From the NCBI GenBank assembly GCA_000746015.1, contig JQKK01000003.1:186001-250000 (forward strand): a stretch of 64,000 nt of DNA, in the 5' to 3' direction. Shown here one piece after another: positions 1 to 64,000 of the stretch. Position 1 is the stretch's first letter. Every line of letters starts with the position of its first letter. Made by a program: the position numbers and the translations under genes. The notes under the pieces are model-generated. The model was given only the letters and a program-made list of their open reading frames with translations, had not been told where the DNA came from and ran no database searches. This DNA comes from Lachnospiraceae bacterium MA2020. GTDB taxonomy: Bacteria > Bacillota > Clostridia > Lachnospirales > Lachnospiraceae.

Positions 1-1619
1 GAATTGTCAGCATGCTTACCCAAAATGGAACCAATCCTGCCGTAGTGCTTAAGGCATTTGACTTTTTGACACGACTTGATAATTTCATGGCAGGCATACT
101 GGACGTCAAGGAAGTAGTATATTTCCTCACAGTAATAGCACTTATGCTGTTTCTTACATATCAGTCGATCATGAAGCGCCGTTACAGCGTTTCGAGAAAC
201 ACACTTTCACTTTCAGTGTATTCAAACAGTGTTATCGTTATAGCAATCGCTATAGCTGTTGTAGTAAATCTTTTTGTAGGTCAGATCCCATCAGTATATG
301 CAGAGCATGATATGACAAAGGGTGGAGTCTTCACACTTACAGAGGATTCAAAGAAATTTATGGCATCTTTAGATGATGAGGTAACAATATATGTGCTTGG
401 CACAGAGAAGATGCTTGAAAACTACAATTACAAAGAAGTAGTAAATACACTTAAGCAGTACAGTGAGATTTCTAAAAATGTAAAAGTTGTTTACAAAGAT
501 CCTACACTTGACCCGACTTTTGCGCAGCAGTACACAACTGAAAACGTAACTATCGGTTCACTTATCGTAGTTTCAGGGGATAGGTCAAAGGTTGTAAATG
601 CATCAGATCTTTATGAGACAGACATTGACTATACTACATATCAGCAGACAAGAAGTGCATATGACGGCGAAGGTCAGATAACATCTGCAATATCATTTGT
701 AACTTCTGACAACATGCCAAAACTTTATGTGATATCAGGTCACAATGAGGCAAGTCTTTCAGATTTCCAGAGGCTTGAGAAGGCTGTTAATAAGCAGAAT
801 CTTGATGTTGAAGAGCTTAAGCTTATAGCAAGCGATTCTATTCCGTCAGATGCATCTGCGATAATGATACTTTCACCTGAAAGTGATTATTCTGCTGATG
901 ATACAAAGAAAGTGCTTGATTACCTCAAAGATGGAGGAAAGGCAATAATTTCCCTCAACTATACGACAGAAGGAACTCCTAATCTTGATTCAGTCCTTGC
1001 ATACTATGGAATTAATCATGAGAATGGAATCGTGTTTGAGAACGATCAGTCACACATGGTTCAGAATCCGATATACCTTCTTCCTGATGTGAAGAGCTCT
1101 ACAATTACAAATTCACTTATGGCAGACAATATCCCTGCACTTGTGCCGCAGGCATCGGGCTTTAGCATTTCATCTGATGCAGCTCCATCTACTGCAGAGG
1201 TGGAAGAGGCTCTTGTGACTTCATCGGGAGCATACCTCAAAAAGAATGTAAGCCAGTCAGAGACTGCCGGTAAGGCAGAGGGCGATATTGATGGACCATT
1301 TGATATAGCACTTTATGTGACAGATACTATATCTGACAACAAGATCGCTAAAGTTGCGGCTTTTTCAACTGACTATCTTTTTGCAGATCAGATGGATATG
1401 CAGGTTGCCGGAGCGAATGTAGAGATGGTAACAAATGCTCTCAACGATATGATAGAGCAGAAAGTCAACTCAACTATACCGGCAAAGAGCTTTGAAAGCT
1501 CGGCAATAGTAGTGAGCGGATCTTCGGTAATGCTGCTTGCGTTTATCTTTGTAGTAGCACTTCCGCTTATTGTGCTTGTTGGAGGCATAGTTGTCTGGTA
1601 TAGGAGGAGAAAGCGCTGA
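1..1619 (+). CDS. ABC exporter permease C-terminus fused to GldG-like auxiliary domain (5' partial)
   Basis: The frame is open to the left edge of the window, so the N-terminus is missing. The first visible residues (about 1-60) look like the last part of an ABC-2 permease, ending in a membrane segment and a basic MKRRY turn. A second membrane segment follows, then a long extracytoplasmic region of the GldG/ABC_transp_aux type (about residues 100-490), a C-terminal membrane helix and an RRRKR stop-transfer tail. The likely role is the membrane part of an ATP-driven exporter whose ATPase would lie upstream. The stop overlaps the start of the next gene, so the two are probably translated together. 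The family call is good; the substrate is unknown. Confidence 0.75.
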   Translation, partial: IVSMLTQNGTNPAVVLKAFDFLTRLDNFMAGILDVKEVVYFLTVIALMLFLTYQSIMKRRYSVSRNTLSLSVYSNSVIVIAIAIAVVVNLFVGQIPSVYAEHDMTKGGVFTLTEDSKKFMASLDDEVTIYVLGTEKMLENYNYKEVVNTLKQYSEISKNVKVVYKDPTLDPTFAQQYTTENVTIGSLIVVSGDRSKVVNASDLYETDIDYTTYQQTRSAYDGEGQITSAISFVTSDNMPKLYVISGHNEASLSDFQRLEKAVNKQNLDVEELKLIASDSIPSDASAIMILSPESDYSADDTKKVLDYLKDGGKAIISLNYTTEGTPNLDSVLAYYGINHENGIVFENDQSHMVQNPIYLLPDVKSSTITNSLMADNIPALVPQASGFSISSDAAPSTAEVEEALVTSSGAYLKKNVSQSETAGKAEGDIDGPFDIALYVTDTISDNKIAKVAAFSTDYLFADQMDMQVAGANVEMVTNALNDMIEQKVNSTIPAKSFESSAIVVSGSSVMLLAFIFVVALPLIVLVGGIVVWYRRRKR

Positions 1620-2176
1620 TGGAAGGTAAGCAGATCAGAAATCTGGTTATAATGCTTTTAGTGCTTATAGTGTGTATAGCCGGATATTTTGGAATGAAGG
1701 GCTTTAAGGAAAAAACAGAGGCTGCTGAGGAGGCAGCTTCTGAAGAAGTAAAGACAGAGCTCTTTGACAGTGTAAGTGCAAATGACATTGAAAGCATCTC
1801 ATGGAAATATGAAGGAGAAGATGTAAGCATCACCAAGGGCGATAATGACGTATGGTTTTGTGATTCAGTAAGCTTAAATGAAGGCAAGCCTTCAAGCTGG
1901 AAATCAGATATCACAGGTCTCAGTGCAACCAATACGATCACAGGAGATGATGTAAATCTTGACAGCTTTGGACTTACGGAACCGTCAAATGTGATCACAG
2001 CTTCATTAAAGGACGGAAAGACTATAAGCATTGCGATAGGTATCCAAAACGAGATCACGAATGAATATTACTGCTATATAAATGGTGATAAGAGCACAGT
2101 ATATACCATATCATCAACGTTAGCCAACGATTTCAATGCAAGTCCGAAAGATTATCTTGCAGATAAAACAGAATAA
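1619..2176 (+). CDS. DUF4340 domain membrane-anchored protein
   Basis: This 185-residue protein has one N-terminal membrane helix (about residues 8-27), an acidic linker rich in Glu and Ala, and an extracytoplasmic domain like DUF4340. DUF4340 proteins commonly follow GldG-like genes, and here the ATG overlaps the upstream TGA (ATGA-type junction). It is shorter than many DUF4340 proteins, which often carry two or more copies of the domain. It probably works with the exporter encoded just upstream. The function is not established. Confidence 0.7.
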   Translation: MEGKQIRNLVIMLLVLIVCIAGYFGMKGFKEKTEAAEEAASEEVKTELFDSVSANDIESISWKYEGEDVSITKGDNDVWFCDSVSLNEGKPSSWKSDITGLSATNTITGDDVNLDSFGLTEPSNVITASLKDGKTISIAIGIQNEITNEYYCYINGDKSTVYTISSTLANDFNASPKDYLADKTE

Positions 2177-2254
2177 AGCAAAGTATCTTTTCATAACCTC
2201 ACTTTTGTGATATAGTAAACTTTATGTCTACTATGGAAACATCGATATCGCGAA

Positions 2255-2283
2255 TTGACATTTGTTCATATGTGATGATATCG
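2255..2283 (+). promoter_or_regulatory. possible promoter of gltX
   Basis: A perfect TTGACA stands at 2255-2260. The -10 about 17 bases downstream is poor (ATATCG-like), so this is only a weak promoter candidate. It sits in the 139-base gap before gltX, where a promoter is expected. Confidence 0.3.
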
Positions 2284-2315
2284 AAAGAATCATAAAAGTG
2301 AGGTTTTATTTTAAA

Positions 2316-3776
2316 ATGGCAAAGGTTAGAACAAGATTTGCACCAAGTCCAACAGGAAGGATGCACGTTGGAAATTTAAGAACAGCGCTTTACGCATATC
2401 TCATTACAAGACATGCCGGCGGAGACTTTCTTCTTCGTATCGAGGATACAGACCAGAATAGAGAAGTAGAAGGAGCCGTTGATATCATCAACAGGACTCT
2501 TGCAGCAACAGGTCTTGAGCATGACGAAGGTCCGGATAAGGATGGCGGCGTAGGTCCTTACGTACAGTCAGAGCGTGTTAAGAGTGGACTTTACATGGAG
2601 TATGCAAAGAAGCTTGTTGAGAAGGGTGAAGCATATTACTGCTTCTGTACTCCCGAGAGACTTGACAGCCTCAGACAGAAGGTTGAGGGTACTGATAAGG
2701 AGATCACAGTTTATGACAAGCACTGTCTCCACCTTTCAAAGGAAGAAGTAGAGGCTAATCTTGCAGCCGGAATGCCTTTTGTTATTCGTCAGAACAATCC
2801 TACTGAGGGTACAACAACATTCCATGACGATATCTATGGCGATATCACGGTCGATAATTCAGAGCTTGATGACATGATTCTTATTAAGTCAGATGGCTTC
2901 CCTACATATAACTTTGCAAACGTTGTAGATGACCATCTTATGGGCATCACACATGTTGTACGCGGTAATGAGTACCTTTCTTCATCACCTAAGTACAATC
3001 GTCTTTATGAGGCATTTGGATGGGAAGTACCTGAGTACATCCACTGCCCACTTATCACTGATGAGGATCATAAGAAGCTTTCAAAGAGAAGCGGACATTC
3101 TTCATTTGAGGATCTTCTTGAGCAGGGATTCCTTTCAGAGGCTATCGTTAATTTCGTAGCACTTCTTGGATGGTCACCTGAGGACAACCAGGAGATCATG
3201 TCTTTGGATGAGCTTATACAGAAGTTTGATTATCACCACATCAACAAGAGCCCTGCTGTATTTGATTATGGCAAGCTTAAGTGGATGAACAGTGAGTACA
3301 TAAAGAAGATGGACTTTGAGAAGTTCTATGAGATGGCTGAGCCATACATCAAGGCAGTCGTAACAAAGCCTTATGACTTAAAGAAGATCGCAAAGATGGT
3401 TCAGACTCGTATCGAGGTGTTCCCTGATATTGCAGGACACATTGACTTCTTTGAGGAGCTTCCTGATTACGATATTTCTATGTATACTCACAAGAAGATG
3501 AAGACTACTCCTGAAATCTCACTTGAGGTACTTACAGAGCTTCTTCCTATCCTTGAGGCTACTGATGATTACAGCAATGACGCGCTTTATGAGCTTATCA
3601 AGGGCTATGTTGAGAAGAAGGGCTGCAAGAATGGACAGGCTCTCTGGCCAATCCGTACTGCAGTTTCCGGTAAGCAGATGACACCGGGCGGTGCAACAGA
3701 GCTTATGGAAGTACTTGGTAAAGAGGAGTCTTTGGCACGTATCCGTAAGGGAATCGAAAAGTTATCAAATAATTAA
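2316..3776 (+). CDS. gltX: glutamyl-tRNA synthetase
   Basis: Charges tRNA(Glu) with glutamate in the cytoplasm. The class I signature is clear: [11 protein letters not shown] near the N-terminus (HIGH-like) and KKLSKRSG in the middle (KMSKS-like). The length from ATG 2316 is 486 residues, normal for the family. An upstream in-frame ATG at 2262 would add 18 residues unlike any GltX and lacks a ribosome site. The start at 2316 follows a GTGAGG-like site and begins the conserved [14 protein letters not shown]. It is probably transcribed alone, since a strong terminator follows. Confidence 0.96.
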
Positions 3777-3787
3777 TGGAAGTATAG

Positions 3788-3815
3788 GCCCGTCAGATGC
3801 GTCTGGCGGGCTTTT
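3788..3815 (+). terminator. intrinsic terminator after gltX
   Basis: A 10-bp stem (GCCCGTCAGA with TCTGGCGGGC, one G-U pair) closes a TGCG loop and is followed by TTTT. It lies 11 bases after the gltX stop. A very similar stem is used in the terminator at 4846. Confidence 0.85.
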
Positions 3816-3878
3816 CATATTTACCCTAAGATGTAGAATGATACGAAAACACTTTTGGATTGAAATGAGGTATAATTA

Positions 3879-4508
3879 ATGACAACTGATGCTATAATTC
3901 TTGACGTAGACGGAACGATCTGGGACTCGACCGCGATAGTTGCTGATGCCTGGAACGAGGCGGCAAGAGAAATGAATGCTGATTATGAGGAAATAACTTC
4001 TGATGTACTTAAGAATTACTTTGGTAAAACAATGGAAGATATTGCGGCAGGATTATTCAGTAAAGTAGAAATAAATGAAAGATACAAGCTTATGCGACTT
4101 TGCGAAGAGAAGGAACAATCATATCTTCAGTCAGACCCTTGCAATATCACTTATGATGGTGTTAAAGCTACCGTAAAAGATCTTTCAAAGTACGTAAATA
4201 TTTATGTTGTAAGCAACTGTCAAAAAGGCTATATAGAGCTTATGCTTGAAAAAACCGGAATGTCAGAATACATTACAGATTTTGAATGCTATGGAAATAC
4301 CGGAAACGGCAAAGCGGATAATATTAAGCTTTTGATCCAGAGAAATAATATTAAAAATCCTGTCTATGTTGGTGATACCAGTGGCGATGCAGCTGCCTGT
4401 AAGGAAGCCGGTGTGCCGTTTATTTTTGCCTCATATGGGTTTGGAAATGTAGATGAATATGCTGCTAAAATAGATAGTTTTTCAGAACTTGTGGCACTTT
4501 TTAGATAA
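3879..4508 (+). CDS. HAD-family phosphatase (phosphoglycolate phosphatase-like)
   Basis: A 209-residue HAD hydrolase of subfamily I. Motif I, LDVDGTIWDS, at residues 8-17 carries the nucleophilic Asp. Motif II lies near VSNC and motif III/IV near VGDTSGDAAACKEAG. It should remove phosphate from a small molecule such as phosphoglycolate or a sugar phosphate; the substrate cannot be read from the sequence. The start has an AATGAGG ribosome site. It is 12 bases from the next gene and probably shares its transcript. Confidence 0.85.
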   Translation: MTTDAIILDVDGTIWDSTAIVADAWNEAAREMNADYEEITSDVLKNYFGKTMEDIAAGLFSKVEINERYKLMRLCEEKEQSYLQSDPCNITYDGVKATVKDLSKYVNIYVVSNCQKGYIELMLEKTGMSEYITDFECYGNTGNGKADNIKLLIQRNNIKNPVYVGDTSGDAAACKEAGVPFIFASYGFGNVDEYAAKIDSFSELVALFR

Positions 4509-4520
4509 AAGGAGGACTTT

Positions 4521-4829
4521 ATGATTAAAATTTACGGAACAGAGCTTTGCAAGGACTGTGTGGCGTTCAAGGCAAGTCTCGATGCTAACGGTGTGGAATA
4601 CGATTTTAGAGATATCAGCAGCGATCTGAAAGCACTTAAAGAATTTATTCTTCTTCGTGATACAGACCACGTATTTGACGAAATACGCGGAACCGGTGCT
4701 ATTGGCATACCTGCTGTAGTATCGGAAGATGGCAGTGTAGTAATTGACTGGGAAGGATACCTTAAAGAGCATGGTTATAGGGCAGTGCAGGAGAGTGCTG
4801 CGTGTGGTATTGATGGCAAAGGGTGCTGA
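4521..4829 (+). CDS. glutaredoxin-like thiol protein
   Basis: A 102-residue thioredoxin-fold protein with a CKDC active site at residues 10-13 (glutaredoxins usually have CPYC or CxxC here) and a GIPAVV cis-proline motif. The last residues hold two more cysteines (ACGIDGKGC), which may bind metal or form a second disulfide. It has an AGGAGG ribosome site and follows the HAD gene closely. The likely role is disulfide exchange or thiol-linked reduction in the cytoplasm. The exact partner is unknown. Confidence 0.75.
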   Translation: MIKIYGTELCKDCVAFKASLDANGVEYDFRDISSDLKALKEFILLRDTDHVFDEIRGTGAIGIPAVVSEDGSVVIDWEGYLKEHGYRAVQESAACGIDGKGC

Positions 4830-4845
4830 ATATGATAAATAAAGA

Positions 4846-4879
4846 GCCCGTCAGATGTATATACGTCTGACGGACTTTT
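4846..4879 (+). terminator. intrinsic terminator after the glutaredoxin-like gene
   Basis: A stem of about 12 bp (CCGTCAGATGT with ACGTCTGACGG, allowing a G-U pair and one mismatch near the base) is followed by CTTTTG. Its sequence repeats the stem used after gltX. Confidence 0.8.
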
Positions 4880-4911
4880 GCTGCCTGGTAAAGGTATGAC
4901 TTTTCCAAAAA

Positions 4912-5883
4912 TCAATTTGAAACAATTTCTAGGATAGCCTCGATTATTTCCGGATTTTTATATTCCACTCCATCTAATCCATATGTCATTGCATAGCTGA
5001 AATTTTCTGCCATACATTCTTCAGGATCTATTACATATTCTGTATTCTCGCCAAATACATCCCAGAAATTTGATGCATCCTCCGGAAGATAAAACGTGTT
5101 ACTTCCATCAATAGGTACTAGTGCTGTGCCCATACAATCAAAAAAGTTGTCGTCTACGTTTTCATAAGGTTTCAAAGCTATAAGCGCAGTGTAGCAATCC
5201 TTCATCTCCCCATTAATATTGAATGAAGCATATGAATTATGGTGCTCTACATCGGGATTGGATATGTATTTTTCATACACAGCTGGTGGTATCTCAAAAT
5301 CCTTATCGTTTATTGTGAAATGAATTATGCTATACATTTTCTTTCTGAAATCAGGATTATTTCTTGTCAGACAATGGAATAATTCGTGCCACATGATTTG
5401 CTTTGCCCACATTTTTTCCTCGGGATCATCGCTGGTGAGTCCTTCAATCCAGTAATCTCCAAAATAAATATGCGTTTTGTGCGTATAGGCACCAGATCCA
5501 CCCTCCTCGTTTTGAGTGGACTTGATCAGCACTATTTCATCAGTCGGAGGAAGAGTATATTTGTTTTTCGCTAAATCAGTCTCCATGTCCTGGATAAGCT
5601 TTTTAATAGCTTCTTTCTCTTCATCCGAATACTCAAGCATCTGTGAGGCTCCATATTCTTTCAATTCTTCAATTGTGCCATTTTTGTTATTAAGCTTATA
5701 CTGTAGCTCGCATTTGCTGAAACCGCTTAAATACTCATCATTTGCCAGATAGCATTCGACGGCTTCCTTTCTATCTGCAAAATGATACTTGATCTTACCA
5801 GTGGTTTTACTTCCACATGCTGTAAGCATCATTGCAGAAAAAGCTACTGTTAAAACAGATATAATTCTCTTTTTTATTCTCAT
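4912..5883 (-). CDS. lipoprotein with zinc-metallopeptidase (HExxH) signature
   Basis: From the start at 5883 the protein is 323 residues, with a lipoprotein signal ending in LTACG. The chosen ATG follows a strong GAGGAGGGG site; an upstream ATG at 5928 has none and would bury the signal peptide. The mature part contains MWHELFHCL, a gluzincin-type HExxH motif, and later EECMAENF, which could supply the third zinc ligand. It is therefore probably a secreted, lipid-anchored metallopeptidase. No close family was recognised. It stands alone on the minus strand between convergent genes and accessory debris. Confidence 0.65.
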   Translation of the reverse strand: MRIKKRIISVLTVAFSAMMLTACGSKTTGKIKYHFADRKEAVECYLANDEYLSGFSKCELQYKLNNKNGTIEELKEYGASQMLEYSDEEKEAIKKLIQDMETDLAKNKYTLPPTDEIVLIKSTQNEEGGSGAYTHKTHIYFGDYWIEGLTSDDPEEKMWAKQIMWHELFHCLTRNNPDFRKKMYSIIHFTINDKDFEIPPAVYEKYISNPDVEHHNSYASFNINGEMKDCYTALIALKPYENVDDNFFDCMGTALVPIDGSNTFYLPEDASNFWDVFGENTEYVIDPEECMAENFSYAMTYGLDGVEYKNPEIIEAILEIVSN

Positions 5884-5987
5884 TATGCCCCCTCCTCGAT
5901 TAAAGATATTATGTTTCAATTCTATCATCTGAGGATATGTATGAAAAGTCCATTATCATGAGTTGATCGTCTATCACCTTACTCCGG

Positions 5988-6302
5988 ATGGAGCGGAAAA
6001 GTTACAGGTATATTGCTGAACGGCTCGGTCTTTACGTCAACACAGTCAAATCGTACTGCGCACGGCATGATCTAGGCGATAACCGCATCATGGGGCCATT
6101 ACCATCACGGAACACCCGGCTCAAGCCAAAGAGAGAACCACATCCACTTATCGGGTACTGCATAGAATGCGGCACGGTCTTTAAGCAATGCAAGAATGGC
6201 TCCCGGAAGTTTTGCAGCCTCGAGTGCTACCACATCTATCAAAGGAATAGTAAAAATTCTTCTTTGCAAGAACTATTTTTGCAATCTGAACATAGGTATT
6301 AA
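5988..6302 (+). pseudogene. truncated HTH/zinc-ribbon gene of mobile-element type
   Basis: The frame encodes an HTH segment (YRYIAERLGLYVNTVKSYC) and a zinc-ribbon-like CIECG...FCSLEC pair. This pairing is typical of small proteins carried beside recombinases on conjugative elements. The normal N-terminal part before the HTH is absent, and no good ribosome site precedes ATG 5988. From base 6247 the reading frame runs into the 260-bp copy of the AraC gene on the other strand, so the last roughly 18 residues are foreign. It is best read as a broken gene from a lost element. No recombinase remains nearby. Confidence 0.55.
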
Positions 6303-6506
6303 ACCCGAGAGAGAATAAGCTCTTAAGCTCACGGCTCAGGTAGCTCTGGCTTACTCCGCAGGCATCGGCGGCTTCGGAGAGTGTAAGCTCTTTATAGATA
6401 TTTTTGTCAATATAGTTAAAAAGACTGCTGAACTGAGGCCTCTTTTGCAGACATCTCTGACGATATATTTCATCAAACAGATCGTAGAGTGCGAATGAAA
6501 GATGAT
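6247..6506 (-). pseudogene. duplicated internal fragment of the AraC-family regulator gene
   Basis: This 260-bp stretch matches 9724-9983 base for base without gaps. I count 6 differences (about 98% identity). It corresponds to roughly codons 210-295 of the AraC-type regulator at 9574-10608, covering the first half of the DNA-binding domain. Neither the N-terminal nor the last HTH part is present and flanking sequence differs sharply on both sides. It cannot make a functional regulator. The high identity points to a recent duplication. Confidence 0.9.
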
Positions 6507-6547
6507 CTGATGGTTTTTTGTGTTTTTTTAAAAGAACAATAAATTCA

Positions 6548-6576
6548 TTGAAAAGTCACCGTTTAAGACATAATAT
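6548..6576 (+). promoter_or_regulatory. sigma-A type promoter of the superoxide reductase gene
   Basis: TTGAAA at 6548-6553 and TAATAT at 6571-6576 are separated by 17 bases, about 50 bases before the start codon. Confidence 0.6.
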
Positions 6577-6625
6577 TATTGATGAAGGTATTTTATTCTA
6601 TCATGTATGTTGAGGAGGTGGCTCA

Positions 6626-6994
6626 ATGAAGTTTTATCGTTGTAAGAAGTGCGGAAAGATCATAGCAATCGTGGAAGAAACCAAGGTTCCAACTATGTGT
6701 TGTGGAGAAGCCATGGAGGAGTTGGTTCCGGGAACAGTAGATGCTGCTACTGAAAAACATGTTCCGGTATGTGAAGTAGAGGGGAATATCGTTACCGTTA
6801 AAGTCGGCAGTGTAGAGCATCCTATGTTGGATGAGCATTATATCCAGTGGATCGCCATCAAGACTAAGAATGGTAATCAGAGAAAGGTATTAAAGCCCGG
6901 TGAAGCACCTGTAGCTAAATTTGCAATTATCGAGGGAGACGAAGTGCAGGAGGTATACGAATACTGCAATCTGCATGGATTGTGGAAAGCCTGA
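6626..6994 (+). CDS. dfx: desulfoferrodoxin (superoxide reductase)
   Basis: A 122-residue two-domain superoxide reductase. The N-terminal desulforedoxin domain has four iron ligands, Cys6, Cys9, Cys25 and Cys26. The C-terminal domain has the catalytic iron site: Glu43-Lys44-His45, His65, His71, and Cys114 with His117 in CNLHG. It reduces superoxide to peroxide without making oxygen, a typical oxygen defence in anaerobes, using rubredoxin or a similar donor. The start follows a strong GAGGAGG site, and the gene has its own promoter and terminator. It sits intact within decayed accessory DNA. Confidence 0.93.
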   Translation: MKFYRCKKCGKIIAIVEETKVPTMCCGEAMEELVPGTVDAATEKHVPVCEVEGNIVTVKVGSVEHPMLDEHYIQWIAIKTKNGNQRKVLKPGEAPVAKFAIIEGDEVQEVYEYCNLHGLWKA

Positions 6995-7037
6995 GGACTT
7001 CGTGGCAATAACTACAAAAGAATTATTATTTTAATAA

Positions 7038-7080
7038 AAACCTTCATGCCATTGGTTGATCGTGGCATGAAGGTTTTTTG
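7038..7080 (+). terminator. intrinsic terminator after dfx
   Basis: A perfect 13-bp stem (AAACCTTCATGCC at 7038-7050 with its complement at 7064-7076) is followed by TTT. Confidence 0.88.
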
Positions 7081-7102
7081 ATTTTTAAAATGGAATTAGG
7101 TA

Positions 7103-7158
7103 CTTTCTCGCTATAAAAGTAAATTTTGATAGCGAAAAAGAAATTGACTTTTTCGCTA
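7103..7158. repeat. three alternating inverted copies of a CTTTTTCGCTA motif, probable AbiEi operator
   Basis: CTTTCTCGCTAT at 7103-7114 is inverted at 7129-7140 (one mismatch). The latter is perfectly inverted again at 7148-7158 (11 of 11). The set lies directly before the remains of an abiEi gene. AbiEi antitoxins are known to repress their own promoters by binding inverted repeats, so a relict operator is the simplest reading. Confidence 0.6.
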
Positions 7159-7548
7159 CAAAATCATTTTTTCACATGAGACTGCATTATACATCCATAA
7201 TCTGTCGGACAGGGAACCTTTTTCTCCGGTAATAACTGTAGTTCGTGGATATAATGCGAAACATTTGAAAGATATAGGTGTTGTAGTGCATACTGTAAGA
7301 CCAGAGTGGTTGGAAATTGGACTTACAATGGCACAGACATTTGCGGGGAATAGCGTTCGTATTTATGATAGGGAACGCTGCATCTGCGATATTATAAAGA
7401 ATAAAAAAAGATGGATATTCAAGTATTTCAAATGGCTATAACATTTTATTTTTCTGATAAAGAAAAGAATATTCATAACCTCATGGAATATGTCCAGATG
7501 ATGGGAATTTCAGAAAAGGTGAGACAATATACTGAGGTGCTGTTATGA
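7148..7548 (+). pseudogene. abiEi: decayed AbiEi-family antitoxin gene
   Basis: From 7148 one frame encodes an AbiEi-like segment containing FSHETALYIHNLSD, VITVVRGYN and VRIYDRERCICDII. After a run of seven A bases at 7403-7409 the frame breaks, and the family's C-terminus continues in another frame from 7411 (DKEKNIHNLMEYV, then KVRQYTEVLL), stopping at 7548. One missing A in that run restores a single frame. The N-terminal winged-helix part is also missing, so the gene is doubly broken. AbiEi is the antitoxin and repressor of the AbiE type IV system. Confidence 0.8.
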
Positions 7549-7616
7549 TAAATAGTTCAACAGCCGTAAAGGCTAGGATAAAAAACAGAGCAGGCGGAAA
7601 GATAGAAATACATTAA
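7545..7616 (+). pseudogene. abiEii: truncated start of an AbiEii toxin gene
   Basis: The ATG overlaps the abiEi stop by four bases (ATGA), the normal arrangement of abiE operons. The frame starts MINSSTAVKARIKNRA, resembling the start of AbiEii-like nucleotidyltransferase toxins, then stops after 23 codons. The nucleotidyltransferase core is gone. The call rests on position and a short match, so it is tentative. Confidence 0.5.
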
Positions 7617-7625
7617 AGGACACAG

Positions 7626-7654
7626 TTGATTTATATTTCAAAATACACTATAAT
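7626..7654 (+). promoter_or_regulatory. sigma-A type promoter of the helicase gene
   Basis: TTGATT at 7626-7631 and a perfect TATAAT at 7649-7654 are 17 bases apart, about 45 bases before the start codon. Confidence 0.75.
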
Positions 7655-7697
7655 GCCTAACGTGCAAAATTTTGAAATAAAGGAATATTAGTTTTAT

Positions 7698-9509
7698 ATG
7701 TATTTAAGTAATGAACAGCGGCTTGCTGTAAGTCATTTTAGGGGGCCGGCGGAGATACTCGCAGGTCCAGGATCTGGAAAAACACGCGTCATTACGGCAA
7801 GACTTGCCAATCTTATTAATGTCAAAAAGATCCCACCATCATCAATACTTACAATTACTTTTACAAAAAAGGCGGCAGAGGAGATGCGGCTGCGTTCCGA
7901 ACAGCTTTTAGGAAATACAGCAGCGGCGATCAATTTTGGTACATTCCACAGCATATTTTTTAAGATTTTAAGAAACACTTACAAATTTACATCTGATAAT
8001 ATCGTGCGTTTTCGCATCCAGTCGGAAATAATCCAGGAAATAATCGAATCTGAAAACATTGATCTGAGAGAGTCAGACAGAAATGTTATAGATCTTTTGA
8101 ATGAAATAAGCAAAGTAAAAACGGGCTATGATTCTGTAGAAGATTATAATTCTATCCTAATGGATAATGATGATTTCAAAAAATTCTATAAGCGCTATAT
8201 CTCGCGCATGAATTCCCTAAAGTTGATCGATTTTGATGATATGCTGATACGCTGTCATGATCTTTTTATTGAAAGAAATGAGGTATTAAGACAATGGCAG
8301 GAGAAGTTTAAGTTTGTACTAATAGATGAATTTCAGGATATTGATTATAAGCAATACGAGACTATAAAAATGCTGGCAGGAGAGCGTGCCAATCTTTTTG
8401 TTGTAGGGGATGACGATCAGTCAATCTATGGTTTCAGAGGAGCGCAAAGTTCGATAATGCAAAGGTTTTTAGATGATTACAAGGAGGCAAATTTTGTAAA
8501 GCTGTCGGTTAATTACCGGTCGGCAAAGGATATAGTAAGTTCTGCAGGACTTGTGATAGGAGCAAATAAGGACAGGATAGAAAAGGACATAAAGGCAAAT
8601 TCGGAGATAAATGGCAAGGTAGTGCTTAGTGAATTTGAAAACAGAAGTGAAGAATTTGCAGAGTTGGCCGCCAGACTTAAGAATGAAAAAGATTTATCTG
8701 AATGTGCCGTACTTTTGAGAACGAATACGCTTGCATCATTGGTGGCAGGCGAGCTTATGCAGTGTGATATAGAGGTTGACTATGCTGAGAAAGTGACAAA
8801 TCCGTATGAACATTTTATAGCAAAAGACATTTTGACATATTTGAAAATAGCCAATGGCGATAATTCGCGTGCGTCTATGTACAGAATTATGAATAAACCA
8901 TACAGATATATAAGCAGAAATGCGGTACCCGGCAAGACTTTTGATATAGAAGCTATGGAGAAATTCCACGCAGATAATCTTAAAACACTCGGGATGCTTT
9001 CAAAACTTCAAAATGATCTGTTGATATTAAAAGGAATGAGACCATATGCGGCGGTGCATTATATATTGCAGGGGATTGGTTACTTAAAATACCTGAAGCA
9101 TTATGCTGAAGAAAAAAATATTGACTATGCAGAGCTGGAAGAGAAAGCTATGTGCATAAAAGAAAAAGCTGGAAGATACAGAAGCTATAGAGAATGGGAG
9201 GAGGATATAGAAAATTATACCGAGAAGCTGAATAAGGAAACTCCTGGCGGCAATAATGGCGGAGTAAAGGTGCTTACACTGCATGCGTCCAAGGGACTGG
9301 AATTTAAAAAAGTATTCATTTTGGATGTCAATGAGAAGATAATTCCGTATAAGAAAGCGGTTTTGACTTCGGAGATCGAAGAAGAAAGAAGGCTTTTCTA
9401 TGTTGGCATGACCAGAGCAAAAGAGGAATTGTACCTTTGGAGTATAAAGGATAACTATGGAAAGGCGATGACGAGGTCGCACTTTATAGATGTTTTTGAA
9501 GAGAGATAA
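7698..9509 (+). CDS. compact UvrD/PcrA-like 3'-5' DNA helicase
   Basis: A 603-residue superfamily 1 helicase. Visible motifs in order: GPGSGKT (Walker A, residues 23-29), TFTKKAAEEM (Ia), IDEFQDID (II), GDDDQSIYGFRGA (III), VNYRS (IV), TLHASKGLEFK (V) and EERRLFYVGMTRAKE (VI). It should unwind DNA with ATP during repair or fork clearance. It is about 100-150 residues shorter than PcrA, mainly at the C-terminus and subdomains, so it may be an accessory paralogue rather than the housekeeping enzyme. It has its own promoter and a shared terminator. Confidence 0.88.
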   Translation: MYLSNEQRLAVSHFRGPAEILAGPGSGKTRVITARLANLINVKKIPPSSILTITFTKKAAEEMRLRSEQLLGNTAAAINFGTFHSIFFKILRNTYKFTSDNIVRFRIQSEIIQEIIESENIDLRESDRNVIDLLNEISKVKTGYDSVEDYNSILMDNDDFKKFYKRYISRMNSLKLIDFDDMLIRCHDLFIERNEVLRQWQEKFKFVLIDEFQDIDYKQYETIKMLAGERANLFVVGDDDQSIYGFRGAQSSIMQRFLDDYKEANFVKLSVNYRSAKDIVSSAGLVIGANKDRIEKDIKANSEINGKVVLSEFENRSEEFAELAARLKNEKDLSECAVLLRTNTLASLVAGELMQCDIEVDYAEKVTNPYEHFIAKDILTYLKIANGDNSRASMYRIMNKPYRYISRNAVPGKTFDIEAMEKFHADNLKTLGMLSKLQNDLLILKGMRPYAAVHYILQGIGYLKYLKHYAEEKNIDYAELEEKAMCIKEKAGRYRSYREWEEDIENYTEKLNKETPGGNNGGVKVLTLHASKGLEFKKVFILDVNEKIIPYKKAVLTSEIEEERRLFYVGMTRAKEELYLWSIKDNYGKAMTRSHFIDVFEER

Positions 9510-9511
9510 TA

Positions 9512-9551
9512 AAAGAGAATAAGCAGAGCACATAGACCGCTTATTCTCTTT
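9512..9551. terminator. bidirectional terminator between convergent helicase and AraC genes
   Basis: A perfect 13-bp stem (AAAGAGAATAAGC at 9512-9524, complement at 9539-9551) has A-rich and T-rich flanks on the two sides, suiting both converging genes. Confidence 0.8.
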
Positions 9552-9573
9552 GGTAGGAGACTATTCAAATGAA

Positions 9574-10608
9574 TTACATTGCCGTACACAATGACTGATA
9601 TTTCAACATTTCATTTTTTAGAAATGTTGGTGTGACGCCTTCGATCTTTTTGAAAACTTTACAGAAGTAGCTTGGCTCATTGTATGACAGCTGGAAAGCT
9701 ACATCTATTATCTTGTCGTCATTATAGTAAAAATTCTTCTTTGCAAGAACTATTTTTGCAATCTGAACATAGGTATTAAACCCGAGAGAGAAGAAGCTCT
9801 TAAGCTCACGGCTCAGGTAGCTCTGGCTTACTCCGCAGGCATCGGCGGCTTCGGAGAGTGTAAGCTCTTTATAGATATTTTTGTCAATATAGTTAAAAAG
9901 ACTGCTGAACTGAGGTCTCTTTTGCAGGCATCTCTGGCGATATATCTCATCAAACAGATCGTAGAGTGCAAATGAAAGATGATATGGATTTTTGATCACA
10001 TCTTCCGTAAAAGAGAAGCGTTCCTTATAGTGCTTTTGTAATTCCGGCTCGATACAGTTGATCATTTTCATGGATAATTCCAATATCTCATCCATATACT
10101 GGACGGTCTGATCTAATGATCTCTCAGCATTATCCAAAATCTTTTTTCTGAGAGAACTTATGGAATTATACATTTTCACATAATCCTTTTTCATGATCAG
10201 ATTTCTGAAATCATCCAGGAAAGGATTATGCTCAGAATTATGCTTGCGAGGCTCTTTCTTCGGTGCAAGACTGTCCATAAAGTCACGTTTTGAGAACGGA
10301 ACTGATAAAAATCTTATATCGTCAAGCCCGGGAGTGTTCATAAAGCTTCTCCAGCTGGAGTTTTCCGCAAGTATTATAAGCTTGGCTGACAGTCCATCAT
10401 TAATAAGGTTGTTTATGATAGAGTATGAGCCATGATAGCCTTTGCAGGCGCTTACCATAATTGCAGAAAAAGATGTGTCACGGACAAGCTCTTCAAAGTC
10501 TCCGTCATTCCATCCGGCAAAGACAGCTTCTGTATCTTCTGCAAATTTAAGGATATTGCTTATTGTAAGCTTCACAAGCGCATTTGCATTAAGTACTAAT
10601 AAACGCAT
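9574..10608 (-). CDS. AraC-family regulator with degenerate receiver domain
   Basis: A 344-residue protein: a receiver-like domain (about 1-115), a helical linker, and a C-terminal AraC double HTH (about 240-340, with LTLSEAADACGVSQSYLSR and IIDVAFQLSYNEPSYFCK). The receiver has lost its phosphorylation pocket. The usual acidic pair near the N-terminus is replaced by NA, the acceptor Asp region reads IMVSACKG, and the Lys before the conserved Pro is Val (LSVPFS). It is therefore unlikely to be phosphorylated. It follows the PocR-type kinase by 22 bases and probably controls the BMC locus. The start has a GGAGGT site. Codons 210-295 are duplicated at 6247-6506. Confidence 0.85.
   Translation of the reverse strand: MRLLVLNANALVKLTISNILKFAEDTEAVFAGWNDGDFEELVRDTSFSAIMVSACKGYHGSYSIINNLINDGLSAKLIILAENSSWRSFMNTPGLDDIRFLSVPFSKRDFMDSLAPKKEPRKHNSEHNPFLDDFRNLIMKKDYVKMYNSISSLRKKILDNAERSLDQTVQYMDEILELSMKMINCIEPELQKHYKERFSFTEDVIKNPYHLSFALYDLFDEIYRQRCLQKRPQFSSLFNYIDKNIYKELTLSEAADACGVSQSYLSRELKSFFSLGFNTYVQIAKIVLAKKNFYYNDDKIIDVAFQLSYNEPSYFCKVFKKIEGVTPTFLKNEMLKYQSLCTAM
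9724..9983 (-). repeat. source copy of the 260-bp duplicated AraC segment
   Basis: This is the copy inside the intact AraC-type gene that matches 6247-6506 without gaps (6 differences seen). Confidence 0.9.
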
Positions 10609-10630
10609 TAATCCGTTACCTCCGTAAGTT

Positions 10631-11932
10631 TTAGGCGCTCATCTTATTACTGCTTATAGATAAGCGAACCATGGTTCCCTGACCTTCGGGATTTGGGAAG
10701 GCATCAATTGAGACTTCACCTTTACCATAGATATTTTCAAGATGCTTTCTTGTGGTATATAAATCCAGGCTTGAAAGGTGGGCAGATTCTTTTTTGTCAC
10801 GTTTCGCCTTTAACGTGATCTTGTCAGCTTCAGTGAAACCGACTCCGTTATCAGATATTTCGCAGACAGTTTTACTACCGCTCGAATAGATGTTAAGATT
10901 GATCCTGCCATCTTCCCCTGATGGCAAGATTCCATGCACTACAGCATTTTCTAAGAAAGGATATAGTGTACATGGCGGAATCAGCAGCTCATCACCTTTC
11001 AAAGAGACATTGACGTTTAAGCTGATACTGCGTCCGAAGTTCCTTTCCATAATTTTTACGGCAGATTTAAGGAAACTTACTTCAGTTTGAATTGATGCAA
11101 AGTCCTTACGGCTGTCATAAAAATATTTGAGGATATCAGCATACAGTCCAATGGCTTCGCTTGTACCGTCTGCACACTCCAAAACGGCTAAAGTATTTAT
11201 CATGTTGAAAGCAGAGAGCATGAAAGAACCTGCAAAAATACCATGACCATTATCTGACGATCTGTTTTTGAGCCGGTCGGTCAGGAGGAGCATTTTATTG
11301 TGAAGAGAGTCCATTCGACTATACAATTCTTCCTGTTTCCTTTTTGTATATTGTTTTTCGATCATATCATCCACTATCGTTTTTATCAGGGCAGCGGTAT
11401 GACGCATCTGGCTGATATCGATGATCCTTGTCTCGTCAAAATACTTTTTTAAGCGTGGATAATCATCCATATTTATTTCGGATTGAACCATCTTATTGAC
11501 CTGCTCTAAAGAGCTGGTATCACCACAGCATTTAGCCTGCCCCATGAGGACTGCTCCGAGATGATTATTCTTAAAAATGATCGGTACAGCGCAGTCGATC
11601 AGTCCGGCAGGACACTTATAGATGTATGGAGTATTTAACATAGCGGCTTTAAGCGAGCCATAAGCATCGGAAAAGAAGCAATTTTGCTTACAGGCCTTTA
11701 TCTTACGGCGTTCGAGACAAAAATCAGAAAAATTGGTTTCTGCAGTTATCGGATTTCCCTTATAATCGACAGTAACCATTGCAATTCCGGTCGCGTTTGA
11801 AAGATCTTCCTGAATTTTTTCGAGCCTTGGCAGGTCAAGCAGATTTTCAAGTGAGTAGTCAAAGCTCATATCAGCTTCAAACTCATCACGAAAATCTGTA
11901 TGATCTGCTTCGATAAGATTAATATCAAGCAT
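10631..11932 (-). CDS. PocR-domain LytS-type sensor kinase lacking the phospho-acceptor His
   Basis: A 433-residue protein. Residues about 30-200 form a PocR ligand-binding domain with conserved cysteines (KACKQNC, YKCPAGLIDCAVP). About 235-310 is a LytS-type dimerisation region and 325-430 an HATPase. The ATP-binding boxes are present: ENAVVHG at 328, DNGVGF at 361, GQG at 417. The family motif PHFLFN is replaced by MLSAFN at 238-243, putting Leu239 where the His should be. It probably senses a BMC substrate such as a diol. Start 11932 follows GGGGAGGT; an ATG at 11959 has no such site. Confidence 0.85.
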   Translation of the reverse strand: MLDINLIEADHTDFRDEFEADMSFDYSLENLLDLPRLEKIQEDLSNATGIAMVTVDYKGNPITAETNFSDFCLERRKIKACKQNCFFSDAYGSLKAAMLNTPYIYKCPAGLIDCAVPIIFKNNHLGAVLMGQAKCCGDTSSLEQVNKMVQSEINMDDYPRLKKYFDETRIIDISQMRHTAALIKTIVDDMIEKQYTKRKQEELYSRMDSLHNKMLLLTDRLKNRSSDNGHGIFAGSFMLSAFNMINTLAVLECADGTSEAIGLYADILKYFYDSRKDFASIQTEVSFLKSAVKIMERNFGRSISLNVNVSLKGDELLIPPCTLYPFLENAVVHGILPSGEDGRINLNIYSSGSKTVCEISDNGVGFTEADKITLKAKRDKKESAHLSSLDLYTTRKHLENIYGKGEVSIDAFPNPEGQGTMVRLSISSNKMSA

Positions 11933-12036
11933 TAATAACCTCCCCAATAGCACATGCACTAAAATTTGTACATTAACATAGTATTATTTTAACCTTTGGT
12001 TGGGCAATTTTCAACGCTTGACTTTCGAAAACTTAT

Positions 12037-12085
12037 AAAAAATAGTCAATGTGCATATTAAAATATATGATATATGCTATTTTTT
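12037..12085 (-). terminator. likely terminator of the leftward BMC operon
   Basis: Nine-base arms AAAAAATAG at 12037-12045 and CTATTTTTT at 12077-12085 enclose a further ATATGC/GCATAT pairing. On the minus strand this hairpin lies immediately after the alcohol dehydrogenase stop. It is AT-rich, so moderate strength only. The rest of the gap to the kinase gene must hold the regulator promoter, which I cannot pinpoint. Confidence 0.5.
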
Positions 12086-12087
12086 GA

Positions 12088-13206
12088 TTATTCTGAGATG
12101 TTTAAAACGATCCTGACAATATCTTCTGTTGATACTGTGCGAGGATTACCCGGGAAGGTGAAGTCTTTCATTGTTTTTGAAACGATTACCGGAAGATTTT
12201 TAACAATCTCATCATTTGAAATAGATAAATCCTTCAGTTTAATGCTGCATCCTACCTCATTTGAGAGTGCTTTTACAGCGGAGAGGAGTTTGCCTGCGGC
12301 TGTAAGATTGTTGTCACTGAAGTTTGCAAATCCGAGTTTCCTTGCAAGATCTGCATATTTATGGCAGGCTGTTTCATCCTGCATGTTGAAGGCGATGGCC
12401 TCTGGCAGCAGAAGTGCATTGGCAAGCCCATGAGGAATATGAAATACTGCTCCAAGCTGATGTGAGATTGCATGGCTTATACCGAGTCCTGCATTTTGGA
12501 AAGCCATACCTGCCATGCTGCTTGCAGCCAAAAGCTCATGCCATTCATCGGCAGTTGCCGTCTTATGATAGCACTTAGGTAAAAGAGCAAAGATCATTTT
12601 TACGGCATATTCTGAGAGAGCATCGGTAAATGCATCTGCGTGGTTGGCAACGAGAGCTTCAATGGCATGTGTAAGAGCATCCATGCCGGAGTTTGCTGTT
12701 ACTTTATCCGGGCAGCTCATTACAAAACGTTCATCGAGCCATGCCTCATCAGGCGATATGGAATCATCCACAACAGAGTCTTTGGTATTAGTCTCAGTAT
12801 CTGTAACTACTGCAAATGAAGTGACTTCTGAGCCTGTGCCGCTGGTAGTAGGAATCGCGGCAAAGAAAGGTCTCGCTGTTCCTTCAAGCTTTGCTGCATA
12901 GTAGGCTATGAGCTTTGCTGTGTCGATTGCAGAGCCTCCTCCAATCGCTAAAATAACTGTAGGAGAGAAGGTGTTATAGACCTTGATTCCCTCTATGACT
13001 TTACTGAGTGGTGGATCCGGAATTATATTAGTATAGATCTCAACAGTGTTCTTTGATGAAAAACGCTGTATATATTCATTTAATAGAGAGCTTTTTTCAA
13101 GGAACGAATCTGCAACTATCCAGATTCGTTCCTTTGAGAAGCTGTTTATCCTTGAAGTAATGTCATCGTGACATTTAATCTCGGTATGTATCCTGAATCT
13201 TCCCAT
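12088..13206 (-). CDS. iron-containing alcohol dehydrogenase of the BMC pathway (EutG/PduQ-like)
   Basis: A 372-residue type III alcohol dehydrogenase. It shows the NAD-binding GGGSAIDTAK motif and the metal-site region HAISHQLG...HIPHGLANALLLP. It should reduce the pathway aldehyde (propionaldehyde or 3-hydroxypropionaldehyde) to the alcohol and regenerate NAD+ for the aldehyde dehydrogenase. The start at 13206 follows GGAGGT. A longer frame from 13371 would overlap the upstream gene and adds non-homologous residues. No N-terminal encapsulation helix is evident. It is the last gene of the leftward operon, 16 bases after the aldehyde dehydrogenase. Confidence 0.88.
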   Translation of the reverse strand: MGRFRIHTEIKCHDDITSRINSFSKERIWIVADSFLEKSSLLNEYIQRFSSKNTVEIYTNIIPDPPLSKVIEGIKVYNTFSPTVILAIGGGSAIDTAKLIAYYAAKLEGTARPFFAAIPTTSGTGSEVTSFAVVTDTETNTKDSVVDDSISPDEAWLDERFVMSCPDKVTANSGMDALTHAIEALVANHADAFTDALSEYAVKMIFALLPKCYHKTATADEWHELLAASSMAGMAFQNAGLGISHAISHQLGAVFHIPHGLANALLLPEAIAFNMQDETACHKYADLARKLGFANFSDNNLTAAGKLLSAVKALSNEVGCSIKLKDLSISNDEIVKNLPVIVSKTMKDFTFPGNPRTVSTEDIVRIVLNISE

Positions 13207-13222
13207 TGGAAATAACCTCCAA

Positions 13223-14677
13223 TTATTTGATAGAAAAGGCACCTGAAAGCACGCAGCGTCTTTCTCTTGCGAAGTTTCTTGCGGTAGTGGTGCCTTCGCC
13301 TGTAGGAGTAGCAATAGTAAAGGTAGTCGGTCCTTCAGCGCCAAAACCGATACCTGCGTAGGTTGGAGCATTCTTTACAAAAATAGATGTCTGAAGAAGT
13401 CTTGCTGCTTTGTTCAATCTTTCTACATTTGTAGAATGCATTGAAGCTGTGTGATGAAGACCGTTTTCCAGTTCAAGCGCGATCTTTAGTCCACACTCAA
13501 AGTCAGGAACCCTGATTATAGGGATTATAGGCATCAGCATTTCAATCTTGGCGAAAGGATCTTTTTCGGTGGACTCAACTACGATCAGTCTTGGCTCTCC
13601 GCTAAATGAAACGTTAGCGTCAGTTAAGATCTTTACGGCACTTCTGCCGACATAAGATTTATTTGGCGACTGTTTAGGTGTAACTGTAAGTGCTTCAAGC
13701 TTCTTTATATCTTCCGGATCAGTAATATACACAGCACCGTTCTGCTGCATATTGTAGATAAGATAATCAGCGATAGAAGATACTGCCACGATGTTTTTTT
13801 CTGCTATGCATGGCACGTTATTGTCAAAAGAAGCACCGTTTACGATGTCTTTAGCAGCTTTAACTATATCAGCGGTCTCATCTACGATAGTAGGAGGGTT
13901 TCCGGCTCCGGCCCCAAGAGTCTTTTTGCCTGAGCGCATTGCCTGATCTACAACTCCCGGGCCACCGGTCACAACCAGCATGTTAATGCCGGGATTTGTC
14001 ATCATTTCCTGAGCTGCCTCTATAGAAGGGTTTTTAACGGTAACTATTAAGTTTTCGATGCCGCTTGCTTCGCTCACGATCTGGTTCATAAGTCCGATAA
14101 GCCACTGGGAAGTCTTTTTTGCTCCCGGATGTGGTGAAAAGTAGATCGCGTTGCCGGCAGCTATCATGCCGATAGAATTACAGATGATAGTCTCGGTCGG
14201 GTTGGTTGATGGGCAGATAGCACCGATAACGCCGTATGGGCAGTACTCGTAAAGTGTCATGCCGCCATCACCTGTAAGAACCTGAGTTGCTGCATTTAAG
14301 TCTTCAACACCCGGAGTGTTTTCAAGAGCGATCCTGTTTTTGAGCTCTTTATCATGGATATTGCCCATCTGGGTTTCATTTACGGCGCGCTCTGCCATTT
14401 CAAGTGTAAGAGGTAAAAGTCTTTCACGTATTGATCTTATTATCTTTTTTCTTCTGTCAAGAGAAGTGTCAAAGAGCTTTGCCTGCGCTACATGAGCGGC
14501 TTTAACTGCTTCATCAACAGTGTCAAATACGCCGCTGCTGTGACTTGTCATTACAGTTTCAGCAGGAGAGGAGACGCTGTTTTGAGCAGTGCGTGCTACT
14601 TCTGATACGCAATGAGGACAGCCGCCCTCACCTGCGATAATTTTGTTTACGATTGCTGTTACATCTAATGCTTCCAT
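13223..14677 (-). CDS. CoA-acylating aldehyde dehydrogenase of the BMC (PduP/EutE-like)
   Basis: A 484-residue aldehyde dehydrogenase of the CoA-acylating class found in microcompartments. The catalytic Cys is Cys290 in NNVPCIAEK; GTGGPGVV-like and GAGAGNPP nucleotide-site motifs are present. It converts the pathway aldehyde plus CoA and NAD+ to acyl-CoA. The first 18 residues (DVTAIVNKIIAGEGG) form a short amphipathic helix followed by a linker, as in encapsulation peptides that direct cargo into the shell. It works with the alcohol dehydrogenase downstream and PduL upstream. Propionaldehyde is the likeliest substrate given the dehydratase, but acetaldehyde is not excluded. Confidence 0.9.
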   Translation of the reverse strand: MEALDVTAIVNKIIAGEGGCPHCVSEVARTAQNSVSSPAETVMTSHSSGVFDTVDEAVKAAHVAQAKLFDTSLDRRKKIIRSIRERLLPLTLEMAERAVNETQMGNIHDKELKNRIALENTPGVEDLNAATQVLTGDGGMTLYEYCPYGVIGAICPSTNPTETIICNSIGMIAAGNAIYFSPHPGAKKTSQWLIGLMNQIVSEASGIENLIVTVKNPSIEAAQEMMTNPGINMLVVTGGPGVVDQAMRSGKKTLGAGAGNPPTIVDETADIVKAAKDIVNGASFDNNVPCIAEKNIVAVSSIADYLIYNMQQNGAVYITDPEDIKKLEALTVTPKQSPNKSYVGRSAVKILTDANVSFSGEPRLIVVESTEKDPFAKIEMLMPIIPIIRVPDFECGLKIALELENGLHHTASMHSTNVERLNKAARLLQTSIFVKNAPTYAGIGFGAEGPTTFTIATPTGEGTTTARNFARERRCVLSGAFSIK

Positions 14678-14698
14678 TCTTTTTTCCTTTCTTTTACG

Positions 14699-14950
14699 TT
14701 AATCTACTATTCCAACAATGATGGCATCGACTGGCGCATCAGAGTTTCCGTTTTTTAGGGCTTTTCTGGCAGAACTACCTGTTGTGATGATCACTTCTTC
14801 GCCATTTCCGGCGCCTATCATATCAACAGCAACGAGATGTTTGCCATTTTCTGAGCCTTCTGTAATTTCTACTTTCATAAGCTTCATGCCTATGAGACTT
14901 TCTTCTTTTTTAGTGGAAACAACGTTTCCTATCACACGACCGAGGATCAT
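14699..14950 (-). CDS. eutN: BMC pentameric vertex protein (EutN/CcmL family)
   Basis: An 83-residue BMC-P protein beginning MILGRVIGNVVSTKK, with the family's GAGNGEEVIITTGSSAR loop. Five copies cap each vertex of the icosahedral shell. It is the only vertex protein in the locus. The gene starts one base after the eutJ-like gene ends, so it is translationally linked to it. Confidence 0.93.
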   Translation of the reverse strand: MILGRVIGNVVSTKKEESLIGMKLMKVEITEGSENGKHLVAVDMIGAGNGEEVIITTGSSARKALKNGNSDAPVDAIIVGIVD

Positions 14951-14951
14951 T

Positions 14952-15824
14952 TCAGCATACCTCCGAAAGTAAGGATTTATTAGAAAGTGCTATTCCTAAA
15001 GGAGTTACGTATTCTGGGAAATCAGGTTTCAATATATTGGCGGACACGATCTTTGAGAAAACTTCTTCAAATTCGTCGAAATTAGTGGCGCCGCCTACCA
15101 GATAAACATTTTCTACTTTCTTTCCGTATTCCTTAATAAAATTTGCGGTAATGGTAGCCATTTTCTCAACTACCGGGCGGATTATCTGGAAGTTTTGATT
15201 TTTAAGTGCTTCATCCCTTTTTCTTGTTTCGCCTTCGGAAATAGGTATCCCGAGGGCTCCTGACAACACGAGAGTCATCTGCGTGCCGCCGGTTGGCTCA
15301 TCAGCCGAAAATACCATTTTTCCTTTTTTAAAGATGCTTATTCCTGTTGTACCGCCGCCAATGTCAACAACAGCACCGTCAGTAACATTCATTGCTTTGG
15401 CAGCAGCTTCAGGTTCATCTATGATGTCAACAACTTCCATATCGGCAGCTTCTATAACGTGCCCGACAGCATTGCGGTTATTGCCGATAGTTCCCGGTGG
15501 GATAGCACCGGATGCTTCTGTAAGTGTGATACCAAGGGCTTCCTCAGCCTTTTCCTTGAGTTCGCGTACTATCTTTACAGCTTCTGAGTATTTGACGACA
15601 AGTCCATCTTTGACTACATCGGCATCTTTTGAAGCGGCAAAAATAGGATTTAGATCGGCATCAGCCACGATAAGGACTATGGATGAGGTACCGAGGTCTA
15701 CACCTACAGTTACGGGCTCTTTTATCTTTTTGTTGCCGGGCTTTTCAGAGTTTTCGCCTGTCACGAGTTCGTGTATGTGAAGCATCTTTTCATTTGTAAG
15801 GTGCATTTTTTCTTCTGTGTTCAT
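14952..15824 (-). CDS. eutJ: EutJ-like actin/Hsp70-fold protein of the BMC locus
   Basis: A 290-residue protein of the actin/Hsp70 ATPase fold. It shows the phosphate-1 motif VGVDLGTSSIV (about residue 40), DIGGGTTGISIF (phosphate 2) and VYLVGGATNFDEF (adenosine motif). EutJ proteins occur in ethanolamine, choline and diol microcompartment loci. They are thought to act as chaperones or reactivases, but the role is not proven. The position between pduL and eutN fits assembly. There is a 34-residue N-terminal extension before the fold. Confidence 0.85.
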   Translation of the reverse strand: MNTEEKMHLTNEKMLHIHELVTGENSEKPGNKKIKEPVTVGVDLGTSSIVLIVADADLNPIFAASKDADVVKDGLVVKYSEAVKIVRELKEKAEEALGITLTEASGAIPPGTIGNNRNAVGHVIEAADMEVVDIIDEPEAAAKAMNVTDGAVVDIGGGTTGISIFKKGKMVFSADEPTGGTQMTLVLSGALGIPISEGETRKRDEALKNQNFQIIRPVVEKMATITANFIKEYGKKVENVYLVGGATNFDEFEEVFSKIVSANILKPDFPEYVTPLGIALSNKSLLSEVC

Positions 15825-15849
15825 ATATGATAACCCTCTGTTATGCCTT

Positions 15850-16494
15850 TTACAGATTGACTATCCTGCCGATAGAATCCGGTGCGGCACCTACTGTATT
15901 GCCTTCATCAGTATCTATGTGCATCTCTAAAGTAAAATCATCTCCGACACGTATTTCGCAGTCGTCAAGATAGGCTGTTCTTTCTGTACTTTCAATCTTT
16001 ACGACTACTTTCTGACCGCTGTGAAGCCCGAGAAGCTTTGCGTCATCAGTCTGGACATGTATATGTCTTTTGGCTATGATGACACCTCTATCCAGAGTAA
16101 GCTCTCCATGCGGACTTATAATCTTGATGCCGGGAGTACCTTCAATATTTCCGCTTAACCGCACGGGTGCTTTGATTCCAAGCGCTCTTGCATCTGTCAT
16201 TGACAGTTCGATCTGAGAGTATTTCCTGCAAGGCCCCAAAATCCTCACATTTTCCATTTTTCCTTTAGGTCCTACAAGAGTAACAAGCTTATCGGATGCA
16301 AAATCATCTCCCTGATTAAGCTTTTTCTTCATATTCATAGGTTCACCCGGAAATAAAATGTCGTAATCGTGCTGAGTCAGATGAACATGCTTGTTTGATA
16401 CCCCGACGGGGATTTTTATATAATTTTTTAAGTCAGCAATTATGCTGATTACCTCATTTTGGAGGTTAGCTGCAGATAAACTCAATTTTTTCAC
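15850..16494 (-). CDS. pduL: phosphate propanoyltransferase (PduL)
   Basis: A 214-residue PduL. The two barrel halves carry the zinc-binding motifs: SNKHVHLT near residue 45 and KRHIHVQ near 142, with MHIDTDEGN near the end. It converts acyl-CoA plus phosphate to acyl-phosphate and free CoA, recycling CoA within the shell and leading to ATP via a kinase not found here. The first 30 residues (LQNEVISIIADLKN) look like an encapsulation helix. The start has a GAGGTG site. Confidence 0.92.
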   Translation of the reverse strand: MKKLSLSAANLQNEVISIIADLKNYIKIPVGVSNKHVHLTQHDYDILFPGEPMNMKKKLNQGDDFASDKLVTLVGPKGKMENVRILGPCRKYSQIELSMTDARALGIKAPVRLSGNIEGTPGIKIISPHGELTLDRGVIIAKRHIHVQTDDAKLLGLHSGQKVVVKIESTERTAYLDDCEIRVGDDFTLEMHIDTDEGNTVGAAPDSIGRIVNL

Positions 16495-16509
16495 CTCTGT
16501 TTTTGTATA

Positions 16510-17067
16510 TTATTTTTTAGATTTTGTTTTCTTAGATTTTGAAGCTGATGATCTGGTCGTCTTTTTGGCTGTAGATGGAACTTCTATTTCAGAAGTTTCT
16601 GTTATTTCAGCTTCTTTTGGAGGCTCAATTTTTACTTCTGTTTCAGTGCTGACTACAACATCTTCAGTGTTGACTACAGCTTCGGTGTTTTCATCAGCGC
16701 TCACGTTGTCTGAACCTTCGAGAGATTTTTCATCAACTTTTGGATTCTCTTCGGGAGCGGTATCCTTTGAAGGCTCTTCTGCAGGTTTTATCTCCGGCTC
16801 AAGTGCGCATTCAAGTGTTGAAGCAGGTCGTGCGATAACCTTGGAGGATACCAGCCAGCCATGTTCTACCGCAACTGACTTTCCGGCGGAAAGTGCTGCA
16901 TTTACTGAGCCTACATCGCCGGTCACAAGTATCGTTGTCCAACCGTGGCCTTTTGCAAGAGTCTTTTGACGGATATGGACATTGGCAGCTTTAGCCATAG
17001 TGTCACCTACTGTTATTGCAGCTACAAGACCTTTTACTTCAAGCATACCTAAAGAATCTTTTAACAT
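16510..17067 (-). CDS. BMC-H shell protein with long acidic linker and lysine-rich tail
   Basis: A 185-residue shell protein. Residues 1-90 are a normal hexamer-forming BMC domain (GMLEVKGLVAAITVGDTM, then HIRQKTLAKGHGW). Residues about 92-165 are a low-complexity acidic stretch rich in Glu, Pro, Thr and Val, and the last 18 residues are strongly basic (KKTTRSSASKSKKTKSKK). EutK and PduK also carry C-terminal extensions, but they have folded domains; this one looks disordered. The acidic linker plus basic tail could recruit enzymes or nucleic acid. It lies 3 bases after the upstream flavoprotein-like gene. Confidence 0.88.
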   Translation of the reverse strand: MLKDSLGMLEVKGLVAAITVGDTMAKAANVHIRQKTLAKGHGWTTILVTGDVGSVNAALSAGKSVAVEHGWLVSSKVIARPASTLECALEPEIKPAEEPSKDTAPEENPKVDEKSLEGSDNVSADENTEAVVNTEDVVVSTETEVKIEPPKEAEITETSEIEVPSTAKKTTRSSASKSKKTKSKK

Positions 17068-17070
17068 GTT

Positions 17071-17691
17071 TTACCTCCGAATAATGTTCAATTTTTTATC
17101 TCTGATTATCTCGTTTGCTGCATAGCTTATGATACAGTCTTTATCAATATCGACCTGACTTCCTGCCGGCAGATTCATAATATTGGCGGCTACGAGGAAG
17201 GAAGATCTGTGAGAAGGATTTACAAGCTGATTTATCTCTACGATCCGCAATCCATACTCGGAAAGTTTTCTCTGATATGCCGAGAAAAGCTTCCTGTAAT
17301 TAAAGGATGTGATCTCTGAAAGTGGAGCCAGAGAGCTTTTTAGGATGATGATATCCCGTCCTTTCACAAAACAATCCTGCAAAAGTATACTTAATGGACA
17401 GTCTGCTATACCCTGAACGGCTTTTGCCTGAACATTGAGCGGAAGAGCAGTGATAAGAAGTGGAATACTGCGCTCACTCTTTAGGGCGTCCGTACAATTT
17501 GTGATGATCACATTAAACTCTGAATTGATGGCTTCACGTACTGCATCAGAATATCGATGAAAATCGCCTTCTTCGACTTCGACCAACAGAAGCTTTCTGG
17601 CAGGAGTATCCGGTTCACGTCTTAGATCATTGGAAGAGATACTTTCTTCTATAAGATCACGTATGAGTTTTTCAAGTTCATTACTGGTCAT
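17071..17691 (-). CDS. flavoprotein-like BMC protein with candidate encapsulation peptide
   Basis: A 206-residue protein. The first 17 residues (NELEKLIRDLIEESIS) form an amphipathic helix very like encapsulation peptides of microcompartment cargo, followed by a flexible RREPDTPA linker. The body resembles the PF02441 flavoprotein fold: an LLLVEV strand near the start, then LNVQAKAVQGIADCPLSI and GRDIIILKSSL, matching the segment that packs on the flavin in that family. It may be a lumenal flavin or electron-transfer protein; flavin binding cannot be proven from sequence. It lies between the PFOR and a shell gene. Confidence 0.5.
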   Translation of the reverse strand: MTSNELEKLIRDLIEESISSNDLRREPDTPARKLLLVEVEEGDFHRYSDAVREAINSEFNVIITNCTDALKSERSIPLLITALPLNVQAKAVQGIADCPLSILLQDCFVKGRDIIILKSSLAPLSEITSFNYRKLFSAYQRKLSEYGLRIVEINQLVNPSHRSSFLVAANIMNLPAGSQVDIDKDCIISYAANEIIRDKKLNIIRR

Positions 17692-17765
17692 ACCTATATA
17701 TCTATTCCTTTCATATCATTTTAGTTTTATTATCTGTTTTATAATTAGTAAAAATCTGAACAAAA

Positions 17766-20700
17766 TTAAGTAAGAAAACTATAGCTTCGCAGCTTATTCA
17801 GTATTTTGACTCTTTCAGCAAAGATATCTTCAATGTGCTTTGAAACATATTCCTTATCAAAACGACTTTCGGAAAGCATATATTCTTTTAATAGGTCTCT
17901 GTTTGGAGTGGCTTTATCCAAAATAAGTTTATTTTTATCGGAATCAGGGTTATAGCGATACAGATATCTAAAACCTGATCTTACGGCCATTATCTGCTCA
18001 TCGACATAGCTATTGCTTTCGTCTTTTTTTATGCCATGAAGTCTGCATGGACAGTAGGCGATCACTACTGAAGGTCCTTTGTGCTGAGCAGCTTCAGTGA
18101 TAGCATCAAAGGTCTGTTTTAAGTCTGCGCCTATGCAAACAGAGGCAACATAGACGTTATCTTTGATGATATATTGAAAAGCGATGTCCTTTGGCGTGCT
18201 CTTATTTAATGATCCCAATGGGCAGTCGGCGCCAAGTGGTGTCAAAGAGCTGTACTGCCCTCCGGTATTTGCATAGCTTCCGTTATCCAGTATCAGTATG
18301 TTAATGTCTGCATTATGATTTAACAGATAGTCAATTCCGTCTGAATCTATGTCAGAAGCCCATCCGTCGCCTCCTATGATCCATGTGACAGAAGATGTGT
18401 CGTCTTTAAGCCTCTGGCTTTCGGATATTCCTGCTCCAAATTCCGCATTGTTCTCAAAAAGTGAATTGGCAAAGGTTGGAGCATTACCATTTTCGTCAGT
18501 CTTATATGGGATATATGGATAAGTTCCACCCCATATGGATGAGCAGCCGGTCGCATTTGCTATGATAAGGCGACTTTTAAATATCCTTGTCAGTAGTGAA
18601 AGATAAGTGCTCTGAGCACAGCCGGCACAGCTGCCGGGAGACTCAAGGAGAGGTGTATTAAACCCGGCTTCTCTGACGTTTTTAGGAAGTGCATTTTTTG
18701 GAGTTATCTGATTTGTTTTATCTTGAAGCAGTTCCCAATATCTGGTCTCTTTTTCTCCATAATCTGATGATCTTGATGCAAATGTCTTTAGCGCTCCGGG
18801 TCTGCAAATGCTGCTGCAATTTTTACATCCAAGGCAGAAGTCTGGAGAAACCTGTATTCTGAAAAATTTGTTTTCAATGTCTTTTGATGGTATAGTCTGC
18901 ATGCCTTCAGGTAATTCCTCTTTTTCAAGGACAAATGCTCTTATTGCCGAGTGAGGACATTGATTTACGCAGGCATTACACTGTACGCATTTAGTCTGAT
19001 CCCAGACAGGGAATGACGTTGAAAGCATGGAAGGTGCAGCAGTAGTGTTTTTAAGTTTGCAGCTTCCGTCATCCATCTGCATTTTGATAATGTCTGATAC
19101 AGATATTGTTGATACGGTATCATTCATCTTATAGCTGCCATGTCCGATATATTCTTTAAGGCATCCGGCAGTGAGACTTAGCAGGATAGAATTATCATCA
19201 TTTCCATATTTTTTGCAGAAATGAGAAAGTGCCTCTGCAGACAATAGCTTTTTGCTCCTTTCTTCATTTCCTGCAGAAAGGACTACCAGAGCCGCCGTAC
19301 TCATGATCGTATTGATAAAAGGAGCACTTCCTATAAGCTCAGAAAACTTCACAGCGTCTATAAGATAGAACTTATAGGACGAAGGGAGTTTGTGCGCGTG
19401 CAGGTAAGACTTAAACCCTTCTCCATCTAAAGCTGTATTTATGATCATGATGGAATTGTTTTCTGCAATAGTCATAGCTTTAGGCAGATGCTCTATGGAA
19501 TACAGGACTGCTATATCGGATTTTTGAATCCTGTAGGAAGCATTTATATCCTTAGAGGATATGCGCATTTCTGAAGTAGTGATATTCCCTGATTTTCTTG
19601 CATCATAGTAGGACTTACATTGGATATGAGCTCCGCTTTCTGCTATGACCTGAGCCGTAGTGCGGCATGCACTTACGGCACCTTCACTTCCGCAGGCATA
19701 AAAAACCATTTCCTTACAGTTCTTTTTGTGGGTTCCACTTTTATATATTCTTTTTAAAGAAGTATGATTGTGATCATCATTTATCCCTAAGCTGAATCTT
19801 TTGATAGGGGATGGTTTATTCATTTCGTTGAAGACTGCGCGTATATCGGCATCGGTAGTATCTTTGGATGCCAGTCCATAGTGTCCACCGATGACTTTTA
19901 TATGTCTGTCATATTGATAAAGGGTATTTACAACATCAGACATTAATGGCTCATTTGCTGCAGCTACATCTTTACAACGGTCAAGCACAGCAACATTGCG
20001 AACACTTTTTACGAGCAGAGAATTAAGTCTTTCTGATGGAAAAGGTCTGAAAAGATGAAGATTGATGCAGGCATTGTTTCCAGACATTTTCTCATCGAGG
20101 ACTTCACATATAGTACAGTTGACAGAACCGATGGAAACGATAACGCTGTGTGGGAATTTTGAACCATGATAATCTGCAATGGAGGTTTTGCTCTCAAACT
20201 TTTTATTCAGTCCAATCAATATGTCATCTAACCGATCTGGTATATCTGTATAATAGCCGTTTGAAGCCTCCTGAACTTCAAAGAAGATATCAGGCCCTAA
20301 AGCCGGCCCGTACAGTCTATCCTTTTTAATAGAAGTATTTCTAAAAGATTCTGCATTTTCGAGTGTTTTTTCATCATGCAGATCTTCATATGAAGGTACT
20401 TTGATATCTCTTAATTCGTGACTTGTATCAAAGCCGTCAAAGAAGTGTATGACAGGAAGACGGCATGCTAAAGCCAGCTTATGAGCGGCTGCCGACATTA
20501 TCATAGCTTCCTGGACACTTGACGATGCGAGGATTATGGCACCGCAGCCTCTTACTGCCATGATGTCTGAATGGTCTCCGTATATGCTCAGTGCATTTGT
20601 TGCAACCGAACGTGAAGCAACATGGATGACAGCCGGAAGATGTTCTCCTGCAAGTCGGTATAAAACAGGCAGCATTAAAAGAAGACCTTGCGACGAAGTA

Positions 20701-20948
20701 AAGGTAGTGGCAATGCTTCCGCCGCGGAGCAGTCCGTGTAGCATTCCTCCAACTCCTTTTTCAGATTGCATGGTATATATAGAAGGAACTTTTCCATAAA
20801 TATTCTTTTTTTGATCTTTGATCCACTTTTCGCAATGCTCTGCCATCGGAGTGGAGGGGGTGATCGGATATACACAGAAAGCGTCACTGAAAGCGTAGGC
20901 AGAATACGCTGCCGCTTCATTTCCGTCCAATACTTTATTTGTGATCAT
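17766..20948 (-). CDS. pyruvate:ferredoxin oxidoreductase-family enzyme in the BMC operon
   Basis: A single-chain 2-oxoacid:ferredoxin oxidoreductase of 1060 residues, about 100 shorter than typical NifJ/PFOR. Domains in order: pyrimidine-binding (VYPITPSTPMAEH), domain II with MQSEKG, the gamma-like domain (YYDARKSGNITTSEMR), a two-cluster ferredoxin domain (CVQCNACVNQCP, CLGCKNCSSICRP), and the TPP domain (CAGCAQS, ATGCSSIWGG, GGDGWASDID, YANTGGQ). All cluster and TPP motifs are present, so it should be active. It makes acyl-CoA, CO2 and reduced ferredoxin, or the reverse. It appears to be the first gene of the leftward BMC operon, starting with an AGGAGC site. The substrate is uncertain. 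Confidence 0.85.
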   Translation of the reverse strand: MITNKVLDGNEAAAYSAYAFSDAFCVYPITPSTPMAEHCEKWIKDQKKNIYGKVPSIYTMQSEKGVGGMLHGLLRGGSIATTFTSSQGLLLMLPVLYRLAGEHLPAVIHVASRSVATNALSIYGDHSDIMAVRGCGAIILASSSVQEAMIMSAAAHKLALACRLPVIHFFDGFDTSHELRDIKVPSYEDLHDEKTLENAESFRNTSIKKDRLYGPALGPDIFFEVQEASNGYYTDIPDRLDDILIGLNKKFESKTSIADYHGSKFPHSVIVSIGSVNCTICEVLDEKMSGNNACINLHLFRPFPSERLNSLLVKSVRNVAVLDRCKDVAAANEPLMSDVVNTLYQYDRHIKVIGGHYGLASKDTTDADIRAVFNEMNKPSPIKRFSLGINDDHNHTSLKRIYKSGTHKKNCKEMVFYACGSEGAVSACRTTAQVIAESGAHIQCKSYYDARKSGNITTSEMRISSKDINASYRIQKSDIAVLYSIEHLPKAMTIAENNSIMIINTALDGEGFKSYLHAHKLPSSYKFYLIDAVKFSELIGSAPFINTIMSTAALVVLSAGNEERSKKLLSAEALSHFCKKYGNDDNSILLSLTAGCLKEYIGHGSYKMNDTVSTISVSDIIKMQMDDGSCKLKNTTAAPSMLSTSFPVWDQTKCVQCNACVNQCPHSAIRAFVLEKEELPEGMQTIPSKDIENKFFRIQVSPDFCLGCKNCSSICRPGALKTFASRSSDYGEKETRYWELLQDKTNQITPKNALPKNVREAGFNTPLLESPGSCAGCAQSTYLSLLTRIFKSRLIIANATGCSSIWGGTYPYIPYKTDENGNAPTFANSLFENNAEFGAGISESQRLKDDTSSVTWIIGGDGWASDIDSDGIDYLLNHNADINILILDNGSYANTGGQYSSLTPLGADCPLGSLNKSTPKDIAFQYIIKDNVYVASVCIGADLKQTFDAITEAAQHKGPSVVIAYCPCRLHGIKKDESNSYVDEQIMAVRSGFRYLYRYNPDSDKNKLILDKATPNRDLLKEYMLSESRFDKEYVSKHIEDIFAERVKILNKLRSYSFLT

Positions 20949-21292
20949 TTTGGGCTCCTATATAGATAGTATTAGGGTAATTTACTACAACAATTCTAAC
21001 ATTCAATATCTCTCAGCAGTTACGACTATAATCCTCTGAAAATTGTAAAAAATTGTAGTAACTGTCAATTCAAATATTTTAAAGTAATTGTAATTTTTAC
21101 CAAATTTAGTTCAAAAAATTCCTATATTCCTTAAATACTTCCAAAATATAAATTTTTAGCGTATTTCAAAAAACACCACTAACAGTTCAGATTATTATTC
21201 ATAAAAAATACAGCGGCTAAATTAAAATGTTCACATAGGCAAGTCGATTTCTTATGAGGTACAAAAAACAAGAAAGGGAAGGTTAATTAAAA
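20949..21292. promoter_or_regulatory. divergent regulatory region of the BMC locus
   Basis: This 344-base AT-rich gap separates the leftward PFOR operon from the rightward dehydratase operon. It holds an inverted pair TTACTACAA (20982-20990) and TTGTAGTAA (21053-21061), nested with CAGTTAC (21017-21023) and GTAACTG (21058-21064). A TATAAT lies at 21027-21032 without a good -35, as expected for an activator-dependent promoter. These repeats are candidate sites for the AraC-type regulator. The remainder shows nothing else recognisable. Confidence 0.5.
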
Positions 21293-23878
21293 ATGAAAAC
21301 TTATACAGTCCATCCGGGATTCACAACTCCAACAGCCAGGATTCCTAAACTGAAGGAAGCTATCATGAGCTCAAAGCCAGCTATCGAAGCTGAAAGAGCA
21401 ATGCTTGTTACAGAGTCTTACCAGCAGACAGAGTCAGAAGCTGTAGTACTCAGACATGCAAAAGCTTTTGCTCATGTTCTTGAGAATTTACCAATAGTTA
21501 TCAGAGATAACGAGCTTATCGTTGGTACAGCTACAAAGGGATCAAGAAACTGCCAGATGTTCCCTGAGTTTGGTTTCCAGGGCCTGACAGAGGAGTGGGA
21601 TACAGTTGCAACAAGATCTGCTGATCCTTTCCAGCTTTCACCAGATGTAAGAGCAAAGCTTGAGTCAATAGTTCCATATTGGAAAGGAAAGACAACAAGT
21701 GAGCTCGCAATGCGTCTCATGAGTGATGAAGCAAAGAAGGCTATTGAGAATGGTTTCATTGCAGCTGGTAACTATCTTCAGGGTGGTGTAGGACATATAG
21801 CTGTAGATTACGGCAAAGTACTTAATAAAGGTATCAGAGGAATCTTTGATGAGATCATTACAGCAATGCAGAATGCTGATAAGAAAGATCCTGAATGGCT
21901 TAATAAGGAGCAGTACTACAAAGCATGTCTTATCGGATGTAAGGCTGTTATCACTTTTGCAAACCGCTACAGCGCAAAGGCAAAGGAACTTGCAGCTTCA
22001 TGTTCAGATCCTGTAAGAAAAGCAGAATTGAACAAGATCGCAGAAATCTGCGCAAGAGTACCTGAATATCCGGCACAGAATTTCTATGAGGCATTGCAGT
22101 CATTCTGGTTCATACAGCTTACAATTCAGATTGAGAGTTCAGGACATTCGATCTCACCTGGACGTTTTGACCAGTACATGTTCCCATTCTATGACAGAGA
22201 TGAGAACATTACTCAGGATGAGGCTCAGGAGCTTCTTGACTGTCTGTTCATTAAGTTCTCAGACCTCAATAAGCTCCGTGATATAGGCACAGCTACAGCA
22301 TTTGCAGGATATCAGCTCTGGCAGAACATTAACTGCGGCGGTCAGACTCCTGACGGAAAAGATGCTACAAATGCAATGTCATATATGGAAATAGAAGCAA
22401 TGGCTCATACCATGATGTACATGCCTTCTCTTTCAATCCGTGTATGGAGTGGAACACCTGATGACTTCCTTATCAAAGCATGTGAGCTTGCAAGAATGGG
22501 CGGCGGACAGCCTGCATTCTACAATGATGAGGAAATCGTACCTGCAAAGGTAAACAGAGGTGAATCACTTGAAGAGGCAAGAAACTATGCCGTTATCGGA
22601 TGTGTAGAGCCTGCAACTCAGGGTAAGGAATTTGGCTGGCATGATGCCGCACTTTTCAATCTTCCTCTTGTTCTTGAAGTTGCAATGAATAATGGTCGTC
22701 TTCACGGCGAGCAGATCGGTCCTAAGACTGGTGAATTCAAAGACTTCAAGTGCTTTGATGAGTTCCTTGAGGCATATAAAGAGCAGATGAGATACTTCGT
22801 ATCACTTCTGGTACGTGTAGACAATGCTGTTGACTATGCTCACATGCAGCTCGGAAGACTGGCATTTGTTTCAACACTTGAAGATGACTGTATCGCAAAG
22901 GGCAAGACTCTTGAAGAAGGCGGTGCTAAATATAACTTCACCGGACCACAGGGTATCGGTGCTGCAAACGTAGGTAATGCACTCTTTGCAGTAAAGAAGC
23001 TTGTATTTGATGATAAGTCTTTGAGCCTTGAAGAGCTTAAGGAAGCTATCGATCATAACTTCGGTAAGCCTGAGGGAACAGAAAACGTAACGGTTGCAAG
23101 TATTACTTCGACACCTTCAAATGTTGCATATGACAACGTCCTTGATGCAGTGAAGAAAGTACTTGGGGAGTATTCAAACTTTGATGTATCAAAGATAGAT
23201 GTTGATGCTATAACAAGCAGAGTTGCCGGAACAACAGCAGCTTCAGCTCCTGCAGCAACTGGCAAAGAAGCTCGTTATCAGCAGATTCATGACATGATCA
23301 TGGCTTGTCATAAGTTTGGTAATGATGAGGATGATGTTGATGAGTATGCACGTATCGGTACAAGATGTTACTGCGAAGAGCTCGAGACATATCCTACACC
23401 AAGAGGCGGTATCTTCAATGCAGGTCTCTATCCTGTATCCGGAAACGTTCTTCTGGGCTCATTCATAGGAGCTACTCCTGATGGACGTTATAAGGGCGAG
23501 ACAATCGCAGATGGTGTTTCACCAACCAGAGGAACTGATGTAAATGGTCCTACAGCAGCATCCAACTCTGTTGCAAAGCTTGACCACTTCATCGCTTCAA
23601 ACGGTACACTTTACAACATGAAGTTTTCACCTTCTGCAATGGCTGGAACAGAAGGAGTACGTAACCTTGCATCACTTATCAGAGGCTATTTCGATAGAAA
23701 GGGCGGACACGTTCAGTTCAACGTTATCGATAGAAAGACTCTTCTCGATGCACAGGCTCATCCTGAAAACTATCGTGACCTCATTGTCAGAGTTGCAGGA
23801 TATTCAGCACAGTTTATCGCACTTGATAAGACAGTGCAGGATGATATCATCTGCCGTACAGAATTTGACAGATTTTAA
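21293..23878 (+). CDS. glycyl-radical diol dehydratase (propane-1,2-diol/glycerol dehydratase type)
   Basis: An 861-residue glycyl-radical enzyme. The thiyl Cys437 and Glu439 lie in GCVEP; the radical Gly836 lies in VRVAGYSAQF. Substrate-site motifs GGVGHIAVDYGKVL and ESSGHSISPGRFDQYM match B12-independent propanediol and glycerol dehydratases rather than choline lyase or pyruvate formate-lyase. It should dehydrate 1,2-propanediol to propionaldehyde (or glycerol to 3-hydroxypropionaldehyde) inside the shell. There is an Ala/Thr-rich linker near residue 650 (TTAASAPAATG). The activase follows by 26 bases. No sugar-phosphate aldolase is present, so the diol is presumably taken up or made elsewhere. 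Confidence 0.88.
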   Translation: MKTYTVHPGFTTPTARIPKLKEAIMSSKPAIEAERAMLVTESYQQTESEAVVLRHAKAFAHVLENLPIVIRDNELIVGTATKGSRNCQMFPEFGFQGLTEEWDTVATRSADPFQLSPDVRAKLESIVPYWKGKTTSELAMRLMSDEAKKAIENGFIAAGNYLQGGVGHIAVDYGKVLNKGIRGIFDEIITAMQNADKKDPEWLNKEQYYKACLIGCKAVITFANRYSAKAKELAASCSDPVRKAELNKIAEICARVPEYPAQNFYEALQSFWFIQLTIQIESSGHSISPGRFDQYMFPFYDRDENITQDEAQELLDCLFIKFSDLNKLRDIGTATAFAGYQLWQNINCGGQTPDGKDATNAMSYMEIEAMAHTMMYMPSLSIRVWSGTPDDFLIKACELARMGGGQPAFYNDEEIVPAKVNRGESLEEARNYAVIGCVEPATQGKEFGWHDAALFNLPLVLEVAMNNGRLHGEQIGPKTGEFKDFKCFDEFLEAYKEQMRYFVSLLVRVDNAVDYAHMQLGRLAFVSTLEDDCIAKGKTLEEGGAKYNFTGPQGIGAANVGNALFAVKKLVFDDKSLSLEELKEAIDHNFGKPEGTENVTVASITSTPSNVAYDNVLDAVKKVLGEYSNFDVSKIDVDAITSRVAGTTAASAPAATGKEARYQQIHDMIMACHKFGNDEDDVDEYARIGTRCYCEELETYPTPRGGIFNAGLYPVSGNVLLGSFIGATPDGRYKGETIADGVSPTRGTDVNGPTAASNSVAKLDHFIASNGTLYNMKFSPSAMAGTEGVRNLASLIRGYFDRKGGHVQFNVIDRKTLLDAQAHPENYRDLIVRVAGYSAQFIALDKTVQDDIICRTEFDRF

Positions 23879-23904
23879 AAAATAAATAAAAGGAACAGAT
23901 TTGA

Positions 23905-24669
23905 ATGGATATCGATTACGAAAAACGGGCATGTGTCTTTAACATTCAAAGGTTTTCTGTTCATGATGGTCCCGGAATACGCACGATCGTATTCATAAAA
24001 GGTTGTCCGCTGAGATGTAAATGGTGCTTTAACCCGGAGTCTCAAAACCCGGATCCTGAAGCTGGATATGGGGAAATGATGAGTGTCAGAGAGGTCTATG
24101 AAGAGATTAAAAAAGATCAGGTGACATATCGTCGTTCCGGTGGAGGTATCACATTCTCTGGGGGAGAAGCGCTGACTCAGCCGGACTTCCTTGAGGAAAT
24201 CATACATGTTTGTCAGATGAATGGCTGGAGTACCGCAATAGAGACTACAGCCTGTGTTTCCGAAGATATTCTCAGGCGGATAATACCTCAGCTTGACTAT
24301 GTAATGATGGACTTAAAGGCCATTCCGCCGGATGTTCACAAGGCGGGAACAGGAATGAGTAATGAAAAGATACTCGAAAATGCATTTCTGGTAAACAGTC
24401 TTGCAAAAAAACTTGTAGTAAGGGTACCTGTTATCCCCGGGTTTAATTACAGCGAAGAACAGATCTTATATATTGCAAAATTTTCCAAATACCTTGATAA
24501 GGTGGACACGATTCACCTGCTACCGTACATGACAATGGGTAAGAAAAAGTATGAACTGCTCGGAAAAACGTATGAACTTGGAGATACAGAGCCACTACAT
24601 GAAGAAGACCTGGAAAGTCTGAAAGAAATTGTTATCAATAATGGATTTAATTGCGTGATAGGAGGATAG
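23905..24669 (+). CDS. glycyl-radical enzyme activase (radical SAM), short form
   Basis: A 254-residue radical SAM activase that installs the glycyl radical in the dehydratase encoded just before it. The SAM-cluster motif is CPLRCKWC; SFSVHDGPGIRT and GGGITFSGGEAL are family marks. Activases of diol and choline enzymes normally have a ferredoxin-like insert with two extra 4Fe-4S clusters between the CxxxCxxC motif and MSVEEV. Here only about 14 residues separate them (NPESQNPDPEAGYGE to MMSVREVY), so the insert is absent, as in pyruvate formate-lyase activase. Confidence 0.88.
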   Translation: MDIDYEKRACVFNIQRFSVHDGPGIRTIVFIKGCPLRCKWCFNPESQNPDPEAGYGEMMSVREVYEEIKKDQVTYRRSGGGITFSGGEALTQPDFLEEIIHVCQMNGWSTAIETTACVSEDILRRIIPQLDYVMMDLKAIPPDVHKAGTGMSNEKILENAFLVNSLAKKLVVRVPVIPGFNYSEEQILYIAKFSKYLDKVDTIHLLPYMTMGKKKYELLGKTYELGDTEPLHEEDLESLKEIVINNGFNCVIGG

Positions 24670-24671
24670 AG

Positions 24672-25469
24672 ATGCAGGATGATATTCTAGAGAAGATCCG
24701 CGCAGAGATAGATAAGAGTCTTGTAAGCGGATGTGATAAAGGAAAGGGAAAGTATGAAAATATGAATAGCTCAAAATGTAATCTTACAGAGTTTGTAGGT
24801 GCAAGCAGTGTTGGTGATACTATCGGACTTGTTATAGCCAATGTTGATCCTCAGCTTCTTGACGCAATGAAAGTTGAAAAAAAGTATAGGTCGATCGGTA
24901 TCATCGGCGACAGAACGGGTGCAGGACCACATATTTTTGCAGCTGATGAGGCTGTAAAGGCTACAAATACAGAGATCATCGCAATCGAGCTTCCAAGAGA
25001 TACAAAGGGCGGAGCAGGACATGGCTCACTCATTATCTTTGGTGCAGATGATGTTTCAGACGTAAGACGTGCGGTTGAAGTTACTCTTGATGAAGTAAAT
25101 AACAGGGTGTTTGGCGACGTTTACGGAAATGAAGCCGGACATGTAGAGCTTGACTACACAGCTCGCGCAAGCTATGCATGCAATAAGGGCCTCGGTGCTC
25201 CTCTTGGCAGATCCTTTGGTACTATCGTAGGTGCTCCTGCAGCAATCGGCCTTGTTATGGCTGATACAGCATTGAAGGCTGCAAATGTTGAGGTTGTTTC
25301 ATACTGCACACCAGGAAATGGAACAAGTTTCTCAAATGAGGTAATATTGAATGTTTCCGGTGATTCAGGAGCAGTAAGACAGGCTGTTATCGCAGCAAGA
25401 GAAGTAGGCATCAAGCTTCTCAGCACACTTGGTTCAGAGCCTGTAAACTCACAGCCATCATACATTTAA
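24672..25469 (+). CDS. pduB: BMC trimeric tandem-domain shell protein (PduB-like)
   Basis: A 265-residue BMC-T protein with two tandem BMC domains (TEFVGASSVGDTIGLVIANV, and GTIVGAPAAIGLVMADTALK). Three copies form a pseudohexamer tile with a gated pore. The ATG at 24672 follows GGAGGATAGAG and starts MQDDILEKIRAEI. The 30-residue N-terminal extension resembles that of PduB, where it links shell to cargo. An internal ATG at MNSSKCNLTEFVG could give a shorter PduB'-like form. An earlier in-frame ATG at 24651 would overlap the activase and is less likely. Confidence 0.9.
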   Translation: MQDDILEKIRAEIDKSLVSGCDKGKGKYENMNSSKCNLTEFVGASSVGDTIGLVIANVDPQLLDAMKVEKKYRSIGIIGDRTGAGPHIFAADEAVKATNTEIIAIELPRDTKGGAGHGSLIIFGADDVSDVRRAVEVTLDEVNNRVFGDVYGNEAGHVELDYTARASYACNKGLGAPLGRSFGTIVGAPAAIGLVMADTALKAANVEVVSYCTPGNGTSFSNEVILNVSGDSGAVRQAVIAAREVGIKLLSTLGSEPVNSQPSYI

Positions 25470-25473
25470 TGAA

Positions 25474-25503
25474 TATAAGCCCAATTATAAATTTGGGCTT
25501 ATA
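25474..25503 (+). other. perfect hairpin between the two rightward shell genes
   Basis: Eleven-base arms TATAAGCCCAA (25474-25484) and TTGGGCTTATA (25493-25503) enclose an 8-base loop. No T-run follows, so it is not a standard terminator. It could be an RNA processing or stabilising element that sets different levels of the trimer and hexamer tiles. Confidence 0.6.
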
Positions 25504-25555
25504 GATATAGTGGAAGACGAATAGAAGATTTGTAACTGTTTTAGGAGGTATTAAA

Positions 25556-25849
25556 ATGACATCAGATGCTTTAGGTATGATTGAAACTCATGGTTATGTA
25601 GCTGCAATCGAAGGTGCAGATGCAATGGTAAAGGCTGCAAACGTAGAACTTATCGGTACTGAGAGAATCGGTTCCGGTCTTGTAACAGTACTTGTGCGCG
25701 GCGACGTGGGCGCAGTTAAGGCTGCTGTTGATGCAGGTCTTGCAGCTGCAAGCAATGTCGGCGAAGTAGTTTCAACACACGTTATTCCTCGTCCTCATCA
25801 GGAAGTGGAAGCAATCATTCCAAAGAAAGGCACGCCTGTAAAGGCATAA
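25556..25849 (+). CDS. BMC hexameric shell protein (PduA/PduJ-like)
   Basis: A 97-residue BMC-H protein ([24 protein letters not shown], here only the family-typical opening; pore-region loop near [10 protein letters not shown]). It is the likely main facet tile of the shell and the canonical-length partner to the tailed hexamer at 16510-17067. The start follows AGGAGGT. It is the last gene of the rightward arm and is followed by a strong terminator. Confidence 0.94.
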
Positions 25850-25870
25850 TCATTAATAAATGAATATTTT

Positions 25871-25909
25871 ATCCGGCAGTTTCAGCCCCCCGAAACTGCC
25901 GGATTTTTT
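25871..25909 (+). terminator. intrinsic terminator of the rightward BMC operon
   Basis: A perfect 13-bp stem (ATCCGGCAGTTTC at 25871-25883 with its complement at 25892-25904) is followed by six T bases. Confidence 0.92.
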
Positions 25910-26043
25910 GCTGTATAGGAAATTTCTTCGAAATTCCCTATACAGCAAAAACGCTCCGCGAGGATGCGACTGGTGCGCAGATGAAGTTTGCAAGCTTACG
26001 CTTGCGCGCACCAGCGCGCAAAGAGTCACGGAGTGACTCTTTG
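25909..26043. repeat. cluster of three hairpin-forming palindromes
   Basis: Three inverted repeats follow one another. First, 25909-25926 with 25930-25947: 18-bp arms with one mismatch and a 3-base loop. Second, TGGTGCGC (25971-25978) with GCGCACCA (26006-26013), containing an inner GCAAGC/GCTTGC pair. Third, CAAAGAGTCAC (26019-26029) with GTGACTCTTTG (26033-26043). The remainder of the 324-base gap up to 26173 is AT-rich and should contain the promoter of the next operon, which I could not fix. Confidence 0.75.
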
Positions 26044-26173
26044 TTCTTCCCTGGAAAAGATATTTGGATAATAAAAATACATAAACTTAACTAAAATTTT
26101 ATAAAAATATGCCGATATCTACTAATGAACATGTATCTTAATAAATTGGTGTTGCTAGAGGAGGGACAATTGA

Positions 26174-27781
26174 ATGGGAGTGGAGATCAGTAAATATCTT
26201 GAAGGCGAACAATTGACGGTATGTATTTCCGGAAGGCTCGATGCGCGGGCAGTCAAAGATGTGGAAAAATCCATAAAAGAAGATCTGACATCTGATGAGG
26301 AAATAAGTGAAGTACTGATAGATATGGAAAAAACCGAGTATATATCATCAGCGGGACTTAAGTTCTTGCTTGCTACTTATAAAGAAATTGTCAAAAGGGG
26401 TGGAAACATGACCGTGTTTCGCCCGACTGATATTGTGATGGAGGTTTTTACCGTTACGGGATTTGATAACCTCATACCAATAGAAAACTCTGCACCACAT
26501 CTTATTACAAAAGAAGATCATAGAGTTTATCCATTAAGACCTATACAGAGATGGATGATGGATACTCATTTCAATAAAGTAAAATCTACGATGATGAATA
26601 TGGGCGGAATTGCAAAAATTGATAATTCCGTCGATATGGAAATTCTGAAAGAAGCCATAAATATGACACTGCACGATCATGATATTTTCAGATGTCGGTT
26701 TGTGCTCGATAAAGAGACAGGCGATATCATGCAGCGCTTTGATGGCGACATCAGCGATATTGATATTGAAATAATGACAGATGATGAATTAACTGAAAGA
26801 CTCAAAAACCTGAGAGAGCCGTTTGAGATAATGAACGGTCCACTTTGGAGGGTTCGTCTGCTCCAGTCAGAGTCCTTTAGGTATTTCTTTGTCAATATTT
26901 ATCATGTAATTATGGATGGAGTTGGCGTGGTACTCCTGTTTTTAAGGGACATTGACAGGTACTATAAGGCTTTACAACAGGGAAAGTCTGCCTCTGAGAT
27001 AAGGCGCAGCAGCTCAAGCTATGCTGCATATATCAGAGAGGAAAACAATATCTCAGACGAAGAAATGAAAGAGGGAGAATTATACTGGAAAAAAATGTTG
27101 GAGGGATATTCAAGGGAAACATGTATCCCACCGGCAGATAAAAACGGGAAATCACAGGATGAGGAACTTGAATTTCCTATAGAGGGACTTGAAAAGGAAT
27201 TCTTTAAGAGCAATTCATATAATGAAAGCGCTTTCTTTATGGGAGCCGTAATGCTTGCAATGGCGAAGGCAACAAAGCAGAAGAAAGCGATAATAAGCTG
27301 GGTACATAATGGAAGGACTACAGCAAAGGAACTCAAGCTTATGGGAATTATGCTTGAGCAGCCGCCTATACGCTGGGATTTTGATGAAGATATGAGTATA
27401 GAAAGCTACGTTGCTGCAATCGACGAAAGAATGAAGGAACAGATAAAGCATCGTAGAAGTCTTGCAGCTGCATATGAGGGAGAAATGGACAGCAGGATGG
27501 TATGTTTTATCATGCAGAAAGGGGCAATAGGCAGACGTGGTGAAGTGTCCCTGGGCGGTGTAAAGAGTGAAATAATAAATGAGACAGAAGACGAAGAGAG
27601 TGTTGCAGAAAGCTCTATGGATATTGAGCTTAACGCTTATGATGATGGCAGGTATTCGATAGTTTTTGACTATGACAGTGGCAGTTATTCGGAAAGTGCG
27701 ATAGAAAATCTGTCAGATATGATAAAGGATATCATTGAAAAAATGAAGCAGGGCTGCCGTCTTTTTGAAATATTAAAGTGA
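26174..27781 (+). CDS. STAS domain fused to NRPS-type condensation domain
   Basis: A 535-residue protein with an unusual fusion. Residues 1-105 are a STAS/anti-anti-sigma fold; the SSAGL motif at 58-62 puts Ser59 where SpoIIAA-type proteins are phosphorylated. Residues about 115-530 are a condensation domain (VYPLRPIQRWMMDT at its start, and HVIMDG at 244-249, giving His244 and Asp248-Gly249 of the HxxxDG active site). The first His of the usual HHxxxDG is Tyr. It may join or transfer an acyl/aminoacyl group under control of the STAS part. It is the first gene of a four-gene operon, with a GAGGAGGG ribosome site. Confidence 0.8.
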   Translation: MGVEISKYLEGEQLTVCISGRLDARAVKDVEKSIKEDLTSDEEISEVLIDMEKTEYISSAGLKFLLATYKEIVKRGGNMTVFRPTDIVMEVFTVTGFDNLIPIENSAPHLITKEDHRVYPLRPIQRWMMDTHFNKVKSTMMNMGGIAKIDNSVDMEILKEAINMTLHDHDIFRCRFVLDKETGDIMQRFDGDISDIDIEIMTDDELTERLKNLREPFEIMNGPLWRVRLLQSESFRYFFVNIYHVIMDGVGVVLLFLRDIDRYYKALQQGKSASEIRRSSSSYAAYIREENNISDEEMKEGELYWKKMLEGYSRETCIPPADKNGKSQDEELEFPIEGLEKEFFKSNSYNESAFFMGAVMLAMAKATKQKKAIISWVHNGRTTAKELKLMGIMLEQPPIRWDFDEDMSIESYVAAIDERMKEQIKHRRSLAAAYEGEMDSRMVCFIMQKGAIGRRGEVSLGGVKSEIINETEDEESVAESSMDIELNAYDDGRYSIVFDYDSGSYSESAIENLSDMIKDIIEKMKQGCRLFEILK

Positions 27782-27819
27782 TGACATTTCGAAGTCAAAA
27801 GTAGGGGGAGTAGATTTTT

Positions 27820-30800
27820 ATGGATCAGGAAATACTAAAAAAACTGGACAGCTTTAATGATAACAGGTATGAGTACGATAAGAGCCTGACTGTGATTGAC
27901 ATGTTTATGGCGTCTGTGGAAAAATATCCGGACAACAAGGCTGTGGTTTTTAAGGATAAGGTCTATACATACAGAGATGCTGATTACTATTCGGATGTAC
28001 TTGCAGCATATCTTAGCCAAAAGGGTGTAAAGGCCGGCAAGGTAGTGGCGGTGCTTACACCTCGCTCTGAGGCAATGGTTTTGGTGTCGCTTGGGATACT
28101 GAAGACAGGTGCCGCATTTATGGCTTTGGATCCCGGGTATCCCGAAGAAAGACTTGGCTTTATGTGTGAGGATGTTGACGCGGGTATCATAGTAGCGGCA
28201 GACGAGCTTATAGAGACAGCAAAAAGTATCGCAGCCGGTAAGAGAGAGATAGTATTGCTGTCAGATATAGAAAAAATTGTTGCAGAGGGAAAGCCGGTAG
28301 AAAGGTCTTTTGAAGGACCGACAGCGGACAGTCTTTTTACACTTATCTACACATCCGGAACAACGGGTGTACCAAAGGGTGTAAGGCTCATTGAAAGCAA
28401 TCTTGTTGCGCATATCGTTTGGTTTGAAAAGGAATTTGAGCTTGAGCCGGGATGGATGCTGACAGCTCATAGCAGTTTTGGGTTTGATGCATCACTTCAG
28501 GAGATTTATCCGACCTTGGCGGCAGGTGCGGGAGTTGTTGTGATTCCGGAAGAAATAAAGGTTGACCTGCCGGCAATAGCAGAACTGGTGCGTAAAGAAA
28601 ATGTGCGTATAGTAATCTTGACAACGCAGGTAGGGCGCCAGTTTGCGCTTACAATGGACTGTCCTTCGGTAAAATATGTAATAGTTGGCGGAGAACGTCT
28701 TGCGCCGTTTGAGCCGGTATACCCGTATATTATCGCAAATGATTATGGCCCTACGGAAACAACAATATCCATTACCACTTACAACATAACAAAATATGAA
28801 GACGATTTCCCTATCGGTCCTGCACACTGCAATACGACTACCTATATTGTTGATGAGGATGGAAACAGGGTTGCACCCGGTGAAGTTGGCGAATTATGGG
28901 TAGCGGGACCTCAGGTGACGGGGGGCTATCACAATAGACCCGAGGAAAATGCAAAGGCCTTTATTACTAATCCGTTTTCAAATGAAGATGGCTATGAGAC
29001 GGTGTATAAAACTGGAGATCTGGCAAGCTATGAAGATGATGGTGTGATACGTTTCCACGGACGCAGGGATGGACTTGTAAAAATACGTGGCTTCAGAATA
29101 GAGCTTGAAGAAGTAGAAGATGCGATACGTTCACATCCTGATGTAGAAGATGCGGTAGTAGCTGCGTGGGACTCACCTACAGGTGGTAAGCTGCTTGCAG
29201 CATACATTATCTCAGATAAGGATATATCGAAGAAAGAGCTTACTTCATTTATCAAGGAGCGAAAACCATACTATATGGTGCCTTCATTTTTTACCAAAAT
29301 ATACAGTATTCCGCTTACTCAAAATGGTAAAGTGGATAAGAAAGCCCTTCCGAAACCGGAGTTAAAGGATGAAGAGTTTGTAGAGCCAAAAAACGAGCTT
29401 GAGGAAAAACTGTGCAGGGCCTTTGAAAAGGCACTAAAACTTGAAAAAGTCAGTGCTGAGGCGGATTTTTTTGATATCGGAGGAGACAGCCTCGCAGTCA
29501 TGCGTCTCATCGCGGACAGCCCGGAGCTTTTACTGTCATTTAAGGTAATATTTGAAGGACGTACCCCTGTCGGAATTGCCGAAAAGCTCAATAAGCGTGA
29601 GGAAACTGAAAGGCCGTCAGATAGTGGTAAAGAGGGCTATTTCTTTGGTCCACTTCAAAGACAGCATTATGATTGGGGCAATCAGATCGAAGAAGGCTTT
29701 GGACTGCATTGTGATGCAACAATACATCTCGGAAAAAATACTGATACTGAAAGGCTTGCGGAGGCAGTGAGGAAGGTAATACTTGCCCATCCTGCAGTGG
29801 ATGCAAGACTGAAGGAAATGGCTGATGGCGAATTGCGATGGGTACTGCCTGAGCATGGTCTTGATGATTTTAAGGTCGAATTAGAGCACTACAGTCGCGC
29901 TGAATATAATGAAATTCGTAAAAGTATCCGAAAGAAGATGAACCGTCCCGGTGAAAGGATGTTTGTTACAAGGATATTTATCATCAAAGAAGAGGATGGC
30001 TCTGAAACGGCTGATTTTTATTTTGATTTCCTGCATCCAATCATTGACGGAGATTCTATCGATATTTTTACTGAGGACATCAATGCTGTCTACAACGGAG
30101 AGGAGATCAGAGAGGAGGAGTATTCCGTCTTTGATTATTATAATTGCATTGAAAGAGAACTTGAGACGGAAAATTATCAAAAAGAAGTTAAGTGGAACAA
30201 TGATTTTGTAAACTCGTTTACCAAAAAGCTCAGCATTCTTAAAGGAGACCTTGATCCTAAGGATGAAAACGACACGGTGGATATATTTGTGAAAATAGAT
30301 GTCGACCTTGAAAAAATGGATGCATATTGCAGTGAGCATAGTGTGACGGAGGGAAGTTTACTTGCTGCTGCATATGGGTATATGCAGGCTAAGTGCAATG
30401 GTGAAAACAGTGCTGTTACACTGACAATATATAACGGTCGTGATGATGCAAGATACAATAGGACAATGGGTGCAATTTACAGACATCATCCTCTTTGCGT
30501 CAGATTTGACAAGGATATGTCGCTTGCAGATTTTGTAAAGCAGACAGAGGAAAATATTTTACTCTGTCGTGCGCATGCATTATATCATGCAGACCCCGTA
30601 CCGCTCATCACTGCTTTTGCATACCAGGGTGAGGATCTGCCTGAGAAATATGAGTTTTGCGGAGATATGGCTTCCTATGAGGAAATAGAAGATTATGAAG
30701 AAGAAAACTTTGATTTCTTTGTTCATCGCAGGGAAGACGGCTTTTATGTGAATCTTACTTACAATACTCTTGAGTACAGTAAGGAATTCGTTGATAATTT

Positions 30801-30876
30801 CCTCAGAAGTTATGAAAAAGTGATAGCTGCCATATTTGCATTAAAAGATATAAATTATTTGGAAGAAATAGTATGA
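27820..30876 (+). CDS. NRPS protein with adenylation, carrier and condensation domains (A-T-C)
   Basis: A 1018-residue synthetase. Adenylation about 20-520: TSGTTGVPKG near 178, FGFDAS, NDYGPTETT, YKTGDLA, and NGKVDK with the catalytic Lys. Carrier about 530-600: DIGGDSL with phosphopantetheine Ser557. Condensation about 615-1018: HPIIDG with His739 and Asp743-Gly744. My reading of the substrate-pocket residues is D-A-Q-I-I-G-D-I-S-K, which I do not recognise as a known amino acid code. There is no thioesterase. It lies 38 bases after the STAS-C gene and overlaps the MATE gene by 4 bases. Confidence 0.9.
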   Translation: MDQEILKKLDSFNDNRYEYDKSLTVIDMFMASVEKYPDNKAVVFKDKVYTYRDADYYSDVLAAYLSQKGVKAGKVVAVLTPRSEAMVLVSLGILKTGAAFMALDPGYPEERLGFMCEDVDAGIIVAADELIETAKSIAAGKREIVLLSDIEKIVAEGKPVERSFEGPTADSLFTLIYTSGTTGVPKGVRLIESNLVAHIVWFEKEFELEPGWMLTAHSSFGFDASLQEIYPTLAAGAGVVVIPEEIKVDLPAIAELVRKENVRIVILTTQVGRQFALTMDCPSVKYVIVGGERLAPFEPVYPYIIANDYGPTETTISITTYNITKYEDDFPIGPAHCNTTTYIVDEDGNRVAPGEVGELWVAGPQVTGGYHNRPEENAKAFITNPFSNEDGYETVYKTGDLASYEDDGVIRFHGRRDGLVKIRGFRIELEEVEDAIRSHPDVEDAVVAAWDSPTGGKLLAAYIISDKDISKKELTSFIKERKPYYMVPSFFTKIYSIPLTQNGKVDKKALPKPELKDEEFVEPKNELEEKLCRAFEKALKLEKVSAEADFFDIGGDSLAVMRLIADSPELLLSFKVIFEGRTPVGIAEKLNKREETERPSDSGKEGYFFGPLQRQHYDWGNQIEEGFGLHCDATIHLGKNTDTERLAEAVRKVILAHPAVDARLKEMADGELRWVLPEHGLDDFKVELEHYSRAEYNEIRKSIRKKMNRPGERMFVTRIFIIKEEDGSETADFYFDFLHPIIDGDSIDIFTEDINAVYNGEEIREEEYSVFDYYNCIERELETENYQKEVKWNNDFVNSFTKKLSILKGDLDPKDENDTVDIFVKIDVDLEKMDAYCSEHSVTEGSLLAAAYGYMQAKCNGENSAVTLTIYNGRDDARYNRTMGAIYRHHPLCVRFDKDMSLADFVKQTEENILLCRAHALYHADPVPLITAFAYQGEDLPEKYEFCGDMASYEEIEDYEEENFDFFVHRREDGFYVNLTYNTLEYSKEFVDNFLRSYEKVIAAIFALKDINYLEEIV

Positions 30877-32198
30877 AGAAAATTGAATTATCAGATCATT
30901 TTACATGCCTAAAATTGTTGATATATTCGATTCCTGCTATAGCAACGGCGATCGTCATACTATCGTTTTCGCTTGTTGATGGATATTTCGTGTCGAATCT
31001 TCTTGGAGTGACACCATTTGCAGCGGTAGAATTTGTTACGCCGGTATTTCTCGTTTTATATGCGATAGGTTTTTTGTTTGGTTCGGGATCAAGCGCCGTG
31101 ATAGCCAGACTTATCGGGCAGGAAGATATGGACAGTGCAAGGCAGTGCTTTAGTATGGTGGTAGTAAGCATGTATATAGTGGGTGTCATCATGGCAGTTA
31201 TAACCGTAATGTTGCTGCCGCAGATATTAATACTGCTTGGTGTTACTGAGGAGATATTTAAAGATAGTATTACTTATGGCCGCTACTTATTGATATTTTT
31301 GGCATTTCATATTATTGTAGCAGGTTTTCAATCAATATGGGTCACTACAGGGCGAACGGGTGTCGGTTTTGTGGTGTCATTGGTCAATGGAGTTACAAAT
31401 GTTGTTTTGGACTGGTTTTTAATATCCAAGGTTAAAATGGGTGTCGCCGGAGCAGGTATTGCAACTTCAATAGGTGCGATTGTAGGTACTGTCATCATCA
31501 TAGTATATTTCAGCATCAAAGATGATAGCCGGCTCTATTTTGTGCCCTTCAGATTTGATTTTAGACAGCTTGGCAACATAGCTTTTAATGGTGCATCGGA
31601 AATGGTTGATACTGTCGCAGAGAATATCACATCACTTGTCTTTAACAGGCAGTTATTGCATTTGATCGGATATGAGGCGGTCGCGGCTATGGGAGTTTAT
31701 AATTATGTAATGGGTGTCTTTTTGTCATTCTTTTATGGCATTTCAAGTACAGCTGTGACGGTTGTAGGTTACAAATATGGAAGGGGCGAAAAAGAAGAAA
31801 TAAATAGTTTGTTGAAAAATGGAATTATTCTAAGTCTGGTATTTGGCATGATTGCCTTTGCAGCGTGTATAGTGTTTGCAAATCCTATATCTGAGATCTA
31901 TGTGGGCTATGACAAGAACATTTTGCCTCTTGCGATACGGATACTTAAGATCAATTCTTTAAGTTGCATCCTCTACGGAGTAGTGGTTTTTATCGCATCG
32001 TTTTTTACCGGACTTGATGATGGACTTGCATCAGTGATAATTTCATTCATGCTTTCACTATTGGCTCCGGTCTTTGCTATATACACACTTCCCGTTGTCT
32101 TTGGCTTAGATGCGATATGGTTTTCATTACCGTTGGCAAGTGTTGTTTCAGTAATGGTCTGTATTATTCTTTTGAAGTTAAGGTATAAAGCAAAGTGA
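30873..32198 (+). CDS. MATE-family transporter
   Basis: A 441-residue integral membrane protein with about 12 hydrophobic helices and the MATE fold (LVDGYFVSNLLG early, GSGSSAVIARLIGQ in helix 2). It should move a small molecule out of the cell using an ion gradient. Its ATGA overlap with the NRPS gene makes export of the NRPS product the natural guess. Drug export or another substrate remains possible. Confidence 0.88.
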   Translation: MKKIELSDHFTCLKLLIYSIPAIATAIVILSFSLVDGYFVSNLLGVTPFAAVEFVTPVFLVLYAIGFLFGSGSSAVIARLIGQEDMDSARQCFSMVVVSMYIVGVIMAVITVMLLPQILILLGVTEEIFKDSITYGRYLLIFLAFHIIVAGFQSIWVTTGRTGVGFVVSLVNGVTNVVLDWFLISKVKMGVAGAGIATSIGAIVGTVIIIVYFSIKDDSRLYFVPFRFDFRQLGNIAFNGASEMVDTVAENITSLVFNRQLLHLIGYEAVAAMGVYNYVMGVFLSFFYGISSTAVTVVGYKYGRGEKEEINSLLKNGIILSLVFGMIAFAACIVFANPISEIYVGYDKNILPLAIRILKINSLSCILYGVVVFIASFFTGLDDGLASVIISFMLSLLAPVFAIYTLPVVFGLDAIWFSLPLASVVSVMVCIILLKLRYKAK

Positions 32199-32221
32199 GC
32201 TTTATCAGATAGGAGGTATTT

Positions 32222-33766
32222 ATGTGGGATGAGTCATATTTTAAAGAACTGGCTGAGAAACGTGCGCAGATCAGGGCTGGCGGAGGAGATAAAAAGATAA
32301 ATAAGCAGCACGAAAAAGGCAAGCTTACAGCAAGGGAACGTATTGAATTGCTGGTAGATAAGGACAGCTTTGTAGAGTTTTCCGGAATGCAGATATCTGA
32401 TGTCATGATAGATGATGCACATGGAAAAGATTTCCCCGGAGACGGTGTGGTTACAGGATCTGCAATGATAAATGGCAGACTTGTATTTGTCTCGTCGCAG
32501 GATTTTACTGTAATGGGTGGTACTATAAGCAAGGGAAATGCTAAGAAAATATGCAGAGTAATACAGTTTGCAATGGAAAATAAAGCTCCGTATATCTCGA
32601 TCAATGACAGTGGCGGTGCGAGAATTAATGAGGGAATATATGCACTTGATGCCTGCTCTGAGATATTGTGTGCAAACGCTACTGCATCAGGCGTAATACC
32701 TCAGATAGCGGTAATATTGGGATCTTGCGCGGGTGTATCATGCTATTCACCTGCTTTGATGGACTTTGTCATCATACAGAAACAAAACGGTCAGATGTAC
32801 CTTACCGGTCCGGACGTTGTCAAAAGTGTTTTAGGACAGGAGGTAACAAAGGAAGAGCTTGGCGGCAGCAGACTTCACATGGAGGACTCCGGTGTTGCAC
32901 ATTTCTGTTATGAAGATGATGAAAACTGCCTTGCCAAGGTAAGAGAATTGTTGGATTATCTTCCGCAAAGCTATATGGAGAAACCGGCATGGAAAGACTA
33001 TAGAGATATAGACTGGTCAGATCAGATAGAGAGGCTTGTAACGGATAATTCAAGAAAACCGTATGATGTCCGTCCGGTCATCTTTTCAATCGGAGACGGT
33101 GGTCAGTTCCTTGAAGTGCAAAGAGATTATGCTAAAAATATAATTGTTGGATTTGTGCGTATCGGCGGAGAGTCTGTCGGAGTAGTTGCCAATCAGCCTA
33201 TGGTCATGGCAGGCAGTCTTGACGCAAAGGCATCTGAAAAAGCTGCAAGATTTATTCGTTTCTGCGACGCGTTTAATATACCTCTGCTTGCGATGGTAGA
33301 TGTGCCGGGATATATGCCGGGACTCGAGCAGGAGTCAAGTGGTGTCATACGCAGGGGCGCAAAGCTGCTTTATGCTTTCTCAGAGGCAACGGTTCCAAAG
33401 ATCACACTTATCATGAGGAAGGCATATGGCGGTGCGTATCTTGCCATGAATTCAAAGAGTTTGGGAGCTGACTATGTATTTGCATGGCCGATAGCTCAGA
33501 TAGCTGTAATGAGTGCGGAAAGCGCCATTCAGATAATCAAACGTAAGGATCTTAAAGAGGCGTCTGATCCGGAGGCACTTAAAGAAAAATATGAGAAAGA
33601 ATACAGGGAAGAGTTTTACAATCCGTATTTTGCGGCTTCAATAGGAATGATAGATGAGGTGATACTTCCGAACGAGACCAGAGAGCGTATTCTTCAGGCT
33701 ATTGCCACATTCAAAAATAAGTATAAAGAGGGTCCTAAAAAACGACATAATAATATGCCGCTGTAA
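32222..33766 (+). CDS. biotin-dependent acyl-CoA carboxyltransferase subunit (PccB/MmdA-like)
   Basis: A 514-residue carboxyltransferase with both crotonase-like halves: SINDSGGARINEG and SCAGVSCYSPAL in the N-half, and VDVPGYMPGLEQE and RKAYGGAYLAM in the C-half. It moves CO2 between carboxybiotin and an acyl-CoA such as propionyl- or acetyl-CoA. No biotin carboxylase, biotin carrier or membrane decarboxylase subunit is nearby. It lies 23 bases after the MATE gene with an AGGAGGT site, so it is probably in the same operon. It could supply a malonyl- or methylmalonyl-type unit or be unrelated metabolically. Confidence 0.9.
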   Translation: MWDESYFKELAEKRAQIRAGGGDKKINKQHEKGKLTARERIELLVDKDSFVEFSGMQISDVMIDDAHGKDFPGDGVVTGSAMINGRLVFVSSQDFTVMGGTISKGNAKKICRVIQFAMENKAPYISINDSGGARINEGIYALDACSEILCANATASGVIPQIAVILGSCAGVSCYSPALMDFVIIQKQNGQMYLTGPDVVKSVLGQEVTKEELGGSRLHMEDSGVAHFCYEDDENCLAKVRELLDYLPQSYMEKPAWKDYRDIDWSDQIERLVTDNSRKPYDVRPVIFSIGDGGQFLEVQRDYAKNIIVGFVRIGGESVGVVANQPMVMAGSLDAKASEKAARFIRFCDAFNIPLLAMVDVPGYMPGLEQESSGVIRRGAKLLYAFSEATVPKITLIMRKAYGGAYLAMNSKSLGADYVFAWPIAQIAVMSAESAIQIIKRKDLKEASDPEALKEKYEKEYREEFYNPYFAASIGMIDEVILPNETRERILQAIATFKNKYKEGPKKRHNNMPL

Positions 33767-33773
33767 GGTTAGT

Positions 33774-33812
33774 CACAACCGCCTGCATCCTGAGTGGATG
33801 TGGGCGGTTGTG
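33774..33812 (+). terminator. hairpin ending the NRPS operon
   Basis: Ten-base arms CACAACCGCC (33774-33783) and GGCGGTTGTG (33803-33812) plus an inner GCATCC/GGATGT pairing lie 7 bases after the stop. Only a weak T-rich tail follows. Confidence 0.65.
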
Positions 33813-33840
33813 TTGATTTAAGGCAATCTGCATTGGCAAA

Positions 33841-33880
33841 ACTCGTTACTGGAGCGAGCTGTAAGCGAGTGAACAGTAAC
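33841..33880. repeat. palindromic intergenic element
   Basis: GTTACTG (33845-33851) pairs with CAGTAAC (33874-33880), and ACTCG (33841-33845) can alternatively pair with CGAGT (33866-33870). It resembles in style the palindromes at 25909-26043 but is not the same sequence. Confidence 0.45.
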
Positions 33881-33919
33881 CTAAGTTTCTATTCATCCTC
33901 TATTCATTGTGGTTTTTAT

Positions 33920-33949
33920 TTGATTATGGTAGAATATATCTTGTATTAT
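33920..33949 (+). promoter_or_regulatory. possible promoter of the xth operon
   Basis: TTGATT at 33920-33925 and TATTAT at 33944-33949 are separated by 18 bases, about 68 bases before the xth start. Confidence 0.45.
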
Positions 33950-34016
33950 TGTGTGAAAAGTTAAGTATTGGTCGAATTAAAGGCTGATACATATAAAAAT
34001 TGAGGAATGATCGAGA

Positions 34017-34778
34017 ATGAAACTTATATCATGGAACGTGAACGGGCTTAGAGCCTGCGTGAGTAAGGGAGATTTTTACAATAATTTCAAGGCGTTGGAT
34101 GCTGATATTTTCTGTCTTCAGGAAACAAAGATGCAGGAAGGGCAGCTTGAGCTTGAATTGCCTGAGGAATATGAATCATATTGGAATTATGCTGAGAAAA
34201 AGGGCTATTCGGGCACGGCTGTATTTACAAGGGTAAAGCCGATCAGTGTCGCATATGGCATGGATGAGTTTAGGGAAGATAACGAGGGCAGACTCATAAC
34301 TCTTGAGTTTGAGGATTTTTATCTTGTTACATGTTATACGCCTAATTCAAAGCAGGGGCTTTTGAGACTCGATGACAGGATGCTTTGGGAAGATGCTTTT
34401 TTGGCATACTTAAATAAGCTTCAGGAGAGCAAGAGTGTTGTAGTATGTGGCGACTTAAATGTCGCACACGAAGAGATCGATCTGAAAAATCCAAAGTCAA
34501 ATCACAAAAATGCCGGATTTACAGATGAGGAACGCTCCAAGTTCTCCATTCTTTTGGAAAAGGGCAAGCTTATAGATACATGGCGCAGCCTTAACCCGGA
34601 TGTGACGGATGTATACTCCTGGTGGTCATACAGGTTTCATGCCAGAGAGAAGAATGCAGGGTGGCGTATAGATTACTTTTTGATTTCTGAAAAGCTTAGA
34701 AACAGGCTGGCAGATGCCAAGATTCATATGGATATGTTTGGCTCTGATCATTGTCCTGTAGAATTGGACTTAGCGTAA
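34017..34778 (+). CDS. xth: exodeoxyribonuclease III (AP endonuclease)
   Basis: A 253-residue ExoIII/APE1-family enzyme that cuts DNA at abasic sites and degrades 3' ends. Motifs: SWNVNGLRAC at the start, LQETKMQ with the metal-binding Glu, GDLNVAHEEIDL, WWSYRFHAREKNAGWRIDYF and GSDHCPVELDL with the catalytic Asp-His pair. The length is normal. It opens a compact operon; its stop overlaps the next start by one base. Confidence 0.95.
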   Translation: MKLISWNVNGLRACVSKGDFYNNFKALDADIFCLQETKMQEGQLELELPEEYESYWNYAEKKGYSGTAVFTRVKPISVAYGMDEFREDNEGRLITLEFEDFYLVTCYTPNSKQGLLRLDDRMLWEDAFLAYLNKLQESKSVVVCGDLNVAHEEIDLKNPKSNHKNAGFTDEERSKFSILLEKGKLIDTWRSLNPDVTDVYSWWSYRFHAREKNAGWRIDYFLISEKLRNRLADAKIHMDMFGSDHCPVELDLA

Positions 34779-36622
34779 TGGAGAAAATCACATACCTTAG
34801 GCCGGGCGTACATTTCGTTGAAGACAAGGTACATATTACGGTTGAAAACTATCAGAGAGAACCGTTATTTTTGATTCTCTGCGACAAGGACAAAAAGACT
34901 GAAGAGATACCTTTTAACATGAATGATCATATCGGTGCCATGTATTTTCTGGTAATTGATAAGTCAAAGGTTGAGGGAAAATTTTATAAGATAAGATGCG
35001 GACGCAATGTATATACTGATCCATATGCTATACGTGTTGCAGGCACTGAGAAGTGGGGTAATCATCGTTCGATGGGCTGCTTTGACAGGACAGAGATAGA
35101 TTGGGACGGAGACAGGACCCTTTGTACACCGTTTTCTGAAATGGTTCTCTATCACCTGCATGTAAGGGGCTTTACTATGCATCGTTCATCAGGTGTTGCA
35201 CACAGAGGGACTTTTGAAGGTGTAGAAGAGAAGATTCCATATATCAAGTCTCTTGGAGTAAATGCGGTGGAGCTCATGCCATGCTATGACTTCGAAGAGG
35301 TCATGAATGAGCGCATTCCCAAAAATATCTCTGAGACAGCCGCAAGTGCAGCCAAGGAGCATCAGAAGTATAATTATTGGGGATTTGCTCCCGGTAATTA
35401 TATGACACCCAAAAATGCTTATGCGGCAACCGGAGATGGCATAGTTTCATTTTGCAATATGGTGAAGGCGATGCATAAAGAAGGAATCAGCGTGATAGTG
35501 GATTTCTTCTTTGACGGCAGTACAAAGCTGCAGTTTATACTTGATGTGCTGAGACGATGGGTCATTGATTATCATGTTGATGGATTCAGAGTGGTCGGAC
35601 CGGCTATACCGGCGGCAGAGCTTGCAGCAGATGCATATCTTGCCGATACAAAGCTTTTGTTTGATGCTCCTCCTGATAATTATGGTATTCATACAGGCTC
35701 TGCAACAAGGCATCTTGCAGTGATCAATCATACATTTATGTATGATCACCGTAAGTTCCTCAAAAGCGATGATGACATGCTTGGTACATTTGTTAAAGAG
35801 CAGCTTTCTTCGCCGGATAATTATGCCGAGATCAATTTTATGGCTGACTACAGCGGATTTACGCTCAATGATGTAGTTTCTTATGATGAAAAGCATAATA
35901 TTGATAATGGCGAACACAATATGGATGGTAATAATTACAACTATTCATGGAATTGTGGAGTTGAGGGAACTACGCGCAAGCGCTATATAATGCAGCTCAG
36001 GCGTAAGCAGCTCAGGAACGCTTTTACATTCCTGTTTCTGGCACAGGGAGTGCCGGAGATACTGGCAGGAGATGAGTTCTGTAACTCACAGCAGGGCAAT
36101 AATAACGCCTATTGCCAGGACAACATGATCTCATGGCTCAATTGGAATGATTATGTAAAAAATCGGGATATATTTAATTTCGTAAAGGAAATGATAGAAT
36201 TCCGAAAGCAGCATAAGATATTTAAGGGCGGCATTTTAGATCGTGGAATGTCATACAGAGCAGGTGATTATCCGGAAGTATCGTTTCATGGTGAGCAGGC
36301 ATGGGCACCGCGATATGATAATTTTTACAGGCACATTGGTATCATGTATAACGGCGGCAGTGCTGATAAAAAGAGCAAAAACAAAAATGAAGTATTCTTT
36401 TTAGCCTACAATATGCATTGGCAGAATCATAGATTTGCATTACCAAAGGCTCCGGCTGGGATGGTGTGGCAGCGGCTTATGACAACGGCAAGTGGATTTG
36501 TTGAAGATAAGAGTGAGGTTCCTTCAAAGGATTTCCTTGTAGAAGCAAGGTCTATAAGGATGCTTGTGGCTGTGCCTAAAAAGATGGATAAAGAAAAAGT
36601 GGCGGCTAAGAAAGAAAAATGA
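34778..36622 (+). CDS. GH13 isoamylase/debranching-like protein lacking all catalytic residues
   Basis: A 614-residue protein clearly built on a glycogen-debranching GH13 scaffold: an N-terminal CBM48-like region, HLHVRGFTMH, YNYWGFAPGNYM, and VSYDEKHN followed by a YSWNCGVEG segment. Every catalytic position is changed. Region I NH becomes DG (VDFFFDGS). The nucleophile Asp of GFRxD is Val273. The acid/base Glu is Asp296 within a shifted LLFDAPPD. The HD pair is Tyr358-Ser359. It is intact and in an operon, so probably a conserved pseudoenzyme that binds glucan or regulates. ATG 34778 overlaps the xth stop; an ATG at 34751 lies inside xth. Confidence 0.8.
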   Translation: MEKITYLRPGVHFVEDKVHITVENYQREPLFLILCDKDKKTEEIPFNMNDHIGAMYFLVIDKSKVEGKFYKIRCGRNVYTDPYAIRVAGTEKWGNHRSMGCFDRTEIDWDGDRTLCTPFSEMVLYHLHVRGFTMHRSSGVAHRGTFEGVEEKIPYIKSLGVNAVELMPCYDFEEVMNERIPKNISETAASAAKEHQKYNYWGFAPGNYMTPKNAYAATGDGIVSFCNMVKAMHKEGISVIVDFFFDGSTKLQFILDVLRRWVIDYHVDGFRVVGPAIPAAELAADAYLADTKLLFDAPPDNYGIHTGSATRHLAVINHTFMYDHRKFLKSDDDMLGTFVKEQLSSPDNYAEINFMADYSGFTLNDVVSYDEKHNIDNGEHNMDGNNYNYSWNCGVEGTTRKRYIMQLRRKQLRNAFTFLFLAQGVPEILAGDEFCNSQQGNNNAYCQDNMISWLNWNDYVKNRDIFNFVKEMIEFRKQHKIFKGGILDRGMSYRAGDYPEVSFHGEQAWAPRYDNFYRHIGIMYNGGSADKKSKNKNEVFFLAYNMHWQNHRFALPKAPAGMVWQRLMTTASGFVEDKSEVPSKDFLVEARSIRMLVAVPKKMDKEKVAAKKEK

Positions 36623-37257
36623 CAGCATTTACACTTAAAATGATAGCTGTCATTTCAATGGCGATAGACCATTGCGGGCATACTCTTTTTCCTGAGATTA
36701 GGTGGCTTAGGCACATTGGCAGGCTTGCATTTCCAATATATGCGTTTTTTATAGTAGAGGGTTTCCATCGGACAAAAAACGCATATAAGTATCTTGCAAG
36801 ACTATCGATATTTGCTCTTATTTCAGAGGTGCCCTTTGACCTGGCGCTGCGTCAGGGAAAATGGTTTGATCCTGCGTCGCAGAATGTGTTTTTTACACTG
36901 GCATTAGGATTGTTAATGCTGATACTGCTTGATAAATATAAAGATGATCTGTATCTTCAATGTCTTGTGGTTCTTTCGGTATGCATGATAGCTGATGTTT
37001 TAAACACTGATTACAGGTGGCGTGGAATACTTGTTATTTTGATGTTTGAGCTCTTTAGATTTAATCCTTTTATGAGGATAGTGTCAACAATGCTTATCTT
37101 TACAAAGATAATGTATTGGACGCAAGGCTATGCGTCGCTGGCGCATATACCATTGTCAATGTACAATGGCAAAAAAGGACCGGATTGTAAGCTGTTTTTC
37201 TATGCATTTTATCCGGTGCATCTATTAATAATATATTGTATAGCTAGGGGTGCTTGA
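36619..37257 (+). CDS. TraX-family membrane protein
   Basis: A 212-residue protein with about six hydrophobic helices and the TraX family start (LKMIAVISMAIDHCGHTLFP). TraX of F plasmids acetylates pilin; chromosomal relatives in Clostridia are of unknown function and may acylate a surface component. It overlaps the GH13-like gene by 4 bases. Confidence 0.8.
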   Translation: MTAFTLKMIAVISMAIDHCGHTLFPEIRWLRHIGRLAFPIYAFFIVEGFHRTKNAYKYLARLSIFALISEVPFDLALRQGKWFDPASQNVFFTLALGLLMLILLDKYKDDLYLQCLVVLSVCMIADVLNTDYRWRGILVILMFELFRFNPFMRIVSTMLIFTKIMYWTQGYASLAHIPLSMYNGKKGPDCKLFFYAFYPVHLLIIYCIARGA

Positions 37258-37258
37258 G

Positions 37259-37798
37259 ATGTATCATCCGATTAAACATTTTTTGACTATAACTGAGCAT
37301 AAGAAACTTGTTGCTCAAAATTGCTTTAAGGTTGGGTTATACTGGCAGGGCATCGTACATGACCTGAGTAAGTATATGCCATCTGAATTTTGGGTAGGAG
37401 CCAAGTATTTTCAGGGCGACAGAAGTCCTAATAATGCGGAGAGAGAAGATATAGGCTATTCTTCATCATGGCTTCACCACAAGGGGAGAAATAAGCATCA
37501 TTACGAATACTGGATCGACTATTCATCGGAGAATAAAGGTGGTATCACAGCACCGGTCGAGATGCCGATAAAATATGTGGTTGAGATGCTTATGGACAGG
37601 ATAGCGGCGTCTAAGGTCTACAATAAAGAAAATTATAAAGACGATATGCCGCTTAAATATTTTACACGTTCGATCAAGACGATTCCTATGCATCCGAATA
37701 CAAAGAAGCTTCTTTACGGGCTTTTGAGGATGCTTGCAGAATATGGGGAAGATACAACATTTAAGTATATCAGAAGGAGACTATTGAGAAATGAGTAA
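37259..37798 (+). CDS. DUF5662 family protein
   Basis: A 179-residue soluble protein with an HD-like [15 protein letters not shown] motif, then [15 protein letters not shown], a His-rich stretch that could bind metal. This pattern matches DUF5662, whose function is unknown. ATG 37259 follows AGGGGTG; a GTG at 37250 is possible but less likely. It overlaps trpS by 8 bases. Confidence 0.75.
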
Positions 37799-38882
37799 CG
37801 AGAAGATAATCCTTACAGGTGACAGACCAACCGGAAGGCTTCATGTAGGTCACTATGTGGGTTCACTTAGACGCAGGGTAGAGCTTCAGAATTCCGGAGA
37901 GTTTGACAAGATCTTTATCATGATAGCAGATGCACAGGCTCTTACAGATAATGCTGAAAACCCGGAGAAGGTGCGTCAGAATATTGTAGAAGTTGCACTT
38001 GACTATCTTTCAGTAGGTCTTGATCCTGCAAAGTCTAATATTTTTATCCAGTCGCAGATCACAGAGCTTACAGAGCTTACATTCTACTATATGAATCTCG
38101 TTACTGTAGCAAGGCTTCAGAGAAACCCTACAGTTAAAGCTGAGATCAAAATGAGAAATTTTGAGGCTAGTATACCGGTTGGATTTATGTGCTATCCAAT
38201 AAGTCAGGCATCTGATATCACAGCATTTAAGGCTACTGTAGTGCCGGTAGGAGAGGACCAGGAGCCAATGATCGAGCAGACAAGAGAGATTGTCCGCAAG
38301 TTTAATTCTGTATATGGCGAAACACTGGTTGAGCCGGATATCATGCTTCCTACTGATGCTTCATGTCTCAGACTTCCTGGCATAGATGGCAAGGCAAAGA
38401 TGTCAAAATCTTTGGGCAACTGCATTTATCTTTCAGAAGAGCCGGAAGAGATCAGAAAGAAAGTAATGAGCATGTATACAGATCCTGATCACCTTAAAGT
38501 GTCAGATCCTGGAAAGATCGAGGGCAATACAGTATTTACATATCTTGATGCATTCTGTAAGGATGAGCATTTTGCAGCATTCTGCCCTGACTACAATAAT
38601 CTTTCTGAGATGAAGGATCACTATAAGCGTGGCGGTCTTGGTGATGTAAAGGTTAAGAAGTTCCTGAACGAAGTGCTTCAGTCAACTCTTGAGCCTATCA
38701 GAAACAAGCGCCATGAGTTTGAAAAGGATATCCCTTACGTATATGAAGTTCTGAGGAAGGGTACAGAGGCAGCTAAGGAAGTTGCAGCCGAGACACTTCA
38801 TGAAGTAAAGGATGCTATGAAGATAAATTATTTTGATGATGCGGCACTCATAGCAGAGCAGTCGGAGAAGTATAAGGCTTAA
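37791..38882 (+). CDS. trpS: tryptophanyl-tRNA synthetase
   Basis: A 363-residue class I synthetase that charges tRNA(Trp). [16 protein letters not shown] carries the HIGH-like motif; AKMSKSLGN is KMSKS. It is somewhat longer than the 330-residue norm, matching the longer clostridial type. AGGAGA precedes the ATG within the DUF5662 gene. No T-box leader is seen, as expected for a gene inside an operon. Confidence 0.95.
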
Positions 38883-38913
38883 TCAGCATTATTAATAAAA
38901 AGGGGGTATAGGT

Positions 38914-39432
38914 ATGGATAGCGAGAAAAAAGCTGAAGACATTGTGAATATCCTTAGCATGCAGGAGGAAATACTGCAGTTTGAGCATTTTACGAATGAA
39001 GATGCACTTGAGCTTGGAGCGCACATGTTGTCAGAGGCAAAGCGCAATGGATATAAAATTGCGATATGCATAAGGCGCAGTAATGGGGCGGACGTTTACC
39101 AGGCGATGATGGATGGTACGACATTAGAACATATCGAGACGATCGACAGACGCTATAATACCTGCATAAGATGTGAGAGAAGTTCACTGGCATATCTTAT
39201 GAGATTAAGGCAGGATGATGAAGAGGTATCTGACAAGTACTTGAGTGAAAGCGAATATGCATGTGAGGGAGGAGCGTTTCCTATCCGCATAGAAGAAGCA
39301 GGAGTCATAGGTGCTATAGTAGTTGCCGGCGCAAATCATGTAAAGGATCATGATTTTATAGTTCGCAGCTTATCAAAATACTTACATATGGATGAAGTTC
39401 CAAGGATCAGAAAATCAGATGTTGTAAGATAA
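38914..39432 (+). CDS. HbpS/UPF0303-like (GlcG family) protein
   Basis: A 172-residue protein of the HbpS/GlcG fold, with the conserved ending SESEYACEGGAFPIRIEEAG...GAIVVAG. Relatives bind haem or small ligands, but the role of UPF0303 proteins is not settled. The start follows AAAGGGGGT. The central RRYNTCIRCERSS has two cysteines. Confidence 0.7.
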   Translation: MDSEKKAEDIVNILSMQEEILQFEHFTNEDALELGAHMLSEAKRNGYKIAICIRRSNGADVYQAMMDGTTLEHIETIDRRYNTCIRCERSSLAYLMRLRQDDEEVSDKYLSESEYACEGGAFPIRIEEAGVIGAIVVAGANHVKDHDFIVRSLSKYLHMDEVPRIRKSDVVR

Positions 39433-39514
39433 GAAAGTTTGTGGTACACTATTTAGGTTTGAGCCCTTTTTAAGGACTCTAGATTGTTTAGAAAATGGAG
39501 TGCTTTATAAAGAA

Positions 39515-40045
39515 ATGAAAAAAGTAGAAGATTATGTACGTACAATTCCTAATTTTCCTGAAGAAGGCGTAATGTTTAGAGATATCACTACTGTTCTTAA
39601 AGATGCAGATGGTTTTAGACTTGCAATAGATGAGATGGCAAAGCTTCTTGAGGGCGTAGAGTTTGATGTTATCGCTGGTACTGAGTCAAGAGGATTTATT
39701 TTCGGTACACCACTTGCATATAATTTGCATAAGCCTTTCGTTCTTGTAAGAAAGAAGGGAAAGCTTCCTGCTGAGACAGTTTCACAGGACTACGATCTTG
39801 AGTATGGCAAGGCTACTATCGAGATGCATACTGATTCAGTTCAGCCAGGACAGAAGGTTGTTCTTGTTGATGATCTTATCGCTACAGGTGGTACTATCGA
39901 GGCTGCAGCTAAGCTTGTTGAGAAGCTTGGCGGAGAAGTTGTAAAGATGATCTTCCTTATGGAGCTTGCAGGTCTTGAGGGCCGTAAGAAGCTTGAGGAT
40001 CTTGGCTACAACGTAGATGCAGTTATTTCATATCCAGGTAAATAA
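39515..40045 (+). CDS. apt: adenine phosphoribosyltransferase
   Basis: A 176-residue purine-salvage enzyme making AMP from adenine and PRPP. VRTIPNFPEEGVMFRDIT is the family start, and VVLVDDLIATGGT is the PRPP-binding loop. A GTG at 39500 is also in frame, but family members start at MKKVEDY, so ATG 39515 is preferred even though its ribosome site is weak and distant. Confidence 0.94.
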   Translation: MKKVEDYVRTIPNFPEEGVMFRDITTVLKDADGFRLAIDEMAKLLEGVEFDVIAGTESRGFIFGTPLAYNLHKPFVLVRKKGKLPAETVSQDYDLEYGKATIEMHTDSVQPGQKVVLVDDLIATGGTIEAAAKLVEKLGGEVVKMIFLMELAGLEGRKKLEDLGYNVDAVISYPGK

Positions 40046-40056
40046 AATAAGGCAAT

Positions 40057-40088
40057 AAAAAATTCCGGCGTAAAACCGGAATTTTTTT
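40057..40088. terminator. bidirectional terminator between apt and potD
   Basis: AATTCCGG and CCGGAATT arms, extendable by A-T pairs to about 11 bp, enclose CGTAAAA. A-rich and T-rich flanks suit both converging genes. Confidence 0.85.
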
Positions 40089-40104
40089 ATATCAATATAT
40101 TTTT

Positions 40105-41166
40105 TTAATACGATTTAACTTCTCTCCACATACCGTTCAGGTACTTTTCTCCCTTGTCTCCTAAGAACTTAAAAGTCTCAAGGTTGTGATATTGAGACAG
40201 ATCAGGAAAAGCAATCTCGGAGTTTTTAAGAGATTCGTCCTCTACGAGATCACGGACTTTGGTGTTGGGAGTTGAATATGTGATATATTCAAAGTTCTTG
40301 CAGGCAATATCAGCGCGGCATAAGAAGTTTAGGAATGCATGGGCATTTTCAAGATGTCGTGCATTTTTTGGTATTACCCAAGCGTCAATCCACATATTTG
40401 TACCTTCCTTAGGAATCACATACTCAAGGTCTGGATTTTGGCGCTGTGTATAGAGTGCCTCACCAGAGTATATAACTCCAATAGCGGCTTCATTTCCTAT
40501 CATCTTATCTCTGACCTGATCGACTACATAAGCCTGCACGAGATGCTTTTGCTTTTGAAGCAATTCGCAGGCCTCTTCGATTTCGTCATGGTCTGTTGAG
40601 TTGAGCGAGTAGCCGAGATATTTTAAGGCTACAGCGTATGCATCTCTTACGGAATCCTGCATGAGAATATTGTTTTTATATTTCTCATTCCAAAGGATCG
40701 ACCAGGAATCAACCGGCTCGTCTACCATTGTTTTGTTGTAGAGGATACCAACTGTACCCCAACAATATGGAATGGTGTATTTGTGCTCAGGATCAAAAGT
40801 TGACTGCTCTATGTATTCCTTACCGATATTTTCGTAGTTTGGTACTTTAGAGTAGTCAATCGGCTGTAAAAGATCATTGGCGAGCATTTTCTCGATCATA
40901 TAGTCTGACGGGCAGATAAGATCATAAATGGCAGCGCCGCTTTCAACCTTCGGGTACATGATTTCATTTGTTTCAAATTCGTCATAGACAACATTGATCC
41001 CGGTTTCTTCGGTGAACTGATCGAGGATGTCGGGATCGATATATTCACCGGCATTATAGACGTAAAGTACATCATCTGAATTAGGATCAACAGTCTTGCC
41101 GCAGCCTGTGATAAGAGATGCGGCAAGAGATAATGCAAGTATTGTTCCGATAAACTTCTTTTTCAT
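40105..41166 (-). CDS. potD: spermidine/putrescine-binding lipoprotein
   Basis: A 353-residue extracellular solute-binding lipoprotein with lipobox LITGCG. The mature part matches PotD (LYVYNAGEYIDPDILDQF, VPSDYM-like CPSDYMIEKM, WGTVGILYNKT). It binds polyamines and delivers them to PotBC. It is the last gene of the leftward potABCD operon, 14 bases after potC. Confidence 0.92.
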   Translation of the reverse strand: MKKKFIGTILALSLAASLITGCGKTVDPNSDDVLYVYNAGEYIDPDILDQFTEETGINVVYDEFETNEIMYPKVESGAAIYDLICPSDYMIEKMLANDLLQPIDYSKVPNYENIGKEYIEQSTFDPEHKYTIPYCWGTVGILYNKTMVDEPVDSWSILWNEKYKNNILMQDSVRDAYAVALKYLGYSLNSTDHDEIEEACELLQKQKHLVQAYVVDQVRDKMIGNEAAIGVIYSGEALYTQRQNPDLEYVIPKEGTNMWIDAWVIPKNARHLENAHAFLNFLCRADIACKNFEYITYSTPNTKVRDLVEDESLKNSEIAFPDLSQYHNLETFKFLGDKGEKYLNGMWREVKSY

Positions 41167-41180
41167 TATAAAACCTCAAA

Positions 41181-41966
41181 TTATTTTTTAGACCTGTTCA
41201 TCTGTGGCTTTGCCTGTACAATTACCAGCAAAAGCAAAACTACAGTAAACATGATCGTTGAAAGGGCATATATCTCAGGGCTTACTCCTTTTTTAACTTC
41301 GCTGTATATCTTGGTTGATAAGGTGTCAAAGCCTGCTCCCTTTGTAAAGTGAGTGATGATAAAGTCATCAAGTGACATTGTAAAAGCCATCAGAAAACCG
41401 GAAAAAACACCGGGAAGGATATCTGGAAAGATGATCCTGGTAAAAGCGTATGTGGGTGTAGCGCCGAGATCTAGGGCAGCCTCATATGTGCTGTAGTTGA
41501 TCTGGCGGAATTTTGGCATAACTGACAATATTACGTATGGGATATTGAAAGTAATATGCGCCAAAAGTACTGTAGCACCGCCCATATTTATCCTGCATGC
41601 TATGAAAAGAAGCATGAGAGATATACCGGTTACGATATCTGCATTAAGCATAGGAATATTTGTCATTCCCATGATGGCAGTACGTGTACGGCGTTTCATC
41701 ACATGCATACCTACGCAGGCGAAAGTACCAAATACTGTAGCGATAAGTGCGGAAGCAATAGCTATAAGTATGGTGTTGGTGAACGCCTGCATAATACGCT
41801 CATCTTCGAAAAGGGAGATGTACCAGTCAAAAGTAAAACCTCCCCAGTGAGAACGTGACTTTGATGCATTGAATGATAATGCCATAAGTGTCAGTATCGG
41901 AGCGTATAAAAACAGCAATATGAAAATGCTGTAAAATTTCTTTAATCCTGCGTGTTGTCTGTTCAT
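41181..41966 (-). CDS. potC: polyamine ABC transporter permease PotC
   Basis: A 261-residue permease with six membrane helices and the ABC-binding EAA loop (YEAALDLGATPTYAFTRIIFP). It partners PotB and overlaps its gene by 4 bases. Confidence 0.92.
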   Translation of the reverse strand: MNRQHAGLKKFYSIFILLFLYAPILTLMALSFNASKSRSHWGGFTFDWYISLFEDERIMQAFTNTILIAIASALIATVFGTFACVGMHVMKRRTRTAIMGMTNIPMLNADIVTGISLMLLFIACRINMGGATVLLAHITFNIPYVILSVMPKFRQINYSTYEAALDLGATPTYAFTRIIFPDILPGVFSGFLMAFTMSLDDFIITHFTKGAGFDTLSTKIYSEVKKGVSPEIYALSTIMFTVVLLLLVIVQAKPQMNRSKK

Positions 41967-42775
41967 TTGCCAGCATCCTCCCTGTCGTATTTATCAGTGA
42001 TGATGATACTGATAATGATAAATATCATCATTACAACGGAAAGACCTGCACCGGCATTCCAGTCGTTGTCCTGAGTGAACAGCTGCTCAATGATATTTCC
42101 GATAAGTAGTATCTTGCCGCCTCCTAAGATGTCAGAAATAACGAAGGTCGTAAGACTCGGAACAAATACCATGGTAATACCCGATATTACGCCGGGAAGT
42201 GACAGAGGCCAGGTTACTCGCCAGAATGTCTGCCAGCCGTTAGCACCAAGATCGCGTGCTGCATTTATGGTGTCCTTGTCGATTTTACAAAGTACGTTGT
42301 AAATCGGTAGTATCATGAATGGCAAAAAGTCATATACCATGCCAAGTACGATAGCCCATGGTGTATTGATTATCATCATTGTTGGCAGGTGGCAAAATGA
42401 CAAAAATGCATTTATCAATCCTGTCTTTTCGAGAAGATTCTGCCAGGCAATAGTACGTAGCAGGGAATTCATCCACATAGGGAGGATGAATATAAGGGAC
42501 AGAAGTGATGATTTACCACGTCCAACCTCGGCAAGTATATACGCAAGTGGATATGCCATAATAAGGCAGACGAGCGTACTTGCAAATGAAAGCAGCATTG
42601 ATACGATCAGTGCCTTGAGGTTTACATGAGTAAATATCGAGGCTATACCCTCAATGGTAAAATGTCCTGAAACATCCGTAAAACCATAAAAAAGGACAAT
42701 GATCAGCGGGATTATGATAAAACCAATCCCCCAAATTGTATATGGCATTGCAAGCCATTTTGTTTTCTTACTCAT
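41963..42775 (-). CDS. potB: polyamine ABC transporter permease PotB
   Basis: A 270-residue permease with six helices and an EAA loop ([21 protein letters not shown]). ATG 42775 follows TGGAGA and overlaps the end of potA by 8 bases. A longer frame from 42841 lies inside potA and is rejected. Confidence 0.92.
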
Positions 42776-43841
42776 TGATCTCCACAGCTTTCTCGTCCTC
42801 TGACTCAGGCTTATGCATGATCTGAATATCATAAGGGTCAACGTGGATACCGACGCGGGTATCTACAGGGAAACAGTCTGTGGAGTGGACGATCCATTCA
42901 AAATTGCGTGCCATTACGCACATTTCATAATGTACACCCTTGAATATTACGTCGGTAACGACACCTTCGATGGTTCCTTCTTCAGGAGCAACAAGATCGA
43001 TATCCTCTGGTCTGATGACTACATCGACAGGCTTATTTTCGCCAAAGCCTGTATCAACACAGTCAAAGTTTGCTCCGAGGATCTCAACAAGCTTATCGCG
43101 TACCATTCTTGCAGAGATAATATTAGAATCTCCTATGAAATCAGCAACGAAAGCGTTTTGCGGCTCGTTGTAGATGTCGGTAGGTGTACCGATCTGCTGT
43201 ATGTAACCCTGGTTCATGACAACAATTGTATCTGACATGGTAAGGGCTTCTTCCTGGTCGTGTGTTACATATATAAATGTGATACCAAGCTCATTCTTTA
43301 GGCGGATAAGCTCGTACTGCATGTCCTGTCTGAGTTTGAGATCGAGCGCACCTAAAGGCTCGTCGAGAAGAAGAACCTTAGGCTCGTTTACGATAGCTCG
43401 TGCGATAGCGATACGCTGCTGCTGACCACCGGAGAGAGAATCAGGCATACGGTCTTCGTAACCTTCGAGATTCACAAGCTTGAGGGCGTAGCGGATCTTA
43501 TCTTTTATGTATTGATCTGTCTTATTCTTGATACGGAGTCCAAAAGCGATGTTGTCAGCAATAGTCATGTGTGGAAACAGCGCGTACTTTTGGAATACTG
43601 TGTTTAATTCTCGTTTATTAGGCGGAAGATTGGTAATGTCACGGTTTTCAAACATGACGGTACCTGTATCGGGGGTCTCAAATCCACCGATAATACGCAA
43701 AGTTGTAGTCTTACCACAACCTGATGGACCTAAAAGTGTAACGAATTCGTTTTCTCGAATATAAAGGCTGAAATCGTCAAGGATAACATTTTCCCCATAT
43801 TTTTTTGTAATGTGCTGCAGATCGATTAGCTTAACAGCCAT
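42768..43841 (-). CDS. potA: polyamine ABC transporter ATPase PotA
   Basis: A 357-residue ATPase: Walker [10 protein letters not shown], signature LSGGQQQR, Walker B VLLLDEP, and a C-terminal TOBE regulatory region. It powers polyamine uptake. ATG 43841 is 8 bases after AGGAGG; a TTG at 43847 sits too close to that site. Confidence 0.95.
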
Positions 43842-43872
43842 TGTCAATTCCTCCTAAATAAAACATAAAGAT

Positions 43873-43913
43873 AGGCTATTTGGAACAGTAAACTACACAG
43901 TACCAAATAGCCT
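43873..43913 (-). terminator. hairpin between the lactonase and potA genes
   Basis: Perfect 11-base arms AGGCTATTTGG (43873-43883) and CCAAATAGCCT (43903-43913). Read on the minus strand it follows the lactonase gene, but its T-run is weak. It might be a terminator or a leader hairpin of potA. Confidence 0.5.
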
Positions 43914-43964
43914 TCATAAATAAACATAGTGAACGTATCTGTTTCGTTTACTATATTAAAAGAC

Positions 43965-45014
43965 TTACAGCTTGTGAATGATTATGCAGTTGCCTCCATA
44001 GAAATCCATGGAAGGACCATTCATAGCCAATGTGTTGTGCTCAAAATCCATTGTAAAGAATGTAATTGTATTAGACTCATTGTTCATTGAGAGAAGGAAC
44101 TTATTGTCCTCTGTTGTAGCAAAATCCTTAGGGAATCTTCCGGAAATTGGCAGTACAAAAAGAGGAGTGAGAAGTCCTGTTTCCTGGTCGACTCTCATTG
44201 CTCCTACTGAGTCATCACCTGCGTTTGAGCAGAAGAGATACTTTCCGTCTGGTGAAAGCTGGATAGCGTAAGCACATGTTGTCTCAGCTGCGTGCTGGTC
44301 AATTGTGAGTACGCTCTGTATACGCTCGAAGCTTGGCTGGTTATCCTTATCCTCGTACATAAATACATCGATACTGCTCTTAAGCTCGTTTATAACATAT
44401 GCAAAACGACCATCTTTAGAGAACTTGATGTGGTGAGGAGCTGTTTCAAGGTCACTTCTTACGATATCAGCGAGCTCAAGCTTACCTGTAGTGTGGTTGA
44501 GGCGGTAAACCTTTATATGATCCATTCCTACATCAGTAGCGCAAAGATACTTGTTGTCGCGAGTCATCTTTACACAGTCAACATGTGGACGAAAGTTTCT
44601 GTCAGCGATAGAGCCTGTTCCCTTGTGGAAAATCTCATCGGTGATCTCACCAACAGAGCCGTCCTCATTGAGAGAGAGCACGGTGATCTTACCATCATGA
44701 TAACCTGCAACAAAGACAAACTTATCCTCATAATCAGTAGAAATATAGCATCCACGCATGCCGTTGATATCTACGAGATTAATCTTCTCAAGATTGCCGT
44801 CTTCGAGTATCTTAAAAGATGCTACGCCATCATCAGTGATAGAATAAAGGAACTTGTTGTTATGAGAGATTGTAATATATGAAGCATTAGTGATCTCTAC
44901 AGAATTCCTATAGGTGATGTGACCATTATCCGGATTAAAATCAAAAATCCTGATACCGTCCTTCTGCTTACGGGTGTACCCTGCACCATATACTACATAA
45001 TTTGACTTTGCCAT
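43965..45014 (-). CDS. lactonase-family beta-propeller (6-phosphogluconolactonase-like)
   Basis: A 349-residue seven-bladed propeller of the YbhE/lactonase family, with repeats such as ISHNNKFLYSI, KYLCATDVGMDHIKVYRL, PHHIKFSKDGRFAYVINE and QLSPDGKYLFCSNAGDDS. The usual enzyme hydrolyses 6-phosphogluconolactone, but family substrates vary and neighbours give no hint. It lies 15 bases after aroC, with a GGAGGT site, and likely shares its transcript. Confidence 0.82.
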   Translation of the reverse strand: MAKSNYVVYGAGYTRKQKDGIRIFDFNPDNGHITYRNSVEITNASYITISHNNKFLYSITDDGVASFKILEDGNLEKINLVDINGMRGCYISTDYEDKFVFVAGYHDGKITVLSLNEDGSVGEITDEIFHKGTGSIADRNFRPHVDCVKMTRDNKYLCATDVGMDHIKVYRLNHTTGKLELADIVRSDLETAPHHIKFSKDGRFAYVINELKSSIDVFMYEDKDNQPSFERIQSVLTIDQHAAETTCAYAIQLSPDGKYLFCSNAGDDSVGAMRVDQETGLLTPLFVLPISGRFPKDFATTEDNKFLLSMNNESNTITFFTMDFEHNTLAMNGPSMDFYGGNCIIIHKL

Positions 45015-45029
45015 AAAGTTACCTCCATA

Positions 45030-46127
45030 TTATATGTAAAAGTTTTTTATCTTATCATATCTTGCAGTCATGTTGCGCATCAGAAGATCTGTGACAGTGA
45101 GCGCTGCCATGGCCTCTACGACAACAACGGCCCTTGGTACAACTAAAGGATCGTGTCGTCCATGGATGGTGATATCAGTTTCCTGTCGGTCCTTATCGAC
45201 AGTTAACTGCGGAGAAGAAATGGATGGCGTCGGCTTGACGGCTGCTCTGAAAATTATCTGACTTCCATCAGAGATGCCACCCAAAATACCGCCGGAATGA
45301 TTGCTTGATTTGACAATGTTGCCGTCAACCATCCGGAATGGATCATTATTTTCTAAACCTGTACTGGAGGCAGCCTTAAAACCATCTCCAATCTCAAACC
45401 CTTTTACTGCGCCGATGGACATTATAGCCTTGGCAAGCTCTGCATCGAGTTTGTCAAATACGGGCTCTCCAATGCCTGGACGCATACCGTCGATAACACA
45501 CTCTATTATGCCTCCGGCAGAATTGCCGGCAGCTGCGAGCTCTCTCGCGTATACTGAAGCTTTTTCATAAGTTTCCGGATCAGCAAGACAGAGAGGATTC
45601 TCTGCAGCATAACGGATATCGACCTTTTCGTCCGGAACAGTGTAAGGACCGATAGCTTTGGCATAAGCAGTAGCATTAATGCCGAGTCCTTTAAGGAACT
45701 TGGCAGCAACTGCACCGGCAGCTACACGGCCGATAGTTTCACGTCCTGACGATCTGCCGCCACCGCGGTAGTCACGAAAACCATATTTTTCATCGAAAGT
45801 ATAGTCAGCATGACCAGGACGGTATAGCTTGGCAATATTACTGTAATCTTTTGAACGCTGATCAGTATTCTCTACTACTATAGCTATAGGAGTACCTTCG
45901 GTCTTTCCTTCAAAGACACCGGAAAGGATTCTTGCTTTGTCTCCCTCTTTTCTTGCTGTAGTAAACTCTGACTGACCGGGTTTTCGCCGATCGAGAAAAA
46001 TCTGTATGTCATCTTCACAAAGAGACATGCCTGCAGGGCAACCATCTACTACAACGCCCAAACCACCACCGTGGGACTCACCCCAGGTAGCTATACGGAA
46101 AACGGAGCCAAAAGAAGAACCAGCCAT
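45030..46127 (-). CDS. aroC: chorismate synthase
   Basis: A 365-residue FMN-dependent enzyme making chorismate, the last step of the shikimate pathway. Family signatures: GESHGGGLGVVVDGCPAG at the start, YRPGHADYTFDEKYG and DYRGGGRSSGRET. The start follows AGGAGGT. Confidence 0.96.
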   Translation of the reverse strand: MAGSSFGSVFRIATWGESHGGGLGVVVDGCPAGMSLCEDDIQIFLDRRKPGQSEFTTARKEGDKARILSGVFEGKTEGTPIAIVVENTDQRSKDYSNIAKLYRPGHADYTFDEKYGFRDYRGGGRSSGRETIGRVAAGAVAAKFLKGLGINATAYAKAIGPYTVPDEKVDIRYAAENPLCLADPETYEKASVYARELAAAGNSAGGIIECVIDGMRPGIGEPVFDKLDAELAKAIMSIGAVKGFEIGDGFKAASSTGLENNDPFRMVDGNIVKSSNHSGGILGGISDGSQIIFRAAVKPTPSISSPQLTVDKDRQETDITIHGRHDPLVVPRAVVVVEAMAALTVTDLLMRNMTARYDKIKNFYI

Positions 46128-46374
46128 CTAGTAAAACCTCCTCTGAAAAAATCAATTTATGTCAAAGTTAATGATAGCATAAAAACTCACAAAAAAACAG
46201 TATATACTTTATCGAGATAGCATATATTTATTGAATCTGGAGGCAAATAGTATTTTAGATGATACAATCAAACGATTTAATAATTTGTTAATATGATTCT
46301 TTAATAATGTAGTGTATAATGTATACAATATCAACATTGTCATTACCCACTTATTAGTTCAAGGAGGGCGTGCG

Positions 46375-46587
46375 ATGAATACAATTAATGGAATAAATGC
46401 ATATTGTTCAGATAACCAGCAGGTAAATAATTACAGAAAAGAAGTAAATCCTTCGGGTGGCTTTGAAGCCATGATAGCAAAATTTGAAGCTATGAAAGCT
46501 GCATTAGAGGCAGCACCGACAAAGTCTATGACAGCAATTGCAGCATTGGACACAAACATTGCAAAGTTTAAGGCTTTAAATATGTGA
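46375..46587 (+). CDS. small protein of unknown function (70 aa)
   Basis: ATG 46375 follows a strong AAGGAGG site, giving 70 residues. The C-terminal half is helical and Ala/Lys-rich with a repeated FEAM...KFEAMKAALEAAP pattern. No family is recognised and no membrane segment or signal is seen. It is paired with another small gene 70 bases on. An upstream in-frame ATG at 46312 lacks a ribosome site. Confidence 0.6.
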   Translation: MNTINGINAYCSDNQQVNNYRKEVNPSGGFEAMIAKFEAMKAALEAAPTKSMTAIAALDTNIAKFKALNM

Positions 46588-46657
46588 TCGATTTAGTATC
46601 TGTGAAATGTAGCTGCGTAGTTACTGAATGGATACATTGTTCGGAGGTTTTGAACAA

Positions 46658-46834
46658 ATGGAAGTAAAATCTTTAAATGTAAGTCCGATAACATCAATGT
46701 TGACAAACAGGATAGCAAAGTGGGAAGCGGTTTTGTCAGATCCTGATATTTCGCCGCAGACTGAGGAAGAATCAAAGTTCCAGTTAAATGCATTAAAAGA
46801 GATACTGAAAAGTTTTGCAGTATCAGAAGAATAA
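46658..46834 (+). CDS. small protein of unknown function (58 aa)
   Basis: ATG 46658 is about 10 bases after GGAGG and gives 58 residues: a short N-terminal stretch (MEVKSLNVSPITSML) and one predicted long helix. No family is recognised. It is followed by a strong terminator, which supports it as the end of a short transcript with the gene before it. Confidence 0.5.
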   Translation: MEVKSLNVSPITSMLTNRIAKWEAVLSDPDISPQTEEESKFQLNALKEILKSFAVSEE

Positions 46835-46845
46835 TTGGGAATTGA

Positions 46846-46888
46846 AAGACTGTGCAGACAGCTAGGCTGCACAGTCTTCTTTGCTTTT
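46846..46888 (+). terminator. intrinsic terminator after the small-protein pair
   Basis: A perfect 12-bp stem (AAGACTGTGCAG at 46846-46857, complement at 46867-46878) is followed by a T-rich tail. Confidence 0.88.
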
Positions 46889-46982
46889 GGGGCAGCTTTT
46901 TGCTGCATTGAAAAATTATGTCACCTGTGATAAACTTGATATAGTGTTTGTACGAGAGTACATGTAGAAGGGGTAAGGCACA

Positions 46983-47948
46983 ATGAGGGACATCTATAGG
47001 CATTTAAGGGAGTTTGCCCGTGGACATGTTAGGAGGATATCTTGTGCTACAGCAATAAGTGTGATATTTATCTGTAGTGCAAGCTTTTGTTCTATAGAAG
47101 CGGGGAATTTAAGACGCGAGACGATCGAGGAAGGCAGTATCTATCTTGAAACTGATGATGGTCTTGTAAAAGTTGACAGGCTTGACAGAGATTTTTCATT
47201 TTCTGAAAATGAATTTGAATGTGGCTTTGAAAGTGATGGAGTATCAATTTCGGCAGATGATCTGCAGCATGTGATCGATTCATCATCACAAGTGGTATCT
47301 ACCGAGAAGGCAGAAGTTGATAAGGATACCGTCATAGATAGTGAGACTGGAGAGAATATTTCAGCAACCTATGCAAATGACTGGTCTTTAATACTTATAA
47401 ATAAGGAACATCTTATACCTGATGACTATGAGTTTGAGCTTGCTACCATTAAGGGATCGATGCAGGCAGATATCAGAGTCATACCGCATGTTCGTGAGCT
47501 TTTGGAGAAAGCGCAGAGTGAGGGTGTAGATCTGTATATCTGTTCTCCTTACAGGGATATGGAGCGTCAGACAATGCTTTTTGAGCGTAAGATCAAGTCA
47601 TACACACGACAGGGATACAGTTATGAAGAAGCATATGATCTCGCTTCACAGACAGTAACGATCCCAGGAAGCAGTGAGCACAATGTCGGTCTTGCGTTTG
47701 ATTTCGTTCAGGAGGACTATCAGCAGCTTGATGCAGGTTTTGCAAATACCAGAGCAGGCAGATGGCTTTATGATCATGCAGCTGAGTATGGCTTCATCCT
47801 TCGCTATCCAAAGGGCAAAGAAGATATTACAAAGATTGAATATGAGCCTTGGCACTATAGATATGTGGGCGTAAAGGCTGCAAAAGAGATAATGTCGAGA
47901 GGCATTACTCTTGAAGAATATGACGAAGAGATTGGATTAGTTGAGTAG
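46983..47948 (+). CDS. VanY-type D-alanyl-D-alanine carboxypeptidase
   Basis: A 321-residue exported peptidase. An N-terminal hydrophobic segment (about 19-37) acts as signal or anchor. An acidic linker leads to the M15B domain (about 130-310) with zinc-site motifs SEHNVGLAFDF and EPWHYRYVG and the upstream CSPYRDMERQ. It trims the terminal D-Ala from peptidoglycan stem peptides. No vancomycin-resistance genes are nearby, so a housekeeping wall role is likely. Confidence 0.88.
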   Translation: MRDIYRHLREFARGHVRRISCATAISVIFICSASFCSIEAGNLRRETIEEGSIYLETDDGLVKVDRLDRDFSFSENEFECGFESDGVSISADDLQHVIDSSSQVVSTEKAEVDKDTVIDSETGENISATYANDWSLILINKEHLIPDDYEFELATIKGSMQADIRVIPHVRELLEKAQSEGVDLYICSPYRDMERQTMLFERKIKSYTRQGYSYEEAYDLASQTVTIPGSSEHNVGLAFDFVQEDYQQLDAGFANTRAGRWLYDHAAEYGFILRYPKGKEDITKIEYEPWHYRYVGVKAAKEIMSRGITLEEYDEEIGLVE

Positions 47949-47949
47949 T

Positions 47950-49098
47950 ATGAAACACAAATATGAATTACTTACCACTGACGGTCGTGCTAGGCGTGGA
48001 CGCCTTACGACCGTTCATGGTGTGGTGGAAACACCGGTTTTTATGAATGTAGGAACTGTCGCAGCTATCAAAGGTGCAGTTTCAACAGAGGATCTTGAGT
48101 CGATCGGTACACAGGTTGAGCTTTCAAATACGTACCATCTGCATGTGCGTACAGGAGACGAGACAATAAAGCGTCTCGGTGGACTGCACAAATTTATGGT
48201 GTGGGACAAGCCTATACTTACTGACTCCGGCGGATTTCAGGTGTTCTCGCTTGCGGGTCTCCGTAAGATCAAGGAAGAGGGAGTTACATTCCGCTCACAT
48301 ATTGATGGCCGCAAGATATTTATGGGACCAGAGGAGAGCATGAGGATACAGTCAAATCTTGCATCTACTATTGCAATGGCGTTTGATGAGTGCCCAAATG
48401 CAAAGGCGTCACGTGATTATGTTGCACCTTCTGTCGAGAGAACGACAAGGTGGCTCCAGCGCTGCAAAGATGAGATGGAGAGACTCAATTCACTTCCGGA
48501 TACGATCAATAAAGATCAGATGCTTTTTGGTATCAATCAGGGTGCTATCTTTGATGATATCCGCATAGAACATGCGCAGAAAATACGTGAGATGAATCTT
48601 GATGGCTATGCTATCGGAGGTCTTGCTGTAGGTGAGTCACATGAGGAAATGTATCATGTGCTCGATGTAACAGTTCCGCATCTTCCTGGTGATAAGCCGG
48701 TATACCTTATGGGTGTCGGTACTCCGGCAAATATCATTGAGGCAGTAGACAGAGGCGTTGATTTCTTTGACTGTGTATATCCATCAAGAAATGGCAGACA
48801 CGGACATGTTTATACGCATCTTGGCAAGCGTAATATGATGAATGCAAGATACGAATTTGACACGAAGCCTATCGAAGAGGGTTGTGGATGCCCTGCATGC
48901 AGACGTTATTCGAGAGCCTATATCAGACATCTTTTGAAAGCAAAGGAAATGCTTGGCATGAGACTTTGTGTGCTTCACAATCTGTATTTTTATAATCACA
49001 TGATGGAAGAAATACGCACAGCTATTGAGAATCATGAGTATGCGGATTTTAAGAAGAAATTCCTTGCAGATCTCAATTTTGGCGAGTGTGAAGCGTGA
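47950..49098 (+). CDS. tgt: queuine tRNA-ribosyltransferase
   Basis: A 382-residue Tgt that swaps guanine for preQ1 at the tRNA wobble position. LTDSGGFQVFSL and GGLAVGE are substrate-pocket motifs. FDCVYPSRNGRHG holds the nucleophile region, and GCGCPACRRYSRAYIRHL is the zinc site. The ATG is one base after the vanY stop; a TTG at 47941 is less likely. Confidence 0.95.
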   Translation: MKHKYELLTTDGRARRGRLTTVHGVVETPVFMNVGTVAAIKGAVSTEDLESIGTQVELSNTYHLHVRTGDETIKRLGGLHKFMVWDKPILTDSGGFQVFSLAGLRKIKEEGVTFRSHIDGRKIFMGPEESMRIQSNLASTIAMAFDECPNAKASRDYVAPSVERTTRWLQRCKDEMERLNSLPDTINKDQMLFGINQGAIFDDIRIEHAQKIREMNLDGYAIGGLAVGESHEEMYHVLDVTVPHLPGDKPVYLMGVGTPANIIEAVDRGVDFFDCVYPSRNGRHGHVYTHLGKRNMMNARYEFDTKPIEEGCGCPACRRYSRAYIRHLLKAKEMLGMRLCVLHNLYFYNHMMEEIRTAIENHEYADFKKKFLADLNFGECEA

Positions 49099-49172
49099 CT
49101 TTATAATAAGTATTGCATTTTTACTTGACGTATTTTAATATATGTATATTGGAATACAATAAAAATTTAATA

Positions 49173-49201
49173 TTGTACACTTGATGGTTTTTGTGTATTA
49201 T
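49173..49201 (+). promoter_or_regulatory. sigma-A type promoter of yajC
   Basis: TTGTAC at 49173-49178 and TATTAT at 49196-49201 are 17 bases apart, about 50 bases before the yajC start. Confidence 0.6.
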
Positions 49202-49252
49202 ATAAAACAATCAATGTTTTTTGATTAGAAGGATTAAGGAGAGTTAGTAACT

Positions 49253-49570
49253 ATGAACATTTTGATGACAAACGCGGGTGGTACACAGGGAAGCATTGCA
49301 GTAATGATCGGATACATAGTGATCATTGGCGCATTCTTTTACTTTGCGATGATCAGACCTCAGAAGAAGGAGCAGCAGAGAGTTAAGGCTATGCTCGATT
49401 CACTTGAGGTTGGTGATAATATTCTTACAAACAGTGGTTTCTATGGTATCGTGATCGCTATCGAGGATGATACTGTTATCGTTGAGTTTGGAAACAATAA
49501 GAACTGCAGAATCCCTATGCAGAAGGGTGCAATTGCTCAGATCGAGAAGTCTGAGTCATCTGCTTCATAA
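49253..49570 (+). CDS. yajC: preprotein translocase subunit YajC
   Basis: A 105-residue protein with one N-terminal membrane helix, the family turn FAMIRPQKKEQQRVKAML and the LEVGDNILTNSGFYGIV core. It is an accessory of the SecDF translocase. Its position after tgt is a common bacterial order. It has its own promoter and terminator. Confidence 0.94.
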   Translation: MNILMTNAGGTQGSIAVMIGYIVIIGAFFYFAMIRPQKKEQQRVKAMLDSLEVGDNILTNSGFYGIVIAIEDDTVIVEFGNNKNCRIPMQKGAIAQIEKSESSAS

Positions 49571-49583
49571 GTCTGAATTAAAG

Positions 49584-49618
49584 AAAGGCGTGCTTTTAAG
49601 GAAAGTGCGCCTTTTTTC
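49584..49618 (+). terminator. intrinsic terminator after yajC
   Basis: A 13-bp stem with two G-U pairs (AAAGGCGTGCTTT with AAAGTGCGCCTTT) is followed by a T-run. Confidence 0.85.
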
Positions 49619-49684
49619 ATAAAATGTATGGTTTACCACATTAAATTGTAAAAGTGTACAGTATAAAAATCAGGAGGATAGATC

Positions 49685-50767
49685 ATGGAGTTCAGGATAG
49701 GTTGTATATCCGGAGATGGAATTGGTCCGGAAGTGGTGAGAGAAGCAAGAAAAGTGCTTGATGCAGTCGGTGCAAAGTACGGTCATAGTTTCATATATAC
49801 TGATATCTGCATGGGAGGATGCTCAATAGATAAATATGGAGAGCCACTGACAGATGAAGCTGTCGAGACAGCAAAGAGCAGTGATGCTGTATTGATGGGA
49901 TCTATTGGTGGAAATACAAGCACTTCTCCATGGTATAAGCTCCCACCGGAAAAGAGACCGGAGGCAGGGCTTTTGAAGATTCGAAAAGAGCTTGGTCTTT
50001 TTGCAAATCTTCGTCCTTCATATTTATATAAGGAACTTAAGGAGGCATGTCCTCTTAGAGAATCCATCGCAAATGAAGGCTTTGACATGCTCATCATGCG
50101 AGAGCTGACAGGTGGATTGTATTTCGGAGAAAGATATACAAAAGAGATTGATGGTGTCATGACCGCTGTTGATACACTTTCTTATAATGAGAAGGAGATC
50201 CGACGCATAGCTATAAAGGCCTTTGAAGTTGCCATGAAGAGAAAGAAAAAAGTTACTTCTGTGGATAAGGCAAACGTGCTTGATTCATCAAGACTATGGA
50301 GAAAAGTAGTCGAAGATGTTGCAAAAGACTATCCGGAAGTGACACTTGAGCATATGCTGGTCGACAATGCTGCAATGCAGCTTGTTAAGAACCCGGCTCA
50401 GTTTGATGTAGTCCTCACCGAGAATATGTTTGGCGATATCCTCTCAGATGAGGCAGCTGAGATTACCGGATCTATAGGAATGCTTTCAAGTGCATCACTT
50501 AATGATACAAAGTTTGGTCTTTATGAGCCTTCTGGTGGATCAGCACCGGATATAGCTGGAAAAAATATAGCAAATCCTATAGCAACTATCCTTTCGGCAG
50601 CGATGATGCTCAGATTCTCATTTGATCTTGATGAGGAGGCCACAAAGATAGAGGAAGCAGTAAGACAGGTTCTTGCTGAAGGTATACGTACAGGCGATAT
50701 TATGGCTGATGGCTGCAGAAAGGTAAGCACTTCTGAAATGGGAGATGCTGTAGCAGCCAGAGTTTAA
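49685..50767 (+). CDS. leuB: 3-isopropylmalate dehydrogenase
   Basis: A 360-residue enzyme of leucine synthesis, oxidising 3-isopropylmalate with NAD+. Signatures: [28 protein letters not shown], and [20 protein letters not shown]. leuA, leuC and leuD are not in the window. It starts a run of amino-acid genes with ilvD 27 bases on. No T-box was found in the short gap before it. Confidence 0.95.
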
Positions 50768-50794
50768 CAATAATTAGGTAGGAGGAATTTTGGG

Positions 50795-52459
50795 ATGAGA
50801 AGTGATAGCGTAAAATGCGGAGATCAGGCAGCTCCGGCAAGGAGTCTTTTCAACGCTCTTGGATTTACAAAAGAGGAAATGGCTAAGCCAATGATCGGTA
50901 TTGTAAGCTCACAAAATGAGATAGTACCGGGACATATGAATATAGATAAGATCGTGGATGCTGTTAAGCTTGGAGTTGCAGAGGCCGGAGGAATGCCTGT
51001 CGTATTTCCTGCAATAGCAGTTTGCGATGGTATCGCAATGGGACATATCGGAATGAAATATTCACTTGTTACTCGTGATCTTATAGCTGATTCTACTGAG
51101 TGTATGGCTCTTGCTCATCAGTTTGACGCCCTTGTAATGGTTCCAAACTGTGACAAGAATGTACCCGGACTTCTCATGGCTGCAGCAAGATTAAACATTC
51201 CTACAGTATTTGTATCCGGTGGTCCTATGCTTGCAGGTCATGTACATGGCAAGAAGACATCACTTTCATCAATGTTTGAGGCAGTAGGTGCAAAAGCGGC
51301 AGGAACGATCGATGAGGCAGAGCTTGATTATTATGTAGAGCATACCTGTCCAAGCTGCGGATCATGCTCGGGCATGTATACTGCAAATTCAATGAACTGT
51401 CTTACAGAAGCTATCGGTATGGGACTTCGCGGAAATGGAACTATTCCGGCAGTTTATTCTGAGAGAATCCGTCTTGCCAAGAAAGCAGGATATGCTGTTA
51501 TGGATATGCTTAAGAAAAATATTCGTCCTCGTGACATACTTACAAAAGAGGCATTTATGAATGCGCTTGCAGTAGATATGGCACTTGGATGTTCTACAAA
51601 TACAATGCTTCACCTTCCTGCGATCGCACATGAGGCAGGAGTAGATCTTGATATGGAGATCGCAAACGAGGTAAGTGATCGTACACCAAACCTTTGCCAT
51701 CTTGCTCCTGCAGGTCGTACTTATATGGAAGACCTAAACGAGGCAGGCGGTGTATATGCTGTAATGAACGAGCTTTCAAAGAAGAATCTGCTTAATCTTG
51801 ACTGTATCACAGTTACAGGTAAGACAGTAGGAGAGAATATTGCGGGTGCTGTAAACCGTGATCCTGAGACGATCAGACCAATCGATGAGCCATTTATGCC
51901 TAATGGCGGAATTGCAGTACTTAAGGGAAATATCGCGCCGGATACAGGTATTGTAAAGCGTTCAGCGGTTGCTCCTGAAATGATGGTACATGAAGGTCCT
52001 GCAAGAGTATTTGACTGTGAGGAAGATGCTATCTCAGCGATCCTTGGCGGCAAGATCAACGCAGGTGATGTTGTAGTCATCAGATATGAAGGACCAAAGG
52101 GCGGACCTGGAATGAGAGAGATGCTCAATCCTACATCAGCAATTGCTGGCATGGGACTTGGCTCATCTGTAGCTCTTATCACAGACGGACGTTTCTCAGG
52201 AGCTTCAAGAGGAGCTTCTATCGGACACGTTTCGCCTGAGGCTGCTGTAGGCGGACCTATTGCACTTATAGAAGAAGGCGATATCATCAGGGTTGATATA
52301 CCTAACAACGCACTCAATGTAAAGGTTTCTGATGAAGTACTTGCGGAGAGAAAGAAAAACTGGAAGCCTAGAGAGCCTAAGGTAACAAGCGGATATCTTG
52401 CAAGATATGAAAAGCTTGTTACAAGCGGTAATCGTGGAGCAGTACTTGAGATCAGATAA
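50795..52459 (+). CDS. ilvD: dihydroxy-acid dehydratase
   Basis: A 554-residue Fe-S enzyme of branched-chain amino acid synthesis. Cluster-binding cysteines appear in PNCDKNVPG and [32 protein letters not shown] marks the C-terminal domain. It acts just after the acetolactate pathway started by the next gene. Confidence 0.96.
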
Positions 52460-52510
52460 AAGATTTAAAATCCAAACCAGATTTAATTTTGCTAATTGGA
52501 GGGATGAACG

Positions 52511-54184
52511 ATGCAGCTTACAGGAGCTGAAATTGTAATAGAAGTTCTTAAAGAGCAGGGAGTAGACACTGTTTTTGGTTATCCGGGCGGTGCAATCCTC
52601 AATATCTACGATGCTCTTTATAAAAATTCAGATATTATCCGCCATGTGCTTACTTCTCATGAGCAGGGTGCATCACATGCCGCAGACGGATATGCAAGGG
52701 CGACCGGTAAGGTTGGAGTCTGTATGGCAACATCCGGTCCGGGTGCAACCAATCTTGTTACCGGTATCGCAACAGCGATGATGGATTCTGTACCAATGGT
52801 AGCCATTACCGCAAATGTAGGTCTGCCGCTTCTTGGAAAAGATACTTTCCAGGAAGTGGACATAGCCGGTGTTACAATGCCTATTACTAAGCATGGCTAT
52901 ATTGTAAAGGATGTTACGAAACTTGCAGATACGCTGAGACGCGCATTCCGCATAGCCCAGTCAGGCAGACCGGGTCCTGTACTTGTGGATATCACAAAGG
53001 ATGTAACAGCTAACAAATGCGAGTACGAAAAGCAGAAGCCTGAAGCACTGCCGGATCCTAATCATTACACAAAGGAAGATCTTGACAGAGCAGCTGAGCT
53101 TATAAATAAGGCTAAGAAGCCATTTATATATCTTGGCGGTGGTGCGATCATTTCCGGAGCATCAGAGGAAGTAAAGAAATTTGCGGAAAAAATCGATGCG
53201 CCTCTTTGTGACACGCTTATGGGTAAAGGAGCATTTGATCCGACTAACCCACGCTATACGGGTATGATCGGAATGCATGGCACAAAGGCATCAAATATCG
53301 GACTTGGAGAGTGTGATCTTTTGATCGCGCTTGGTGCGAGATTCTCAGACAGAGTCGTTGGTAATGCAAAGAAATTTGCCAATCGTGCGAAGGTGCTTCA
53401 TATCGATATCGATGCTGCTGAGATCAATAAAAATATCCGTACAGACGAGTGCGTAGTGGGAGATCTTAAGAAGGTGCTCAGTGAGCTTACTCCTATGGTA
53501 AATGAAAGAAAGAACGATGAATGGAGAGCTCATATTGATGAACTAAAGGTGAAATATCCGCTTAAATACGATAAAAACATGCTTACATGTCCGTTTGTTA
53601 TCGAGACTCTTGATCGCATTACGGATTCAAAGGCTATAATTACGACAGATGTTGGACAGCATCAGATGTGGACAGCTCAGTATTACCGCTTCAGGGAGCC
53701 GCGTCATTTCATCACTTCCGGCGGCCTTGGAACTATGGGCTACGGTCTTGGTGCAGCTATTGGCGCAAAGGTTGGAAAGCCTGATGAAACAGTCATTAAT
53801 ATAGGTGGTGATGGCTGCTTTAGAATGAATATGAATGAGCTGGCAACGGCAAGTCGTTATAATATTCATGTTATTGACATTATTATCAATAATGAAGTTT
53901 TGGGAATGGTAAGGCAGTGGCAGACGCTGTTTTATGGCGGCAGATATTCCCAGACAGTTCTGACAGACAAGGTAGATTATTGTAAAGTTGCCGAGGGACT
54001 TGGCTGCAAAGCAATCCGTGTTACTAAGCCTGAAGAGGTAGAGGGCGCGCTGCGAGAGGCATTGGCTGCAGAAGGTCCTGTTGTAATTGACTGTCAGATA
54101 GACAAGGATGAATCAGTATTTCCAATGGTCTCACCGGGAGCTTCAATCTCAGAAGCTTTTGATGCAGACGATTTGAAAAAATAG
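52511..54184 (+). CDS. ilvB: acetolactate synthase large subunit
   Basis: A 557-residue TPP enzyme making acetolactate. FGYPGGAILNIYDAL with the conserved Glu in SHEQGASHAADGYAR, and IGGDGCFRMNMNELATA as the TPP/Mg site. The length fits a biosynthetic large subunit, but no small regulatory ilvN is adjacent, so that subunit must be elsewhere or absent. The start follows GGAGGG. Confidence 0.94.
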   Translation: MQLTGAEIVIEVLKEQGVDTVFGYPGGAILNIYDALYKNSDIIRHVLTSHEQGASHAADGYARATGKVGVCMATSGPGATNLVTGIATAMMDSVPMVAITANVGLPLLGKDTFQEVDIAGVTMPITKHGYIVKDVTKLADTLRRAFRIAQSGRPGPVLVDITKDVTANKCEYEKQKPEALPDPNHYTKEDLDRAAELINKAKKPFIYLGGGAIISGASEEVKKFAEKIDAPLCDTLMGKGAFDPTNPRYTGMIGMHGTKASNIGLGECDLLIALGARFSDRVVGNAKKFANRAKVLHIDIDAAEINKNIRTDECVVGDLKKVLSELTPMVNERKNDEWRAHIDELKVKYPLKYDKNMLTCPFVIETLDRITDSKAIITTDVGQHQMWTAQYYRFREPRHFITSGGLGTMGYGLGAAIGAKVGKPDETVINIGGDGCFRMNMNELATASRYNIHVIDIIINNEVLGMVRQWQTLFYGGRYSQTVLTDKVDYCKVAEGLGCKAIRVTKPEEVEGALREALAAEGPVVIDCQIDKDESVFPMVSPGASISEAFDADDLKK

Positions 54185-54251
54185 ATGCACACAGATGATT
54201 ATTAATGATTTAGTCAGGTTATTAAACAGAGTTATTAGAGGAGGAAAGATT

Positions 54252-55334
54252 ATGAGCAGAGTTTACAATTTTTCAGCAGGTCCTGCTGTATTACCGGAGG
54301 AAGTCCTTAAGACATGCGCTGAAGAAATGATGGATTACAAAGGTTCAGGTCAGTCAGTAATGGAGATGAGCCATCGTAGTAAGGTCTATGATTCTATCAT
54401 TAAGGAAGCTGAAGCTGATTTCAGAGAGCTCGTTGGCGTTCCGGATAATTACAAGGTGCTGTTTCTTCAGGGCGGAGCATCTACACAGTTTGCTATGATC
54501 CCTATGAATCTTATGAAAAACCGTGTGGCTGACTTTATCGTAACCGGTCAGTGGGCTAAAAAGGCATGGCAGGAAGCTCAGAAATACGGTACTGCAAATA
54601 AGATCGCCTCTTCAGAGGATAAGACATTCAGCTACATTCCGGATGTAAGTGATCTTCCTATCAGCGAAAATGCCGACTATGTATATATCTGCCAGAACAA
54701 TACAATTTACGGCACAAAGTATAAGGAGCTTCCTAATACAAAGGGAAAGATCCTGGTATCTGATGTTTCTTCTATGTTCCTTTCAGAGCCAATGGATGTT
54801 ACAAAGTACGGTATCGTATACGGCGGCGTGCAGAAGAACGTAGGACCTGCAGGTGTAACTATCGTAGTTATCAGAGAAGACCTTATCACTGATGATGTAC
54901 TTGAGGGAACACCAACAATGCTCAAGTATAAGACACATGCTGACTCAGATTCTCTTTACAACACACCACCTTGCTACAATATCTATGTATGTGGTCTTGT
55001 ATTTAAGTGGCTCAAGAAGATGGGCGGACTTGAAGTGATGAAGCAGAAGAACGAGGAAAAGGCTAAGATCATCTATGATTATCTTGATTCTTCAAAGATG
55101 TTTAAGGGTACTGTAGAGCCTGAGTATCGTTCTCTTATGAATGTTCCATTTGTGACAGATTCAGATGAGCTCAATGCAAAGTTCATCAAGGAGGCCGAGG
55201 CTGCCGGATTTGTAAACCTCAAGGGACACAGAACAGTTGGCGGTATGAGAGCATCCATCTACAATGCTATGCCAAAGGAAGGCGTAGAGGCTCTTGTAAA
55301 CTTCATGAAGAAATTCGAGGAGGAAAATTCATAA
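54252..55334 (+). CDS. serC: phosphoserine aminotransferase
   Basis: A 360-residue PLP enzyme of serine synthesis. YNFSAGPAVLPEEVL starts the protein; YGGVQKNVGPAG holds the PLP Lys. ATG 54252 follows AGAGGAGGA; a longer frame from 54195 adds unrelated residues. Its stop overlaps the serA start by one base, so the two steps are made together. Confidence 0.95.
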   Translation: MSRVYNFSAGPAVLPEEVLKTCAEEMMDYKGSGQSVMEMSHRSKVYDSIIKEAEADFRELVGVPDNYKVLFLQGGASTQFAMIPMNLMKNRVADFIVTGQWAKKAWQEAQKYGTANKIASSEDKTFSYIPDVSDLPISENADYVYICQNNTIYGTKYKELPNTKGKILVSDVSSMFLSEPMDVTKYGIVYGGVQKNVGPAGVTIVVIREDLITDDVLEGTPTMLKYKTHADSDSLYNTPPCYNIYVCGLVFKWLKKMGGLEVMKQKNEEKAKIIYDYLDSSKMFKGTVEPEYRSLMNVPFVTDSDELNAKFIKEAEAAGFVNLKGHRTVGGMRASIYNAMPKEGVEALVNFMKKFEEENS

Positions 55335-56497
55335 TGTTCAAGTATAATTGCCTTAATCCTATTGCTAAAGTTGGTCTTGATAAATTCAACAAAAATTTCG
55401 TAGCGAGCGAAACTTTCGAAAATGCTGACTGCGTACTTGTACGTTCAGCAAAGATGCATGATCTTGAGCTTGGCGACAACCTGATGGCTGTTGCCAGAGC
55501 CGGTGCAGGTGTAAACAATATCCCTCTTGATAAGTGCGCAGAAAAGGGTATCGTAGTTTTTAATACACCTGGCGCAAATGCAAATGGTGTTAAGGAGCTC
55601 GTTATCGCAGGTATGCTCTACGCTTCCAGAGGAATTGTGGATGGTATCAACTGGGTAGCTACACAGGAAGGTAATGAAAATGTCGGCAAGGATGCTGAGA
55701 AGCAGAAGAAGGCTTATGCCGGAACTGAGATCGAGGGAAAGAAGCTCGGTGTTATCGGACTTGGCGCTATCGGTGTAAAGGTTGCAAATGCAGCGGTTAA
55801 TCTCGGAATGGAAGTTTATGGATATGATCCATATATCTCTGTAGATGCAGCATGGCATCTTTCAAGAGCTATCAAGCACGTTATCAATGTTGAGGAGATA
55901 TATGCAAATTGTGACTACATCACAATTCATGTGCCTCTTCTTGATGCAACAAAGAAGATGATAAATAAAGAAGCTATCAAGCTTATGAAGGATTCTGCAA
56001 TTCTCCTTAATTTCGCAAGAGACGAGCTGGTTGATGAAGAGGCTGTTGTTTCTGCACTTAAGGTAGGCAAGCTTCGCAAGTATGTAAGTGACTTTGCTAA
56101 TCCTACAACAGTTGGCCAGGAGGGATGTATCGTAACACCTCACCTCGGAGCTTCTACAGAGGAGTCTGAGGACAACTGCGCAGTAATGGCTGTAAGAGAG
56201 CTTGTAGACTACATGGAGAACGGAAATATCATCAATTCGGTTAACTTCCCGAAGATTGATATGGGCGTTTGTGCATCAGCCGGAAGAGTACTTGTCCTTC
56301 ATGAAAATAAGGCAAACATGATCACAAAGTTCTCAAGCTACTTTGGTGATGCCGGAATCAACATTTCAGAGATGAACAATAAGTCACGTGGAAATAACGC
56401 TGTTTCCATGTTTGATCTTGATGATCCTGCAACAGACGAGATAATAGAAAAGATCAAGGCTGTTCCTGGAGTATTTAAGGTAAGAGTTGTAAAGTAA
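55334..56497 (+). CDS. serA: D-3-phosphoglycerate dehydrogenase
   Basis: A 387-residue NAD-dependent dehydrogenase, the first step of serine synthesis. LGVIGLGAIGVKVANAA is the NAD site; NFARDELVDEE and TPHLGASTEESEDN hold the catalytic region. A C-terminal ACT domain (about 315-387) suggests feedback by serine. It follows serC directly; serB was not found. Confidence 0.93.
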   Translation: MFKYNCLNPIAKVGLDKFNKNFVASETFENADCVLVRSAKMHDLELGDNLMAVARAGAGVNNIPLDKCAEKGIVVFNTPGANANGVKELVIAGMLYASRGIVDGINWVATQEGNENVGKDAEKQKKAYAGTEIEGKKLGVIGLGAIGVKVANAAVNLGMEVYGYDPYISVDAAWHLSRAIKHVINVEEIYANCDYITIHVPLLDATKKMINKEAIKLMKDSAILLNFARDELVDEEAVVSALKVGKLRKYVSDFANPTTVGQEGCIVTPHLGASTEESEDNCAVMAVRELVDYMENGNIINSVNFPKIDMGVCASAGRVLVLHENKANMITKFSSYFGDAGINISEMNNKSRGNNAVSMFDLDDPATDEIIEKIKAVPGVFKVRVVK

Positions 56498-56524
56498 TAG
56501 TTGAATATTATGGTATTTAAGAGG

Positions 56525-56558
56525 TCCTGCGGTGAGTTTTTCATCGCAGGATTTTTTG
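56525..56558 (+). terminator. intrinsic terminator after serA
   Basis: An 11-bp stem with G-U pairs (TCCTGCGGTGA with TCATCGCAGGA) is followed by six T bases. Confidence 0.88.
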
Positions 56559-56598
56559 ATGTTTTTTACTTGTATTTAAAATTGTACACAATTTGTAC

Positions 56599-56627
56599 TT
56601 GAATGTATACAATATTTGTGATACAGT
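56599..56627 (+). promoter_or_regulatory. possible promoter of the surface-protein transcript
   Basis: TTGAAT at 56599-56604 and TACAGT at 56622-56627 are 17 bases apart. The boxes are weak, but the location gives a leader of about 150 bases. Confidence 0.45.
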
Positions 56628-56668
56628 ATACGAGATTTGTGTCTTATAGTAAGGAACGCCCGTTTCAT

Positions 56669-56760
56669 TGAGCCTTGCAGCAAGACAGTTGATATTTTAC
56701 TTATAGCCGGTTTCGTACCGGTTTGTTTAAGTACAACTGGCGAGCGATAGAGGAGGCTCA
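56669..56760 (+). promoter_or_regulatory. structured leader RNA before the surface protein
   Basis: Four nested helices can form: TGAGCCT/AGGCTCA (56669-56675 with 56754-56760), CAGTTG/CAACTG (56686-56691 with 56734-56739), TACTTA/TAAGTA (56698-56703 with 56728-56733), and CCGGT/ACCGG with a TTCGT loop (56707-56721). The unpaired joints hold purine-rich tracts (TGCAGCAAGA, GCGAGCGATAGAGG). This looks like a cis-regulatory RNA such as a riboswitch, but I do not recognise the class. Confidence 0.55.
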
Positions 56761-56787
56761 GCCAGATTCAGGGAGGAAGTTGGAAGT

Positions 56788-59700
56788 ATGAAACACAGAG
56801 CGCGTCTACTGAGCATTCTTTTGTCATCAGTGATCTCATTTGTATCTGTAACAGGAAATGTCACATACTATGCACACGCAGAGGAAGTGATGAGTGAAGA
56901 TACAACATCAGAAGACAATTCTGAAGAACAATCTGAAGAAAAACCCGAAGAAGAAATAAATGAAGAATCAGAGGATGAGTGTGAAGAGCATTCTGAAGAA
57001 TCTGATTCAGAAGAATCTAAAGCAGAGGAGCAGAGCGAGTCAGAAGAGCACGCAGAAGCTGAGTCTGAAAATACTGAAGCTGAAAATACTGAAGCAGTAA
57101 GTGGGTCAGGCGAAACAGAGCAGACAGAAGCAGCACCTGAAGCGGAAATGCCAAGTGAGGCAGCACCAAGCGAGGCAATGCCAAGTGAGGCTGCGCCAAG
57201 TGAGGCAGCACCAAGCGAGGCAATGCCAAGTGAGGCGGCGCCAAGTGAAGCAGCGCCAACAGAGGCAATGCCAACAGAAGCGGCACCAACAGAGGCAGCG
57301 CCAAGTGAAGCAATGCCAACAGAAGCAGCGCCAAGCGAAGCAATGCCAACAGAGTCAGCGCCAAATGAAGCAGCTCCGACAGAGGCAATGCCAACAGAGC
57401 CAGTGCCAAGTGAAACAGCGCCGACAGAGGCAGCACCATCTGAGCCAACAGCAGGCGAAGTAATGCCTTCAGAAGAAGCTTCTCAGGACGAAGGCTCTGC
57501 AAATGAGACAGTAAATTTTGAGTTGCCAACAGAAGAGTATGCGATGGATCCCGGTATGCTCGAAGCTTCTATGGCAATTGTAAATGATAAGGATAAATTT
57601 AAATCGGGTACAGATAAATATGGTAATTCGATATTCATAGATTTAGGAAAAACGTATGGCTTAGGTTATGTTGATCATTATGATTTTGAAGATATTGATG
57701 GTTTAAAACGTGTTTATAATAAACCTTGGAGTTTTGGAAGAGATAGTGCCTCTGCTACATTTACACTTGAAGATCCTTCAAAAATCAATGAATCTATAAC
57801 TATAAAGTGTAATCATTGGGCTGGAGTAGAAGTATGTATTCCATTTACTAAGAAATGCACAGAAGCCAAAGTTCGTGAAGAAAACATATATATCACGTTA
57901 AAGTTCACCCTAGATGCACCAACGATCGAGTTTCCTGATTTGAACACAACTTACAATGGCAGTGCTGTTGATTTTGCAGATCGTATCAAGGTACCTGATG
58001 GAGTAACATATCATGCGGTTTATCTTGATGAAAATGAAAATGAGCTTGCAGGTGCTCCGGTAAATGCTGGAAATTATAAGATCAGGGTCAATACGGAGCT
58101 TAATAAAGACTACAAGGATACGGAAGAAACCAGAAACTTTACAATAGAGAAGGCTGACTTAAATGTTTCTGCAGACTGGTACAACGGAACATATGATGGA
58201 GAATCACATAAGGTTGTTTCAATAAATAGCGTAAATGGTGTGGATGGTAATCCTGTAAAGTGCAGTATTGATGAGATACCGGTTGTAACTGAGCCATGTG
58301 ATAAAGAATATACAATCGGAATAATGCCTGAGAATCCTAACTACAATTATGCATCGATTACAGGTACGGTTGTTGTAAATAAAGCAGACTATGATGAATC
58401 TAAGATCGAAGCTACTGCGAGCGATGTTTATTATAAGAGCGGTGACAAGCCTACAGTTGTTGTAAAGTATGACGGTAAAGTGCTTGATGAGAAAGAATAT
58501 AGCATCGCATATGATAGAGACATTTGTGATTCACTTGGAGAGCATAAGCTTACTGTAAAATTAAGTAAGGATCATTATAACGACAAAGACTACACAACAA
58601 GCTACAATGTATTTGCAATGAAGGCAGCAATCTATAAGAGGACTAGTAAAAATGGCAAAACTCTTTTAGGATATGGCTATCTCACAGAAGAATATTATAA
58701 AAATAATATCAATAGTACACTTAATATAACTGCTGACAAGGCTATCAGAGAAGCAATCCTTGAGCTTCCTGAAGATTTGGATGATGGTACACCAATTGAA
58801 TATGGCAGGCTTGAGCACAAGGTAAAGGGATCTTTGGATGTAACGATTTTGTGTTATGTCGGAGATAAGGATGCGGAATACTATCTCCTTAAATCAGGTG
58901 AGAAGAAACCTGATGGTATAGCTGGTGATCCAAAGCCAAAATATGTTTCAGTTGGATCAGGTAGCATATCGTTTAATGCCTATGAATGCAATATCCTTGA
59001 CAAAAATGCTAAAGAAACATCTATAGACAAGTATCTCGTTTCAACTCCAAATGAGAAGGCTAAGAGAAAAGCTATAGTGTCTGCAGGATATTCTGAAGAA
59101 GAAATTGATGATATGGGCCTCGATATCAAGTGGTACAGAATAATAAATAACAGAGGCAGTGACGGATACCATGTTGATGGTAGAGTTGTCAGAAAAGCTA
59201 CCGGTGAAGACTATGATCACCGTGATACTTTCCACGTAACAGCAAAGGTTGCAGGTGGAAAGGGAACAGTATCAGTAAGTTCGCAGAAGGTATATGCAGG
59301 AGATGATTCTGAGCCTATTACATTTAAGGTAAGAGAAGGATTTATAATTGAAAAGATAGAGATAAATAGAAAAAAAACTATCAAAGAGATAGAGATAAAT
59401 GGAGAAATGAAAAGGTTTTCCGATTTAAAAATAGATACTTATACTTACCCTGCTATCAAAAATGTTTCTGAAGATATAGATATAAATGTAAGCATAACTC
59501 CGAAAAAGACTCCTTCAGAGAATAGTACCTCACAGAACAGTACTTCACAGAATAGTACTTCACAGAACAGTACTTCACAGAACAGTACTTCGCAGAATAG
59601 TACTTCGCAGAATAGTACTTCGCAGAACAGTACTTCACAGAACAGTACCTCAGAGAATAGTACTTCGCAGAACAGTACTTCAGAGAACAGTACATCAGGT

Positions 59701-60444
59701 AATCTTGTTCCGGCTATCGTAGATGAGGAAGAGAATACCGAGTCAGAGAATGCGATTACTCCTGAGAAAAAGTCTGAAGAGAAGGCTGATTCTGAAAAGA
59801 AGACTGAAGAGAAAGAAGAAAAGTCTGACTCTGAAAAGAAGACTGAAGATAAAAAAGAGGAAAAGGCTGAGCCAGAAAAGATGGCTGAGGAGAATAAGGA
59901 AGAACAGTCTGAGCCAGAGAAGAAGGCTGAAGAAAATAAAGAAGAAAAGTCCGAGCCGGAGAAGAAGGCTGAGGAGAAAAAGGACGAGGACAAAAAAGAA
60001 GAAAAATCTGAGTCAGATAACAAGGCTCCTGAGAAAAAGGGCGAAGACAAAAAAGAAGAAAAATCTGAATCAGGCAATAAGGCTCCTGAAAAGAAGGAAG
60101 AGAAGGCAGAAGATACAAATAAGTCAGACAGCAATAGCAATGATGGCAAAAAGAAATCACACAAGAAGAAAAAATCATCAAGTACTACTGCATCAACTAC
60201 TGCGACAACTACTGCATCAACAGAGGGTTCAGCTTCAGCCCAGGAAAATGCTTCTTCTGAAGTTCTTGGAGAGCGCAAAGAACCAAATGAAACAAAATCT
60301 GAGGATGGCGTTCTTGGGGATAAAAAGAGCCCGGATACAGGTGATGGATCAAACCCTCTTCTTTGGCTTACACTTCTTTTGGCATCGGGTGCAGGCATAT
60401 TTACACGTGTGAATGCATCAATAAGAAAAAAAGAGGAAGAATAA
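56788..60444 (+). CDS. repeat-rich cell-wall surface protein with SPDTG sortase anchor
   Basis: A 1218-residue exported protein. A signal peptide ends near AHA-EE (residue 31). An acidic Glu-rich stalk follows, then 20 P-S/T-E-A-A/M repeats, a folded core (about 245-900) with bacterial Ig/MBG-like modules (TYNGSAVDF...GNYKIRV...FTIEKAD; a second copy after), 12 NSTSQ-type repeats, and a long Glu/Lys charged stretch. The C-terminus has SPDTGD, a hydrophobic helix and RKKEEE, a sortase anchor of the SPxTG variant. It is likely an adhesin or wall stalk protein. The ligand is unknown. Confidence 0.85.
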   Translation: MKHRARLLSILLSSVISFVSVTGNVTYYAHAEEVMSEDTTSEDNSEEQSEEKPEEEINEESEDECEEHSEESDSEESKAEEQSESEEHAEAESENTEAENTEAVSGSGETEQTEAAPEAEMPSEAAPSEAMPSEAAPSEAAPSEAMPSEAAPSEAAPTEAMPTEAAPTEAAPSEAMPTEAAPSEAMPTESAPNEAAPTEAMPTEPVPSETAPTEAAPSEPTAGEVMPSEEASQDEGSANETVNFELPTEEYAMDPGMLEASMAIVNDKDKFKSGTDKYGNSIFIDLGKTYGLGYVDHYDFEDIDGLKRVYNKPWSFGRDSASATFTLEDPSKINESITIKCNHWAGVEVCIPFTKKCTEAKVREENIYITLKFTLDAPTIEFPDLNTTYNGSAVDFADRIKVPDGVTYHAVYLDENENELAGAPVNAGNYKIRVNTELNKDYKDTEETRNFTIEKADLNVSADWYNGTYDGESHKVVSINSVNGVDGNPVKCSIDEIPVVTEPCDKEYTIGIMPENPNYNYASITGTVVVNKADYDESKIEATASDVYYKSGDKPTVVVKYDGKVLDEKEYSIAYDRDICDSLGEHKLTVKLSKDHYNDKDYTTSYNVFAMKAAIYKRTSKNGKTLLGYGYLTEEYYKNNINSTLNITADKAIREAILELPEDLDDGTPIEYGRLEHKVKGSLDVTILCYVGDKDAEYYLLKSGEKKPDGIAGDPKPKYVSVGSGSISFNAYECNILDKNAKETSIDKYLVSTPNEKAKRKAIVSAGYSEEEIDDMGLDIKWYRIINNRGSDGYHVDGRVVRKATGEDYDHRDTFHVTAKVAGGKGTVSVSSQKVYAGDDSEPITFKVREGFIIEKIEINRKKTIKEIEINGEMKRFSDLKIDTYTYPAIKNVSEDIDINVSITPKKTPSENSTSQNSTSQNSTSQNSTSQNSTSQNSTSQNSTSQNSTSQNSTSENSTSQNSTSENSTSGNLVPAIVDEEENTESENAITPEKKSEEKADSEKKTEEKEEKSDSEKKTEDKKEEKAEPEKMAEENKEEQSEPEKKAEENKEEKSEPEKKAEEKKDEDKKEEKSESDNKAPEKKGEDKKEEKSESGNKAPEKKEEKAEDTNKSDSNSNDGKKKSHKKKKSSSTTASTTATTTASTEGSASAQENASSEVLGERKEPNETKSEDGVLGDKKSPDTGDGSNPLLWLTLLLASGAGIFTRVNASIRKKEEE
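57151..57450 (+). repeat. 20 tandem 15-bp repeats encoding P-S/T-E-A-A/M
   Basis: Exactly 20 units of 15 bases, nearly all starting CCAA. The first seven are almost identical to each other; later units drift, which suggests recent expansion at the 5' end. Confidence 0.95.
59521..59700 (+). repeat. 12 tandem 15-bp repeats encoding NSTSQ
   Basis: Twelve exact 15-base units, eight ending in Gln, then Glu, Gln, Glu and Gly. Units differ only at a few third positions. Such arrays change length by slippage or recombination. Confidence 0.95.
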
Positions 60445-60468
60445 TTTAACATTCTTGATCTGATATTT

Positions 60469-60507
60469 AGGCAAGTTAGTCAATTTAGGCTGACTTGCCT
60501 TTATTTT
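60469..60507 (+). terminator. intrinsic terminator after the surface protein
   Basis: AGGCAAG...GTCA pairs with TGACTTGCCT (small bulge), followed by TTATTTTT. Confidence 0.8.
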
Positions 60508-60562
60508 TGTGATATACTTTTTAGGAGTAAAAAAAGATTATACGAAAGGATTCGACTATCAC

Positions 60563-61804
60563 ATGGCACGTATAAGACCTTTTCGCTGCATTCGTCCAAA
60601 GTCATCACTTGCTTCCAGGATTGCAGCATTACCTTATGATGTTTATTCAAGGCAGGAGGCTAAAGAAGAAATATCTTCAGAGTCACTGTCTTTTTTGCGT
60701 ATTGACAGACCGGAGACTAATTTCGGTGATGAAGTAGATACATATGATGAAAGATGCTATCAAAAGGCCAGTGAAATTTTGAATTCTATGATAGCAGATG
60801 GAAGTTTCATTGAGGATGAAAAGTCTGAGTACTATATCTATGAGCTCACAATGAATGGACGTTCCCAGACGGGAATAGTTGCTTGTGCTTCTGTTGATGA
60901 TTATGAAAACAAGATAATTAAAAAGCATGAGAATACAAGATCGGATAAGGAATTAGACCGTATTCGTCACGTAGAAGCATGTTCTGCTCAGACAGGCCCT
61001 ATATTTTTGGGCTACAGGTCATGTGATACGATAAATAAGATCGTAGATAAAGTAAAGAAAGATACTCCTGCACTTTATGACTTTGTAAGTAATGATGGAG
61101 TCGGGCACAGAGTATGGGCAATATCTTCGGATGAAGATATTTTAAATATAAGTGCTGCTTTTGAAGAGATAAATGAAATATATATATGCGATGGTCATCA
61201 CAGGTGTGCATCAGCAGTCAAAGCAGCATTGGACCAAAGAGCAAAGCATCCGTTGTATAAGGGGGATGAGGAGTTCAATTTCTTCCTTTCAGTTCTTTTC
61301 CCTGACAGTGACTTAAAGATATATGATTACAATAGAGTGGTAAGGGACTTAAATGGTCTTTCAGAAGATCGTTTCCTTGACAGGGTACGTAAAAAATTCA
61401 TTATAGAAGAAATCGGGGAAAGGGAATACAGGCCAACAGAAAAGGGTAATTTTGGCATGTATATAAGCGGTGTATGGTATCATCTGACTGCAAAACCTGA
61501 GACTTTATTGGACGATACGGTAGACAGGCTGGATGTTTCGATACTTCAAAATGAGCTTTTGGCTCCTATACTGAGTATAGAAGATCCTAAGACTGACAAG
61601 CGTATAAAGTTTGTAGGTGGAATCAGGGGACTTGGAGAGCTGGAAAGACTGGTAGATTCCATGGAATATGCAGTTGCTTTTTCAATGTATCCTACAGACA
61701 TAAATGAGCTTTTTAAGGTGGCAGATGAAGGTGGACTTATGCCGCCAAAATCTACGTGGTTTGAGCCAAAGCTCAGAAGCGGATTGTTTATACATAAATT
61801 CTAA
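60563..61804 (+). CDS. DUF1015 family protein
   Basis: A 413-residue protein of the DUF1015 family: it starts MARIRPFRCIRPK, with AALPYDVYSRQEA, ICDGHHRCASAVKAA and a C-terminal MPPKSTWFEPKLRSGLF. The CDGHHR segment resembles a metal or phosphate site, but function is unknown. In many Clostridia such genes lie near serine synthesis, as here (serC-serA 4 kb upstream). ATG 60563 follows GAAAGGA; an ATG at 60509 lies in the terminator tail region and is less likely. Confidence 0.82.
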   Translation: MARIRPFRCIRPKSSLASRIAALPYDVYSRQEAKEEISSESLSFLRIDRPETNFGDEVDTYDERCYQKASEILNSMIADGSFIEDEKSEYYIYELTMNGRSQTGIVACASVDDYENKIIKKHENTRSDKELDRIRHVEACSAQTGPIFLGYRSCDTINKIVDKVKKDTPALYDFVSNDGVGHRVWAISSDEDILNISAAFEEINEIYICDGHHRCASAVKAALDQRAKHPLYKGDEEFNFFLSVLFPDSDLKIYDYNRVVRDLNGLSEDRFLDRVRKKFIIEEIGEREYRPTEKGNFGMYISGVWYHLTAKPETLLDDTVDRLDVSILQNELLAPILSIEDPKTDKRIKFVGGIRGLGELERLVDSMEYAVAFSMYPTDINELFKVADEGGLMPPKSTWFEPKLRSGLFIHKF

Positions 61805-61828
61805 GGTTTATGAAGGGAGTTTGACACG

Positions 61829-64000
61829 ATGACTAAGAAGGTATACAACTTGATGGATTGGGCTGCTATAGAAGCAATCACTTATTCAGAAGAAGACCAT
61901 CCGAAGGCACTGCTTGGACCACATGAGGTGGGCTCTCAAACACTTATACAGGCTTTTCTGCCACAGGCAAAGAGTGTAGCTGTGAGAGTAGGAAGATCCA
62001 AGACACCTGTTGAGATGGAACTTGCTGATGAAAGTGGCTACTATGCATGTCTTATCAAAAGGAAGCTTCCGTTTACATATACATTGATATGTGAAAATGA
62101 AGATGGATCAACTGTAGAGTTTGCAGATCCATACCAGTTTGAAGGTGTTATCACAGAAAAGGATGCAGTTAAGTTTAATAACGGCATACATTACAGGGCA
62201 TATGAAGTACTTGGTGCTCATGTGATGGAGATTGATGGTGTAAAGGGTACACATTTTGCGGTTTGGGCACCAAATGCGATGCGTGTGAGCGTAGTTGGTG
62301 ACTTTAACATGTGGGATGGACGCATGCATCAGATGGAAAAGCTTTGGGATTCCGGTATCTTTGAGCTTTTTATCCCTGGCGTAGAAGATGGTGCTGTCTA
62401 TAAATATGAGATAAAAACTAAGAATGGAACTATTCTTTTTAAGGCAGATCCTTATGGCTTTGGAGCTCAGCTGAGACCGGACAATGCATCAGTCGTAAGA
62501 GATATTTCCGGTTTTGTCTGGAATGATGAAAAGTGGATCGCAAAAAGGGAAAAGACAGAGTTTGAAAATGAACCTGTTGCAATCTATGAAGTTCATCTTG
62601 GTTCATGGAAAAAGTCAGAAGATAATGGCTTTTTGAGCTACAGAGAGATCGCACCGGAGCTTGCAAAGTATGTTAAAAAGATGGGATATACCCATATCGA
62701 GCTTATGCCGGTGATGGAGCATCCTCTTGATGAATCATGGGGATATCAGGTGGTTGGATATTATGCTCCTACCAGCAGATATGGTACACCGGAAGATTTT
62801 GCGTGGTTTATGGACTACATGCATAGTCAGGAAATAGGTGTTATTCTTGACTGGGTACCGGCTCACTTCCCTCGTGATGCGCATGGTCTGAGCTTCTTTG
62901 ACGGTACGCACCTCTATGAGTCAGAGGATTCTAGACGCAGCGATCATCCGGATTGGGGCACACTGATTTTTGATTATTCACGTCCTGAAGTAAGGAATTA
63001 TCTTATAGCGAGCGCATTATTCTGGGTTTCAAAGTATCATGCAGATGGTATCAGGATGGATGCAGTAGCTTCTATGCTTTATCTTGATTATGGCAAGCAG
63101 GGCGGTGAATGGGTTCCGAATATGTATGGCGGCAAGGAAAATCTTGACGCGGTAGAGCTTTTGAAACACCTGAACTCTGTATTTGCAAAGAATGCAAGAG
63201 GAGCAGTTGTCATTGCTGAGGAGTCTACAGCATGGCCACAGGTTACAGGCAAGCTTGACGAGGGCGGACTTGGATTTGATTATAAGTGGAACATGGGCTG
63301 GATGAATGACTTCCTCGGATATATGAGAAATGACCCATATTATAGGACAAGTCATTATAATGAGCTTTGTTTCCCTATGATATATGCGTATTCAGAGAAG
63401 TTTATCCTGCCATTTTCACATGATGAAGTGGTACACGGCAAAGGTTCTTTGCTCAGCATGATGCCTGGCACAAATGATGAGAAGTTTGCTAATCTGAAGG
63501 CAGCTTTCGGATTTTTGTTTACTCATCCGGGCAAGAAGCTTTTGTTCATGGGACAGGATATAGGTGAGTTTGACGAGTGGAATGAGAACCGCAGCGTTGA
63601 ATGGAATCTCCTTGAGTATGCTGACCACAAATGGGTAAATGATGTTTGCCGTGATCTTGTTTCACTTTACAAGTCACAGCCGGCACTTTACAAGCTTGAT
63701 CATGATTACAATGGCTTTGAGTGGATAAACTGCATTTCAGCTAATGAAAATATAGTTGTCTACCTCAGAAAGACAGAAAAAGCTGATGAGACACTTCTTG
63801 TTGTCATCAACTTCGAAAACATTCCGAGAAAGAACTACAAGATCGGAGTTCCTTTTGCGGGAAAATATAAGGAAATCTTTAATTCTGATGCTGAAAAGTA
63901 CGGTGGATTTGACTTTAGAAATACACGTACCCATGTTTCAGACAAAGAAGAATGTGATGGACGAGAAAACTCTATCAGGATAAAGGTTCCGCCTCTGGCT
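61829..64000 (+). CDS. glgB: 1,4-alpha-glucan branching enzyme (3' partial)
   Basis: The frame from ATG 61829 (after GAAGGGAG) stays open for 724 codons to the right edge, so the stop is missing. An N-terminal CBM48 region (FAVWAPNAMRVSVVGDFNMW) precedes the GH13 core with all catalytic regions intact: DWVPAHFP, GIRMDAVASM with the nucleophile Asp, VIAEEST with the acid/base Glu, and FSHDEVVHGK. It adds alpha-1,6 branches to glycogen. Compare the catalytically dead GH13 protein at 34778-36622. Confidence 0.94.
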   Translation, partial: MTKKVYNLMDWAAIEAITYSEEDHPKALLGPHEVGSQTLIQAFLPQAKSVAVRVGRSKTPVEMELADESGYYACLIKRKLPFTYTLICENEDGSTVEFADPYQFEGVITEKDAVKFNNGIHYRAYEVLGAHVMEIDGVKGTHFAVWAPNAMRVSVVGDFNMWDGRMHQMEKLWDSGIFELFIPGVEDGAVYKYEIKTKNGTILFKADPYGFGAQLRPDNASVVRDISGFVWNDEKWIAKREKTEFENEPVAIYEVHLGSWKKSEDNGFLSYREIAPELAKYVKKMGYTHIELMPVMEHPLDESWGYQVVGYYAPTSRYGTPEDFAWFMDYMHSQEIGVILDWVPAHFPRDAHGLSFFDGTHLYESEDSRRSDHPDWGTLIFDYSRPEVRNYLIASALFWVSKYHADGIRMDAVASMLYLDYGKQGGEWVPNMYGGKENLDAVELLKHLNSVFAKNARGAVVIAEESTAWPQVTGKLDEGGLGFDYKWNMGWMNDFLGYMRNDPYYRTSHYNELCFPMIYAYSEKFILPFSHDEVVHGKGSLLSMMPGTNDEKFANLKAAFGFLFTHPGKKLLFMGQDIGEFDEWNENRSVEWNLLEYADHKWVNDVCRDLVSLYKSQPALYKLDHDYNGFEWINCISANENIVVYLRKTEKADETLLVVINFENIPRKNYKIGVPFAGKYKEIFNSDAEKYGGFDFRNTRTHVSDKEECDGRENSIRIKVPPLA

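Follow-up and report, generated by a model that had tools for sequence, protein, structure and literature searches.

SpoIIAA-like and SpoIIAB-like domains on a condensation enzyme and on MATE exporters: possible partner switching around a small NRPS operon of Lachnospiraceae bacterium MA2020

In Methanobrevibacter ruminantium M1, the genes next to a nonribosomal peptide synthetase (NRPS) gene include those for serine phosphatases, for an anti-sigma factor antagonist and for a MatE efflux protein (mru0066-0071 and mru0512-0516), and a further cluster comprises an anti-sigma kinase, an antagonist, a phosphatase and an acyltransferase, as set out in the portions of the 2010 report drawn on here (PMC2812497). 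The operon described below and its relatives resemble these clusters, likened here by description, in that an NRPS stands beside phosphatases, an antagonist and MatE; the M. ruminantium clusters differ in consisting of separate genes, in a large NRPS with a thioesterase and in being read as expression control, and the same portions mention no STAS-condensation or MATE-RsbW fusion (PMC2812497). The partner switches SpoIIAA-SpoIIAB and RsbV-RsbW share with our loci a STAS domain with a phosphosite Ser, an RsbW-fold partner (in relatives) and a SpoIIE-type phosphatase, but here the domains are fused to a condensation enzyme and to a transporter, and the MATE-fused domains often lack the N-box Asn. 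VibH, which we take to be the free-standing condensation enzyme of PDB entry 1l5a, likewise consists of a single condensation (C) domain without a module of its own and is matched by our protein (E 1.5e-6, labelled 'amide synthase'); it has no STAS domain, however, and the match is weaker than those to several integrated C and E domains. The first-pass annotation of this DNA knew of no described pathway with this gene set, and we likewise found none in the open-licence literature, nor any description there of a STAS-condensation fusion or of partner switching combined with STAS and an NRPS; NRPS, MatE, phosphatase and antagonist genes were, however, already known to occur together, judging from those portions of PMC2812497. 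That genes of these kinds lie beside an NRPS was published in 2010; of the STAS-condensation and MATE-RsbW fusions we found no description.

A four-gene operon with a STAS-condensation protein

The window, the whole stretch of DNA analysed, comprises 64,000 nt of Lachnospiraceae bacterium MA2020 (GCA_000746015.1, contig JQKK01000003.1, positions 186,001-250,000, forward strand). It contains four intact open reading frames, all on the + strand, at 26174-27781, 27820-30876, 30873-32198 and 32222-33766, separated by 38, -4 and 23 bases, coordinates that match exactly the co-directional layout first described, including the overlap of the MATE gene with the synthetase gene. In gene order, the Pfam matches are STAS and Condensation; AMP-binding, AMP-binding_C, PP-binding and Condensation; MatE in two stretches; and Carboxyl_trans. 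Pfam thereby bears out the early count of one adenylation (A), one carrier (T) and two C domains, and the matches of the four proteins include neither a thioesterase nor a reductase, which some NRPSs also lack. The palindrome cluster and hairpin said to bound the operon are both present. Upstream, a terminator-like hairpin (25871-25904, + strand; 13-pair stem, then TTTTT) separates microcompartment genes from the operon, accompanied by a 22-nt inverted repeat (25905-25951) and an 11-nt inverted repeat (26019-26043), while downstream there is a terminator-like hairpin with a 17-pair stem and a weak T tail (33774-33812, + strand). The whole scan yielded six terminator-like sites against a shuffle mean of 5.2, which is no excess, so the case for the two flanking hairpins rests on their long stems and their positions.

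The first gene encodes a STAS-condensation fusion protein of 535 aa (26174-27781, + strand; Pfam STAS 6.5e-14, Condensation 9.2e-48), whose predicted structure has a mean pLDDT of 82.7. Residues 1-106 (26174-26491, + strand) form a SpoIIAA/RsbV-like STAS domain (TIGR00377, 64.2 bits, cut-off 53.45), and the closest solved structures are those of SpoIIAA. Ser59 (codon 26348-26350, + strand) aligns with a position that is Ala in the SpoIIAA chain of 1tid and presumably corresponds to the Ser58 phosphosite of the native protein. This putative phosphosite Ser is kept in 39 of 39 aligned STAS-condensation proteins, comprising 35 called proteins, three (at L127, L129 and L154) that gene calling had overlooked and the window copy. 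The domain therefore has the phosphorylatable Ser of SpoIIAA and RsbV but is not stand-alone, since it is fused to a C domain. Taken together, these sequence features suggest a phosphorylation switch, an implication missed by the first-pass annotation, which took STAS as a mere label. The C domain (26522-27760, + strand; Pfam) carries the motif YHVIMDG with the catalytic His244 and has the fold of NRPS C domains; H244, D248 and G249 are invariant in all 15 alignment rows, and xHxxxDG is present in 66 of 67 distinct C homologues.

Synthetase, exporter and carboxyltransferase

The A-T-C synthetase (1018 aa; 27820-30876, + strand; Pfam, with motifs read from the sequence) comprises an A domain (27910-29331, + strand), a T motif (29404-29517, + strand; codon of carrier Ser557 at 29488-29490) and a C domain with the motif LHPIIDG (29707-30837, + strand), so that A, T and C domains with the catalytic motifs of NRPSs (HxxxDG, GGDSL) are all present in the operon. 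By alignment, with a position numbering that we assume to be the appropriate one, the A-domain code reads DAQIIGDISK in the window, DG[ATGC]DVGEV[SA]K in most relatives with a STAS-condensation gene and D[FV]M.DGGISK in L048, L038 and L060, and it ends in QVAK in L053 and EISK in L062. Acidic residues in the code of most relatives would point to a substrate with a cationic side chain, but that of the window is different, and we assign no substrate. By C-domain tree, L048 and L038 are closest to the window copy; their synthetases are only ~27% identical to that of the window, so the product need not be common to them.

The MATE exporter (441 aa; 30873-32198, + strand; Pfam) ends with its MatE part and has no RsbW-like C-terminal domain; alignment ruled out a hidden one. 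Its NCBIfam matches include the metabolite exporters SolL, WgkD and GntT, all far below the cut-offs; we know of no RsbW domain in these three.

The last gene encodes an MmdA-like acyl-CoA carboxyltransferase (514 aa; 32222-33766, + strand; PF01039, 9.3e-169). It resembles MmdA and other biotin-dependent carboxyltransferases in being a full-length Carboxyl_trans protein but, unlike MmdA, it scores below the cut-off for methylmalonyl-CoA decarboxylase alpha (TIGR01117, 669.4 bits against 998.8) and is tied to C or NRPS genes. Of 48 genus genomes, six have a close relative (at least 73% identity), and in each of the six it belongs to one gene run with a C or NRPS gene. Biotin carboxylase (PF02785) was not found in eight of nine carrier genomes, several of them incomplete assemblies and the host G000 among them; of the control genomes, 13 of 14 have it. 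The host has a biotin carrier (L223). Transcarboxylation or decarboxylation is likelier than carboxylation, and ordinary carboxylation as the source of the carboxylated acyl unit first proposed is doubtful.

Recurrence in relatives and RsbW-type domains on exporters

The same gene order recurs in L038, L050 and L049, in the last with the carboxyltransferase gene cut by the contig end, and L048 has the set with the carboxyltransferase gene first. Flanking genes differ among these four loci, indicating that the recurrence is more than chance; the genes are together rather than scattered in relatives, and the operon is probably a single unit with a common product and export, as originally proposed. 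The expected co-occurrence of STAS-condensation genes with A-T-C and MATE genes holds at these loci, but A-T-C and carboxyltransferase genes are not universal partners. At L127, L130-L137 and the Anaerovibrio loci, a STAS-condensation gene and a MATE-RsbW gene occur without A-T-C in the stretch examined, arguing that the conserved core is the STAS-condensation enzyme plus exporter.

In many relatives, the MATE protein carries a C-terminal SpoIIAB/RsbW-type domain (HATP). Searched by sequence against solved structures, the domain has a single match, which does not convince, and Pfam HATPase_c_2 matches two of four long MATE proteins, both below cut-off; its identification came from a fold search. 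With the predicted fold (mean pLDDT 87.6), all 19 PDB matches at E<=1e-3 are SpoIIAB, RsbW or UsfX-type anti-sigma chains, mostly complexed with a STAS partner, and the modelled domain thus has the SpoIIAB-type GHKL fold. The N-box Glu is present in 78 of 82 MATE-fused domains and the N-box Asn in 27 of 82, whereas both are present in all ten RsbW domains outside MATE proteins, and the pattern of the Asn would fit a kinase role for the latter and a receiver role for the fusions. One 552-aa protein (L231) carries HATP, and the MATE profile finds nothing there.

STAS-condensation genes were surveyed in 189 genomes of one family (matches to E 1e-40), with a pattern scan of two peptide patterns giving 15 loci; all 31 full-length Selenomonad places and part of the STAS-less ones were fetched. 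Domain calls at the loci of relatives came from profiles built from few sequences, and some named proteins were also compared with Pfam or NCBIfam. L037, L039 and L040 coincide with L050, L052 and L060, respectively, and L056 and L160 are one contig. In Selenomonadaceae, a MATE-HATP gene follows the STAS-condensation gene in 28 of 31 cases; of the other three, two run into a contig end, and at L062 an unrelated 158-aa reading frame comes after a shortened A-T gene, before the contig ends. A Cache-SpoIIE phosphatase gene lies <=6 kb upstream in 16 of 31. For 30 of the 31, the profiles gave no RsbW kinase gene among the neighbours; L156 has additional reading frames matching STAS and RsbW. Many Selenomonad C homologues lack STAS, and some of these nevertheless stand beside MATE-HATP. 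In Lachnospiraceae, 65 HATP places were found and 40 loci fetched, of which 37 have MATE-HATP (L210, L212 and L214, with none, were dropped). A switch gene (PP2C, STAS or RsbW) lies within six genes at 19 of the 37 (PP2C 16, STAS 12, RsbW 7) and none within that distance at the other 18. The enzymes at these loci vary, and L191 has an independent STAS-APH fusion directly before MATE-HATP.

The window copy, its MATE lacking the RsbW domain, is derived. In the tree, the group of the window copy includes L052 with its MATE-RsbW (weakly, 94/61), so the domain need not have been lost in a single event. The pair L050/L051, in which the MATE (seen in L050) also lacks HATP, shows STAS under purifying selection (dN/dS 0.13); STAS is 77% identical and C 93%, so STAS evolves faster, with dS also higher. 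No match to the MATE-type RsbW domain was found anywhere in the host genome at E<=1e-6, and a 219-aa protein beside the host STAS on contig C5 was rejected as such a domain for want of an HMM match. C5 carries STAS, SpoIIE and RsbW with an intact N-box, a complete set outside the operon.

Proposed partner switching and competing explanations

We consider it slightly more probable than the reverse that a small conjugate is produced and exported by the proteins of the operon and that partner switching acts directly on the biosynthetic enzyme and exporter. The A-T part would load a single amino acid or similar acid, and the free-standing STAS-condensation enzyme and the terminal C domain would link this to two partners, of which one is probably an acyl group carried on CoA that the carboxyltransferase supplies or alters. 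The terminal C domain would take over the releasing role of a thioesterase, and export would fall to the MATE protein. The STAS domain would be a docking tag that binds a SpoIIAB/RsbW-type domain once dephosphorylated by a SpoIIE sensor phosphatase and is released when phosphorylated by an RsbW kinase. Because that binding domain is fused to MATE in Selenomonadaceae, L052 and L053, an outside signal could there couple the condensing enzyme to the exporter. In the window, where the exporter may have lost the domain or been exchanged and STAS was retained, STAS would be answered in trans, most likely by a stand-alone partner such as the host RsbW/SpoIIE pair on C5. Counting for this reading are the SpoIIAA-like STAS domain and its invariant Ser, the SpoIIAB-type fold predicted for the MATE-fused domain, the Selenomonad MATE-HATP and Cache-SpoIIE neighbours, the STAS and RsbW matches at L156, the L191 fusion, the switch genes near 19 of the 37 Lachnospiraceae loci, the N-box split, the C5 set and the dN/dS value. 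Against it count the window MATE without the domain and the host genome without a match, by which coupling is not local here, as well as L062, the scarcity of RsbW genes beside Selenomonad STAS-condensation genes, the 18 Lachnospiraceae loci with no switch gene nearby, the STAS-less C genes, the placement of L052, the faster evolution of STAS and the sub-threshold HATPase_c_2 matches.

Unlikely, in our judgement, is an alternative in which the STAS-condensation protein is a CoA-dependent acyltransferase on a cell-surface or polyamine substrate that MATE moves, with A-T-C optional. It would accommodate the loci without A-T-C, the PotABCD-like genes that come after STAS-less C genes in L140, L143 and L150, and the DUF6056 (L055, L139) and GT2 (L139) genes adjoining some C genes; but the window operon retains its carrier-bearing synthetase, the pot link is confined to the STAS-less branch, and in L143, on three genes of which the models were run, the PotA, PotB and PotD models fall below NCBIfam cut-offs. 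Somewhat less probable still is that STAS has no more than a structural or dimerising role and the operon is an ordinary small NRPS with MATE, free of phospho-control, as the window exporter without an RsbW-like domain and the many STAS-less Selenomonad C homologues might suggest: the Ser is universal among the aligned proteins, SpoIIE phosphatase and MATE-RsbW genes adjoin Selenomonad STAS-condensation genes, and at L191 the protein in the corresponding place ahead of MATE-HATP joins STAS to an enzyme of another kind, APH. That the switch genes regulate transcription through a sigma factor, the fusions being a by-product, agrees with the environment sensing and NRPS expression control read in M. 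ruminantium in the portions of the report drawn on here (PMC2812497), yet STAS and RsbW-like domains are physically part of the enzyme and exporter, and, with the neighbouring proteins assigned in part, we regard this as rather improbable.

Beyond the operon, partner switching on enzyme and exporter could tentatively be extended, with rather less than even confidence, to a general class in anaerobic Firmicutes in which a MATE with an RsbW-type receiver recruits STAS-tagged enzymes and a sensor phosphatase gates synthesis and export with no sigma factor; the enzymes carrying or accompanying the tag might then be the condensation enzyme, an APH-like kinase, a GH3 amide synthetase and a formyl/lysyl transferase. 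If the proposed switch is real, partner switching would have a biosynthetic enzyme and the matching exporter as its direct targets, and would offer a handle on the timing of small-molecule release by rumen and gut anaerobes. At the fullest loci the sensor (Cache domain), the enzyme and the exporter are encoded together, which would make signal, switch and product each testable. For the M. ruminantium synthetase described in 2010, switched export may give another reason for the adjoining phosphatases and antagonists.

Organization of the four-gene operon and its relatives

The four ORFs lie exactly where the first-pass annotation had placed them, in a single block, and Pfam assigns them, in order, STAS and Condensation domains (STAS-C), AMP-binding, carrier and Condensation domains (A-T-C), MatE, and Carboxyl_trans (the acyl-CoA carboxyltransferase, CT). 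Terminator-like hairpins are located upstream (25871–25904) and downstream (33774–33812) of the block. The genes for a glycyl radical enzyme, its activase and a PduB-type shell protein just upstream of the STAS-C gene (window 21293–25466) make up a microcompartment locus, a unit separate from the operon.

A STAS-C scan with one genome per species revealed 15 loci, from Lachnospiraceae, Oribacterium, Anaerovibrio, Schwartzia, other Selenomonadaceae and one unplaced Bacillota MAG (locus L053); record titles name rumen or omasum for five of these, and deer, reindeer or sheep for three more. The order STAS-C, A-T-C, MATE, CT is found in L050 and L038 and also in L049, where a contig end interrupts CT, while L048 reads CT, STAS-C, A-T-C, MATE. 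The flanks of STAS-C loci vary between relatives, and the set stays together at these four loci despite that, supporting the earlier proposal that the four genes form one unit. L052 comprises CT, STAS-C and a MATE exporter with a C-terminal SpoIIAB/RsbW-type (HATP) domain (MATE-RsbW), and L053 comprises STAS-C, A-T-C and MATE-RsbW, without CT. The A-T-C of the window is 63% identical to that of L049 and 56% to that of L050, and only ~27% to those of L048 and L038, suggesting that A-T-C is swapped more freely than STAS-C. The set is rare family-wide, with matches at E ≤ 1e-30 in 2 of 299 genomes, host counted. At E ≤ 1e-20, 21 of 48 genomes of the genus match, and the STAS part is covered only in the host (G000), G320 and G307; the G335 match is a STAS-less relative, and the others are located inside long frames (about 960 to 3950 aa), indicating ordinary synthetases.

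Condensation chemistry and the carboxyltransferase

In the first condensation domain, the catalytic His and the Asp-Gly do not vary across the 15 aligned proteins; the modelled fold of this domain is that of NRPS condensation domains, including the RzmA starter domain, and the carrier domain has its Ser. Since the arrangement is C-A-T-C without a thioesterase, release onto a nucleophile through the last condensation domain is likely. Among Selenomonads, some STAS-less condensation genes (L140, L143–L146, L149–L153) precede PotABCD-like polyamine transporter genes (called from sequence in L140, L143 and L150, with models on L143 only, and elsewhere from gene sizes), which hints at amine substrates in the STAS-less branch only.

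Close CT relatives (at least 73%) are present in 6 of 48 genus genomes, all six sharing a gene run with a condensation or NRPS gene: STAS-C accompanies three, two read MATE-RsbW, CT, two-module NRPS, and one reads CT, two-module NRPS. CT thus belongs with condensation/NRPS pathways, but ordinary carboxylation, as in the earlier suggestion that it could provide a carboxylated acyl unit, is doubtful. Specifically, biotin carboxylase was not detected in eight of the nine CT-carrying genomes searched, host included, several of the assemblies being incomplete; the exception was the CT carrier G350, and G335, a genome without a close CT, also has one. Because of this, CT is better explained as a transcarboxylase drawing on the biotin carrier of an oxaloacetate-decarboxylase-like set recognized by eye (L223), or as a decarboxylase, than as a conventional carboxylase. 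The host fatty acid operon (L224, 4300–11261), inspected by eye, has a fused accD-accA without accB or accC, and host malonyl-CoA may likewise be made by transcarboxylation.

MATE exporters with an RsbW-type domain

Among 189 genomes from the Selenomonad family to which Anaerovibrio belongs, 79 have a relative at E ≤ 1e-40, with full-length STAS-C at 31 places. A MATE-RsbW gene lies 3′ of STAS-C, directly or after A-T-C, in 28 of the 31, encoding 573–610 aa (two gene models give 542 and 547). As for the exceptions, L156 and L120 reach contig ends, and L062 has a shortened A-T gene followed by a 158-aa non-MATE ORF and then a contig end. A Cache-SpoIIE phosphatase gene is located at most 6 kb upstream of 16 of the 31 STAS-C genes, and L122–L126 show the full order of sensor phosphatase, free STAS, STAS-C, A-T-C and MATE-RsbW. 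Of four long MATE proteins run against Pfam, two gave a HATPase_c_2 match in the extension, neither reaching the cut-off. The structure predicted for the extension is nevertheless confident (mean pLDDT 87.6), and all 19 of its PDB matches at E ≤ 1e-3 are SpoIIAB, RsbW or UsfX-type anti-sigma chains, with which STAS antagonists are known to pair. DUF6056 membrane protein genes adjoin the condensation and MATE-RsbW genes in L139, which also has a GT2 glycosyltransferase, and L055; genes of similar appearance occur in L057–L059.

An HATP profile matched 65 places in 40 of 299 Lachnospiraceae genomes, and 37 of the 40 loci inspected contain a MATE-RsbW gene. PP2C, STAS or RsbW genes lie within six genes of 19 of the 37 (PP2C 16, STAS 12, RsbW 7), and no recognized switch gene lies within that distance in the other 18. 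About one PP2C neighbor would be expected by chance, a rough yardstick taken from the SpoIIE density of 13 other genomes (58 matches in ~33 Mb). The adjoining enzymes vary: formyl transferases with an LPG-synthase C domain, GH3 amide synthetases, NRPSs, and a STAS-APH fusion. Either of the first two is found in L187, L189, L183, L188, L198 and L213 (by local profile alone for L213 and for the LPG part in L183). Pfam identifies a STAS-APH-like kinase fusion in L191 (3087–4262), immediately 5′ of the MATE-RsbW gene, and a profile built from it identifies further fusions in L210 (5974–7143) and L218 (14725–16305), one also with RsbW. The strongest case for docking of the STAS tag onto the RsbW-type domain is that two unrelated enzymes are fused to STAS, each beside an exporter of this one kind.

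The MATE-fused domain could act as kinase or as receiver. Its N-box Asn is kept in only 27 of 82 cases (Glu in 78 of 82), whereas all 10 RsbW domains that are free-standing or belong to non-MATE fusions retain this Asn. From these residues we read it as probably mainly a receiver, with the kinase located elsewhere. In L156, ORFs matching phosphatase, STAS, RsbW and STAS-C lie side by side; no RsbW gene was called adjoining the other 30 of the 31 Selenomonad STAS-C genes.

The first-pass statement that no described pathway with this set is known stands for the direct pairings, as the open-licence literature searched yielded no paper pairing STAS with a condensation domain, or partner switching with STAS and NRPS, but genes of these kinds are already known to cluster with an NRPS. 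In M. ruminantium, NRPS genes were reported alongside those for MatE, serine phosphatases and an anti-sigma antagonist, with proposed roles in sensing, in controlling NRPS expression and in export (PMC2812497). A rumen survey counts 5,346 NRPS clusters in 8,160 genomes, and the term STAS is absent from its searched text (PMC8241843). Neither the fusions nor the docking reading appears to have been described in that literature. We class the operon with two known kinds, NRPS lines and partner-switching systems, rather than within the anti-sigma system.

Exporter and proposed switch partner of the window copy

In a condensation-domain tree of 68 rows (midpoint-rooted for drawing), the Lachnospiraceae rows and L053 form one group of nine (support 100/99). 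The window groups with L048 and L038 (100/98), within a group of seven (99/95); L038, L039 and L040 have long branches. MATE-RsbW loci sit both outside the seven (L053) and inside (L052, drawn as L039, weakly placed beside L050 and L051, 94/61), indicating that somewhere in the window's line, perhaps more than once, the MATE gave up its RsbW domain or was replaced by another exporter. The window MATE is ~21% identical to the long MATE proteins, against 50% and 31% to those of L050 and L048, respectively, which favors exchange over domain loss.

The phosphosite Ser is kept in all 39 STAS-C proteins, including that of the window (Ser59). In the single close pair measured, STAS is under purifying selection (dN/dS 0.13) and is changing faster than the condensation part. 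The host encodes a partner-switching set of free STAS, SpoIIE and RsbW on another contig (L070, 5142–12531, contig C5 of G000), neighbored, as judged by eye, by lipoproteins, an MFS-type transporter and a GNAT protein. Its free STAS carries the same YISSAGL motif as the window STAS, and the N-box of its RsbW is intact. We infer that this set, or a similar one, would serve the window STAS-C in trans.
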